A stretch of DNA of 64,000 bases from Pseudo-nitzschia pungens (lineage: Eukaryota; Bacillariophyta; Bacillariophyceae; Bacillariales; Bacillariaceae). Where the stretch lies: assembly GCA_037355855.1 (NCBI GenBank), contig CM074767.1, positions 868,001 to 932,000 of the forward strand, given 5' to 3'. Of the stretch, positions 1 through 64,000 are shown piece by piece. A program made the position numbers and the translations under genes. The notes beneath the pieces are model-generated. The model was not told the origin of the DNA. It saw nothing but the letters and a program-made list of their open reading frames with translations, and did no database searches. The first letter of the stretch is position 1; the number at the start of each line of letters is the position of its first letter.

Positions 1-1017
1 CCCTTCGAGCACGTCAAGCAGATACCGACAACACACGATGGGGGCAGTATCGGCGGGACAAGCACTGCCGCGTTTTCCGAAGGCACCGATGGCGTCTATG
101 AATCTTACACCGGCATAGTTTGGAATCTGGTGAACAGCGAAAAATTTCTCGGGGAAACTGTGGGTCACTACGAATACATGATCTTGATGGGTCTCTGTCC
201 TTGGCTGCTGCAGTTGTTCTTGGCTTGGTTCGTGGCACCAGCAACGCAACGGGCAAACAATCTATATCGGTGGGATGTTCTCCACCGAACGACCTGTGTC
301 TACTTTACTGGCATTGGGTTGACAGATCTTGTTACCAACTGCATTAAATATTACGTGAGTGACGCTTTTTCGCCTTCATTGATTTGTTTTTCGGTGTCCG
401 TCGTTTGTTTGGAGAGGTTGAGTTTCAGTTTCAATTTTAAGTTTGTTTTGTTTCGTTCCTCAATACAGTATACTTACTCAAACCAATGCCGCTGTCTACA
501 ACTTTCACGCTGTCTATAATAGGTGGGATACCTACGCCCAATATTTTTGGACATGTGTGAACCACATTACGATGAAGAACATGCCATGTTTCGGTGTATG
601 GACGAGCACGACCCTCATACTCTCGATGCCCGCGTCAGTTTTCCATCTAATCACTCTGGATGGAGTTTTTGTGGAATGTTGTTGTTATCCATGTACCTGG
701 AACGACGGTTCGGGCTGAGTAGTATTTCATACAGCGGGAACGATTGTGTCATCACCACTGGTTCATCGAGCATCACGGACAGAAGAACAAAGACGTCGCC
801 GCCGTACAAGAATCGCAAGGAGCAACAGTGGCAGCGACAAGATCGTCAATCTCTTTACCGGCTTGTTTCACTTATCTGCTACTCGCCGATGCTTTTTGCC
901 ACCTTTGTGGCAGCAAGCCGTGTTGTAGACAACAAACACTTTCCAGCTGATGTCGTCTGCGGCGCGATGCTAGGCGGGTCCATAGCGTCGCTCGTCTTCG
1001 GCATTTGGTTCGCGTAG
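1..1017 (+). CDS. PAP2-type lipid phosphate phosphatase, 3' part
   Basis: The coding sequence enters from before the window. Exon A is 1-354 in frame 1 and exon B is 523-1017, ending in TAG. The intron is 355-522, with donor GTGAGT and acceptor ATAATAG, phase 0. All three phosphatidic acid phosphatase type 2 signatures are present. The K-x6-RP motif spans the splice junction (K-YYVGYL-RP). The second motif is FPSNHS, where most relatives have PSGH. The third is SRVVDNKHFPAD, matching SRxxxxxHxxxD. Hydrophobic segments (around GLCPWLLQLFLAWFV and the last 25 residues) fit an integral membrane enzyme that dephosphorylates lipid phosphates such as phosphatidate, probably in the ER. The N-terminus is missing. 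The Gly-to-Asn change in the second motif is the only oddity; the catalytic His is kept. Confidence 0.85.
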
Positions 1018-1580
1018 TACCGCCAACGTATTGACTTTCGATATTTTCCATGACGCACAACTGTTTTGGAAACGCAAATCAGAGATCAAATACTAAAGAA
1101 CTACTTATTCCAATTCTGCTTCGTGCATGAGAACTAGTGTACGATCTCTATCTGCATATATCTGATTTTGTAATACGTATTACTGTCGTGTTACTATATT
1201 TGTGAAGGGGAGGTGACATCTCGTTGTCACTCGTATGATGTCCACAATGGAATGTTCTAGCACTGTCTGGGACTTGCAGCAGTTGATTTTGTTCCAGGTA
1301 TTTTTTTAATCGTATTCTTTCTGCTGTCATTTCTCTCAAAAAAGGTCAGGTGACAAGACATCGTGACACTTTCAAGACGTAACTACTGAGTTTTGTCTTT
1401 ATCGAGCAACGGTGATGTGGTGCTGGATGGTATCTGAAAAATTTGGGCGTTGCACGTGAACGTCTAATCGCTTGCCCCATGTATTTTAACCAATACATCG
1501 ATGGGTTTAGTCGGAGCATTTTACCGGATAGATTTCCCAAGTTCACATTTGCTAGTGTGTAATTGTGTAATTGTTTGCAC
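1018..1580. other. Intergenic, between convergent genes
   Basis: AT-rich spacer between the PAP2 gene and the 3' end of the minus-strand gene. I see no supported gene or repeat; short open frames here have no coding character. Confidence 0.6.
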
Positions 1581-3429
1581 CTATTTTTTCTCCTTGCTTC
1601 CTACGCTGTCAGGTTTTTTATCTCCGCAGCTCTTGATCGCTCGATCGAGACACATCGCAACCTTTCTTTTCTTATTTGCGTTGTCTTGACCTTCGAACTT
1701 GAATGTGCTACTGTTGTTCGTAGTGAGGTTTTGTCGGGCTTTCAGTCGGCGTTTGTGATCTTTTAGCGCCCCCGCTACCTTCGTTCGGATTTGATTCCTA
1801 TTTGTCATTTCCCTCCAGCAACCATTGTTATCCCAGACCAAGAACCGACCATTCTTGTTTTCAACTTCTGCTATGATATCCCAGGTCAACTGAACCTTCG
1901 CATCAGTTGTGGTGGCATTGTTGTGTTTGTCGTATTTAGATTCTATCAAACCCCGAAACATGGCATTCCCAGGGTGACTTAGACACGCGTGTTTACCTCG
2001 AAAAATGACATCATTCATATTGGGGCAATCAATAGCAAAGTGGATGGCCAAGTCGCTGCGGCTGCAATCTGAGTCGGAACCATTTAGCTCGTTGTTCCCA
2101 CTATTTCTTGAGGATTCGAGGTATTTTCGAACGCGAATCCATTGAAATAGATTTTTTGTTTTGATATTACCCGTGTCTGTGATGGGGATTTGATCCACTG
2201 GTATTCCGTACCCATGAAGATGATATTGTATTTCGATCGAGTCTCCTGGTGTCATCATTTGCGATGCAAAGAGATAGAAGTGAGAAACATTTATTTGAGA
2301 ATTAGTGAGTGTGCTGAATACCTGAACTAAGGAGTTGTATTATGTATCCTCAGGTTTCATTCAATTTGCGAGCCATTCGAAATAAAGTAAACACCTACCG
2401 CAATGGAATTTCAATCTTGACGAGTTACCTCTCATACTCAGAGCTATTCCGGACCGCAGCATGTGGTAGATGGGTTTGTCCGGAAGGCATACATGGATAC
2501 CTGCTATTCGGACAGGTGTGCAGTCGAACATTCGAGCGCTCAAGTTTAGATGCCGCGATGCTTCACGAGGTGTGTACACGACAGCAAATTTATCCGGCGA
2601 CACAGCCTCCTTGCTTGATGGCCAACAGATGATGCCGATGACACCCTTTCGTTGCGTTTCCTCGTCGGCACCGAGGGCCCAAAATAAGTACAACGTAAAC
2701 TCGTATCTTAATACAGAAAAAGTGACAAAAATGGAGACCAACGGTGAGAAGAAAGCAAAGCAAATGAGCGACGCAAAAGCGCGGAGAAGTCATGATACCG
2801 AGCGATCTACGGTTTTGTTCTGTCACACTCACCCGAACCTCCAACGGAAATTGAAGGCCAAAGTTGTTCATGGCAACCACCAATCGCCGTCCACTGCGAT
2901 CACGAAATGGCATCGGCTGTGCATCTCCCAACCGAAGCATTTCCATTTCCAATTTTCCCAGATCGCATAAACGGATGGGTCTCGTTAGGGCAACTGTCCC
3001 AAAGAGTTCATGAGTCAAATCGAGATATTTCATCATTCGTACGGCGGCTTTATTCACAACGAAAAGTTCGCATCTCAAAAACCGAAGCCGTATTTCCATG
3101 TCGTGAACGTATTGATTGTAAGCCCCTCTGGTAGCTTCCACATAAGCTATATACTTGTGTTTGATGCGATCTATTTCCGAGGACATCGCGAGAAGCGAGT
3201 GTTCAATGAGTTCGGGCGTTTCTTCCGGGGCCAAACTCGCGACTCCGTGAACCTCCTCATATATGTCGTTCCGAGCCTTGAAAGACAACTTATCCACTTC
3301 ACGAATCAGCATATCGTCAATCGTCTTAGGATCTATGATGGTATGGTGGTATTCTTGAACCCCCGTTCGGGATTCGTCGGCGTCAACATGATGTGAGCAG
3401 CCATTGTGACCAAACCGGCCGTTGTACAT
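1581..3429 (-). CDS. CRAL-TRIO-like protein with C-terminal DUF6824-type domain
   Basis: Three exons read right to left: 3429-2833, 2699-2399 and 2245-1581, about 520 aa. Intron 1 (2832-2700) has donor GTGAGT, phase 0. Intron 2 (2398-2246) has donor GTAGGT and acceptor CCAG, phase 1. Joining them gives one continuous protein. Exon 1 carries a helical CRAL-TRIO N-like region (ARNDIYEEVHGVA, then RLRFLRCE, then PFRDRSGRRLV). Exon 2 continues the lipid-binding-like fold (LYLFWALGADEETQRKGVIG). Exon 3 holds a DUF6824-type domain (NDVIFRGK, HPGNAMFRGLIE, NGRFLVWD) and a basic tail. This pairing belongs to a family strongly expanded in diatoms and of unknown function. The CRAL-TRIO part suggests hydrophobic ligand binding, but that is inference. 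The start is the ATG at 3429. Confidence 0.75.
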
Positions 3430-5927
3430 AATGAATCAATCCGAAAGCCGTTGCGGCTACTCGACTTTTTTGGCTCCTCGAATCGGTGGTAAGATTGTCA
3501 ACCAAAGTAGAGCGAAGGTCTCTTCGTCAGCATACCCAGTTGTGTATTTTCTCGAGTTTAGAAATCTCAGCGTGGCTTTCTTCCCTCGACCTACTTAGAT
3601 TCTTCGATGTAAGGAACCGACCAATACATGGATGGCATCAACTGCAGCACCTGGACGAGAAGTTCCTTAAAGTGTCAGTGTGAAGCAAGAGGCCTAGACG
3701 CAATCGAAACGGTAATTACCGTATCAATAGCTCAACAAGTAAGTTACTAGTAGAAGATCGAATGAGGTACCGGGTATGAGGTTGAATAGTGGAAAAAACA
3801 AAATTATTGTCGTACCTTTTACTATGTGATAGGTCTGGGGAGAGTCACCATAAGTGTAGGGGTGTGTTGATAAGAATTCTGTCGATTTTATTATGTACAC
3901 GAAAAGAACAAGAATACTCGGTATTCAGAATCTTCAGAGTAGAAGAACGTTAAATCCGACACAATTGTTCGGTACATGATGTAGAGTGCTGAAGCGAATT
4001 ATGGAGTTGCCTTACGAACTACGATAATTTCAGAATGGCTTACTTCTTGATGCAGGTTTGGAATTTTGTGCAATTGTTTTGGCATATGATAGAAATAAAT
4101 AAATTGTGAAAATAAGCTCAAGCAGTCTCATTACTATTGATTTTCTTCTTATTTGTATTCATAGGAGAACGAGTTGTAAAATATTCGATCATCATTGGAC
4201 GCAACTGTTCTTGAGGAATACCTTACTTGTTAAGTAGGAAGTAATTTTTATTTATTGTCCTTCGCAGCCGATTTATTCTTCTAAAAGTTTGTTCGTAAAA
4301 ATGGAACAAGAGTAAGATTATCAGATAAGCCTTAAACAAACCTTACACCCGTGCCATTCGCGAATTGGATAAGTACCATCTCTATCGAGCCAATACTTAC
4401 TCCTTACTGTGTCTATTTTCTTTTTTGAAAAAAATATCGAGCTGAAAGAAATGCGACGAGCGAGATAATAAGAATCTAAAATTTACGTAATACGAAGTAC
4501 AATACGAAGTTGATGTTGCAATAAGTATTCTGAAACCGAGAAAGATGTCATGGGACACTCCTTCTCTCTCTCGAGAAAACGGAATGACAAAAATCGTGAG
4601 AGCTGCGTTACGAAGAACACGGATCCAGAAGTCCGTTCTAGTTCTTCCCGGATGGGATCGACCTGTTCTCGTAAGCCTTACCGTACTAGCTGCAGTGAAA
4701 CACCTGTAAGTTCCTGTCTCCTGTACGTACGGTACGGTAAGTTTTAGCGGTTGAAGGAATTCTTGCAAAGCCTTGATTCTTGACGATTACTAGTAGGATC
4801 GAAGTAAGTTACCGTATCGTAGTAATTACTGTAGTACTAGTAGCTACTAGCACAGATGACGATGTCTCCTATCCGCAGTTTGATTTCTCCAATCCGATAC
4901 GGAAAAAAAATTCTTCTTGGAATTACTAGGGGTAAGGTTAGTAGTACGGTATCTACTTCCTACCAGGATTCGAAGAAGTACGATTACCGTACCGTAGTAT
5001 GGCTAAGGATTACTGCTGTGAACAAACTGCTATTTCCTATTTTTCATTTCCTTTGAAGTCTTCTGTATCACATGGGTGCTTTCTTCTAGCAGTACTAGTA
5101 GTACTAGTAGTAGTAGCAGCAGTAGCAGCAGTAGCAGTAGTACTTAGCAAGAAGTTGTATTGTTCTTTCTCTTAGTAGCATCCTATGCATATCCCCTATC
5201 CATAAGCAATTTCACTTTCAAGATCTTGTCATAGTTGTAATACTACTAGTAACTTAATACTAGTACTACTAGTACCATTGAAAAATGGGTCTCCGGAAAC
5301 CATGGATCAGCAGATCAGCAGCAGCTCCTCATCGTGCCGCTAATGGCGCCTACAGTACTACTATTACCGTAGTAAGATTACTACTAGTAGTAGTAGCACA
5401 CAATTCCTATCGGGTGCCCGGTTCGAACAGTCCCGCCGTTGCAATCCCACAATAGTAGTACGGTGAGGAAAGATTACAATGTCACAATGTGCAACATCCA
5501 TTGCGGGTATCATAAGTAATTACCGTGCCATAAACTATTGCCAATTCGTTGTGTCTTGTTGTTCTTTCTTTTTCCAAAAATGTTACATACTAAAAACAAC
5601 TTTGTAAACACTTTTATCGTCTAGTCGCGGCGGAAAAATCGACTGTGGCACAGTAGATTTTGACCACCAAATTTCCTCAGTCCTATTTGTCAAATATCAG
5701 TTTTTTACTGATCTGATGAGTCCTACTATATTGGACACCATTGGATCCGACCTTCAGAAACACACCGTTGTCTGTCATGCTCCTCACACGAGAACACATA
5801 CCGTACCAATTTCAGAAAGATGAGAAGACGGTGTGTCAACGATGGTTCTTTCCGAAAGAAAAACCGAGAAACTTGCCTAAAATCAATGCGCGCAAAAATT
5901 GAATCAAACTAGTCATTACTAGTAAAT
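3430..5927. other. Gene-free, motif-rich intergenic DNA
   Basis: About 2.5 kb with no supported gene. It is AT-rich and peppered with TAGTACTAG/CTACTACTAG runs and variants of GGTAAG-GTTACC and TACCGTA. Short open frames lack coding composition. Confidence 0.6.
5081..5143. repeat. (AGT/AGC)n microsatellite
   Basis: Imperfect trinucleotide run of tag, act and agc units. Similar short tracts occur near 23830, 24070, 51250 and 51370. Confidence 0.7.
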
Positions 5928-6193
5928 GCAGGAGTGGTCAAAATCGGCGCATATGCGCCGATTGGTTTTTTGAGCAATGCTAGTAACGAATGCTAACTTC
6001 ATTGAGTGGTATTTGCAACAACAAGACCAGCTCTAAAATCTATAGAACCATATACCTATGGAAAGAGGAAAGCAAGAGCTTTCTAACAAGCTATTAGTAG
6101 TTGTTGCTATTGGAGCTACACTTTACTAGTAGAAGTTAGGATTGATGAGCATTGCACCAAAAAAAAATGGGCGCCGATTTTGACCACCGCTGC
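5928..6193. mobile_element. MITE-like element with about 23-bp inverted ends
   Basis: A perfect 17-bp inverted repeat, GTGGTCAAAATCGGCGC at 5934-5950 and its complement at 6171-6187, brackets about 220 bp of non-coding DNA. The similarity extends outward imperfectly to a GCAG at each end. Just inside the left end the palindrome GGCGCATATGCGCC adds a subterminal hairpin. Size, inverted ends and absence of coding sequence fit a non-autonomous DNA transposon. I cannot define a target-site duplication with certainty. Confidence 0.5.
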
Positions 6194-7391
6194 AACCAGA
6201 CGATAGTCTCCTTGTTGAAGGAACCCAACTTCAGTGGGAGGAATGTCCGAACCCCTAATAGGTAATTACTCGTAGTTTCATACTTAATTGAAGTCTTCCT
6301 TGGTTTCCATTTCCAGATAGGGTTTTCTCTGTCTGCTGGGGAGAGTTGTTGATTTTTAGAAATCCGCAAAGGCAGTCAACGCGTCGTTGCTTCGCCCGTA
6401 TTGGAAATTAGAGAACCCCGCGGAAATGTCTCGCTCTCGGAACCGTGTTGGCAACTCAATAAGGGTAATCTTACCGTATGTGACCGTGGTGGCATAAGAG
6501 GAAGTCCGTCGGTCATTTGATACGGTGTGGTTGTACTCGTAGTGATAATTTTATTGTATTTTCGATACGGTAAAACTTAATTAAGGTCTTACTACAAAGT
6601 TCCTATCAGCTGTCCCCCGGTTCTACATCCTCAACTACTAATTTCTACGGAAACCGGGGGACAGCTGATAGGAATTCCGTAGTACCGTGCAATAAGATTA
6701 CTTGAAGTTTGCGCTACCTGGTGCGGTAAAATCTTACGAAACATCAAGAACCTCAATGTGGGTTCCCGGAAGAAGAAAGTTGGCGAATACCCAAACCAAC
6801 TCCCCAACCAACCAAACACGGTAACCTTTTTTTTAAAAGGTTAGCAAGTCCGAGTTCGTTTTTCATCGTCGGTTGCGTTGTTTTTAACAATCAAAAATTA
6901 ATTTCGGTGTCCGTTCACTCGCTTGCACACACAAGCACAGTTAAGGTTACCGTACCGACCGCTACTGGTTCGTACTTCTGTCAAAACGAATAATTACGAA
7001 GTAACCTTAGTAGTATTTCGTAGAAAACAAAATAAGAAGAGAGTAAGAACTTCGTAATCATTAAAAAAGTACCGTACGGTAAGTTACCGGTAAACCTTAT
7101 GACATCTATCATAATATCGAACCCAGTGCCAGAGTGAGTGAGTCGCTTCAACTTCAATTTCAAACCTTCACCACCACAACCACGCAACAATTATCATTGC
7201 ACAACCGAGTTCGTGAGTTCGTGCACAGAATAGTAATCTTACCAGATACGTACATCTCCGGAACCACAACTACAACTACAACCGCAACCGCAACCCGAAC
7301 ACCAAGGCGAAGCATTCCCATCCATTCCCGTATTCATTCCCATTCCCATTCGCATTCGCATTGGTATCGAAACTCAACTCCGCAATTCGAA
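6194..7391. other. Intergenic and 5' region of the large regulator gene
   Basis: No gene supported. It contains the perfect hairpin at 6600-6674 and a short palindrome AACCTTTT-TTTT-AAAAGGTT near 6823-6842. Past about 7134 the frame of the downstream gene is open, but no ATG occurs in it until 7392, so I treat 7134-7391 as probable leader. Confidence 0.5.
6600..6674. repeat. Perfect 23-bp inverted repeat with 29-nt loop
   Basis: Left arm 6600-6622 (TTCCTATCAGCTGTCCCCCG then GTT) is exactly complementary to right arm 6652-6674. The match stops sharply at both ends. Transcribed, it would form a very stable stem. It lies alone in gene-free DNA 0.8 kb upstream of the large regulator gene. Confidence 0.85.
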
Positions 7392-7418
7392 ATGAAGCCG
7401 AAATCTCAGCAGCAACAT

Positions 7419-7449
<31 letters not shown>

Positions 7450-10400
7450 CCAAACACGAAGACAACACTTCTTCCTCCGCCCTTCCTCCTCCCCCCGAGT
7501 TTCCCCCCCACCTCGCCGGCATCGAAAAAGGCGCCAACGTGTGGGTGACCCAGGGAAAAACGGACCACATGGCCACCTACGTCGGACAGCCCCGGATCGC
7601 CATCGTCTATCCCGACTCGGACGACGACGGCTTTCGTTCCAGCAGGGGCAATAGGATGAACGGCAGCGTGATTGGCAATGGCAGTGGGATCCATGGCGGC
7701 AGCAGCAGCCGCAAGCAGGGGCTCCAGCAAGTGGAGGTGATGATTCGCTGGGCAACGACGGGAACCAAGGGATACGTGGTGGCCTCGAGCGTCCGCCCGG
7801 TGGTCATGGGGGAGCGGAGGAGGAGGCAGGTCGTGAATCACTACCAGGCGGTTCCGTCCGTACGGCCCAAGTACAACAAGAAGCGGGGATCGTCGTCGGC
7901 CCGGAAAAAGAAGACCCTTTCGAAGGCTGCGGCGGCGGTGGCGGTGGCTGCGAATCCATCCACTACCACTCCGAATTCCAATTCCAATTCCAATACGAAT
8001 TCCAATTCCAATACGAATTCCAATTCCAATACGAATTCCAATTCGGCATCGACAGTGGCTTCCAGGTCCGCCGCCTTCGCCTCGCCGCCTGTGATGCCGG
8101 ACGCCGTTCCCTCCTCCTCGCTGGAGGGTCCGCCAAGTCGCAAGCCGGAAGCACCGCAACATCAGCAGCAACATCAGCAACATCAGCAATATCAGCAGCA
8201 CCAGCAACAGCATCCGACAAAATTACAAAAGCAACCGCAATTACAGCAGCAACATCAGCAGCACCAGCAACAGCACCAGCAACAACAACAGCAGCACCAG
8301 CAACCAAATCCACAACCGTCACAACAACACCAGGCTGCGTCGTCGATGTTTCCGACCCGCGAAGAATTCCGCCGCCATTTGCTGGAGCGAAAGCGCAAAA
8401 AGGAGGAAAAGAAACGCAAGCTGGAACGGCGGCGGCAGCGACAATTGGAGCGAAAGCGCCTGGAACAAAGCCAGCACGAAACCGCCGCCCATACAACAGA
8501 AACAGAAGCACCAGCAGCAGCAGTTGCCGCTGCCGCAGTTGCCGGCGAGGATCGGACCATTGCCGGGGGATTTGCTTGGGAGTGGGAACCGCGGTCGTCG
8601 ATGCGCGTGGGGGAGGCTTCGGCTTTGGCTTCTGCTGCCGCAGTCGGCATCGCGGCGAACGACGAGGCGAACGCGAAACGCGGTGTCGATGCTACTGCCG
8701 ATGCCGCGACCGGACTCAATCGGACCAATCTGACCACGGCCCTGAACAATCTCAAGCGGAATGCCAATCCAACCGCACCGCCAACCGCGACCGCGACCGC
8801 CACTGCGACAGTCGGCTCGAACGACAGCAGCAAGCCGGTTCCGAGGAATTTCGGCAGGCGCATTCCGAGATCCTGGGAGGAAGCCTACGGGGTCCTGCTG
8901 GAATTCCGGCAGTCGGAGGGAAACTGCGATGTGCCCCCGGACCACCCGTTGCTGGGAAAATTGGTGTCGGACCTGAGGAGCGGCTATTCCGAGCAGAAGG
9001 AACAACAGAAGAAGCTGCAGCAACAACAAAAACAGCAGCAGCAGCAGCAGCAACAACACCAACACCAACACCAACTCCTTGTATCCACGCAGGAAAGGAA
9101 CGGCAACACTGCGGATGCTTCGAAGAAGGACAAAGATGATGATGATAATAATAACAATAGCAACAATAACAATAGTAACGATACCGATCGCAACGACAAC
9201 GACAACGACAAAAACAAGAGCAACACTGCGGTCTCGTTTCGCACCACGAATCGGTTCGAGGAGCGCCAGCGGAACACGACCCGCATCGATCGGGCCAGGA
9301 TTCAGAAGCTCCGGAAACTCGGGTTTCGGTGGCGCACGGCTCCCGCCAGCAGCTCGCATTCGCAACCGAAACCGCAATCGCAACCGCAACTTCCACTTCA
9401 ACCGCAACTTCAACGCGAGAACGACCACGATCACGATCACCGCCGGGAGACAACGAGTTTGAACTCGAACTCGAACGCAAATGCAAATACAAACACAAAC
9501 GCAAAAGCAAGCGCAATCACCCATATCAACACGAGCACCATCCGTGGCAGCGATCCCGTCCGCGCTACCCATAGTGCTCTCCCGAGCAAGGCACCCGAAA
9601 ACCACGAGACCAACGACGACAACACCAAAATCGCCAACACAACCAACGATGCCAAAATTTCCGAAACTTTTAAAACCAACAGCATTCAAGGTATTCGCGG
9701 CAGCGACGGCAATGGACCCGGCACCGACGCGAAGCGAACGGGACCCGAGCACGAACCAGCGACGGAACCAGCGACGGAACCAAAAACGGCATCGAAGCGG
9801 GTGGGACCCGCGCAGGAATCCGTGCTCGAGACGTTGCCGGAACCAACACCGACACCGAAACCAACAGCATTAGCAGCATTAGCAGCATCGAAGCGGGCGG
9901 GAGCCGAGCAGGAATCCGTGCTCGAGACGTTGCCGGAACGCATACGAATACCGAGTGCAATTCCGAGTCCTATTCCATCCAAACTAACACGGCCTCCGCA
10001 CACGACACTTTCGGAATCGGATACCGAAACGGAATCGGAAGACGATTTGCTCCTGAGCAACAACCGAAACACGAGCTACTCGAAACACAGTGTCAACAAC
10101 AGCAGCAACAACAACAACAACAACAATATTCGAAGCAGCATCGAAAGCAAGAGCAGCATCCCAAACACGAGCGGCCACCGGGGCAACGGGGAAAAAAAGG
10201 CGACGAATGACGAAAGTTGTATGGGCAGCGAGGAACATCGTCACCAAATCGGGGGCAAAGCCGACGACGGGGTCGCGGGCACCCAAACTCTCGACGGTGC
10301 CGTTCGCTCCGGTCCGGTCGGCTCGAATTCCAAACCCATTTATCGGAACGTTAACGAGAACGGGAACGAGAACCAGAAAACGACTGCCACTGCCACTGCC

Positions 10401-12491
10401 ACTGCCACTGCGACTGCGACTGCGAATCAAAATGGAAAACAGATTGAGAACGCTGGAAATAGCGCGAATGCTTCGAATTCTGTGATCGGTGCAAATCCTG
10501 TCGATTCTGTGAATGCATTGAACGATGGGAATGCCGTGGATGCTTTGGATGCCGTGATCGACGCGACTGTTGCGAATGACAAGAATGACACCAAGGAAGA
10601 CTCGAATGCTTCCAATCCTCGGCCCCAACCCATTCTTGCAGCAGCGGATCGCACCGCCGAAGAGCAACGCCGGGAAGAGGACCGCCGCGACTACGAGCAG
10701 CAGCTGGCCAACAAACATTTGGTGGAGCAAAAAGTCAAGGACTCAAAGCTGGCGCACGAACACGACGACGAGCTGTTGTGTGCCTCGGGACTCGAAGGAA
10801 TCAATTTCACGGACACGTGCACCACACAAAAGATGGCGTCCGACTCCGGAAAATCGACCCTGCCGATCGAATTGTACCGCCTCCTCCGGCTGTCGACCCT
10901 CCGACCGGACCTGGGGCTAGACCAGGCCATTTCTTGGACCGACGACGGAAACGGATTCAAAATCGTCGACGAGACCCGGTTCGTTGAGACGGTGCTGGCC
11001 AAGACCTTCCAGAGCCGGAAATTTGTTTTCTTTCGCAACTGGCTCGGACAGTTCCACTTTGTCTGCGTCCACCGCGGAAAAAACCGCCGCGGGGGATTCT
11101 ACCGGGTCTACCGCCACCGGTCCATTGCCGCGGCAGAGGGCGCGAAGAATCCCTCGCTGCGCAAGTTTTATCGGGGCGTGCCAATGGAGACCATAAGGAG
11201 CATCCAGTGCCGCCGGCACGAGCGCCAGAGCGAGAATGAAAAGGAGGACGTTCCCAGCAGCGCCTCTCGAAGCCATCCTTCCGAAACGGACGATGCCACG
11301 AGCAAACCGGATGTGACTCCCACGACTGTTGCAGCGGAAAACAGCCGCAATCACGACGTTGACCAGGAAAAGTCGTCCGGAGGTGAACAACACAAACCCT
11401 CCACTCCCATGGAACACCACAACCATGATAAGAACGACACTAGTCGTGATCCCGTTCATACCACGAATACTATTGCTATTGCTACCAATCAAGACGCGAA
11501 AACCAACAAGAAACGAAAGCCAATGGATCGGGGCAAAGAACGACAGCTTCGTCGCACCAGCGACGGTTGTTTGCTCCCCAAGGGTGGTTCGGATCATCTT
11601 TTGCTGCCGGATGGAACCTTCAACATTCCGACCGGAGCGCGACCTTATGGACTGGTATGGGACTCTATCCGTGGTTTGTGGGCACCGCCTCACATGATAT
11701 CTTCCACCGCAAGCCAATCCCCGCGAAAGAAACGACGAAGGTATAGCGACTCCCATTCGGAGGATCGGAACCGTCAGGAACCGGGCGGCAACCCCCGAAC
11801 TACCGCGACAACGGCACCGATCAGCCACCAAACACAGAATCCACTGGCGATGACGAACACCAACAGCTATGGCGAGAACTCTGGCAAACCGACCCAGGAA
11901 CGCCGAACCAGCGACGGATGTCTCCTGCCCAAAAGAAAACCGTTCCGAAACGAGGACGGGACCTACAACAAACCCAATGGACACGTACCCTCCCTGATGA
12001 AATGGGACGAGTTCAGGGGCATTTGGATTCCGAAAAATCGAAAGAAAGGCACCGAGTTCACGATCCACCGGACGGCCTCATCATCTTCGTTCTCGGCTTC
12101 GTCACTGACCAATTCGTCCGTGACACCGGGAGAAGAAAAGGGAACGATCATTCGTGCCTCGAAGGCCAAGCTCTTTCACCACTCGTCCTCCGTCTGGAGG
12201 ACCTTTTACCAATTCCAGAAACACCACCAGCGGCAGCGGAGGCAGGGACGGCAAAGCCGTCGCAACCACCATTCGGCACCGGAGAAACGATTGCAGGCCA
12301 GGACCAAGAGCAATCCCTCCGGAATCACCGCACACAAGATCAACAAGAGCAACTGGGGCAAAATCGAGAGATTGATGCAGCTTGCCAGGCGCCAGCGCTC
12401 TGCCAATGCCGCCGAAACCGGCAAGACCACCACGGAATCGCTTCCCCCAGCCCATCGCTTCACCGAAGATGGCGAGGTGCAACTCGTTTGA
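7392..12491 (+). CDS. Large putative transcription regulator: Tudor-like, HA and HSF-like domains
   Basis: Single-exon gene of about 1699 aa from the first in-frame ATG. (1) Residues 36-152 are a Tudor/PWWP-like barrel region (GANVWVTQGK ... VEVMIRWATTGTKGYVV) ending in a basic patch. (2) Residues about 491-650 are a helicase-associated (HA) domain (SWEEAYGVLLEFRQSEGNCDVP ... IQKLRKLGFRW), with a Gln/Asn-rich insert splitting its helices. (3) Residues about 1157-1272 are HSF-type DNA-binding (ISWTDDGNGFKIVD, FFRNWLGQFHFV, GFYRVYRH). (4) Two copies of a motif beginning RRTSDGCLLPK and ending W-D-x2-RG-x-W-x-P lie at about 1386-1435 and 1502-1552. Long polyGln, polyAsn, NSNSNT and Ala/Thr tracts link the parts. 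DNA binding in the nucleus is inferred; the target is unknown. Confidence 0.8.
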
Positions 12492-13078
12492 TCTTGTTGC
12501 AACTACTGTACCGTACTATCCTATCGCTCTAGTTTAAAACTCGGCCGCGAACCAAAAACCGTCGAAGTATTAAATCATGTTATAATATTGCTTTGCTATT
12601 ATATTACAACGACACAAAGAATGGAACGATCTTTGCAATGTGCGTGGTTCCAGTGGCAGGACATAGGTTCGGCGTGGTACACCACTCCGACGGAGCAAAG
12701 ACAACAGGACGGCATCCATGAATCTTCGTTTCGAGCGCAAAAATGAGCAACTCGTGTGATGTTGTCATGATTGGTCGCACGAAACATCTCGTTGTTGGTA
12801 TGAATCATTATTTGTTAGTTTGTTATGCTATCATTGTATCTCAGAATTCCCAGTGAAAGACTGTGGGTAGCTGGGACTCAGTGTTTTGGCTGGCTTAGCG
12901 AACCTGTGATCGGCAGACGCTTTGCACTATCGAATATGTAAATCTATTGCTTCGGCCGCAACAAAATGCATGGTATTGAGTGGAATCAAAAAATAAATAG
13001 TAACGAAATATTTCTGTATGCTAGTCGTGCGACCCTGCAGCTCGTTTTCGGCCGGTAATCAGAAGCGTGCACCGCGTT
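12492..13078. other. Intergenic between convergent genes
   Basis: Holds the 3' flanks of the large regulator and of the YceD-like gene. I see no gene or repeat of note. Confidence 0.6.
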
Positions 13079-13969
13079 TTATCCCGATATTTCCCAATTC
13101 ACAAAATCTGTTCCCGGTTTCTTGGGGTATGGATCCAACTCCAAGCAAAAGGTCTGGGCGATCAACTCTCCAACGTCCAACTGATCGCTCGAGAGAGAAT
13201 ATATCGACTCGTCTTCGACAACATCCGCGAGGCCACCTCCAAAGTCGGCCTCTTGGATTGCCGCTTGCAGGTCAAAAATGTCCGACAACTTGTACGTCTT
13301 TTTGTTCTCGTGAAAGACGTCTTTTTTGGGCTTGAATTTCTTTGTCTTCTTTTTCTTTTTGCCGTTCTTGGCTGCTTCCTCCTCTTCCTGCTGCTGTTCC
13401 ATCATGAGTCGCAGATCCTCCTTGTTGTTGCTCGTGACGGGTTTCACGATCAGGTACACGGGAAACTCAACGTCCACCTCGAATTCCTCGTTCGTTCGGA
13501 CGCAGGTCTGGGTGAGACGAGACTCGATCGTTCCCTCCGCTTCGACGGGAAGACCCCCGCTGGAGGCTCCCGCCGCGAGGGCCTCCGTGGCCGGTCGAAA
13601 CGAGAGCCTGGCTTCCAGCGTTTCGATCTTCTTGAGCTCGAATCGCTTTGCCAGGGCCTCGCATTCCTCGGCATCGGCCTTTATTTTCACCTCGTGGTCT
13701 CGCTGCTGGCTGTTCCGGCCCCGCTGCTGAAAGATCCGGTCGATGAAAATAACGCGGGAAAATTCGTTGCGGGAAAAGGCGGAATTGATTCTGCCCCCGC
13801 TGCTGCCGCTCAGGATTTCCTCGTCCGAGCTCGAAAAGAGGCGAGAATTCCTTCCCGGCGCGTGTTCTTTGGTTTGTGGTTTGTGCCGGTGGTGGGGGGC
13901 CGGAACGAACGCGCAGGCGCCAGCGACCAGCAGGAGGCAGCAGCCGTAGTTACGGCGTTTCAGCATCAT
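13079..13969 (-). CDS. Plastid-targeted YceD/DUF177-like protein
   Basis: Single exon, 296 aa, ATG at 13969. The first 20 residues form a hydrophobic signal peptide (GCCLLLVAGACA) followed by Phe21 and VPAP. This is the Phe-after-cleavage pattern of diatom complex-plastid presequences, so import across four membranes is predicted. The mature part has a beta-rich core (TIESRLTQTCVRTNEEFEVD, residues about 147-166). It ends with the family's C-terminal signature LDVGELIAQTFCLELDPYPK. A Lys-rich insert at about 200-225 separates them. The bacterial and plant relatives are linked to accumulation of 23S large-subunit rRNA, so a role in plastid ribosome assembly is likely. The usual zinc-like Cys pairs are reduced to a single Cys156. 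Confidence 0.75.
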   Translation of the reverse strand: MMLKRRNYGCCLLLVAGACAFVPAPHHRHKPQTKEHAPGRNSRLFSSSDEEILSGSSGGRINSAFSRNEFSRVIFIDRIFQQRGRNSQQRDHEVKIKADAEECEALAKRFELKKIETLEARLSFRPATEALAAGASSGGLPVEAEGTIESRLTQTCVRTNEEFEVDVEFPVYLIVKPVTSNNKEDLRLMMEQQQEEEEAAKNGKKKKKTKKFKPKKDVFHENKKTYKLSDIFDLQAAIQEADFGGGLADVVEDESIYSLSSDQLDVGELIAQTFCLELDPYPKKPGTDFVNWEISG

Positions 13970-16154
13970 GATGATCGGAATTCAATATTCTTTTGTGGAG
14001 TTGGTGATTTCTATTGCTTTTCCCCGACAAATCGTACTCGCAGCGCTGCCGATGATTGTAAAATGTTAGGGTCTCCTTTTTTCCAACGTTGTTGGAAGGC
14101 TCGAGTGGCGAAATCAATTCGTATGGGGACACTTAACGCCAGGTCACTTCAATTGTTTGGAAAGTTGTCAGAAAAATAGAATCATCCCTCGATGATGAGG
14201 ATTGATGATGTTTATGGTAAGGTTACAAGTACAATACGTACCGGTAAACCTTAGTCTCTGACCGCAAGCATTGAAAACAAAAACATCAGAATGAATGAAT
14301 GAATCAAACATTTTCGAATAATCTGAGCTATCGTATTTCGTTCTGTACAGTATTTTATTACTGGATCGAGGAGTGCTTGGGAAACTTGTTCCCACACATC
14401 ATCCAACGAATTCCATTGTACTTTTCGTTGGCCAAGAAGATTACGAAGTATTTTTTACCTACGCACGAAAGTGGACGGACCACGAGCAGACTTTATCCAC
14501 GACTGAAAGCACGACCATGACTAGTTTCAGACTGAACGAAAATCAAAAAATCTGAGATATTTACCGGTTCTGGTGGTGTTACCGGTATTATTAATTTATC
14601 TTCCACTATTTCCAAACCAAACCAGAGGGCGTTCCCGGTCTTGGCTGACCATGAGGGAAGCTCCAAATCAGCTTCACCACCCTACTATGAACTAAGCGTA
14701 AATGAATATTCAAAATATTGCGGCGATATAACTCCACAATCTGGGTTTAGGCATCGTGAGAAATGAACCACCAGCGATGATCGACCCCTGGAAAACTCGA
14801 AATATTGATCAGCTATAACAGAGGCTGCTGTAGCAGCAGCAATAGCAGCAGCAGCAATGACAGCAGCAGAAATTAATTGAACTCAAAGTTTCAGATGGTG
14901 CATCCATAAGTGTAGTATCATGACTCCAGAGAAAGAGATTGGTCACGTTGACTCTACAGCGGAAAAGTAAAAACACGGACCTCTCCGAGAAAGGGTCGTC
15001 ATCGGGTACACCAAAAAAGAGGAGCAAAAGCAACGAACGATTTCTCTGGTCATCATTATTTCACCGAGCACAAGATCAACATCTCTGGTTGTAACACCCA
15101 ATACTTGTGAATTTTGAAAGCAAAAATTGCAACAGCAGCAGCAGCGGCGGCGGCAGAAACAACGTTGTCAACTGCAAGCTGGGGAACATACCAAAAGATT
15201 CATCCTTATTGATCCATCAATCCATGCATCAATCTGTGCATCTAATTTTGATTTAGAAAAGAAGGCTACAGCGTGAACAATGATTGGAACTTTAGTAATG
15301 ATTAAAAACGAGAGCTGTAGCAGTTTTGAGAGGACAAAACCCCTTCATACAACCGCAACAAAGTGACACTCGCGTCTAAATAAAGTTAGACTATGGCAGG
15401 AATTTCTCATGACGGAGAGACTCGACGAGATGTTGCAGGTATGATTATTGTCTTTTCATCAAGTATCTTGCATTGTTCCTGAACGTATGGTGAATGATAG
15501 TGGCGCGTCTTCCGGACGCCCCGATAAGTTTCATTGGAATTTTGCATGATACCAATAACTACGAGAAAGTTTCCAAAGTTTGCAGTGAAGGTTTCGTCCA
15601 TCGAAGTCCCTACTTCCTTCACTGGATGTACTTCCTTCACTGAATGGTACTTGGGGTCATCAATCTTGAGATCCAGTTTGTATTCTCGAAGTCCATTTTG
15701 TAGAAACCAGCATCTGATTTCTTGCTGCGGTTGCAACATGGAGTTTGTCCGTATGAAGACGACGAGCACGCTTGGTTCTTTGTTTTGCCCATAATGGACC
15801 GAGGCTTGACATCAGTCACTCCCACCAACGAAAATGCACTTGTATCATAAATCTATGTTATGGATTCAGAAAAGAATTCTTGGAGAAGAAAGTTGTCGTC
15901 GACACAAAGTTACAATGCGGAAAAACACAGGGACTAGCTGACCCATCAATGAGAAGGATATCACAGACGCGTCAGCATCTGCATGTTTGTCTCTAATTTT
16001 TTCCGACATCCACTGTCGACTCATGATTGACCGTCACATCTGACGATAGTTTGTTCCCCTTTCGCATCCAACCTGGAATAAACATAAACCCTTCAATCAA
16101 ATTTGATACAAATAGCTGAACTGTATTTTCTTCACAGAAATCTGTCAAAAAGTT
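13970..16154. other. Intergenic with CAG-rich tracts
   Basis: About 2.2 kb. It contains CAG/GCA microsatellites near 14830-14870 and 15130-15155, and one open frame of uncertain status at 15407-15769 on the minus strand. Nothing else is supported. Confidence 0.5.
15407..15769 (-). other. Possible gene fragment, about 120-135 codons, unrecognised
   Basis: A minus-strand frame reads VLVVFIRTNSMLQPQQEIRC ... RKTRHYHSPYVQEQ and ends in ATSRRVSPS. Its composition looks more protein-like than neighbouring shadows. There is no ATG at the left of the conserved-looking part and an in-frame stop a little upstream, so it would need an upstream exon or be a remnant. I do not recognise the family. Confidence 0.25.
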
Positions 16155-18506
16155 CTAGGTTGTGTACATTCGTACCTTCTTTAGAAGCTTCAAGGGGTCT
16201 TCTTGGTCTTTTTTGAATCTCAAAAGATCTCGCATATACGGCTTAATGCTCCTGTCCCTCATATTGCCCGTACCGCCGTCATTGCGAACGTGAACCATCG
16301 GACTATACCTGTAATGCTGCTTTGGATGGCTGTTCAAATACCTGCTACGTCTTTTGATTTCACCCACTGTTGGAAATTCTATGTAAGGCTCTTGGTTCAT
16401 GGTGACAATCTCACACTCCAAGTTTGGATTTGTACCATTCAGTGCTAGCTCTTGCTCTTCTCTCATCATCATCAACAGATCTTGATCTTTTGCACGTTGT
16501 TGGGAGTCTTTCCGATCGAATCCTTTTCTCCATCGCTCTAAACAAGGTTGAGACAAGGACCGATCAAGTATTATTTGCCCTCCTTGTATTTTCCACTTCT
16601 TTGCATTCCCTTTGAACATCCACATTTTTCCACGCCCTATGTTGGTTGCGTTGTTAAATTGTGAGTTGACTCCGAGTCGTCCGATTCCATAGGTCTTTTC
16701 TAGGCCATGGAAAGCTTTCAACACATTGTCACCGAAGACGATATCTACGTCAAGGTAGTAGACAAGCTCAACTTTGGCTAGTCGAGAATCTCTTTCCATG
16801 TATTCCAAAGCGTACGTCTTGAACCGCTTGTAGATCATGTTATCAATCTTATAGTGATTTTTTGTGTGTTCTTCTTTTGGTTCCATGATAATCACATTAT
16901 CTGTCCAATTTGATATTTTGCTGTATCGGTCAGGCGGAGCATCAGTCAAAACAACGATCCAACCCGTATATTTTCCATTATTTCGAGCAGAGTAGACGAA
17001 ACGTTCCACGGTGCTCATTTTCGCAGCAGTTTCTCCCATGCTGATAACGAACAACGCTCTTTCGATGTCATCTTGGTAGGAGATATCAGCATCAACCTCG
17101 TTTTCCACTGAATCTCTTGCCATTTTTCCGCGTAGAGAGGCATCGAGATATGATTTTTTTGTTATTCCAAGTTTGTCTTCTTGACCGCTTCCAAACCTGA
17201 ATACGTATCGAAGGTATGCTTCAAAATCTGCTGGAGATGTTTTAATCAAATCGATCCCAGTACTGGTGATGTGATTCAAAATGGGAGTCGGTTCGTCGTG
17301 GTCGATTTCGCCAGCAGCTATTTTTTGCATATACTTTTTGGTGGGGAAAAACATGTATTTTTCTTCTTCCGACATTAACACAATTTCGCATTTCAATAAG
17401 GAGTAATCCCTAGCTTCATGGGCTTCATTTTGATCCCGAAGCATTTGCTTCAAATGCAGCTGATCGATTGTGGAAGTTTTTGGGTCCATTAAGGATCGGA
17501 ACCGTTCCAAACAAGGCTGTGATAATTTCCGGTCCAAAATCATCAACCCTCCTTGAATCTTCGATTCTCCACTTTTGAACATCCACATTTTCGCCTCAAC
17601 AGAATCCGTTGCACTGTCCTGCGTTGTCATAAGCGAATGTTGACCGATTTGGTACTGTTCTTCCAGATCCTTGAAGAGAGGCCGGACTGAGTTCCCGAAG
17701 ACGATATCCACATCGAGATAATAAACCAAACTCACGTTGTCCAGTCTCGAATCTTTCGATAAATACTGCAAGGAATATGTTTTGAACTGTTTGAAGGCCA
17801 TCTTAGGGCCTTTATCATAGTTTCGAATATAGTGTTCTTCATCGGGACGCAAGACAATGAATTTGTCGTTATCGATACCTCCCCAGTTGCCGGATAAATT
17901 CTTGTACCGCTCATCCGGTGCATCCGTCAGTAATACGATCCATCCCTCGAACTCGCCAGCTTCTCGGGCAGACCAAACAAAACGTTCAACGTAATTCGAA
18001 ACGATAGCACTGTCTCCCAAACAAATAACAAAAAGGGCTCTTTCGATGTCGTCGTTGACTTCCTGTTCGCCATCTTGACTGTCACTTGCTGGGAAATCAC
18101 TCTCCGACAAAACAGCCGTTTGAACGATTTCCCCAATTAATTTGCTTTCTCCTTCAACAACCATGTCACTTTCTGTGCCTGTTGTGCTTACTCCTTGCAC
18201 CATCTTTTCGTCGTCGATGTCTTTTTGTAGGTTCGTGTTTTCTCCGGATTTCTGAGCTGAGATTTTGTCCACAGGCATCGTGGCCGCGCTATTGTCAAAT
18301 ACGCCATGTACGTGTAGTAGAGGTTGCGAATAATTTAGTGAAAACATCATCATTGTCTTCAACTGTAGCAAAATGCCTAGTAACAATCCAAGGACGCATA
18401 TCCTTCGTACAATGGTTGATGTTTGCGGCCTTCTATCGACAGCCTTATCGGAACTCATTGTGCTTCTCGCTCTTCTGCTGCTGCGGTTGGTTTGGGTTTT
18501 TGCCAT
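16155..18506 (-). CDS. Type II membrane protein with two tandem GT-A-like glycosyltransferase domains
   Basis: Single exon, about 783 aa, from the first ATG (18506). A short basic N-terminus and one hydrophobic segment (residues about 36-55, ICVLGLLLGILLQ) give the type II topology of Golgi glycosyltransferases. The lumenal part holds two clearly homologous domains, about 152-440 and 479-770. Each runs DDIERALFVI, ERFV(W/Y)SAR, GWIV(L/V)LTDAP, FKTY, YYLDVDIVFG, a KMWMFK...KIQGG block, LSQPCLER, then CEIV. The DVD of each copy (265-267 and 586-588) sits where GT-A enzymes use Asp-x-Asp to bind a metal and nucleotide sugar. Both copies keep it, so both could be catalytic. Donor and acceptor are unknown. 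Confidence 0.65.
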   Translation of the reverse strand: MAKTQTNRSSRRARSTMSSDKAVDRRPQTSTIVRRICVLGLLLGILLQLKTMMMFSLNYSQPLLHVHGVFDNSAATMPVDKISAQKSGENTNLQKDIDDEKMVQGVSTTGTESDMVVEGESKLIGEIVQTAVLSESDFPASDSQDGEQEVNDDIERALFVICLGDSAIVSNYVERFVWSAREAGEFEGWIVLLTDAPDERYKNLSGNWGGIDNDKFIVLRPDEEHYIRNYDKGPKMAFKQFKTYSLQYLSKDSRLDNVSLVYYLDVDIVFGNSVRPLFKDLEEQYQIGQHSLMTTQDSATDSVEAKMWMFKSGESKIQGGLMILDRKLSQPCLERFRSLMDPKTSTIDQLHLKQMLRDQNEAHEARDYSLLKCEIVLMSEEEKYMFFPTKKYMQKIAAGEIDHDEPTPILNHITSTGIDLIKTSPADFEAYLRYVFRFGSGQEDKLGITKKSYLDASLRGKMARDSVENEVDADISYQDDIERALFVISMGETAAKMSTVERFVYSARNNGKYTGWIVVLTDAPPDRYSKISNWTDNVIIMEPKEEHTKNHYKIDNMIYKRFKTYALEYMERDSRLAKVELVYYLDVDIVFGDNVLKAFHGLEKTYGIGRLGVNSQFNNATNIGRGKMWMFKGNAKKWKIQGGQIILDRSLSQPCLERWRKGFDRKDSQQRAKDQDLLMMMREEQELALNGTNPNLECEIVTMNQEPYIEFPTVGEIKRRSRYLNSHPKQHYRYSPMVHVRNDGGTGNMRDRSIKPYMRDLLRFKKDQEDPLKLLKKVRMYTT

Positions 18507-19992
18507 CGCCAATGTATTATCGCTTCATTCGATGATGATTCTTCTTTCACCGAACCAGTTGGTTACTTTTCTGAACGAATGTTACCTTGGTTGGAACCGG
18601 TGAACTACGCACATGTCAATCTAAATAATGTGGACCACGAATGGCTAATTACCGTTTGCCAAGCGGTAACCTTGTGAAAAATAGAATTGTGACGCGACAC
18701 TTGTCGGTCTACTCTCAAACCGTTATGGCGTGATCAACATTTTTTAAAAAATATACAAAAACGTAGAAGTCTAAATGAAAGGAATCGCGACCAAAATCTT
18801 ACGTATGTGCCGCGCTCTGCTGGCTTTTCGGATTTTTTGAGACTGAAATTCTCGTTCATCTGTTTTTTGATTGATTGAGATGATTCGATTCATTCATTCA
18901 TTCATTCATTCATTTCCCTTGGCGTCAAATTATTTTCTTTCGGACGAAAAAGACGAACTTATTGAGATGCATCGGTATGAAGATTGCCGCAGCATTTGTC
19001 CGAAGTCTGATGGGTGCTCCTGGGAAGTCCAATCCAACAGGGCACGATAGACAATATAGTTAGTTCGTTTTTTCGATACGATGACATGCCCAGCCATCTT
19101 TAACGCATTCCGAAACTCGGAACAACAATCCACGAGCAGCCATATCCGTTCATCAGTAATGATGCTTTCTTTGAGTGGGGAAAGAACCTTGGATCATTGT
19201 AGATGGTAGGGGACTGCAATCCAAAGAAAAAAATATTTCACTTGGTCGTCAATCGTGGGTGCATAGCCATTGTATCCTTGTTTGTGCCTCTAGGAATAAT
19301 AATAATTTGTAACGACGACTACGTGCACAAGTACACTACACGTAGCAGCAACACAAATGGATGAGAATTTAGTTTGAATCTCTGAACCGAGCATGTTTTT
19401 AACAACGCCCAACGTTACCCAAAACATCAATAAAAACAGATCCATAATGTCTCAACAGGCGAAAGCTCCCGTGTTCCACTGAAGAAACTCGAAATTGAAT
19501 TCTTAAGTCAAATTGGAATATCCCTGAGACCCAGCATCGTGTTGAATTTCAGACGGATAGCACACTCCTACTTTTTGTTCCAAATGCTATGTATCCCTTC
19601 AAAATGTGCAAAGCTGCCAGGCAGTTGGGTTCTCTCTTTATCTCTTTGTATTCGATTCAGTAGCCTTGAACGGCTTGTCCTCGTCTCGAACAATATCTCT
19701 CATCGAACCATTCGGTTCCATGCAAAGCCACAATGGTTACTACCTCAAAATAAAACTCGTTTAGAATGGATGAATCCAGTAATGCCAGCACTACAATATG
19801 TGGATACCAACAATCGACATCGATGAAATAAAATACCACCTAAAGTTCGCAATAAATTACTTCGTAGTTGGTAGTTAGTTCCCTGCAGTCGGGAATTTAT
19901 ACCTTCAAAACAAACCTGCGGATGACCGAGAGTCGGAGGAATGGAAATGAAGTACAGTGAAATCAAACAAATTATTATTAATTTAAAACAGA
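18507..19992. other. Intergenic
   Basis: About 1.5 kb of divergent or spacer DNA with an (ATTC)n tract and no supported gene. A 67-codon minus-strand frame at 18930-19133 has protein-like composition but nothing recognisable. Confidence 0.5.
18890..18917. repeat. (ATTC)n microsatellite
   Basis: About six perfect ATTC units in the intergenic region. Confidence 0.9.
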
Positions 19993-22485
19993 CTATGAAT
20001 CAAGAGATACGCTAGTAGGATCCGGAGTATCCTCGACCTTGGTTCCAGCATTAACATCCGAACAATCTTGTTCTTCCTTGGAAGCCTGCGTATTCTCAGT
20101 TCCGGTATCGTCCTCGACACTTGGCTGATTGCCTTGGTTCTGCCTTTTTTCTTCTCTCATTTTTGCAAGTAATCGGTTCATCAGTAGAATCCCTCTGAGT
20201 TTTCGTCTTGCGCGTTGGAAAATCAAGTAATACTTGAGTTCTTGCCTAGCTAGATCCATGGCTGTGGTTCCATCGACGTACGACAAACGACTCGAATTCC
20301 GGCGATAAGCTCCAGAGAGCATGCAAGCCCTCCTGTTTGTTCGTTCAAATCCATTGGGATACAATTCACTAATTCTGTCGATTGATTCCCGAATTCCCGA
20401 GTTCGGCGGAAACCAACAGTCCAAGGATTCTTTGACGTTCGGTTTTTTGCTATCAAACAATTCGTCGTATACGTCCTTCCAACCAGGATCACAAAGAACC
20501 CATTTCGGGTTCAAGGGGAAGGTAAATCCCTGATGGATTTTGTACTTCAAGATCTCTTGCAAATCATATTGGTCGACGTACACCCAGTTCCGCCCGCCGT
20601 ATTTTTCCGGGAGGTCGTCGGCGATAACGAGAAAATCATCGTCGAGTTCTTGCGGAAAATAATAATTGAAACACTCTGCCCCGTGGCGCACCGCACCGGT
20701 GATGCTCAGGCGATGAATGGCGAACTTGAAAATAAACCGGGTTTTGGGATCGCTGTAGCCGCCCGGTGGCATTTTGGGATGAAAGCCCTTTCGGCTGCAA
20801 TTTTTCAGTATCTCCAACCACCGTTTGGTCCAGGATTCCTCGTTGGGAGTCTCAAGCACGTGTTCGGTCTGCTCGATCATCCATTTCAAAATTTCGAGTT
20901 GGTCGTCCGGAACCGGTTCTACGTACTTCACGCGTCGGCTTCCAACGATGAAACAGTCGAAATCACTAACGCAGGGTATAACGCGTCTGCGATCCTGTTC
21001 GGGATCGTTTTCTTCATAAGCCATGACGAAATTCAAAGGACTCATCGGGTCGTGTTTCTGGTATTTATCGCAATCGCCGTCGTTATTGTCTTCTGAATCG
21101 TCTGGCAATTTCAGTTGCAAGATCACCGCGCGCGTATGCCCCCCAGGTATACTGTTTCTGGGCTTTCGAAGCGAATCAAAATTCATGTCCTGAAAGCTCG
21201 GCATGGACGTCCGCCCGGTATCGTTGTTGGTCCCCGGCTTACGACCGATGCTCTGACGAGCAACCATGCCCTCCCAAAAGAGTCTTTCTTGGACCTCCAT
21301 TCCATACTTGCTGGTGGATTCGTAAAGGTCGATGTTATGAATGGTCGAGTCTTCCATGTCGAGTGTCATCTTCTTCATCGCCTCCTCGACGACTTCCTCG
21401 TCATTAATATCAGCATTGTCAATAATCAGCCTTGCGTCGCGCACCGTGGCTTCCATTTCGATTGCCACCTGCTTCAGATTCTCCACGACTAGATCGCGAT
21501 CGTGTTTGTTGGTAAAAAAGACTCTTATTCTGCCGTTCCTTCGCAGGGTCCGGATCTTCTCCTTATCTTCCTCCTTGTGGATTTGCAGAAAGGGCACGAA
21601 AGCGGACAGCTTGCCTCGTTTGGCGGACTTGCCCTTGATATCCAGACCCTTTCCAACTCCTTCTCCCAGCATCATCCGTCGGATAGCATCCTTGCTGGTG
21701 GGCCTCCACACGGTGAAGACGGATGCCCGGCTGAAAAATCTGAGCAGCGGGCTCACGTGATCCCGTTTAAAGTTAACGGAAGTTCCGGTAGCCCCCTCGT
21801 TGGCCACGTCGTTGAAAAATTTGAGAATGCGAAACCGAGGATCCAGCATCCTGAAGGTTTTGAGCCACTCCTTGACGCGCTCGTAACGGACGAATTCTTC
21901 GAAGTCTGGAATAGCCGTTATCGAGGATAGGCCTGTGAGGGTGGACCGCCCGCTAAAGTCACCTCCTTCGGTGAATGTTGATCGCCGGGCACGCATGCTT
22001 CGATGACGCCCCCCCATTTCCAGTAGGCCACCATTCCTGCCTTCATCCGCTCGGTCCAAGGAGTTCGACCGTTTGGGTTCAGTCGGTGTCGTCGCCGTTA
22101 GGATTCCGCTTCGTCTTGATCTACCGCCACCGTTTTGGAGAGCGACATTCTTCCTTTCGGTCGTTTCCGCTGCGTTGCTTGACGAGGCTTCTTCGAATAC
22201 AACAGGAGTTACAAATGATACACGATTACTCCTCGAGGAACTTACAGAGACATCCCGTTGGAAAAAGTCATCGTCATCGTAATAATCATGGGTTTCATTC
22301 TCGTTCAGTCCAGATTTCTTTGCTTTCCTGCGGAAACTTTGAAACCCTTTTTTCCATGAGTTCCTGTTCCACGAACTGTTCTTCCATTGAGTTAGCAACT
22401 TCTTTTTGAACGAACTGTTTCGGCTCAACCCCCTGCGGTCGGTTTCATCGCTACCGTTGCGGGTTTTGTCATTCGTGGATGACAT
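19993..22485 (-). CDS. Class II adenylyl-cyclase-like domain protein, function unproven
   Basis: Single exon, about 830 aa from the first ATG (22485). After a Ser/Arg-rich disordered N-terminus, residues about 245-690 show the motif order of class II nucleotidyl cyclase domains (bacterial edema factor, CyaA, ExoY). These are R261 in a WRP context; then GKGLDIKGKS with Lys279, Lys284 and Lys286; then an SDFDCF segment with the Asp508/Asp510 pair; then RHGAECFNYYFP with His601, Glu604 and Asn607. In the known enzymes these positions bind phosphates, two metals and adenine. The catalytic His between the two Lys residues is replaced here by Lys284, so activity may be altered or lost. Residues 745-779 form a basic amphipathic, near-IQ helix that could bind calmodulin. 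No signal peptide or secretion domain is seen; a cytosolic role is inferred. Confidence 0.55.
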   Translation of the reverse strand: MSSTNDKTRNGSDETDRRGLSRNSSFKKKLLTQWKNSSWNRNSWKKGFQSFRRKAKKSGLNENETHDYYDDDDFFQRDVSVSSSRSNRVSFVTPVVFEEASSSNAAETTERKNVALQNGGGRSRRSGILTATTPTEPKRSNSLDRADEGRNGGLLEMGGRHRSMRARRSTFTEGGDFSGRSTLTGLSSITAIPDFEEFVRYERVKEWLKTFRMLDPRFRILKFFNDVANEGATGTSVNFKRDHVSPLLRFFSRASVFTVWRPTSKDAIRRMMLGEGVGKGLDIKGKSAKRGKLSAFVPFLQIHKEEDKEKIRTLRRNGRIRVFFTNKHDRDLVVENLKQVAIEMEATVRDARLIIDNADINDEEVVEEAMKKMTLDMEDSTIHNIDLYESTSKYGMEVQERLFWEGMVARQSIGRKPGTNNDTGRTSMPSFQDMNFDSLRKPRNSIPGGHTRAVILQLKLPDDSEDNNDGDCDKYQKHDPMSPLNFVMAYEENDPEQDRRRVIPCVSDFDCFIVGSRRVKYVEPVPDDQLEILKWMIEQTEHVLETPNEESWTKRWLEILKNCSRKGFHPKMPPGGYSDPKTRFIFKFAIHRLSITGAVRHGAECFNYYFPQELDDDFLVIADDLPEKYGGRNWVYVDQYDLQEILKYKIHQGFTFPLNPKWVLCDPGWKDVYDELFDSKKPNVKESLDCWFPPNSGIRESIDRISELYPNGFERTNRRACMLSGAYRRNSSRLSYVDGTTAMDLARQELKYYLIFQRARRKLRGILLMNRLLAKMREEKRQNQGNQPSVEDDTGTENTQASKEEQDCSDVNAGTKVEDTPDPTSVSLDS

Positions 22486-24110
22486 GTTACGGTGATCAAT
22501 TACGAATCGCAACAGAGTCAAGCGAGCTCGTTTTCCTAGTCGTGAAGATTCCACCAGAAACAAAAACCGCCCTGGGAAGAGGAATCGCTATCGGGAAGTC
22601 ACCAGTGATCCCTGGTTTCCTTTTCGCTCTTTTTCAGATCGGCGTGTGGTGTGTTTTTCAATTTCAATTCAATTCAGAGATCGATCTCACTGGTAGCTAC
22701 CAATGCACTTCTTCATGAAGCATGCATGTGTCGGTGATCGCTGTCGTTGCAGCCGAACAGGAATGGTCTTACCCGTACCGTATTGATATTACTCTGTGTC
22801 GGTATATCTGCCGTACTGTTTCGCAGTTTAGCAAGATCTGCTAGGGAAACTCGTGCGTGATGCCGCATGCAAAAATGCCGCAGCATCACGCAAGGCCCAG
22901 TCTTAAATACCTGTAAGTAACCTTACCGTACGAATACAAATACTAATAGCAACACTGATACAGCACATTGGTAAAAACGAAAACATACGGAAATCGACAG
23001 AAAAAGTTTAGGGAGGCGCGCTCCATCACCCAATTTTTCTCATCATTTTTAACTTCCTCCTAACGGTATGTATTTTGAATAGAGCCTTACCTGGTATTTC
23101 AGAAGTCATTACAAGACATAATTTTTATGGGTCTTAATAATAATTTATATCATTATGCATAGTTGCCAATTTTAGTGGTCGCGGGTACAGTATAGTATGA
23201 GACCTCCAGAAAATCGAATACACAATTTAAAAATAGGAATAAACTACAATTCTTTGGAAAAAGACTAGTACACTATTGCTGCAACTACAGAACAAAGAAT
23301 ATCCATAGAAACAACGCGTGTATTGACAATTTTTTTTATCGGGGTTATTTCACCCACAAGAATATCTTTTCGATGAAGATTGTTTGTCCCCTCAAAATCG
23401 TAGTGGTCCTGCCAGTACGTACCCAAAATTACTACTTCGTACATACGTGTAAGTTACCTATTCGTACCGAACCGAACTATTTTGCTTGACTCTCCCTGCT
23501 GTTTCTTCTTTTCGCAAGCGTTACCGTGTTAAAAAATTACTTGGAATCTACTACTCCTAACGTAGTAAGTTACGGTAAGATTACTTTTAGTTCCATCTGG
23601 AGATGAGTACCGGTAACCTTAGCTATCAGTATGTACGGTACTGGTAAGGCCACCGGTAAACTTACTTGTACCCTGTACGGGTATTTCGATGCAGTTTCTT
23701 CAGAAATGCCTTATCATGATTGAATCGGTGGAGTCAGAATTTTTTTTGGAAATCTGTGAGCATTGTGCTTTACGATTGGCTGAAACTTCAGAGGAAACTC
23801 AATCAATCAAAAGAACGACGATGCAGTTCTACTACTACTAAACCAAAGATGGATTTCTAGTAGTAGCCACAAGTATTCATACATTGGTAGCACTGCCGTA
23901 CTACTACTACTACTCATTACCTATTCCTGAAATAACTCGGCACCGGTTCTAGTACTACTACTAAACAATAATGTTGCAAACCCGGGTTGAAAAAAATGTC
24001 TTCAGCATGACATAGACTCAAACTGACAACAGACAGGTCAAAAAGTTCAAAGAAGGATATGGCTCCCTACTACTACTACTAGTATGTCCAACTTGTTGCA
24101 AGAGCAACTG
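22486..24110. other. Intergenic, AT-rich
   Basis: About 1.6 kb with many GGTAAG/CTTACC-type motifs and CTACTACTA runs and no supported gene. Two GTGATGCTGCGGCA-like arms face each other near 22850-22890 (GCATCACGC after CGTGATGCCGC). Confidence 0.55.
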
Positions 24111-24339
24111 CGTCTAATAACTGATTTTCGACCATTTTGACCCATTTCGACCACCCCCCTCTTTTTTTTTAGATGTTTTTAGCTCCAATATTTTTATTAT
24201 TTGGAGCGAAAGGGTCTTTCTTAAGCTCGAATTATTATTTTTTGGCTCCAAAAATTAATTTTTCGCTGCAAACTTGAATATTTGGGTCGAAAAATTAAGA
24301 GCCGGGGTCGAAATTCGTTATTGAACCACCATTAGGGTT

Positions 24340-24485
24340 AAGTGTTGTAACGCTGTAGCGCTGTATCCCTGTATCCCTGTAGCGCTGTAACGCTGTAGCG
24401 CTGTAACGCTGTAGCGCTGTAACGCTGTAGCGCTGTAACGCTGTAGCGCTGTATCCCCTTTATCGCTGTAGCGCTGTAGCGCACG
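24340..24485. repeat. GTAGCGCTGTAACGCT short tandem repeat
   Basis: About nine degenerate units built from GTAGCGCTGTA and GTAACGCT. It occupies the same relative place as the 12-bp array inside the copia LTRs at 36050 and 44630, but with a different unit. Confidence 0.75.
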
Positions 24486-24487
24486 TG

Positions 24488-24900
24488 TGGTAAGGGGTGC
24501 TAACTCCAAAGATACTAGGGTTGTCGCGTACGATTTGTACCAGTTGTACATACCCCGGGTATAGCATCCGCACTAATACAGTGTAGCTGAGTGCTACAAG
24601 GTTAGGGTTGCTAATGCTACGAAATATTAGATATGTTAACCTACGATGCTACCATGCTAAGATACTATGCTACCGCCGGGGTCGGGTCATTGGTGTATAA
24701 TATGTACTATGACCGGATACCTGACCCAGACAGTTACCCAACGCGCTAGCACACCTTTGAATCTAATTAATAAGCGGAGCTACGCTACGCTACTCCGCAC
24801 ACACTACGCTACCCGTAGAATACAGTACTGGAGCTACAGAGCTCTGTTATTTTACGAGTTAGCGGAGCGCTGTCACGATACGATACAGAGCTGAGCTGAG
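24488..24900 (+). mobile_element. Diverged LTR relic related to the copia LTRs at 35925 and 44501
   Basis: The stretch follows the copia LTR in order: GCGTACGATTTGTACC, GGTTAGGGTTGCTAA, TACCGCCGGGGTCGGGTCAT, GGTGTATAATATGTAC, then CAGTTACCCAACGCG and a CTGTTATTxTACGAGTTAGC end. It is clearly the same family but with many substitutions and small indels, so it is older. It breaks off around GATACAGAGCTGAGC, where the G-run minisatellite takes over. No coding part of an element adjoins it. Confidence 0.8.
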
Positions 24901-24935
24901 CAGCGCTGTATCGCTGTTTCCCCTGTAGCGCTGTA

Positions 24936-25856
24936 GCAGCAACGCGTCGATAATACAGGGGGGGGGGCAGCAAGCAGCAAGCAGCAGCAACGCGTCGATA
25001 ATACAGGGGGGGGGGGACAGCAAGCAGCAAGCAGCAGCAACGCGTCGATAATACAGGGGGGGGGGGACAGCAAGCAGCAAGCAGCAGCAACGCGTCGATA
25101 ATACAGGGGGGGGGGGACAGCAAGCAGCAAGCAGCAGCAACGCGTCGATAATACAGGGGGGGACAGCAAGCAGCAGCAACGATTTGAATGAGCCAATCAA
25201 AAAATTCAATTTTCCAGTACAAATTGTACAGGGATTTATGTAGAAAAAAAATAAAAACAGGGGGGACAGCAAGCAGCAGCAACGTCGATAATACAGGGGG
25301 GGACAGCAAGCAGCAACCAACGCGTCGATATTACAGGGGGGGGGACAGCAAGCAGGAGCAACGCGTCGATATTACAGGGGGGGGGACAGCAAGCAGCAAG
25401 CAGCAACCAACGCGTCGATATTACAGGGGGGGGGACAGCAAGCAGCAAGCAGCAAGCAGCAACGAACGCGTCGACAATACAGGGGGGACAGCAAGCAGCA
25501 ACGAACGCGTCGAAAATACAGGGGGGACAGCAAGCAGCAACGAACGCGTCGACAATACAGGGGGGACAGCAAGCAGCAACGAACGCATCGAAAATACAGG
25601 GTTGGACAGCAAGCAGAAACGCGTCGAAAATACAGGGTTGGACAGCAAGCAGGAGCAACACGTGGATACTACAAGGGGGGGGGGCAGCAAGCAGCAAGCA
25701 GCAACGCGTCGATAATACAGGGGGGGACAGCAAGCAGGAGCAACGCGTCGATAATACAGGGGGGGGGACAGCAAGCAGCAAGCAGCAACCAACGCGTCGA
25801 TATTACAGGGGGGGGGACAGCAAGCAGCAACCAACGCGTCGATAATACAGGGGGGA
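24936..25856. repeat. About 50-bp minisatellite with G8-G10 runs, about 19 units
   Basis: Each unit has a (AGCAAGC)n-type head, AACGCGTCGATAATACAG, then a run of five to ten G. The first five units are spaced 48-50 bp apart and almost identical. Later units vary in the number of AGCAAGC blocks and in the core (CGACAATACAG, CGAAAATACAG). The array is uninterrupted except for about 90 bp near 25175-25265. Reverse-strand reading frames through it are artefacts of a multiple-of-three repeat. Confidence 0.95.
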
Positions 25857-26708
25857 TAATACACGAGAATATTTTTAAAGAACTCTTGCCGTGGTCGTCT
25901 TTCCTTGTCAGCGATCGTATCGGTCGTTCCTCTCCGTCTCCGTCGTTTGTCTCACTGGTAGGGATTATTTCGATCCGTCGCTCCTTTTCACAACAACCGA
26001 AAATCGTAAGGGTATTTCGTTCGTCGTCGCTTGTTCAATGTCCGCTGCCGATGTGTTCTTTTCTTCCGGATCGAATCGTAGGGTTCAATCTATCCGATAG
26101 AATCGATCGTAGGGGGAATGTACATTATGTCGTCGTCTTGGTCTTCAGTTTCGTACCTTTGTTGTCGTCGTCTTTGTCGTCAGTTTCGTACCGTACGTTC
26201 GTCATCTTTATCGTCAGTTTCGTACCGCACGTTCGTCGTCTTGTCAGTTCGTCGTCTTTGTCTGTTGCTTCGTCGTCGTTGTTGTCACTGCCATTGTCAT
26301 CTTCCTCCTACGTCACGAAAACAAAGAACTTGCGCCTGTTGAAGTCCTACCGGCGATGGATGCAGATTGATTGATTTCAAGACGTTTGGGGGCCAAGTCA
26401 AACAATGTCTTTCAAGCGAACAATCTCTCGTCCATGCCATAGAGGTGCTTCTCCGTTTTTCAGACAAGGATATTTAAGGACTAAAGTACAATGAGCCAAG
26501 AGCCTACCGTAGGGGTTCTCTTCGTTCACAAGACGGAGTGCAATGAAGCAACTCTGCTCAAAATAAGTCGGATTCTGAATCGAAAAATCGGAGCGGTGAT
26601 TTGTGTAAAAAATGAGTTGTGATGCGAAAGAGTGATGCAAAAGAGTGATGCGAGGAAACACAGCAAAAATATGGTGAACCACGTAATCGAAATCGAAATC
26701 GTAGGTAA
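25857..26708. other. Low-complexity intergenic
   Basis: Between two arrays. 26130-26290 is a degenerate TCGTCGTCTTTGTCGTCAG repeat; the rest is unremarkable. No gene supported. Confidence 0.5.
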
Positions 26709-26870
26709 CAGTACTGTTTGTACAGGCTGACTGGAAAAAATGACAGCAATGTACGTAGATTACAGTACTGTTTGTACAGGCTGACTGGAAAAAATGACAG
26801 CAATGTACGTAGATTACAGTACTGTTTGTACAGGCTGACTGGAAAAAATGACAGCAATGTACGTAGATTA
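26709..26870. repeat. 54-bp tandem repeat, three copies
   Basis: Near-perfect units beginning CAGTACTGTTTGTACAGG start at 26709, 26763 and 26817, and a fourth begins at 26871 and decays. Confidence 0.95.
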
Positions 26871-27201
26871 CAGTACTAAGTCTACAGTCTTAGTAAAAGA
26901 AAAAATGACATGTCTGCATACATACCTAGTAGTACGTATGTATGTATGCAGGGGATGTGTAGGTTTCCAGTACTGTGTATACTGTACGTAGGGTACTGGT
27001 AGAAATCTTTTGGTAGTAGCATTATAAGATAGAGAGAACACCATTAAAGCAGTAGTAGACAGTAATAGTGGTATCACTGGATGTGACTGATGTGGTGTTG
27101 TTGGTTCGAGTGCCATGGTGGAAATATATTTTGCTACATCACGATGCGATAACAATATTTTTGCTGCGAAGCACATGTCAGAATAAGTGAGCTATTCAGT
27201 T

Positions 27202-28385
27202 ATTCAATGGTGACATCCATACTATTGGTGATTTTTGAATACTTCTTTTTGCATACTCTTGCCCATGCATAGGATGAGGAATATTCACACTGGAATCACA
27301 CAACTATTGGCCAGATTCATTCAGATATGTGATTTGGTAATTTTTTCTAGTAAATTCTGCAGTAGTGGACCAAATATCAATTATTCAGTGGTGACACCCA
27401 AATTATAGGTGATTTTTGCATATTTCTTTTTGCATACTCTTGCCCATGCACAGGATGAGGAATATTCACACTGGAATCACAGAAATATTGGTCAGATTCA
27501 TTCAGATATGTGATTTTACAGTATTTTCTAGTAAATTCTGCAGTAGTGGACCAAATATTAATTATTCAGTGGTGACACCCAAATTATAGGTGATTTTAGA
27601 ATACTTCTTTTTGCATACTCTTGCCCATGCATAGGATGAGAAATATTCACACCGGAATCACACAAATATTGGCCAGATTTGTTCAGGTATGTGATTTTAC
27701 AGTATTTTCTAGTAAATGCTGCGGTACTGGACCAAATATTAATTATTCAGTGGTGACACCCAAATTATTGGTGATTTTTGAATACTTCTTTTTGCATACT
27801 CTTGACCATGCATAGGATGAGGAATATTTACACTGGAATCACACAACTATTGGCCACATTCATTCAGATATTTGATTTGGTACTTTTTTCTAGTAAATTC
27901 TGCAGTAGTTAACCAAATATTAATTATTCAGTGGTGACACCCAAATTATAGGTGATTTTTGAATACTTCTTTTTGCATACTCTTGCCCATGCATAGGATG
28001 AGGAATATACACACTGAAATCATACAAATATTGGCCAGATTCATTCAGATATTTGATTTGGTACTTTTTTCTAGTGAATTCCGCAGTAGTGGAATAAATA
28101 TTAATTATTCAGTGGTGACATCCAAATAATTGGTGATTTTTGTATACTTCTTTTTGCATACTCTTGCCCATGCATAGGATGAGGAATATTCACACTGGAA
28201 TCACACAACTATTGGCCAGATTCATTCAGATATGTGATTTTACAGTATTTTCTAGTAAATTCCACAGTACTGGGCCAAATATTAATTATTCAGTGGTGAC
28301 ACCCAAATAATTGGTGATTTTTGAATACTTCTTTTTGAATACTCTTGCCCATGCACAGTATGAGGAATATTCACACTGGAATCCG
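27202..28385. repeat. 181-bp satellite, 6.5 units
   Basis: The anchor ATTCAGTGGTGACA (ATTCAATGG in the first unit) starts at 27202, 27383, 27564, 27745, 27926, 28107 and 28288, exactly 181 bp apart every time. Units differ only by scattered substitutions. The last unit stops after about 98 bp. Other marks in each unit are TTTTTGCATACTCTTGCCCA and TATTTTCTAGTAAATTC. The array is AT-rich and non-coding. Confidence 0.97.
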
Positions 28386-28758
28386 TGCTGGAATGGTGGA
28401 AATGTCCAAAATAGTAATGTAGATAAGTCATTTAATAGTTTAGTACTGTAGTTACTACTGTTTGTGTATTGATTAGTCCTTTTTCCGCTCCGTCTGTCCT
28501 TTTTCCATTGGGAGTAACCTTACATAAATGTAGTCAGAAATTATGGCGCGGCGGGGTGGGCTCGAAGTGGGTGAGGGCAGGCTTGTAGTAATCACGAGTA
28601 CTTCTGTAGTAAATACAGTAACCTTAGTGCTTTGTACTTGGTATGCACCAAAACCGAAAAAGCACGTACAGAAAAAGCACATAAATGCGTGTGCCAAACT
28701 TCACATAATTTTGGGTGCAATCTGACGGCAACTGAATTACAATCCGACGGCAACTGCT

Positions 28759-29290
28759 GAAATACAATGCGACGGTGAGTGAACTGCATCAAGATCGGGG
28801 GTATTGATCATGGAGTTCACTTCTAACCATGCATGAAATTGCCTGCTTGGTCCTCGTAGGAAAGAATACACAGAACGCAACTGAAATACAACGATGCGAT
28901 GGCAACTGCTGAAATACAATCCGACGGCAACTGCTGAAATACAATGCGACGGTGAGTGAACTGCATCAAGATCGGGGGTATTGATCATGGAGTTCACTTC
29001 TAACCATGCATGAAATTGCCTGCTTGGTCCTCGTAGGGAAGAATACACAAAACGCAACTGAAATACAATGATGCGACGGGAACTGAAATACAATCCGACG
29101 GGAACTGAAATACGATGCGACGGCAACTGCTGAAATACAATCCGACGGCAACTGCTGAAATATGATGCAAGGATGCGACGGGAACATGACGGGGAACTGA
29201 AATAAGATGCGACAGCCATACAATCCGACAGCAATTGAAATAGGATGCAACGGCAACTGAAATGCAATACGACGGCAACTGAAATCCAGT
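28759..29290. repeat. 177-bp duplication plus about 21-bp GACGGCAACTGAAATAC repeats
   Basis: Two long units start at 28759 and 28936 (GAAATACAATGCGACGGTGA), nearly identical over their shared length. They sit in and are followed by short units of the form GAAATACAATCCGACGGCAA to about 29290. Confidence 0.9.
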
Positions 29291-29364
29291 TTGTACCAGT
29301 ACAGTATCAGAATACTAGTGGTTCTTAACATCAATAATAGTGTAACATTATTATCATGTGATAA

Positions 29365-29757
29365 TGGGCGTTCCCTCTAGAAATGATGGGAGTTGCGTCT
29401 AAAAATGATGGGCGTTGCCTCTTGAAGTGATGGGCGTTGCCTCTAAAACTGATGGGCGTTGCCTCTAGAAATGATGGGCGTTGCCTCATAAATTAATGGG
29501 CGTTGCCTTGAAAATTAATGGGCGTTGCCTCGAAAAGTAATGGGCGTTGCCTCGAAAATTTATGGGCGTGGCCTCGAAAATTTATGGGCATTGCCTGGAA
29601 AATTAATGGGCATTACCTGGAAAATTAATGGGCGTTGCCTCGAAAATTAATGGGCGGTGCCTCGAAAATTAATGGGCGGTGCCTCGAAAATTAATGGGCG
29701 GTGCCTCGAAAATTAATGGGCGTTGGCTCGAAAATTAATGGGCGTTGGCTCGAAAAT
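29365..29757. repeat. 22-bp tandem repeat ATGGGCGTTGCCTCGAAAATTA, about 18 units
   Basis: Continuous array. Units drift from CTCTAGAAATG forms on the left to the homogeneous CTCGAAAATTA form on the right. It is the last array before the right inverted end at 29857. Confidence 0.95.
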
Positions 29758-29874
29758 ATATGTGGTACGGGACTGAAAAAATTAAGCCAGGGACAAGGAA
29801 TTGGTCAAATATTTGACCCCAAAAGGACCCGGCACAAAAATTTTTGACCCACGTCTAAAATCAGTTATCAGACG

Positions 29875-30816
29875 TGTGCAAAGAGTCTGTTGAAGTCAAA
29901 AATTGATCCTAACATATATTCTCCTTTAGTTCCTTTGTTGTCGCCACCAGTAGTAGAATTCAGTTTCGCATTTTCCAAAAAGTCTTGTTTTGGTTAGTAA
30001 CTTACTTTCTCAATTACTTGTTACTATTTTGATGAGAACCTTCTTGTTACAGATTCATCAAAAACATTGTGCTCTCAATATGAAGTACTGTAGTACTAGT
30101 ACAATATAAGCCTCGATCAAAGCATCATTCACACTGCGGAAGTGACGTACCATCCGTAGCAGCATTACTTCAATTGCATTCCAATAATCGATCTGTCGTT
30201 TCACCATCGGCCATTGTTGGTCCGAATTGCGCAAAGATTCTCATCGCTCTCGTTCTTCCGTCGTGCACTTTACAAGTACGTACGAGTAGTCAGTAGGGTG
30301 AGAGGCTTATGTACGACGACTTCAGACGTTGTCTTACGGTATTGAAGACCCGCAAACTTCAACTGACGAATAAGTCCCAATCCAATCAAATCTGTTCTCG
30401 TTACGGTTTCTCACCTGTCAGTGATAGGATTGTCAGGTAGTTTTCCGATCATGTTCTTCGAAGCGTTTTTCCTATTTGTCACCAATCGAGGCAATTATCG
30501 ATGGGAACGTGCCTATGAAAAAGACAATGGCGCTTGAAAAGTGAATACAGCGAAGTTGCATTTCTTGTACGGGAGGACTCTACGAAACCAGGTAAAGCAC
30601 GAAAAAAAGAGAAACCGCAAGTTTCTCACAACTTATTTGGGGAACAATTTTTCTTTCGTTGCTGGGCCCCGGACCATCTGTCGAAAAAGACAAAACCGAC
30701 GACACTTCAACCATTGCATTAGAACGAGCAGAACCAAACGAAATCCAACCAAACAAAACGGGATAGCGTGCAACGCAATTGCATTGAAAATTCCTGCTAC
30801 GGAGAACATCCCGGTC
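29875..30816. other. Intergenic and probable leader
   Basis: No gene supported. From 30541 the frame of the next gene is open but lacks an ATG before 30817. Confidence 0.5.
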
Positions 30817-32808
30817 ATGGAGGAAACCAGGTCGCGAACTCCCATGGAAATCGGTGAGAGCACGCGAATTGAAAGCGCTCCCACAACGTTGGCAGGAAAT
30901 TCCGATGATCGGGTCTCGCCTTCTCCAAGAAGCACCATCGAACGCAACCCGAATCCGAATGGGGACGGTCACCAAGGAAGCTCTCAAGGCACACCACTTC
31001 CAGCAACAGCAACAGCATCAGCAACTCATGCAGAATCAGCTAACAATACTGATGCGAAACCCTCCGAACCAATGTCACCGCAAAGCCCACATGCAAATGA
31101 GAGGGGAACCAATATTTGGAGAATAGACAACAGCCACCAAAGCATTCTTGACCGTGAGGACATCTCGACCGAGGAGTTAGCCTACGTCCTCATCACAACG
31201 GCCTGCTCTGTTGGCAGCAGCATCAGCAGTAGCATCGAGTACAACGACGACGACGACGACGACAATGAAAACACCGGAGATCAAATGGTGCCAATCGACC
31301 TCGACGCCGCTGATGCGGTTCCTTCCCCTCACCCGCCCAGTGGTGTGCCGGCACCTCCATCTCTTGCGAGCCAAACCACCTACCCACCCGAGGAGGACTA
31401 TGGGGGGAGACAAACGCCGGCACCTCCCGAGACGAGCCACGGAATCGCATGGGTTCCACACAGGTACGACGGAAGGCGCCGGCCCCGAAGATCCTCCCTG
31501 AAACAATCGTCCACCGAGTGGGACACTTGTTCCGATCCCGCAACCGCGAGCGGCGTCCAGCGGACGGGAGAGGATCCCGCCGCGACGAGCGATTCGAACG
31601 GCGGGAGCCTGTACAGCGTGCGCATGAGGGGGAGTCGGCACCCGGTCCAGCGCCGTCGATCCATCGAATTCCACGACACGGTCACGGTCCAGGAAGTGAC
31701 CCCCGCCGTGGTCCTGAGCAACAACAATCCGCGGAATCTGTGGCTCCAGGCCGACGAAGTGGCGGCGATGAAGGTCCACCGGCGCTCCCTCCTCCGGAAG
31801 TACAGAGAGAAAGAGGCACTCAGACTACAAATGGAAGTAGAGGAGGAAGCCATGAAACCAACGGGATTTCCGCGCGAAGAAGTGGGAGAACGAGACTCTG
31901 TCGTTATCAACGATGTCGATGTCGATGCCGATGTCGATACCGACTCCAACGCCGACGATAACCACAACCGACACAAGAAAAGCAATAAGATGAAAAACCT
32001 GATGTGGAATCCCACGAAACGAAATTTTCTGAACATTGTGGCCTCATCGTTTTCACCAAGCAAAAACAGCAGCAAAAGTAACAGCAGCAGCAGCAGCAGC
32101 AGCAACAGCAACGACACTAACAGCAGCAACAGCTGCAGTAGCAGTAGCAACAACAACAACAACAACAATAACAGCAACGTCATCGTGCCGTCCCCATCTC
32201 TGCTGCCGTCCTCTTCCTTTGGCAGCAATGGCAGCCGAAGCGCCTCGTCGTCGTCCTTTGGCTCGATGAGCAACAGCAACAGCAGCGGCAGCGACACCGA
32301 TTCGGTCCGGGGACTCGAAAGGTACATCGACCGGACCCGCACCCGCGTCCACAAGTACCGCGTCTGGGAAACCGTCTTTGTCGAACAGGACGAGCAGCAA
32401 CAGATCGGTTGCTACGACGCGGAGAAGATCGCCAGCCTGTACCGCAGCGTCCAGGTCCAGAACAATTCCCAGCAAACGGTCCTGGAGCGGGCCCGGAAGG
32501 ACCGGATGGACGCCGACAGCTACCTTCTCACGCCCCGAACCATGAAACTGGCCAGGATCGCCGCGGTCCCGCCGATGGCACCGGGTGCCCCGCTGCTCAC
32601 CGACGCCGAGAACATTGCGCCCTCGGGTCCCGCCGGTGTGCCCCCCTTTCCATCCCGCCACCGCAGCGGCGAAGACGGACTCCTCGCCGCCGGCGCAGCC
32701 GCCGGCGCTATGAAACCCAAGACCGACACGGTGACGACGACCGGTGCTGCGAAACAGTGCGGCGGCAGGTTCGGCATTCGCAGGCAGTTCCGGAGGTTTT
32801 CGCTGTGA
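30817..32808 (+). CDS. Diatom low-complexity protein with two conserved diatom motifs
   Basis: Single exon, about 663 aa from the ATG at 30817 (the next in-frame ATG is 30838). Ser/Asn/Asp-rich and Pro-rich runs surround two recognisable blocks. The first, at about 31648-31830, is RRSIEFHDTVTVQEV followed by LWLQADEVAAMK and a basic helix. It is the V-x-F-x(5)-V ... LWY-x2-DE pattern found in many short diatom proteins. The second, at about 32308-32520, starts RGLERYIDRTR and continues EQDEQQQIGCYDAEKIASLY and ARKDRMDADSY, another diatom-wide helical module often found in the same proteins. Function unknown. A Ser/Asn homopolymer at 32050-32180 is encoded by imperfect CAG/AAC repeats. No signal peptide or membrane segment is seen. 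Confidence 0.65.
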   Translation: MEETRSRTPMEIGESTRIESAPTTLAGNSDDRVSPSPRSTIERNPNPNGDGHQGSSQGTPLPATATASATHAESANNTDAKPSEPMSPQSPHANERGTNIWRIDNSHQSILDREDISTEELAYVLITTACSVGSSISSSIEYNDDDDDDNENTGDQMVPIDLDAADAVPSPHPPSGVPAPPSLASQTTYPPEEDYGGRQTPAPPETSHGIAWVPHRYDGRRRPRRSSLKQSSTEWDTCSDPATASGVQRTGEDPAATSDSNGGSLYSVRMRGSRHPVQRRRSIEFHDTVTVQEVTPAVVLSNNNPRNLWLQADEVAAMKVHRRSLLRKYREKEALRLQMEVEEEAMKPTGFPREEVGERDSVVINDVDVDADVDTDSNADDNHNRHKKSNKMKNLMWNPTKRNFLNIVASSFSPSKNSSKSNSSSSSSSNSNDTNSSNSCSSSSNNNNNNNNSNVIVPSPSLLPSSSFGSNGSRSASSSSFGSMSNSNSSGSDTDSVRGLERYIDRTRTRVHKYRVWETVFVEQDEQQQIGCYDAEKIASLYRSVQVQNNSQQTVLERARKDRMDADSYLLTPRTMKLARIAAVPPMAPGAPLLTDAENIAPSGPAGVPPFPSRHRSGEDGLLAAGAAAGAMKPKTDTVTTTGAAKQCGGRFGIRRQFRRFSL

Positions 32809-33441
32809 CGCAGAGTGGCCGCGGATCGACTGCAATCCTCCCATCATTTCCATCGATCGGAACGAGCTCCGTTGGGGTCTTTTCGAAGCTAATTTTACTT
32901 CTATTCATTACTACGTAGTAGATTAGATGATTGTGCTTTGCGGCATTTTGTATAGCTCGTGTTCTCCGTAGAGTCTTGAGTTGTTCGGCACTTTGCGCTT
33001 GCCTAAGATCAATCAATCAAAATGATTTTAAAGTACCGGTAATCTTACGTACCGGTACGTACCGGTATGTGTGTCGGAACGATTTATTTTTTGCGTGTCA
33101 AACAAAAAGTGTCAATGGTTGATGTGACAAATTCAGAGATGTACAACACCGTCTACGTACAACTTACTACGTACCCGAACGTATTACAGTAAGTGCTGCT
33201 TGATGTTTCTTCTGTGAAACAATTTTCTGGCGCGCCACCCCCGATTTCAAACTCTGTCTCGCTCATTTTTCGCGACCATCGCACATCGAAAACTTTCATG
33301 TTTCCCATCCATGATCCATGCTTGAAACCACACCAAGGAGCGAAGAGCGACAATGATTTTGAATTGTACCGGTATCGATGACATTGTTTAGAATTTTCTC
33401 TTTCACTACGTACGCAATCCATTCCGCACCGCACTGTTGCC
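32809..33441. other. Intergenic
   Basis: Spacer between two plus-strand genes, with a GTACCGGTAATCTTACGTACCGG cluster near 33030-33070. No gene supported. Confidence 0.55.
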
Positions 33442-34362
33442 ATGGATCCCACTAACCAAAAGAGAAGCACAAGCACAATCACAAGCACCAGAACAAAATC
33501 CCATACCCTCCTTTGTCTCATCACTGGACCCTCCGGGTCGGGAAAGACGTCCATTGCTCTGGAGCTGCAAAAGCGATTCTTGCCACCAGTTCCATCGACC
33601 AACCAAACAGAACCCACGGTCATCGCTACAGTAATCCATCAAGATCGTTACTTCACACGGCCCTTTCTACCGTACCAAGATCGAACGGACGATTCGTACG
33701 AAACCGGTGCCTCGATCGATTGGGATCGCATCTTGGCCGACATCGAATCGTTGGCTGTCGATGCGGCCGAGCCTAAGGAGCACGCAACGACAACGACAGC
33801 GACAGCAACAACGACAGCTGGAGCTACGACGAGTACGGGTGCTGCCGCAAAACGTCGACAGACCACAATCGTAATTGTCGAAGGCCATCTCTTGGGAGAA
33901 CTCGCCCCCCGTATCCGACAGAGATTCTTCGGCGGTGGCCACAACGGGGATCGACCTTTGGGGCGCGGGCGCAACAGCTCCCCCCTCGTGGATTCGGTTC
34001 TGGCGGTCCTGCTGGTTGGGTGCTCCTCGCAGACCTGCAAGCGGCGAAGGATCGAGCGAAACCCCGACCGGAGCGCGGACGAAGCGGACGCCCTTGCCCG
34101 GTACTACGATGCGCACGTGTGGCCTTCCTTTCTCACCCACGGCCGTCGTGCCACGGACGCGATCAAGCGCGAGTTCGCTCCGTCGAGCGTTTCGCGGTCG
34201 GGTTCGGGGTGCCCCACGGGCGCGGCCGCGGCGAAACGGCGCGACGATGCGCCGTTCCCGGCCGGGTTCGTGTTGGAGATCGACAACTCGGAAAGGGCAA
34301 GCCGTGAGGAAAACATCGAAAGCATCGCGAAGAAAATCCGAGACATGGTGTCGTGCCGGTGA
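33442..34362 (+). CDS. P-loop kinase of the uridine kinase/nicotinamide riboside kinase type
   Basis: Single exon, 306 aa. Residues 29-36 are a Walker A loop (GPSGSGKT) at the end of a first beta strand (LLCLIT). Asp68 in HQDRYF and the following TDDSYETGASIDWDRIL match the substrate-side DDFY...WD pattern of nucleoside kinases. IVIVEGHLLGE is the Walker B-like strand, and the CKRRRIER-NPDRS segment is the Arg-rich lid. A Thr/Ala-rich insert (about residues 112-135) precedes the Walker B strand. It probably phosphorylates a nucleoside (uridine/cytidine or nicotinamide riboside) with ATP in the cytosol. The exact substrate cannot be read from the sequence. The start at 33442 gives a short polar leader that is not clearly a targeting sequence. 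Confidence 0.7.
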   Translation: MDPTNQKRSTSTITSTRTKSHTLLCLITGPSGSGKTSIALELQKRFLPPVPSTNQTEPTVIATVIHQDRYFTRPFLPYQDRTDDSYETGASIDWDRILADIESLAVDAAEPKEHATTTTATATTTAGATTSTGAAAKRRQTTIVIVEGHLLGELAPRIRQRFFGGGHNGDRPLGRGRNSSPLVDSVLAVLLVGCSSQTCKRRRIERNPDRSADEADALARYYDAHVWPSFLTHGRRATDAIKREFAPSSVSRSGSGCPTGAAAAKRRDDAPFPAGFVLEIDNSERASREENIESIAKKIRDMVSCR

Positions 34363-35919
34363 TGACGGTGACGACGCGCATGGATATAATGCCGCATTGC
34401 AGTGCAGTGCAGTGCAGTGCTGTGCTGTGCAGTGCAACAAGCGGAATGCGCAAGGCATAATTGTTTGTCGTGGATGGATTGACGGACGGATTGGCGGATG
34501 CAACGATTCATTCATTCGTCCTTTTGGGACTTGGACGGATTGGGAGACATGAAGTCCTGGTCACTGCTTGTTCGGTGCAGCGATCATCATCTCAAAATGA
34601 ATTCGCAAACCACAATAGCAGATATGTCAAGGCAAGGAATGGTCGTGCGGAGAACATCTGTCGTTTTGTAGACCAAAAAGTAAGGATGGATTTCGTTGTG
34701 AATCACGGACAGTCCGTTCCCATGATTGAAGTCAAACCACATTCGATGACTGCCGAACAAGAGGTGAGGTTTGCGACAACGATGTTTGGAACAAAATCGA
34801 CACTGCCCGATGCCACCATCATACGAATCCAACCCACTCAATGTTTATGTTTCAGAATCCAGCGTTGCACAGTCTCGTTGTTGGCGGAATCACGAAAAAT
34901 TTGACACTTACACTTGGAATGACACTGTTGGAATGGTGTGCATCCAAGTGCCACTTCTACTTTGGTCAACCATCACCAACTTTATTTGTAAATCGCCTCA
35001 GAAATGCATTTTGAATGGTTCAGATACTGCATCCAAGAATTGCTGACATACCGAGTCCAAAGGCAGCGAAGCTGTAGGGGCAGCACTTCTATCTAGACTC
35101 TGTTGGCATATGTGGAGCTTCATCCTCAACCGGTTCTATGCTGTTAGTACTAACGAACCTGCTCAAGGAACTCAGCATGGTAGCTGAAAGGGGCGTGGTT
35201 TTGTAGCAGTGACTAAATAAAAGATACCAACGCATGCAAACAAATAGATAGTAGTACAAATGGGATATGCTGACAGCAAGCTTGCCGGAGACCAGTAATC
35301 TTGTTTTTTCAATGCCAATTACTACTGTTCTTTAGCGAAAATCAGTGCTACACTACTGGTACTAGTAGTACTATTGAAAACACAACAAGAAGTTTGGTTT
35401 CCACATAAGTCCTCATATTTTGATCACTGCTGATTATGGTTTGTGCTCTTTCCAACGGATCAGATACCAGTGTCATGAAGTGCAAAATTTGTGAATTACT
35501 AATAGCTGTCCTATTTCACAGCAGACATTCTTTGCTTTCATCGTGAATGGAGTATCAGAAAGGTTTAATGTAGGAGCAACCTTACTTGTAGTCACGAACA
35601 GCAGATGTAATGTTCTCCCTACGAATATGTGAGATTACCGGTAGTCTGAACGGTACGTGCGTACAAGTAACTTACGTGCATACGGTAAGGTTACCGTATG
35701 TCTTCAATGATTGACGAACATCCAAAAGCATCACCACTGGCAGATGCAACCAGAACTTTGCTTCCGTAAACTCTCATGAAGTTTCAGTCATGCCAAGTCA
35801 TGACATCTCATCCCTCAATCAATTCGATTGATTCGTTCGTTGTAATGTAGGTCTACGGTATGGGTACGAGTACGAGTTCTCATTTCTCATACATACTTCT
35901 TTTTTTGTTGTTCTTTACG
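34363..35919. other. Intergenic up to the retrotransposon
   Basis: Contains a GCAGT microsatellite at 34397-34432 and CGTACAAGTAACTTACGTGC-type motifs near 35640-35700. No gene supported. Confidence 0.55.
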
Positions 35920-35924
35920 ATAAT
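35920..35924. repeat. Left target-site duplication ATAAT
   Basis: Immediately left of the 5' LTR and identical to 45431-45435 right of the 3' LTR. Five bases is the usual size for Ty1/copia integration. Confidence 0.85.
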
Positions 35925-36878
35925 ATGAAGATATCCAGGGTGCTATGATCTGTGCTAAGGCTCCTGTGTAGAAAGACTACTGGGACTACAGACAGCAACA
36001 TCCAGTAGCTGACTAACAGGTGCTGAGCTGTGTGCTAATTGCTAGCATACAGGCTTAGCAACAGGCTTAGCAACAGGCTTAGCAACAGGCTTAGCAACAG
36101 GCTTAGCAACAGGCTTAGCAACAGGCTTAGCAACAGGCTTAGCAACAGACCTATATCCTACTATCCTGTTTAGTATGGATGCTAGCAAAGTTTACTAGGG
36201 TCGCCGCGTACGATTTGTACCAATCGTACGTACCCCGAGTAAAGCACCTTTTTATGGTGTAGCTAAATGCTACAGGGTTAGGGTTGCTAAGGCTACGAGA
36301 TACTGATGGTGCTAACCTACCATAATATCATGCTAAGATACTGTGCTACCGCCGGGGTCGGGTCATTGGTGTATAATATGTACCATGACCGGATACCCGG
36401 CCCAAACAGTTACCCAACGCGTTAGCATAAGCGAGCTAGCGCGAGCACACGATTTGGTCTAATTAATCGGAGATACCTACGATACTCCGATACGGTACGC
36501 TACTCGTAGGATACAGTACCAGAGCTACAGGACTTCTGTTATTATACGAGTTAGCGAGTTAGCGAATCGATGTCACGATACAGAGCTGAGCGCTTTGGCT
36601 CAGCTCCATCCCTTTATTCACTCTTTATGTTTTACTCTAAAATAAACACGCCTATCATGCCCTCCTTTCGATCGATTCCGATGTACCTCTAGGGAAGTGC
36701 CTTGTATTGCTTGAGCGTATGCAATAGACCTTGAACAGTCCACTGTAGACTCACGATTTGCCAGGACTTTACGTCTTATTATTGTTAAGGCTTTCCCTAT
36801 TTTCCAGACCAGTACAAGATGTTTATCTACGAGACAATTCAAGTTCCACGAAGGTTGCTGACGAGCAATATCAACGCA
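35925..36878 (+). repeat. 5' LTR, 954 bp
   Basis: It starts ATGAAGATATCCAGG and ends ATCAACGCA. It carries eight 12-bp units (AGGCTTAGCAAC) at about 36053-36148 against six in the 3' LTR. GGTGTATAATATGTACC at about 36370 is a likely TATA element for element transcription. The bases just after the LTR (GTTTATCAGACCC) partly resemble an initiator-Met tRNA primer site. Confidence 0.9.
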
Positions 36879-37790
36879 GTTTATCAGACCCACCGCTCGA
36901 CCCACTTCTACGAACCGGGACGCCGGCTAGAGCGCGTGATGAAACCCAGCTGGCTGATCACCACTGGCATCCATGCCTACACTTGGATGTAAAACCTCAG
37001 CTGAAACTGGACCAGCAGCTGACATCGTGAGATCCCTGATGTTAATGGGGAGCCCTTCCCTAGACCCGCGAAACGACCGGAGCCCACACATCCACCTCTG
37101 GGGCCTGTTTATACAGTAGATGAGCATCATGGTGGCTCCATGGAGGCTCAGTCCGGTGGGGAAGGAGCAAGACGGACGTGGAGAAAGCAACGTCCATGAT
37201 TCCCTGTTATTTTACAGGATTCAAGGGGGACGCTTGCTTACCACGGATGGAACCACACTAGAAAAGAATTTTCGTGGAGACAGACCACCACGTACTTTCC
37301 AGTGAAGACAGTGTCCAGCAGACCAAGGACATGACGTCAGGCCCATCCGACTGAGGCGCAGACAACCTCACGAGGCGCAGACAACCTCAAATCTGCCATA
37401 CCATCGTTTTTGATTTTAGCCAAGGGAATTTGGAATCGGACAAGCCAAGAACCCTGAGATCTGTCATATCTCAAAATCAAATCGATTGGTCCAGAGCAGA
37501 AAGACCGAATAGAATTCTTCTTTTGGTCGTAACCAACCATCGAATCGGAACCATCGATGTGGATACCTTTTAGGGATACCTTTTAGACGTCGGCACGAAA
37601 CTGTTGACACGAAAGTGTTGACACCGAAATGCTGACGTGATACGTGATACCTTTTCTTTCGAACGTCGACACGAAACCGACACGGAACAGAACCTTCGAT
37701 CGACAAATTGGATGGAAACAGTCCCCATCACAAAAGAATTTGGTTTAGAAACTGAAGCAAGTTAGTTACTCAAAGCAAGTCAAAACAACC

Positions 37791-38767
37791 ATGGCCAAGC
37801 AAACTAGAAGACAAGTCGCTGCAGCCGCCACCGGAGACGGCGCTCCTGGAAATGTCCCTGGAGGCGGCGCTCTTCCACCTGGAGCCGTCGCTGGAGCCGG
37901 TGCTCCGCCGCCTGGAGCCGGCGCCACTGGAGCTGTCCCTGGAGCCAGCACTCCCCCGACTGGAGTTGCTGGCGCCGCCGTCGCTGGAGCGTCCCTTGTT
38001 GGAGCACCTGCTGCGTTTGGAGTCTCCTGGATTCAGCAAGAATCAAACCTCGACATCCAACCTCGATCTGAGATGATCCTGATTGCTGTTGCTGAGGAAC
38101 CGAGAACAATGCGCAACGAGAATGCAGCCCGGATGGCTGCTGACCCAATCCCCAAATGGGCGATGTCCTCCGAGAAATATGCTAAGAAAGCCATCGACGC
38201 GGTGGAAAAAGAGCTTGGCACTGAGCAATATGGTTACAAGTATCTTCCGAACAAGGTGTCAACCCCGTTGACATCAAACTATCGACCTGAAGTTGATGTA
38301 ACCGCCGAACTGGATCCAAGCAAACAGAATTACTACCAAGGATTGATTGGCGTCTTGAGGTGGTTGTGTGAACTTGGGCGACTGGATCTGGTCATGCCTG
38401 TATCTCTTATGTCTAGATACCTAGCGCAAGCGCGGACAGGGCATTTGAATCAAGTATTGCACATGTTCGCTTATCTCAAGGCGCATGCCCGATCCAAATT
38501 GGTGTTTGATGAGACCCGGCCTGGTGAGACTAGATTCCCTGATTGCGACTGGAGTGTATTCTACCCAGACGCCAAGGAGGTGTTGCCGCCAGATGCTCCT
38601 GAAGCGTTTGAGAAGGCTGTAAATATGAGTTGTTTTGTTGACGCCGATCATGCTGGATGCAAGGCAACAAGAAGATTCCTGAACAGGGCCCCTATCATGT
38701 GGTTCAGCAAACGCCAGACCACTGTCGAGACCTCAACCTTTGGATTTGAGATTGAGCAGGAGCAGGG

Positions 38768-38803
<36 letters not shown>

Positions 38804-38819
38804 ACTGTATGTCTTATAG
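37791..38819 (+). pseudogene. Gag-like N-terminus fused to RT end and RNase H start
   Basis: Open frame of 342 codons starting MAKQTRRQ. Residues 1-85 are Gly/Ala/Pro repeats like the N-termini of diatom copia Gag. From about residue 117 (WAMSSEKYAKKAIDAVEKEL) it is the thumb/connection of copia RT (YYQGLIGVLRWLCELGR, YLAQARTGHL), then the start of RNase H with the first catalytic Asp (CFVDADHAGC) and the WFSKRQTTVETST motif. It ends in a CAG-encoded Gln run and a stop. Everything between Gag N-terminus and RT end is missing here. Confidence 0.8.
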
Positions 38820-39599
38820 ACAGCGAATCTGAGTGTCTATGACGTTTGACGGCCGAGAGGCCTGTATGTTTGCAAGTATTTGCAAAAAGTATCCCTGAAA
38901 CCACCAGTATCCTCAGCAAAAAGCCAATCGTCTCTCGTGACAGAAGAAAAAGTGTCATCGGTAGTGCCCGAAGACTGGTCTACGAGAAAGAAGATTGCCT
39001 TACGAGCGGACGCCCAAACCAGAAATCCCCTGAAACATCGCTCTATAACACTGATCCAGTATGCCCGCATGGATTGATGTATTCCAAGAGATCGACAGCA
39101 ACGATTCGATAGCAGCAGACGCTGGACGCGATTTGGCAAGACGCTAGACGCTAGACACGATTCGAAGCAGACCGAGTCTCTATACCTGAAGAACAGCGGG
39201 AACGATGTTTATGTATGTCTTTGCGGCGAAAGAGCAGTAGCAGCAACAAGAGAACAACATCGATGCCGTGACAGGTGAGAAGTCTACAGCAGCTAAAAAG
39301 GAACAAGCGCAGCATGGACCCGCAGCGCATTGTTAGTAGACAGGGCGCATTGAGCTGAAGACGATCTAACGTAAGGAGCAATGTGACGTTACAGCGCTCG
39401 TGACTTACAAGAATAGAGGATACAAATGGTAGATATGAGGATGACTGATACAAGATATGATGAGCAAGGGCACCATGTTATGAGCGGCAGTAACGACGCT
39501 CGTTGATAGACCTGCTACGACGTACTCTGTCAGGCGTGTATCGCGGTCGATCCGTCTCAGCATTGGTGTATCGAATGGATGTACCAACAGCAAGATCAG

Positions 39600-39960
39600 C
39601 AAGGCTGAAAGAGAGCAACTGCGAGTTGGATAGTCATGCAGACACGGCGGCTGCTGGTTGCAACATGATTCTATTGGAAGACCAAGTTACCTCCCGTGTG
39701 GATGTTCATCCGACACGCGTCACTGCTTACACATTGGGCAGGGTTTGGTTGATTTATTTCCATGAGACTTTATATATATTTTGGGGACAGGCTACAGCAC
39801 AGCCTGGTATGTCCCAACCAAATTAGGGATTGTAGTCACAATCGTGTGGACGAGATGCCAAGACAGTATGATTCCAAGTCATCGGATGGAGATGAATGTG
39901 AAGGAACTCCCGAACACTGGGTATTAAGCTGTTGCTTAATGGTGTTGTTTTCTACTTACC
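39600..39960 (+). pseudogene. Copia protease fragment with frameshift
   Basis: CELDSHADTAAAG is the aspartic protease active-site region in diatom copia style. VDVHP follows with a short deletion, then a frameshift near 39770 before YFGDRLQHSLVCPNQIRD and the PRQYDSKSS block. Not translatable as one protein. Confidence 0.75.
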
Positions 39961-40260
39961 CTCCAGGCGCCCCACAAAGCACGAGATGGAAACCTGTGAC
40001 CACATAATTGCTACCAGGAATTCCAGCAAGCAGAATCAGAAATTGACCAATCACATTCCTATTCCCCCGACTTGACCAAGTTTGTTCCTGCCGTACAGTA
40101 ACAGCAGCAACAACAGACCAAGGTTAATACCCCGACATGCAACGTGCCTACAGCAGGAATCGGACCTATACCGATTGAGACCCCTGCCCCGACACGCAAT
40201 ATGCCTACAGCAGGAATCGGACATCCAATATGACCCTGATTGAAGACCAAGTCGTCAGTC

Positions 40261-41409
40261 ATGATTGAAGACCAAGTCGTCAGTCACGTCGATGTTCACC
40301 CTTTTTCGCCTGAGCTCGAACCTATCAAGAATATTCCTATCGGAACCTGTGTTACCGCCTACACAGCGCCCGACGGGAAAGTTTGGATCGAACACACGGT
40401 CCAATTTAGTCCCCATTTGTACGACAAGCCTCTTCGGAGCGACGAGCTGATCCTACCACCGCATGATTCCTATGAGAAGTACAAGCTGTGGAGTCTCCAG
40501 CAACTTTGTAACCGCCGTGATCTGACCCCATGTGCGATTGCATCTGACTCCCGTCTGAATGCGCGGCTACCTTCTCTCTTTTCGGGCGATTCCTTGAAGA
40601 CTTGCGGGGACGATGTAGACGTGGATTCAGTACCAAGTCTTACAATCAACGCCCTGCATACTCCTTTGTACGAGCGCGTCTACACTGATGGACGCGAGCG
40701 ATTTGAATTGGATTCCCGCTGTAGGGAGCCTGATTATCCCGTCTGCCTGTCATCAGTTTACAAGCATGTTCGATGGGACGACGATGCAGTCGAACCAGTC
40801 GATCCTGAGCTCAACACGATCTCCAGACGAGCCCTGTTGGGCCCGGCGATTGACACCGAACGATACTGCAAGATTGATTCCGACCGTCTGTCTAAGATTT
40901 GGGATGTATCTCCAAGAAAGGCTGCGGATACTCTTCGAGTCAGGACGCAGAAAGGATTTCGGAATCCACTACATCCCCTCGTTCGCCAACTGCCAACGCA
41001 GAGCTTCAGAAACAAGCGAATTGCGGCTGGCAAATGGTATACCGACACCTGGATGGCAAAGGTCCCGAGTATCATGCGACAAGATTCAGCCGCCCAAGTG
41101 TTCAGTAATGGTAAGGGCTACGATGAGTTCATACCTATACAGGGCAAGAAGCAAGCGTATGAAGGACCGAAGATTTTCATCCACGATGTCGGCATTCCCG
41201 AGCATTTGATATCTGATGGCGCTCGAGAGCAAGGAGCCCCTGGTACTTACAAGACTCCATGGAATAAGGTCGAATCGCGCGGAGCTCAGCATCGGCCATA
41301 TCAGCAGAAGCATCCGCAAGAAGACGGCCCGGAAGCGATCCCCCAAGCGCCTGTGGGCTTTCTGTGGGGAGCTTGTGGCTGCCATCTGACAGCGCACAGC
41401 TTCCAGTGA
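40261..41409 (+). pseudogene. Second protease end, pre-integrase and integrase core
   Basis: The 383-codon frame starts inside a repeated protease C-terminal part (QVVSHVDVHPFSPELEPIKN), which duplicates the segment at about 39680. A pre-integrase region follows (KAADTLRVRTQKGFRNPLHP), then integrase core (AQVFSNGKGYDEFIP, IHDVGIPEHLISDGAREQ). It leaves frame near 41290. Two copies of GACCAAGTCGTCAGTCA lie in tandem at 40240-40290. Confidence 0.75.
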
Positions 41410-41416
41410 TCCTACG

Positions 41417-42108
41417 ATGATGGGTCGAACACCGTTCGAAATTGTACATGGGTACATGCCTGACATACCTCTGTACCAAGCCCATGAATGGTATGATTTC
41501 GTCTATTGGGTTGATCTCTCTGATGGGACCGAGAAGCTGGGACGTTGGCTTGGTCCGTGCGGTGATAGATTCGGAGGCGTAGACTGCCACTGGATTTTGA
41601 ACGAGACGGCCATGCCGGTAGGCACTAACACGGTCCGCGCTGTCACTGAAGAAGAATGGCGTACGATGTCAAGCGCTATATGGACTCATTTGACCAAGCA
41701 GTGGAATCCATGATCGGGGACAAGGTTGAGGATACTGACGTGACGTGAAGTTCCAAGCTACGTACCCTGATCCCCCTGCGGAGTTATTTGAAGGACACCA
41801 AGAAAGGTGGGAGCTCGCCGAGCCGGAAGCTTCCATTCCAGACATTGACGATCTCATACCTGATGGGGATGACTATGATGAGTATATTGGTAACAATGTG
41901 ATGAACCAAAAGGGCGACGACCAACTGCAGTGTGTTGTGAAGAGTCGTCCTGCTGATCTTAATGGCAATCCGATTGGCAAGAGGAATAACAACCCTATCC
42001 TTGATATCCGAATGTATGATTTGCAACTCCCTGATGGTACGGTTGAGCAGTACACTGCAAATATCATTGCTGAGAGCATGTTCAGTTCTACCAAGGAGCC
42101 CTCAGGAT
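41417..42108 (+). pseudogene. Integrase C-terminus and pol linker
   Basis: 41417-41710 encodes GRTPFEIVHGYMPDIP ... KLGRWLGPCGD ... CHWILNETAMPVGTNTV, the C-terminal part of copia integrase. In another frame, 41745-42108 encodes the acidic linker that precedes RT (DYDEYIGNNVM, GNPIGKRNNNPILDIRMYD, YTANIIAE). RT itself does not follow. Confidence 0.75.
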
Positions 42109-43114
42109 AAGGACGTTCAAGGAATGCACAGCAGGAACGTGTGGTCTCTGTTAGAGGTGGAGCGCCGACGCTACAGCAAAGCATTTATCCAAGTACGAGC
42201 CTTGCAAGAATCAAGCCTGTATATGTGGAATGATACTGATACGGGGACATGCTGTCCCTGTTATAGGTTGAACGCCAGCAGGCTGGAGCGATTGCAGAAG
42301 AGCAGCAGATGTTGCAAAGCAGGAACGCTCATGCGGGAGCTGAAGTGTTACGACACGACGACAACGCCCTGTTAAAAGCGCAACGGTGTTGCATGGAACA
42401 AACGATTGCAAACAGCATTGAAGTTGACACAACAAGACAGGCAGCTAAGCTAGATACCGCATGGTGTCTGCCTCGTGCAGAACTAGCAGTGCCTGAGGTA
42501 CTTCGAATGACACTAATTGCTACGACCAATTGAATGTATTTCAACTACTCTGTGGATGACGCTGATTGCCACGAGTGACGCTAATTGCTATGATCGATTG
42601 AATATATCGATTGCATATATAGATTGGATGTATCGATTGAATGTATCGATCGAAGAATATTCAATTCAGTCTAACGCGAGGACAGAACTATTCAGTCCAG
42701 AGACCAGTATTGAAACTGTGGCATCGAAATTGTTATGTTTGATACTATGAATACAGAACTGCTGTTCCGGGGACAACCAAACGATTCAACCGGTCGTCCT
42801 GTTACACGAGCAGCGTGGTTTTGAATATATGATCTACGAATCAGGAGCTCTGCTGTCTGTAAGACAGTATTACAAGACGAGCAGCACGATTAGGATAGGA
42901 TCGAAACAAGTGACAAGCGATCCCAAGAAGAACGGATAGAACAGCAACAGTTGTTCTGTTCCAAGGACGACCGCTTGCTCATAATCGAACGAACCGACGA
43001 ACGAAACGAGTTGCAGTAGCAGCGCGCTTCGAATCTGGAATTATGCCCAAGCAGGACGTGAGTTGTACGAACAGCGGATACACAAGAACAGCTGAACCTC
43101 TCAGCTGAGTCATG

Positions 43115-43895
43115 TTAACCACGACGGATGAGCCAACAGCAACCAGTTCGGGGACCGGTATGATCCAGATGAACTGGGAGCCCCAGATGATGGGTGTGCC
43201 TATACAAGGACCTACCAATGTATCCTGTGACAACGAGTCTGTTGTTAAGAACACTACCAGGCCCGATAGCCCTTGCAACAAGAAGCACAACAGCGTTGCA
43301 TACCACATGGCAAGCAGTATGGATGCAATCTGCTGTTCCGATGTCACGGGGACCTTAACTTCGATTTCGATTACGCAACCTTGTTTCGGACGCAATCTGT
43401 TTCGGATACGACCTTGCTCCGTATACAACCTTGTTTCGGAACGCAGCAGACTCCGATCCCGATTACGGACTATTCGGTTGCAGTCAATTCCGATCACGAT
43501 TCTCGAACGCAGCAGATTCGATTTCGATTGAAACCTTACTTCGATGGCAACTTTATTTCGAACGCTCCGATTTCGACAGCAGATTTCGATTCGATTACGA
43601 GTTATTCTCTCGAGTACGGATTTCTTGGTTGCAGCGGACTTCAATTTCGAATCGCAACATATTTCCGGATGCAACCTCTTTTCGAGCGCTTCGATTCTGA
43701 ATCCGATTCGATTATATGTTATATGTCGGAAGTCTCCCGGTACAAGTGTTGCCTACCACGAGGCGCGTGAGGCTATTGCTGCTGGAACAATTCTGTGTCG
43801 CGAAGGAACCAGGCGAGAGCAACATTGCAGATTTATTCATTAAGTTGCTCAATGGTCCCATGTTGAAGAGCCACTGCGAGCGCTGCATGTGGTAG
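43115..43895 (+). pseudogene. End of RNase H, split by about 430 bp of CGATT-rich repeat
   Basis: MMGVPIQGPTNVSCDNESVV with the KKHNSVAYH motif stops at about 43315. The same VAYH followed by EAREAIAAGTI resumes at about 43750, and pol ends near 43894 after DLFIKLLNGPML. Between them lies a degenerate TCGATTTCGATTAC repeat. GTTGCxTACCAC is present at both edges of the insert. Confidence 0.75.
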
Positions 43896-43939
43896 CTATT
43901 AGCTGCATTATTTGGGATACCTTTGGTCCCTGACAAGCA

Positions 43940-44135
43940 GCTCGGACGCAACGATTTTCGGAAGCAGTCGATTTTGATTTTCGGAACCAGCCGATTTCGG
44001 ATTTCGACTACGAGTTCTTCGATCGTTACGACAGCAGATTACGAATTGTTCGAACGCAGTTGATTTCGATTACGGTTTTGATCGTAGCACTTTCGATTAC
44101 GGATTTCAGTGAACTTCGATTTCGATCCGACCTGA
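43940..44135. repeat. Degenerate CGATTTCGATTACG repeat
   Basis: Same sequence type as the insert in RNase H (43350-43720), now between the pol end and the 3' LTR. Confidence 0.7.
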
Positions 44136-44500
44136 TCTTATGATGTTATATTTTTGGGAGTCTCCGGTACACCGGTTCTGGGGACTATAAACTTGAAAGA
44201 CAATAGGCCGATTAATATGTCCTTATATGTGTTAAGGAATCGGACCAAGGGCAAAATGTCCTTCGGTCCAACCCCCTTTTTTTTATAATAAATCGGCCGG
44301 GCCTCTGATAGAAGAACTGCAATATTTGGTGCAGTTATGACCTCTGACAAGTGATATGGATACACCCCTGAATTCTGTTATGATCCATCCAAGTGTCCTG
44401 GTACAACAAGCAAGAGTATTGGTGTTCCCCTAGGAGTATCTGTTCCCGGGGACTGGTATAGTTGCTCAGTACAGGACTACTGGCATGAATCACGGGGACT

Positions 44501-45430
44501 ATGAAGATATCCAGGGTGCTATGATCTGTGCTAAGGCTCCTGTGTAGAAAGACTACTGGGACTACAGACAGCAACATCCAGTAGCTGACTAACAGGTGCT
44601 GAGCTGTGTGCTAATTGCTAGCATACAGGCTTAGCAACAGGCTTAGCAACAGGCTTAGCAACAGGCTTAGCAACAGGCTTAGCAACAGGCTTAGCAACAG
44701 ACCTATATCCTACTATCCTGTTTAGTATGGATGCTAGCAAAGTTTACTAGGGTCGCCGCGTACGATTTGTACCAATCGTACGTACCCCGAGTAAAGCACC
44801 TTTTTATGGTGTAGCTAAATGCTACAGGGTTAGGGTTGCTAAGGCTACGAGATACTGATGGTGCTAACCTACCATAATATCATGCTAAGATACTGTGCTA
44901 CTGCCGGGGTCGGGTCATTGGTGTATAATATGTACCATGACCGGATACCCGGCCCAAACAGTTACCCAACGCGTTAGCATAAGCGAGCTAGCGCGAGCAC
45001 ACGATTTGGTCTAATTAATCGGAGATACCTACGATACTCCGATACGGTACGCTACTCGTAGGATACAGTACCAGAGCTACAGGACTTCTGTTATTATACG
45101 AGTTAGCGAGTTAGCGAATCGATGTCACGATACAGAGCTGAGCGCTTTGGCTCAGCTCCATCCCTTTATTCACTCTTTATGTTTTACTCTAAAATAAACA
45201 CGCCTATCATGCCCTCCTTTCGATCGATTCCGATGTACCTCTAGGGAAGTGCCTTGTATTGCTTGAGCGTATGCAATAGACCTTGAACAGTCCACTGTAG
45301 ACTCACGATTTGCCAGGACTTTACGTCTTATTATTGTTAAGGCTTTCCCTATTTTCCAGACCAGTACAAGATGTTTATCTACGAGACGATTCAAGTTCCA
45401 CGAAGGTTGCTGACGAGCAATATCAACGCA
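44501..45430 (+). repeat. 3' LTR, 930 bp
   Basis: Aligns with the 5' LTR end to end. It has six instead of eight 12-bp units (exactly the 24-bp length difference), T at 44902 for C at 36350, and G at 45388 for A at 36836. Confidence 0.9.
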
Positions 45431-45435
45431 ATAAT
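45431..45435. repeat. Right target-site duplication ATAAT
   Basis: Matches 35920-35924. Confidence 0.85.
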
Positions 45436-46671
45436 TCAATTGCATTGGATGATGAAATACAGGATGTTTGCAACATAAAGACTACGTGGTTTGGGAATAA
45501 GAACTCTTGTATCTATGCGAAAAACACGCCTGCCAGTCCTTCAGAAACGGTTATTCGATTGGCCGATGAGGGTATGGTACGAGTACGTACATACCGGTAT
45601 TCAAAATTCAAACAACAGCGCGCAAAAATTGTTTGTGAAACTTTCGCAAAAATCACTTGGACGAGAACTTCAACGATTACGTGCGTGGTCTCATTCTACA
45701 GTCCAGGATTTTTCTGTTTATACTATGTCTGTCCATCGTAAGGACGCGAGAAATGTTTCTAACCACAAAAACTGAATGTAGCGCAAATCATAGCGGTACG
45801 CTAATTACTCGTACCTTACTCGTTGCAATTGTATTAGCGTTCCTACTCGTCACCACTCCGGTGTTAGTAGCTTTCTTCGCTATTGTACACACCACGTCAA
45901 AATGAGAATCGAATCATGGCGAAACCCAATCATCACATTGTAAAATTGTGACAACTGAAAACTTTATCATTACCTTGTACTTTACCACGGTAATCTGACT
46001 TGATCATCGCAATAGATTTTCAGGTTGCCAAAATTCATTTTTCTGGATGTGCTGATCTGTAAGGTTTTTACGGTATGCTTCGTAGTCACGTGTAACTTCG
46101 CAGATGGCCGATACACTGAGTCAGCAAACTCGAATGTCAGACAGAACATTCTACTTCGTATTCCAAAGCCTAATGGCAAAACTTCTAGAATTTTGTGTCC
46201 AATCACGACCAAGAAATCTACTAATCCTTCTTTGACGAACAATGATGTATCGATGCCTCAATTCAACCATTGATTGATTGATTGATACTGTTGTTAAGCT
46301 AGATGTTTTACATTCGATGCCAGGTAGTTTACAGAATCATGAAGAAAAGCTTCAAAGAACAATCATATTGTAAAACATTCTTGTCTTCCAATGAAAAATG
46401 AGGTAAAGAATTCGCGCGGAACTGCTTTTTGTTCTTCGGCCGTTTATACCCAGGTGTCTTCTTCGTTATCGAATTGAGAAAAAGCAGATCGAATGACTTC
46501 AAAGGTTCTCATCTGATCAAGGGAAGCAGTACTGGTCAACCAATTTCTGACTTTCCTATCGTTCGACACACCTTTTGTCGATCGACGACAATCACGAAAT
46601 AACGCAAACTAAAGTGAACTTGCCAACGTGGACTTCAACGGTTCTACAGTGAGTTGGGCTGGAACATCTCA
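45436..46671. other. Intergenic right of the retrotransposon
   Basis: No gene supported. A short GATTGATTGATTGATAC tract lies near 46273. Confidence 0.5.
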
Positions 46672-46857
46672 TCAATTCGAATTAAATGCGCTAATACGAA
46701 TATCTCCCTTGTTTTTAGCCTTCAGTAGCAAATCCTCGATCGAATCATAACCGAAATAGCCAAACAAAGGGAAAAAATCAAAACACATACCTCGTGCAAG
46801 GATTGGAAAGAAGAGGCGAAGGACGCCAATAACAGCATTCTTGAGTAGATTCAGAGT
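46672..46857 (-). other. Possible 3' end of a gene running into the gap
   Basis: A minus-strand frame open from the gap reads LNLLKNAVIGVLRLFFPILA and stops at 46672. A GAG|GTATGT donor-like site and a GATCGAG acceptor lie within it, so a small terminal intron is possible. Too little remains for identification. Confidence 0.3.
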
Positions 46858-47357
46858 NNNNNNNNNNNNNNNNNNNNNNNNNNNNNNNNNNNNNNNNNNN
46901 NNNNNNNNNNNNNNNNNNNNNNNNNNNNNNNNNNNNNNNNNNNNNNNNNNNNNNNNNNNNNNNNNNNNNNNNNNNNNNNNNNNNNNNNNNNNNNNNNNNN
47001 NNNNNNNNNNNNNNNNNNNNNNNNNNNNNNNNNNNNNNNNNNNNNNNNNNNNNNNNNNNNNNNNNNNNNNNNNNNNNNNNNNNNNNNNNNNNNNNNNNNN
47101 NNNNNNNNNNNNNNNNNNNNNNNNNNNNNNNNNNNNNNNNNNNNNNNNNNNNNNNNNNNNNNNNNNNNNNNNNNNNNNNNNNNNNNNNNNNNNNNNNNNN
47201 NNNNNNNNNNNNNNNNNNNNNNNNNNNNNNNNNNNNNNNNNNNNNNNNNNNNNNNNNNNNNNNNNNNNNNNNNNNNNNNNNNNNNNNNNNNNNNNNNNNN
47301 NNNNNNNNNNNNNNNNNNNNNNNNNNNNNNNNNNNNNNNNNNNNNNNNNNNNNNNNN
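46858..47357. other. Assembly gap, 500 N
   Basis: Exactly 500 N, probably a placeholder of fixed or estimated size. Nothing should be inferred across it. Confidence 1.
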
Positions 47358-47665
47358 ATAGTATGTACGATACCGGTACATAAGATCTTACTCCTTCATC
47401 CTTCATGCAAGCACAATGATAATGGTTAACCTTTGGAGTTCTACCGTGCGACTCTGAAGACCATCACACATCGCGAGTTCCTAGTTTATTCGTAAGATCT
47501 TACCTGTCACACAACAAAGGTTGGTGTCTTTCGAAGTCGCTTCTCTCAAAAAGATCACAGCTTTCCGCTTTTCACTTTCCACCCGACCTACGGTACATCA
47601 CATCACATTTAAAATCGAATCGCATCGCATCGCATCGCATCTCAAATTACAAATAACGCAACACC
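47358..47665. other. 5' flank of the MYND gene
   Basis: About 300 bp with a GCATC pentanucleotide run at 47624-47641 just before the start codon. No other gene. Confidence 0.5.
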
Positions 47666-48439
47666 ATGCCATCCACGACCAAGAAAACGTGCGCCCTTTG
47701 CGGCCTGCCGCCCCGGAACGACGAGGCCGGCAATCCCGTCAAGATGAAATCCTGTTCCCGCTGCAAATCCGTGTATTACCACGACGTGGAATGCCAGAAG
47801 AAGCACTGGAGGGTCCACAAGAAGGTGTGCGGAACACCGAAGCAACCGCCCGCGAAATCCAACAACCGACCGCAACCCGCGCCATCCCGTAGGGCGCCGA
47901 TCCACCGTTCCATGACGGCTTCCCACCAAGACGTGGCGCGCCGGTTCAAGGAGCTGAGATCCGAGGGACTCTCCACACCGGAAGCCATGAAACGGGCACG
48001 AGACGAATGCGATCCATCGTCGGGAGCCCGTCCGGATTCCGGAAAACAAGGTGCGATTCCATTCGATTCTATTCCATTCCATTCGATTGGATGCTATGCG
48101 CAATGCTCGCGGTGTTCTTCTGCGCTCTGCTCTATTGTCGGTGCATTTCAGTTCTGTGCTGTTGCGTTCTGTTGCGCTGTGCTGCGTTGTTTTCTACCGC
48201 GCCCCACCAACTGCAGGCAGCGTGTGTCGAATTTGTTATCGAGCCGCACCAATGACCAACTCACCACCTTGTTCGTTGCGTTTGTACAATGTGTGCGTGT
48301 CTGTGTGTTGTTGGGCTCGATGACCGGATTGCGGACGGCAAACAGTCGCGGCAATGTTTGGAATGAGGCTGTAGGCTCGACGCGATGGATTGTCGAACGG
48401 ATGCACGCCGCGCTGGTCGCGCCCACCGGTTTCCCGTGA
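47666..48439 (+). CDS. MYND zinc-finger protein; 3' end uncertain
   Basis: ATG at 47666. Residues 9-55 are a MYND finger: C9-x2-C12, C30-x2-C33, then YYHDVEC with His39 where a Cys is usual and C43, then H51-x3-C55. A basic linker and a helix (HQDVARRFKELRSEGLSTPEAMKRARDE) follow. From about 48050 the same frame runs into Ile/Phe/Cys-rich text that looks like translated intron (CAAG|GTGCGATTCC could be a donor). The GC-rich stretch 48390-48720 may then be a second exon in a different frame. The in-frame stop at 48437-48439 is therefore only a default. MYND fingers mediate protein-protein contacts; partner unknown. Confidence 0.6.
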   Translation: MPSTTKKTCALCGLPPRNDEAGNPVKMKSCSRCKSVYYHDVECQKKHWRVHKKVCGTPKQPPAKSNNRPQPAPSRRAPIHRSMTASHQDVARRFKELRSEGLSTPEAMKRARDECDPSSGARPDSGKQGAIPFDSIPFHSIGCYAQCSRCSSALCSIVGAFQFCAVAFCCAVLRCFLPRPTNCRQRVSNLLSSRTNDQLTTLFVAFVQCVRVCVLLGSMTGLRTANSRGNVWNEAVGSTRWIVERMHAALVAPTGFP

Positions 48440-49001
48440 CCCGGGAACAAAGGCTGGCTAGCCTTGTTTCGGGAACGGCGGAACGCGACCTCTCGCTCGA
48501 AGGATTGCTTTGCGGGAACGAGAGGAGGGGGAAAAGCCCTCCGGTCCGCGGCGCAGCCGCACGCGCCGCGTGGTTTCCCTGCCGCTCCGCGCGTCCGTTT
48601 GCTTCCGAACGGGGCAAAGCGGTTGCAATCGTCCGGAAAGGCATCGAACGACGGTTCCCTCGGTGGATTATTGATTCGAATCCTTGGTTTTCTCGAACGG
48701 TGGGTGGGTCGCAGCTGTGAATAGTACCACCGAACAGTGATGAAAAAAAAAAATAACAACGCACAATCGAACCCAACGAATGTTCCCAACCAAGAAACAA
48801 GAAGAAACGGATTGGGAGTTGCGCACGACTCAGCTCCGAAGGAAAATTCTCCATTTCCAGTTTTGAGCCAACGAGATTGTAATAACCAAACCTTTATTCC
48901 AATACATAATACAAAACGTCTAACATTATGGTGACAAAATCCTCTACCGTAGCCGATTGACACCACACCACACCACTCGCATATAACACAGAGTGTGATT
49001 C
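48440..49001. other. Between convergent genes; possible second MYND exon
   Basis: 48440-48720 is GC-rich and open on several frames, so it may belong to the MYND gene. The rest is AT-rich 3' flank. Confidence 0.4.
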
Positions 49002-50331
49002 TTATATGATTTCCATGTGCTCGGTCTGAATTTCCATCAGCGGAACCCGTTCCTTTTCCTGGTTGGTCATGGGCGTGAATTCGATTTCGTTCTCGTCGTC
49101 GTTGCCTCCGTCGTCCGCAGCTCGCGTCGCGCTCATCCTTCCGTTTGTCGCGCTGGACTTGGACCTCGCGGTGCCGTTGCTGATGCCGTTGTTGTTGTTG
49201 TTGTTTGTCCCCTGCTGCTTTCTCCGGTCAAACATGCTCGAAAAGAGGCGTTTCTGTTTTCGAACCGACATGAACGACAAGCAACCGATCAGCAGGCAGA
49301 ATATTTGGAATTGGAACTGCGCGTTGCGTGTTTCATTTGGGACGGACGAATCGAAGGAGGCAGGCGGGGAGCGAGCGAGAGTAAATTGAAGTGGTCGTGG
49401 TCGCGGACCGTTGGTTTGCCACACGGAATCAGAATTTTACGGTTCAAAACGATTGAGAAAGAAACGAAAACTGTTGATGAGATTTTTGAAAATGCAAACT
49501 GGCATGCCACCAATATCACTCGATTGTTTCTTTCTTTCTTTCTTTCTTTCAGTGTATTTCTTTGCGACCGCCTTTACGCACCATAGCAAAGCCTTCGTCA
49601 AAGTCCGTGTACCTGCAGCTCCTCAGCTCGAAGACGGCCTCCGGCGATTCCTTCGTCCCGCTTTCCTCCGGCGAGACGCATTGGAACTTTTGCCACTTGC
49701 CCGTCGGCTTGCACGCCTCGTACGTCTTTTGCTCGCTGAAGGTGCACTCCGTGCATTTTCCGGCGGGGATCGTGCACTCGTCTTCCGTCGCCGACGAATC
49801 CGACCGAGAATCCGACGAACCGTCTCGGTCTTCGCCCTCGTCCGGAGACCGGCGCTCGCCTTTCGTTTTCAGCTTTCGGCGTTCTTGCGGTTGCACTTGC
49901 ACTTGTTGTTGTTGTCGTTCGTGTTGTCGTGACGATCCTATGCGAGCGTTCCAGTCCCAGAATTGTTCGCCAGAGGCGCGCTCGTAGTCGTTCACTCCGG
50001 CAGCGGTCCGAGTCATCGCGGTGCCCGGCTTTTTGACGCCGCCCGCGCTTGCCCCCGGAGAAGCATAAGCATCCGCATCCGCCATCGCCATCGCCATCGC
50101 CATCGGCAGTCCGGTCACCGACGCGAGTTCCGGGACCAGCACCGCGGATGCTCCCAACCACGACCCATTGCGCACCGGCTTTGGCGGCACATTCCGCGCC
50201 GAACTCGGTGTGCGGTGAGACGGGATTTCGAAGGATGACCCGGGGAACGACGGGGTGTCGCGGAACGACGGGGTGGGAGACTCCTCGTTCGCGCTGGATT
50301 GTTGCTGGGTTCGCGGTCGCTTCATCGGCAT
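49002..50331 (-). CDS. JTB-like membrane protein with long disordered N-terminus
   Basis: Two exons, 50331-49582 and 49316-49002, about 354 aa. The intron 49581-49317 has donor GTGCGT and acceptor CGCAG, phase 0, and includes a (TTTC)n tract. Splicing joins a Cys-rich module (CTIPAGKCTECTF, YEACKPTGKWQKFQCV, LRSCRY) directly to a single transmembrane segment (IFCLLIGCLSFM) and a basic stop-transfer (RKQKRLF). This is the layout of jumping-translocation-breakpoint (JTB) proteins, small type I membrane proteins of unclear role. Here about 180 residues of Ser/Pro/Ala-rich sequence precede the module and I see no signal peptide at M78-type starts, so an upstream exon is possible. The cytosolic tail is Asn/Asp/Glu-rich. 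Confidence 0.6.
49525..49551. repeat. (TTTC)n microsatellite inside the JTB-like intron
   Basis: Perfect TTTC units, read as GAAA on the gene strand. Confidence 0.9.
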
Positions 50332-52194
50332 CGGTAATCGTGCGCTTGCGATATTATTATTTTTTGTTATTATTATTACTATTATTATTTTCCAAATGAA
50401 TGTCTGTTGTTGTATGTTTCGTCTGTCACCGAAAACAGTTTTGTTGAGATTGACAGAGGGTGTCGGTTGTCGATCGAGACAGAGACGTTCGAAGTTCACA
50501 ACGCACCGTACGAATGGAGAACGGAACCGTGGGGCTCCATAGTAGAATGTAGTACTATACACTACGGTACGTACAACCCATTCACGGAACTTCCATACTC
50601 ACTTCATAGTACTTGTACGTACGAGTTACGGGAATTCGTACGTAGTAGCATGGAAGCACGACTTAAGACGAAGAACCCAATTATTCTGCGTTCCAGACAC
50701 ACACTAACGCTCCCTCCGATGGCCCGCAATGGATATCTTACTAGTACTAGATTGTTGGCACGAGAGGAGGAGCTACGGTATGGCCACCAGCATGGAGAGT
50801 TTTTTGGCTCTCTGTTACTACTTCGTAACAGACAAAAGCAGGTTACACGATTCAGTGTTGATCCCCGCCCGATTATCCAACCACCAACGAATCATCGTCT
50901 TCTTTGCCTCGATAGAACAAGAAGAAGAATGTAACAACAAGAAAAAGAACAATGGGCATGCAGCAAGAATGCAAAGTAACAGTGGTGCTGCTGGAGCAAA
51001 CCAGCCTGCCTGGTTCTTCATTCATTAATCAAATGCAAGTTGGTGGGCCAAACCAGAATTTCAATTCCTATTGCCATTCTGGAAATGGACTACTTCTACT
51101 TGGTAACTTTATTTTTCCATTACAATTTTCCCAAGGCATGAAGAAGTTTTGATTCAGCAAGACATGACTTACTGGGAAACCAGCTTGTTGTTGTGTTCTT
51201 GCTCAATAATGCAGAATCATGTAGCTTGCCAGGTTCCAATCTACGACCTACTACTACTAGTAGTACTACACGCAATTACCTGTCACAACAAGTTCTGCAC
51301 CCATGCATCTGGGGTCAGTCAATTGTTATGTATCTGTTTGTACACCACCAACAATGTTCAAAACTAGTACTAGTAGTGCTGTTGATGCTACTCTAGTAGT
51401 AGTACTATGAAAGAACAACCATTGAACAACAAGAACAAGTAACTGACTACTACGAGAAATGCAACACATCAAAACGTTTTTTCATGACCAGCTACCACCA
51501 GTAGTACTACCGTACCTACTTCGGGTCTATCACAGTTCTCAATTCTATTACTACTACCGTACGGTAGTATAACTTGAAATATAAAGGAATATCGTACGGC
51601 GTTACTTAAATAAAAATACTTAAATAAAAAAAAGGAACAGCTGCTGACCTCCTCTTGTGATTGTAGCGATACAACTTTGTACGAACTGAGATACCGGTAC
51701 CGTAGAACCGAGGGTCACCTGATTTAATCAAAATACGATGATAGGAATTCCATAGAACCAACGATTTGTATCAAATGTCCACTAGATGGGTTCCAAGGTA
51801 AATCTTACTTAGTGAGTCAGTGATAACATTCGCCGATACAAAATTGAAAGGTGTACACTGTACAGTGTTTTACGTACGAAAACTGTACAAGCAATTTTGG
51901 CTTCAATTTTCCAGCATTCGCAAGAATATCTCAATCATCAAAAAATGAATTCAATCAATTTACCGAAACGTGCAATGGATCACAAAAATAAAAAGAGATT
52001 ATTAATAATACTACAATACTTTCCATCTGGGCCTATTCTGGTTAACAAATCATCGCCGATAATTCTGTCGAACTACTTTCAATCCAGCAATATAATGTAC
52101 TGCGATGGCTTCCGCAACGAAAAGTCCGAAGAGGATTGTTGTGTAAATTATACTTGTTTGTAAGTCGAAACCAACCAAGAGATGCATTCGTGGA
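50332..52194. other. Intergenic
   Basis: About 1.9 kb rich in TACTAGTAG and GTACGTAC motifs; no supported gene. A minus-strand frame opposite 52050-52160 contains a hydrophobic run but overlaps the next gene's start and is not convincing. Confidence 0.5.
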
Positions 52195-52860
52195 ATGGTT
52201 ACTATTATATTGGATGATGTTTTGTCTATAACATCTAATTCCGTTCCGTTGTTACACATCCTTCCCAACCTATTCCAAACAAACAAAACGAAAAGACCCT
52301 ACAACGATGGGCACATCATTATCGCTCAGATCACATCCATTTTCGCCTTTTCCATATCCTGGATATCGAGGGTAACGTTCCTCGTTAGTGGCGCTTCAAT
52401 GCTTCTTCTACAGATTCTTTGGTCTTGTCGACAAAACCGAACCGAAGTTCTGACGTCGGCAGTGATATCCGTTGTCACAGCTTTCGCGTGTTTGATTTCG
52501 ACCGCATGGACACTCGTGGGCTGGCAGAACGCTGACTGGTTTTCTGTATCTACTTTGGAGGCCGGTAAGGGATATTTTTGGATACCTTACAACGAAGCCT
52601 TTTGGGCGACCATAGCACTTGCTGGCATGGTCATGTGGCTGGAGGTAGCCGTATGTGTCATTCGGTTTGTGCTGAGTGGAAGCCACTCCGAATGGAAAAG
52701 AGAACGGGGTCATCAACGAACCAGTGGCAAGAGCGATCCACTTGAATGTAATGATTCGTTCGAATGTGAACGACAACCAATAGCAACTGCAGCGACCGCC
52801 ATACCAGCACGTGTGCCTGAAGTGTCATTTCAAGAAGCGATGTATTGGTGCTTACGTTAA
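52195..52860 (+). CDS. Multi-pass membrane protein, unrecognised
   Basis: 221 aa from an ATG at 52195. Three or four hydrophobic stretches are visible: about residues 43-78 (IAQITSIFAFSISWISRVTF and the following LVSGASMLLLQILW, possibly two helices), 88-110 (LTSAVISVVTAFACLISTAW) and 134-160 (FWATIALAGMVMWLEVAVCV). A charged C-terminal tail follows. The overall shape recalls four-TM proteins, but no family motif is evident. The gene lies head-on to the minus-strand SPOC gene with 130 bp between stops. An upstream exon cannot be excluded. Confidence 0.5.
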   Translation: MVTIILDDVLSITSNSVPLLHILPNLFQTNKTKRPYNDGHIIIAQITSIFAFSISWISRVTFLVSGASMLLLQILWSCRQNRTEVLTSAVISVVTAFACLISTAWTLVGWQNADWFSVSTLEAGKGYFWIPYNEAFWATIALAGMVMWLEVAVCVIRFVLSGSHSEWKRERGHQRTSGKSDPLECNDSFECERQPIATAATAIPARVPEVSFQEAMYWCLR

Positions 52861-52990
52861 CATTCCCACGAAAGGTAGCCCTGTTGAGCAATTCATGTCA
52901 GAGTTTTTCAGTGACTAATGCTTTAAACAACATTAAATTGGGTCGCCGAAATATCGTATGATATCTGCTTGAAGTTACCAGATAACTCAT

Positions 52991-55900
52991 TCAAATAATC
53001 ACATCGCCACGACCTTCAACGAATTCGAAACACAAAACGTAGATTGTTTGCTTATTTCCAAACGCTTTCCCCAGCTTTCTCAATGCTGCCGTGGTATCAA
53101 GAAATAATGTTCTGAAACGTACAACCCAAGTACATTTTTTTCTCCTTTCATGCTCCCAGCATTGTATCTGATTTAAGATACGCGCCTTGTAGTAAATTCG
53201 AACTTTTTCCCTGTACGTACACGACATTAGCCAAAATTCTGTTCCTGGCAAGTCCCGACCGCATGAGTTCAGTCGCTCCATCGACCCCCCTCGTCTTTCT
53301 TCGTTAAGACGATGGCATACTGTGCTATTCTTATTTCCAAATCGGATCTCTCGCCTCTGTTTCGCGATGTTGTGAAACTTGGGAGTTACCAAGAAGAGTT
53401 TGCTTCCAGATTCGCCATTTAGTTTGAACATCGCGATGCGCTCTTTCATTTCGTATTCCTTGTAGAATTCTTTATAGACATTGGAATCCTTTGCACTTAT
53501 CGTAGTCATCCTTAAGCAGGTTGACTGCCATCTCCCTCCCCGAAGTTTTTCTGAGACAAAACGTTGAAAATCCTCAATTTTGGACCTCCCCTTTTGGATC
53601 AGCGATTCTGACAAGTAACTGTTGACGACTGCCTGAGACTCGTCCTCCTGATAAAATGCCGCAACGAAAGCGTATTTTTCTCGCCCCTGGATTTCAACCC
53701 TGAAGCATTTACCACCCAAAGCGTTGTTGATACGTATCCCCCGGTCTCCCTCGCTTAGTGCTCCCAAAGAGGACGAAAAGCCGCCGTCCCCATCGGAAGA
53801 TGTACTGAACGAGCTAGCCAATGATGGTGGAGGTGGAGGCGGTGGGGACCGAGGTCTGGATGAAAATTTCTGTGATGAAGATGGCAGAGTGAACTTGTTC
53901 CTTCCGTTTTCGATTGTTGCTTCGTGACTATCATTCATGGTAGGAGCACCATCCGCACTCTCATCGACATAGACCTTTTCACCCTTGTATTTGTCCTCAA
54001 CATTGAAATCATTGGCGATGTCGGATTCAGTAGAAAGTGATGGATCTTTCTGAATCACAGAAAGAGTGCCTTTATTTCGAAGAATACTGCGAAGAGGAGG
54101 TTTCGACGGACTCTGCTTTCGAGACAAACTCTTACCATCCTTTTCGTCAAGTGCTTGAGTCGACACTTTTTCATTGGATACGGTTACTTCGGCTCGTTCT
54201 TTTTCAAGTTTTTCTTTCGCGGTTGCCAGCTGATCTGGAGTCATCTTGACTAAGGCATTGGCCTTGATGTCGCCCACGAGTATATTGAGACATAGCGACA
54301 CATTTCCTTGTTTCTCAATATTGTTTTTCAGACTCGAAGTTTTTTCCCTGTACTTCTCTGAAACTATATGAGTGTTTTCAAAATCACCTTGACATAATTC
54401 AAATAATTCAGCCTCAATCTCCCATGCTCTTAAGGCGCATAAATCTTCAACATTTGGCATTCCATGTGACTCTAACCCCACGGTTGCTGCCGCTCTTAAA
54501 AATACATTTTCCAAATGAAATCTAGACTTGTCGCGAAAACTTGTAGTGGGTTCAAGGCGTTGCAACATAGTTTGCACAATCTCAGCGTCTTCGTCACTGA
54601 CTTCTCTCTGCCTGTACAGTAGAGCTTCTAGGAGTTCAAATCGATTGTCATACAAAGACATGCTATTCGCAAATAGTCGCCTCGAAAATTCTTTGTTCAA
54701 TTCGCATGAACAGTTCTTGTCAAGATGATCTGTTATCGTGCCAAGAACATTCGTATATTCATCGATCGTATCCTTTGACGGTCGAACAACAAGGGAGTTT
54801 TGACCTTGTTCCAAGGCTGTTCGGACTTTGATGCCGTAGCAGTACCATTGAAATAAATTTTCTCTATTCCCAGCTGTATCGCTATCGGGGGACGACGCCA
54901 GAAATGTCTCGAAATCGTTTGTGATCTTTTTCACTCCAACTTCCCACAGTTCTAGTTTTGAAACGTCGGCTCTCAACGCGTTGAACAAAATTGGACACCA
55001 TCGAATGATAATACCGCCCACAGAATGATGGGCGCCGTCCTTCTTCAGTTTGACTATCAAAGTCTTCTTGATAGAATTGGTTGAAACGTAAATGCCATGA
55101 TTAGACAAAGTTCGTGTCATAGTCTTTGTTTGTTTGCAAGAAAATTGTTTCACCTGACCTACACAGTTCCCTCGCATCTTCCGACGGTATTACTAGAATC
55201 TTTTCCTTCGTGTCTGTAAATTTTGCCTGCGAGACAACAGCGTCCTGAAGGTTCTGGATCCACTCAACCGCGGATCTCATCCAGTCGAAGGCTGCTTTTC
55301 CTCTTGTTTCAGCAAAAACATCATTTCCAATCTCAGAGAGTGACTGCACAGAACTTTGCATCATCGCAAACAATGAACTACCAGTCAGTCGGTAAAGGAT
55401 AAATTGACCATTTCGCCCCACCAATGAATCACCCTTGGGAAGAGGAGCGTTGTCTTGGTTGCCTTCAAAATCTTGAGCTAGGAAGTTCTCAAGTTGAATC
55501 TCAAAGTTCCTGGACGTATCCAACATTGTTTTTACTGCTTTATGCCTTGGCATATCGACCTTTGTCAAAATTGGATCTTCTGCAAGCGATTTAATTTCTT
55601 CCATCCGGATTTTCGGATCTTTCTCTGTATCATTAGTATCCGTTTCCATTGAATTCACGTGGTACGACGTCTTTCCCCCCCTACGTTTGTTTCCCCTCTT
55701 CGATATCATGGTACTTCGGCAGACTTCATCTTGCCACTTTTTTGCTGCTGCATACAACTCCCTTACTCTCAATATGCATAGAATGGGAGAACCGGATCCG
55801 GAGATCTCATTTGGGATTCGTTCATGTAGGTTTACCTAATGCGTCCCATGAGATCCTACTTGTTTCTTTCCGATCTTCTTTACTTGACGCTGAAAAGGAG

Positions 55901-58900
55901 GCCTCTCCTTCGTGAAGAACTGGATGCTGCAATGTCCTAACGAGCCAAGTGAAGTATTTGATGTGTTGCTCCAGGGGATTCTCAAACTTCTGGTCAATGG
56001 CCAAACCTCCTTTCCCCGAAGAACGAGCTTTCGTCATCGATAACATTACTTTGAGAGTATTGAAGTGCAGCCTTATGTCTTCGCCTTTCTCCAGCAATGA
56101 TCCGCGTAGTAAATCTTTTGCCTTGGTCAACGCTTCTTTGATTTCTGATTTTGCTCTTCGTGCTTCCTCGATGCTTTGCTCGAGATTCAGCAGTTGCGTA
56201 CTTTTCGTTTCAATCAGGAAACGAGTGTTGGGGATCCTTGATCAAATTAGCATCAACAGAGAGAAATGGATTTTGCGATTGTAGTTTTTGAGCGTGAATC
56301 AATGAAAGGACCCGGTGTGGATGTGTGTCTGACTTTTCTTCGTCCTTGCATTTGGAAACGAAATCGTCAACAGAAAGATGCCAATGATACCAAAACATCA
56401 AAAGCAAAGGAAACCCTTCCCTGTCATCTTTTGACTTCATGCGTGAAAAAAGAGCAGTAACGAGCTGGTTGGAATTCATTTTTTCTGCAGTTGGCGCTTT
56501 TGTTGTCTTCCGTATGTGAAACCGCTGGTCGAGAGATGCCAAAAGTTGGTCTGACTTAGCTTGGAGTTCATTGCTTGACGAATTGTCGTAAGTACAATAG
56601 ATTTCCAGTGCATCGGAGCCGTCGGCAAGAATAGGATACATCTCGCTAGTTATTAAATTTGAGTAGGCCGATGCCATGATGAGCGGATCATCTGATTCTG
56701 GAACATTCTTCAGTGATTCCGCGACGGCCTTCGCAGTGACCTTGATTTTGTGGTACCATGAAAGCAAATCGATGGTTGCATCAACAACAGATCTGTTCGG
56801 GTGCACAATGATGCCTTTTGGCCGATGCTCTCGCTCCCTCTCCATGAATGAGAGAGCATCAGTGAAGGACACACCATCATTCTCAATCAGTGTGGTGTAG
56901 ATATTTTGCGACCACTGGAAGGCTTCAGATTGGATGTTTTTTAGTTTCTCAATGTATCCATGGATCTCGATCTGTAACTTTGGGTATTCTTCGGTCAGAT
57001 CCACTACTCTCTTGATGTCAACCATTGCCGGAAGCTTCGTTGTTACAGTCAATTCGCCCGCATTCGCGTTACCATGAGTTCTGAGACAGCAGATGAGAGA
57101 TTCTGCGCGCTCTTTCCAAGAAGAAGCCAAACGATACAACTGTGTTGTTTCATTAATGGCCTTCTCGCAATGAAAGTATTGGTCACTGGAAAGAAATCTA
57201 TAGACTTCCTCATCGACATCGCTATTTGATTCGAGACCTTTCGTCAAATTTGCTCTGGAACTGGACATTCCTCGCAAAACGCCTTGGAGATTTTTGTATC
57301 CTGTTTCCACATCGGACAAGGGAACGATTGTGTTTTCGTCGGACGAATGAAGTTTGAGAAAAATATTTTGATTCACTCGTCCATACCATTGTACGAGATC
57401 GATTCGGGCAGCAACTTTCTCTTCCAGCGTGAATATTACAGGGTAATTTTTGCAATGTGTTAAGGTCGAACGCAAAAACGCCAAATAGGAATCCCGCTCC
57501 GAACTAATTGAAACATCCACGGTAGCCGATACCTTGAGAAAATCGTTTTCTCGCTGTTCAACATCCTTCATGGAGGTGTTTATTTGTGTTTGCATTTCTA
57601 AAATGGTGTGAATAGAAGCCTCCCGGCGTTGGGCAATTTGAGGTTGGTTCGCAAGCACCGATATATCGTTCGCATCCGGGAGCAAATTGGTCGGTTCTAT
57701 TTGCGACAGCAAGCGCCGAACAAACGCAGACCGTTCTCGAACTGATTGCGCGCGGTCAACGTCCACGAACCATGTCCTCAGTTTAATTGCCTTGGAGAGA
57801 TCTGTTCGAGTTATTATCGACGATTGCTCCTTCGAGCTCAACGGATGAACATTACACAGAGTTGATTCCGGAGAATCCATTCGTTTTGCAATGGCTGTGA
57901 GACCCGACAAAATTTCGTCACGTTCTTTGTGATACGATTGTTCGGAAGAGGATACTACAGTAGTTGCCGATGCAATGCATTTGAGCAGTTCCAAGGCTTT
58001 GCAGTGATTCGTTTGTATGTCACCCAGCTTTGCACTAAGCTTGTGGATGTCGTCGAACAAATCGAAACGAGAGAGGACGCTATTGCTCTTCATGGACGAC
58101 AAACATAATTGAATCTGCCCGTGCGTGAAAACTTCTTCGAACTCGTCCTCACTGTCATTGGACTGTGTTACATCCGAACTGCCAATTGTCTTCCCGCGGT
58201 CTCTGTTTAGTATTAAATGGCTTGCATCGTTCCCCTTTTGACTATTTCCCCCCAAGATACGTCCCGCAAGGCTTTTCCAGGATGTCAATGGATCAACGAC
58301 GAGGTGGGACAACGACCTCAACATGCTCCCCAGCGTGGCTATGTGGCGATACTGTATCGTTTGTGATAAAGCTGTCACAAATTCATCTACAAACACAACG
58401 GAGAGAATATCTGCATCGACGTTTGAAGCGGCAGCGAGAACCCTTGTGGTCCTGTCGTCATTTTCTTCTTCGACCTCAGATCCTTTCCAAACTTTTCTTC
58501 TTCGTTTTGTCCGCCTCTGGCTGGAAGTATTCAACGCTGGTGCTAGTGGCTGCCGACGTTTTCCGGAAGGACCGGAAGAGTTGGTGTCTATCATTGCCGT
58601 ATTGACGATCGTGTCCTTTCCGAATTCAAGATAGTTTGTAATCAATGCCTGGAACGTCAGTTTTCCAATATCCACAACCTTGTCCGTTTGAACTGTATCA
58701 CTGCTAAAGTTGTTCCTAATGTTGTCATTCACCTTCCCATTGCCGTCTTTGTTCGCAACCGTCGAAGAATTGCCAAAATAGTATAAGAGCAATTGCCACG
58801 AATTGCAATACCACGAACAAGCCTGCACCACGTCCTTGCAGCATTGGACAAGGTGGTTAACGTAGCTTTCAGTTGGATTTCGCACCCCGTCCGTATAGAG

Positions 58901-59854
58901 TTCCTTTCCCGAATGGTTCTCGATTTTTGATAGTTTCCGTCGAAGATGGATCTGCGATTCTAAGCGATACCGGAGCATCTGGATCCATCGAAAGTCTGAG
59001 TACGCTGGCAGCAATGCCAGGCTGTCGTTGGTCTCAGTGGTCCACTGGTGGAGATCGCTCGCCGGGTCGACAAGTTTGAATTTTAAGGCCTCCAGGCTCT
59101 CTCGGTCGTCAAGGGTGCTCGTATCCGGTGGAAGATTGTGTTCGTCGTCTGCTTTCGAGCTGTTATTTCCGGTAGTAGCGATCGAAGGGTTGAGCAGGGC
59201 CACAGTCCGCTTTATCCATCCCCGCGCACTTGGTCGAACCTTTCCGGGCACCAGGCAGACATCGTACACCTCTTCTTCGCCCACAAAGCGCACCCGGAAT
59301 TTCCAACCATTCTCCCCAATGGGTGTTACCGAATTGGTGTCGTCGATGATTTCAATAACATGCCCGTCGTACCAATCATCAATGACGCTTCCTTCGTCGT
59401 TGTCGCTCTTGTCCGAATCGACGTTGTTAGAGGAGTCCTTTGCGTCGTTCGGTTCGGAATTGATTCTCTCTCCGTCGTCGGTCTCGCTGTTACGCGAACA
59501 AGAGGGTTGAACATCGCCGTCACCATCAATCTCCATTGGATCTCCTTGTCTGTGGGGGCTTCCAGAGTCTAGACGCATAACCGCATCGTGCTCCTCTCTA
59601 TTGACTCCGGCGTCGCTATCCCCGATTGGAACGATCGTCTCGTTCGGTTGAGCTTCGGCAGTGTCCTGTCCCGACGGTGTTGTTGCTGGTGGCAAAGAAT
59701 CTGGTGTTTCGTCTTCCTCATTTATAAAACCCTCGATACCGTCCTCGTCTTCCTGCCAAAATATTTCCCAATCCCTTCCCACTAAACTCCTAGCCCAGTT
59801 TTGATAGTCGGCTCCCGATAGCGTAGAGGTTGCTTCGGACGCTGTCGATGGCAT
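52991..59854 (-). CDS. Tudor-like, coiled-coil (PLU-1-like), TFIIS-central and SPOC domain protein
   Basis: At least four exons, about 2,100-2,200 aa. Exon 1 is 59854-56334. Intron 56333-56237 (97 bp, AA|GTCAGA, CTAAT branch-like site, phase 2) leads to exon 2, 56236-55836. Intron 55835-55766 (70 bp, TTAG|GTAAAC, phase 1) leads to exon 3 from 55765. The next junction near 55190-55060 is unresolved. The last exon ends at 52991. Residues about 160-221 are Tudor/chromo-like (DWYDGHVIEI ... KFRVRFVGEEEVYDV). Long helices with recurrent Trp resemble the PLU-1 region of KDM5 proteins. 54433-54172 is a TFIIS central domain (RAWEIEAELFELCQ ... KYREKTSSLKNNI ... LNILVGDIKANALVKMTP). A Pro8 run follows, then a SPOC domain at 53716-53363. 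This architecture matches Bye1/PHF3/DIDO-type factors that bind RNA polymerase II. I see no PHD finger. Confidence 0.7.
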
Positions 59855-61387
59855 GGTTCCTGGCTCCGCAATGGCAACGTTTCTTCAATGAATTACCAAC
59901 GTATTCACCGATTAACCCAACCTTTGTATTATAACGGAGTCCTCTTTCACAACTCGAATCGAACAAAAGCGGGATGCCCCAACCGACGTCTGTTTTTCTA
60001 TTACGTTACGTAGCCGTATTGTGTCATCAGTGGGCTTGTTAGGTACGATACGTTTCGGTGTCAATGCCCCGTCTCTTCGATGTTCGTCTGGATGGTTCGA
60101 GGCTCTGATTTTGTGATTCGATATTCACTCAATCAATCTCGTGGTCGACCTCTCTTCTAGTATTCGTCGGATAATAATAATTATTGTGTCGTACGAATGG
60201 AAAGTTACTTCACAAAACAGTCAAAACTTTACCGGCACGTGTACGTGTAGTAAACCAATGGCACAATGGCCGCTCCTCCGAGGAAACTCGATGAAAAAAA
60301 GCGAACGATTGGAGGTTAACTTACGACAGGCTGAGAGAAAACGCTTATTAAAATGTGCGCACTCTTCTTAGTAAAAGTTTGGTAAGACTTACGTACGTTC
60401 GTAAACGTACCAAGTCAAAAAGAAGACACTTTTTTCCATTTTTGAGAACGCGTCGACATGAACCATTGAGACGACAAGCACGAGTCAAAAAATAAGTACC
60501 AGTAAGGTTATTCAATATTTGTACCCAGTACAAGGTAATAATTAAGGTTACTGGTGATCGTACTCTAAGGTTACCGGTAATGTCTACGGTGATAATTAAA
60601 TCCACAGTAATCCTAATTAAGTCTTACCCGTAACTTACCGGTACTTCGACGTAGCTCCTCTCATTTTTTGGGAGGAATAACCCATGAAAAAAAGGTGGGA
60701 ACAGTTTTGGACATTGTGTATTGAAACAGTAAATGATAAGGAAGAAAACAATCTACAGTAACAAACAAACAATCAATCAGGCCAAGTGTGATGAAGCAGC
60801 ACCAAGATCGGTTTCCTCTACACCATAACTACTAGTAGCAATACTAGCGGTGTGAACGGCATGATTCAAAGCACAATTCGCGGAGAGGAAGAAGAAAATC
60901 CAAGTCCTTATACCGTAGCAGTAGCTTCAACAAGCAATGGCATTTGTAAAATGATTTTCTCTCATATTTGATTTTGCAGATTCAGATGCAAATGAAATGC
61001 ACATTTGTGGAGAACAATTCCCTAGTACAAATGAAGGTGGTAGTAGAAACTAATTTTCCTGCGTGTCAATGTTCACAACATACTACTATAACTTCCTAAT
61101 TTGTGAGGATGATCTTCTTCTTATTGAGAGGGACCAGAACTCAGAGCGAAGAGCACCGAAAATAGCAACAATGCGTCCCGATCTTTCCAGTGAGGAAGGA
61201 AAAACAGAACTGAAAACACATATTTTCTTTCATGCAATCATAAAACGCATTGTGCTCAGAGATGGCCTGGCCAAATTTGTTTGTCTGCACCAACATACAA
61301 CGCAACAAAGAGTCGTGATGGAGTTGTGCTGAAGCACCAAACCAACACGAGAGGATGTCAAAGAAACAGAGGTCTCCTGGTGACCTT
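59855..61387. other. Intergenic
   Basis: About 1.5 kb, upstream of the SPOC gene and downstream of the solute-binding protein gene. It contains dense TTACCGGTA/GGTTACTGG motifs at 60490-60650. No supported gene. Confidence 0.55.
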
Positions 61388-63524
61388 CTAGGCCTGCTCT
61401 GCGTTATTGTTTTTGCGCAGAAGATCCAATTCGGCTTGGACTTCTTTCCGCTTGTTGGTGGCGCTCACAGCTACACCCACAGCAACCACGAAGAGAGCTC
61501 CCAAACCGACCCCAACCCCGATGGCCAGAGAAGAGGACGAACCTTGGTCGCAGTACAAGAGGGAGGCTTTCTCGGAATCAAAATCCCAGCGGGGTGTGAG
61601 TACAACCTCACAGTTTGGAGCATCGAGCGGGAACACATTGTCCACAACCTTCTGGAGGCCTGCCAATTCGTTTTCGACGATCGACGCCTTGTCGATGGCG
61701 TGAATGACGGTCTTACGTACGTTGATGTCGTCCAGTGGAGGCTTTCCGGAATTGAGAAGCAAGATGACGTTCTGGATGTCCTTGGAATGGAAGACTTGGA
61801 TCTTACCTTGGTATTCATCGTCGTCCTGAATGGCAGCAATGTCTTTGTCGGGAAGGACACCGGCTCCCCAAACGACATCCAGGCTTTCGTCGAGGAGGGC
61901 TGCTTTTGCGTCCTCGGAGCTGTCGTATCGGACAATTTTCAGTGTTTCAACGGCCGGGACGATGCCCCAGTAATCGCTGTTTGCGGTAAAGACAACCTCG
62001 GCGTCGACCTCTTCGTCACCGATGGTTTCGGTCTTACGGGAGGTGAATGCATATGGTCCCGTGCCAGAGATTTGCGTGATTCCGGCACAGGAAACGTCTT
62101 TTGGTTCCGATCCCTTGTGACAGGAGTTGTGTGTGATTGGGTCGGTGGTGTTGCCGTTCACAAATGCGGCGGGAGACAACATACGAAGAGGACGAATGTA
62201 GGAGAGCTCCTGAAGGAATGGGGTGTACTTTGTATGTGTGGTAACAATGAATGTGTAATCACCATAGCACTGCCACTTATTGATGTAAAGGGGAACACCG
62301 TACCAGCCGTGCCAATCGGGTGTTGCCAACTCTCCGGCAAAAACGTGATCAAAGTTAAGCTTGGCAGCCGCACAATTCCACTCGGTTCCGTCGTGAAACT
62401 TGACACCTTCTCGAAGCGTGAAGACGTATTGCTCACCGGGTTCGTACTCGTTGTCTGTGATGGTCCAGGACGTGGCGAGAGCGGGCAGGACCTGCCCACC
62501 TTCCCCATAGGCCACCAGTCCTTCGTACACCCAGTTGTTGGCGAAAAATTCGTTGGGGCGATACTTTTGAAGAAATTAGCGTTCGAACACGCGAGCGGAA
62601 ACGGGGAGTCGTCAAATGTAAGAACACGTTCGAGGCCAGAACAAGAACGAAGAAACATCAAAGCATGGTCAGTCTGTGCAGAGTAAGGTGTCTTACCGTG
62701 TGTGGGTCAAGACGACCAACCGATTGGAATAGCCCCGTTTGCGCTCCCGGGGCAATGGTTACGGTAGAAGATCCGGTGATTGGCACCAATTTGTGGACAG
62801 GGTAGTCAAACTGCTGGTGTCCGGCCTGGAATCCAGTAAGACGGGAATTCATGAGAGTTGGGATGCGTTTTCCCCAGAGAGGAAGCATTACGGCCTGGGA
62901 ATGGTAGTAATTGTGGATTTTTTCCCATTTGGCGGCTCGAGCTTTACGATCCTCCTCTTGCGTAACGTCTTGGATCATCTCGAAGAGTTCTTTTCTGGAT
63001 GCCGGTTCCGCAAAATTAGTAAAGGCTTGCATATGTCCTTCTCCACCACTTCCATTGATCCATCCGAGTGCGTACGAGTGCGGGTCGTAGGGAGCTCCCC
63101 ACGTCTCGGTGAAACTCAAATGGAAGTCCCCATCCTTCTGGGCCTCGTTCCACTTTTCCTTGCTCAACAATTTCGTCTCCACCTTGATGCCAAACTTTGC
63201 GAGGTGCTTGGCAATGTCATCTTCCACGGCCAGGCCGGTCGCATCGTTTTCTACAACGGTGAAGACCAACGGCTTCACGTCTTCGTGTTTACAGGTAGTT
63301 TCCTCTTCTAGCTTGCGACGAGTACTGCTACTCGAAATCTGTTTACCGACGAAAAGATGTTGATATAGAGTTAGCTATAAGACTAGGTATTCAAAATAGA
63401 TTCAAAAGTGAACATACAAATGCAACAAGAAATCTGCAAAAGAACTCACAGAAGAGAGCTGCGAACTGGATACCAGCTCAGCAAAGCCGAGGGCAATCAC
63501 CAATGAGTTGATAGAAAAATACAT
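61388..63524 (-). CDS. Circularly permuted NikA/DppA-like solute-binding protein, membrane anchored
   Basis: Three exons: 63524-63450, 63338-62697 and 62563-61388, with GTGAGT and GTAAGA donors, both introns phase 0, giving 630 aa. Residues 1-25 are a signal peptide (MYFSINSLVIALGFAELVSS). Residues 46-225 match the C-terminal half of family 5 solute-binding proteins (AVEDDIAKHLAKFGIKVET, TWGAPYDPH, YYHSQAVMLPLWG). Residues 230-580 match the N-terminal half (RLDPHTYRPNEFFANNWVYE, TLREGVKFHDG, GTGPYAF, NSDYWG, LLLNSGKPPLDDINVRKTV). Trp105, Tyr109, His127, Trp326 and Arg363 align with nickel-chelate site residues of E. coli NikA as I recall them. Residues 585-605 are a transmembrane helix followed by a basic coiled tail. 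A surface or endomembrane receptor for a metal chelate or peptide is inferred. Confidence 0.75.
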
Positions 63525-64000
63525 CTTTGTGGTGTACCCGTAGAACAAATCAACGTTGTGATCGATGTTGATGTGCTCGTTCCAGCAATTTTATGCCACA
63601 GATCTTTTTTATTGGTGACAACGGTGTTGCCAAAGATTTTCTTTTCTGACAGCGGTGTTGAGAGCGAAGATACTTGTACCGCCTTGCCACTTGCTGCGTC
63701 CGCTGCACTTCTTATGGTTCTCATCGAGAGACAATGGATCATGCCACCATTCCATTAGGCCATGAGACGTCGGCCTTTTGATAAGGCCAGCTCTTCGAAC
63801 TGTCGTACAATAAGAATAATCTTACTACATCATGGTACATTGAACGTAAGTTACTCGAAGAACGATTTCTTTTTTTCTTTCTTCCAATAAACACGCGCAC
63901 CTTGCTATGATCGAGGAAACAGGCATAAAAACTATTTTTCCAAGAAACAAAAACTAAGATTAGTGTCTTAATACCTCTCATTTATTAATGCCCTTATCGA
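63525..64000. other. Upstream flank of the solute-binding protein gene
   Basis: No supported gene to the window edge. Promoter sequence for the minus-strand gene presumably lies here, but I see no definite element. Confidence 0.5.

Follow-up and report, generated by a model that had tools for sequence, protein, structure and literature searches.

Close to the end of the stretch of Pseudo-nitzschia pungens DNA analysed here (the window; 64,000 nucleotides, C10:868001-932000) lies a gene whose product is almost certainly a circularly permuted solute-binding protein of family 5, of the NikA type. The gene is read from the minus strand, and its three exons join into one frame of 630 amino acids and a stop. 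Both introns (111 and 133 nt) run from GT to AG, and a homologue with 93% identity, P0001, spans both splice junctions without a gap. The three exons and the frame had been proposed in an initial annotation made from the sequence, and are confirmed by the coordinates, the intron borders and the gap-free homologue. The parts of the gene are as follows.

61388..63524, minus strand: whole spliced gene, encoding signal peptide, C-half, N-half, transmembrane helix and a short tail (from the exons and frame, and a 93%-identical homologue over 99%)
63450..63524, minus strand: exon 1, residues 1-25, hydrophobic and signal-peptide-like
62697..63338, minus strand: exon 2, residues 26-239, the entire C-half and the beginning of the N-half
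61388..62563, minus strand: exon 3, residues 240-630 and the stop
62769..63290, minus strand: C-half, residues 42-215, the C-terminal part in NikA, with TWGAPYDPH inside (W105, Y109)
61541..62768, minus strand: N-half, residues 216-580, split by intron 2, the N-terminal part in NikA, with W326 and R363 inside
63291..63293, minus strand: Cys41, a conserved cysteine directly N-terminal of the C-half, one side of a proposed disulfide
61550..61552, minus strand: Cys577, a conserved cysteine directly past the EKA-x-LL helix, the other side of the proposed disulfide
61466..61522, minus strand: transmembrane helix, residues 587-605, IGVGVGLGALFVVAVGVAV, from hydropathy and a helix at 575-615 in the homologue

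The order of the halves follows from comparison with the solved NikA 4oer: its chain residues 11-321 align with residues 231-580 of the window protein (domain i-E 2.2e-36), and its chain residues 332-497 with residues 43-211 (i-E 8e-10). Both matches are significant and the N-half lies second, so the halves stand in swapped order. Profiles built from 21 native-order proteins place their C part at residues 52-208 (4.5e-20) and their N part at residues 230-575 (4.6e-69). The SBP_bac_5 profile (PF00496) scores 147.9 bits, against a curated cut-off of 32.4, in two stretches that depart from the native chain order, profile positions 287-364 lying upstream of positions 2-270. The NikA profile TIGR02294 likewise matches in two stretches (6.6e-81), its 272.3 bits falling below the equivalog cut-off of 393 bits. 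The chain has been opened between the EKA-x-LL helix and the following strand, and the old termini are joined via a short linker before TVTIAPG. The AlphaFold2 model of the 93%-identical homologue is confident (pLDDT 90.7, pTM 0.84), and the nearest folds of the full model are NikA, CntA and DppA; a model of the C-half alone was weak and served only to set its residue range. The initial annotation had read the halves as swapped by a true circular permutation, the cut falling cleanly past the EKA-x-LL helix; the 4oer matches and native-order profiles bear this out, and the arrangement is conserved in the listed homologues.

When the genome (66.9 Mb, 28 contigs) was searched with SBP_bac_5, the six matches fell in three genes: the window gene, one on contig C12 and one on contig C4. 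The C12 gene is the only other one of the genome matched by the window protein, and its halves are swapped too, its two exons being 37 and 45% identical to P0001. This paralogue (locus L007, G000:C12:942500-950500, gene at about 5259-3307, minus strand) has seven cysteines and a C-terminal helix; no signal-peptide exon was found for it, two weak candidates not being accepted. The C4 gene (L008:3500-5184, G000:C4) has the native order, is nearest to the Opp5A/SaNikA type, and has a signal-like start and a hydrophobic C-terminal tail. Its frame breaks near L008:4480, through a sequence error, an unusual feature or damage to the gene.

Homologues were collected as the best 120 of 1567 and the best 120 of 1985 matches to swapped-order and native-order queries, giving 121 different proteins. 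The C-half precedes the N-half in every one of these 121 listed homologues, some of which are truncated. When native profiles were applied to 123 algal rows (the 121 and two genes of this genome), 121 were C-first, the truncated P0060 and P0092 having no C match. Names among the matches listed include Thalassiosira profunda, T. exigua, Skeletonema menzelii, Nitzschia inconspicua and two Bacillariaceae MAGs, together with Coscinodiscus wailesii (an MMETSP protein, a transcript), Symbiodinium natans and Symbiodinium CCMP2592. The swapped order is thus found in other diatoms, where the initial annotation had proposed to search for it, and the listed homologues take in dinoflagellates as well. In a tree, the window protein nests among diatom-named rows (Thalassiosira, Nitzschia, Coscinodiscus, Skeletonema). 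One homologue of 981 aa, P0101, carries a Peripla_BP_2 domain (PF01497) ahead of the permuted family-5 domain, so that two different binding proteins share one chain.

Two explanations that do without a permutation were weighed against these data. An artefact, whether a tandem gene that lacks some of its exons, an erroneous splice model or two broken genes joined by misassembly, has some appeal from the position of the gene, whose start lies 476 bases from the end of the window, with little upstream sequence visible to the initial annotation. That annotation had named further upstream exons with another N-terminal half, or exons 2 and 3 on separate mRNAs, as the findings that would overturn its reading; genome searches and intact homologues bore out neither. 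The genome search gave no further SBP_bac_5 match upstream of the window gene and no other such stretch nearby, P0001 is continuous across both junctions, and the C12 paralogue and all 121 listed homologues, from several sources, share the order. We consider an artefact of any of these kinds extremely improbable, and the tandem or missing-exon model is ruled out by the genome searches together with the order of the halves in homologues. Exon shuffling, by which the halves would come from two different binding-protein genes, draws on the place of intron 2, just 24 residues past the join of the halves, after LDPHT. That intron is nevertheless off the join, and in the C12 paralogue an intron falls 8 residues further on than intron 2 of the window gene; moreover, both halves match NikA, and the N-half and C-half trees each give one algal clade (SH-aLRT 100 in both). 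Shuffling is accordingly very unlikely, and a single permuted gene is the reading that we retain.

Elsewhere in the window, the plus-strand open frames at 37791-38819 and 40240-41409 resemble, as judged by eye, pieces of a copia-type retroelement polyprotein. A minus-strand open frame of 785 aa (16155-18512) holds one domain twice in tandem (DDIERALFVI... repeated), glycosyltransferase-like by eye alone.

Permuted family-5 proteins were also found in bacteria. Of 299 sampled genomes from the phylum to which G001 (Domibacillus) belongs, 209 had a match of some kind, and matches across a swapped junction occurred at at least five places (L028-L032). At four of these five an open frame runs as far as the same linker and stops there, and L032 has an internal stop; in single comparisons of the five places, the C-half of E. 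coli NikA was recognised in L029 alone (2e-5). The protein of L028, P0123, matches GbpA (3m8u) with residues 237-523 on chain 44-342 (4e-39) and residues 55-166 on chain 367-481 (4e-9), and is likewise in swapped order against DppA. Within the class of G158, 12 of the 17 genomes carry a full-length permuted copy (68-100% identity). The best 120 of 3089 relatives of P0123 are mostly from MAGs, and their names include Thermaerobacter of the Bacillota, Symbiobacteriaceae, Armatimonadota, Methylomirabilis and Desulfobacteraceae; the C-half comes first in 121 of 121 listed proteins (P0123-P0243, query included), and the native profiles agree. This family shares with the algal one the order of the halves and the linker at which the chain opens. 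It differs in that the chain ends at the linker, without a C-terminal membrane helix, in a lipobox-like start in some members (by eye), and in a permease frame adjoining the gene in the two loci checked (at L028 and L032, the next open frame). It is also closer to HbpA/DppA and forms a separate clade.

The relationship of the two permuted families was examined in a tree of 48 rows rotated to the native order, with the permuted group defined by chain order ahead of tree building. The rows comprised 15 of the 121 algal proteins, the window protein and its C12 paralogue, 10 of the 121 bacterial permuted proteins (P0123-P0243) and 21 native proteins; the native-order C4 gene was left out, as were the partial L021 and L022-L026, whose genes are those of L033-L037. 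Native-order NikA is the sister group (99/97) of the algal clade (100/100), and the C12 paralogue stands at the base of the algal clade, where the branching order is poorly supported. The clade of algal proteins and NikA (100/99) excludes the bacterial permuted family, itself a clade at 100/99. Forcing all permuted rows into one clade costs 77 log units over the whole length (AU p 7.6e-5). When the halves were tested separately, a single permuted clade gave AU p 0.0155 on the N-half and p 0.063, which is not significant and comes with long-branch warnings, on the C-half. Long branches and sparse native sampling call for caution with this tree. Because native NikA is the neighbour of the algal family in it and a single permuted clade is rejected over the whole length, the permutation probably arose twice, independently and at the same linker.

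The competing account has the algae inherit an already permuted bacterial family-5 protein of the Thermaerobacter or Armatimonadota kind. Such proteins do exist, with the same linker opened and all 121 listed members reading C-then-N, and on the C-half a single permuted clade is not rejected. Against this stand the rejection of one permuted clade on the whole length and on the N-half, and the sister position of native NikA within a clade outside which the bacterial permuted family falls, its own branching beyond DppA/GsiB-like rows having just 88/62. The best solved relatives differ as well, being NikA for the alga and HbpA/GbpA and DppA for the bacteria. We therefore regard inheritance in permuted form as rather unlikely, and favour two separate events. 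A close bacterial donor was not found: a contig scan with two peptide patterns gave 11 loci of 29-33% identity, all in native order (L021 partial), and in the 299 genomes the best-scoring match had 37% identity, over the N-half, with shorter matches of up to 47%. No permuted relative was found in viral contigs, where one scan gave 8 pattern-matching stretches, none of which encodes a relative.

The binding site is conserved in part. Alignment A1 held 102 of the 121 returned algal proteins and rotated NikA, 19 truncated, over-long or near-duplicate rows being left out. In this alignment W100, R137 and Y402 of NikA are kept in 102 of 102 proteins and W398 in 101; we take these positions, and that of R97, to line the NikA binding site. 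At the R97 position 90 of the 102 have W, Y or K and 6 have R, and the H416 position is Glu in 93, with a His two residues on in 61 of those 93. The window protein follows this pattern, with W100, R137, W398 and Y402 kept, R97 replaced and H416 changed to Glu; in the C12 paralogue, R97 and H416 are both retained. Hence the claim of the initial annotation that the ligand-site residues are retained holds for the first four positions and fails for R97 and H416. His416 is essential for nickel uptake in E. coli, as stated in the title of 3qim. The nickel chelate that had been suggested as ligand is doubtful for the window copy because H416 and R97 are both replaced. These residues suggest that the main algal branch may have shifted away from a nickel-type site, and the C12 paralogue, with both kept, is the better candidate for nickel. 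Peptides, the other ligand suggested, are not favoured because NikA heads the sequence and fold matches, although 9pl3, the second solved relative of the window protein, was deposited as a peptide-binding protein.

Family-5 binding proteins bind ligands of many kinds. An anchored receptor or sensor for a non-metal ligand (opines, peptides or other organics), with induction by zinc or cobalt shortage belonging to other family members, has to be considered, given this breadth, the loss of R97 and H416 in most members, the deposition of 9pl3, and the finding that cobalt uptake was no higher when the diatom NikA homologue ZCRP-B was over-expressed (PMC9010474). It is set against the near-invariance of W100, R137, W398 and Y402, and against the metal-chelate binders at the top of the profile and fold matches, where NikA comes first and CntA next (in the NCBIfam profiles and the fold matches). 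On balance we hold a non-metal ligand to be unlikely, and binding of a metal or metal chelate by the window protein to be reasonably probable.

PF00528 is the permease domain of NikABCDE-type importers. It had no match in the 66.9 Mb genome in an exon-by-exon search, which an intron-split domain could escape; all 14 control genomes gave a match. Genes of the cobW (COG0523) type occur in the genome. A surface protein of the NikA kind is known from diatoms. ZCRP-B was studied in Thalassiosira pseudonana, Phaeodactylum tricornutum and Pseudo-nitzschia delicatissima by Kellogg et al. 2022 (PMC9010474), who describe 30.5% identity to E. coli NikA, higher abundance at low zinc and cobalt, location at the cell or plasma membrane, and homologues in diatoms, dinoflagellates and prymnesiophytes. 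The protein is described as mostly extracellular with one predicted membrane segment near the N-terminus, and surface capture followed by ZIP transporters or endocytosis, as for ISIP2a, was proposed for it (PMC9010474). The authors blame the medium for the unchanged cobalt uptake on over-expression (PMC9010474), a result that counts against a simple uptake role. The main text of the paper contains no word beginning with 'permut' (PMC9010474). The algal permuted family is probably ZCRP-B, matched by homology, taxa and identity level to the protein as described, and the window copy most likely belongs to the ZCRP-B type. The likeness lies in a diatom NikA homologue of about 30% identity (P0018 of Thalassiosira profunda has 29% to E. 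coli NikA over 367 columns) and in occurrence in diatoms and dinoflagellates. As to topology, the published segment is predicted near the N-terminus, whereas the window protein has a C-terminal helix and a signal-like N-terminus. From the ZCRP-B literature, zinc or cobalt is favoured as the metal of the window copy. The suggestion in the initial annotation of a new kind of surface receptor is not supported, since the NikA-like, zinc/cobalt-responsive plasma-membrane protein ZCRP-B was published in 2022 (PMC9010474).

The signal peptide and membrane anchor foreseen by the initial annotation are visible as an N-terminal hydrophobic, signal-peptide-like segment and a C-terminal hydrophobic helix (residues 587-605, mean Kyte-Doolittle 2.5), conserved in the listed homologues, and the protein is likely anchored at the cell surface. 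The native-order C4 gene also ends in a hydrophobic tail, so this cell seems able to anchor a family-5 protein without permutation. Of 104 sequences, 103 have both a cysteine ahead of the C-half and one following the N-half, and the remaining one has neither. In the window protein these are Cys41 and Cys577, in P0001 residues 33 and 569, and they probably form a disulfide that closes the break.

We are now able to propose a mechanism. The window gene likely encodes a eukaryotic type I membrane protein, derived from a permuted NikA-type protein, which would capture zinc or cobalt at the surface and hand it over independently of an ABC importer. In its origin, the chain would have been opened in the linker past the EKA-x-LL helix and the old termini joined. 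The signal peptide would bring the protein to the cell surface, and the Cys41-Cys577 disulfide would bridge the gap left by the permutation. A metal-chelate complex could still be enclosed between the closing lobes and gripped by the aromatics W100, W398 and Y402 and by R137, allowing the protein to capture scarce zinc or cobalt, or their complexes with organic ligands. The membrane anchor would keep it near transporters or endocytic sites, and the metal would then be passed to ZIP-type transporters or taken in by endocytosis, without an ABC importer. Surface seawater is poor in zinc, which may be limiting for diatoms (PMC9010474).

More tentatively, we can imagine that algae turned a NikA-type protein into an ABC-independent, disulfide-stapled metal-chelate receptor by a single permutation, either before the sampled lineages diverged or with later spread between diatoms and dinoflagellates. 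A membrane helix leaving from the former inner linker might let the membrane sense lobe closure and so trigger hand-over or endocytosis. If bacteria arrived at the same permutation independently, this linker would be a place at which the family-5 fold has been opened repeatedly.

If the ZCRP-B class is permuted, linear NikA alignments span just half of its binding site, and its site and topology assignments need redoing. Two probably independent permutations of family 5 at one linker present a clean evolutionary experiment, and a paralogue pair in one genome, with H416 lost in one copy and kept in the other, offers a direct test of metal choice. In the literature covered, with subscription journals and most preprints outside its scope, we found no report of a natural circular permutation in family 5.

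Several known systems may be set beside the window protein. With NikA of E. coli and Brucella, a component of NikABCDE, it shares both halves, the fold, W100, R137, W398 and Y402; it differs in its swapped halves, the conserved cysteines at its new ends, its C-terminal membrane helix, the replacement of R97 and H416, and a genome in which no cognate permease domain was found. CntA of Staphylococcus aureus is a metal-chelate binder and next after NikA in profile and fold matches, but has the native order and belongs to an ABC importer. In function, the phytotransferrin ISIP2a is similar, with one membrane helix, extracellular metal capture and endocytic uptake, although it is reported to have no sequence similarity to ZCRP-B (PMC9010474). 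Among the fold matches listed for the full model, we noticed no sugar-binding chain of cluster B. It is from that cluster that a natural circularly permuted, membrane-tethered binding protein has been described, TpMglB-2 (Tp0684) of Treponema pallidum, a sugar-binding bacterial lipoprotein and not a member of family 5, for which its authors name tethering or anchoring as a possible reason for the permutation (PMC4990184).
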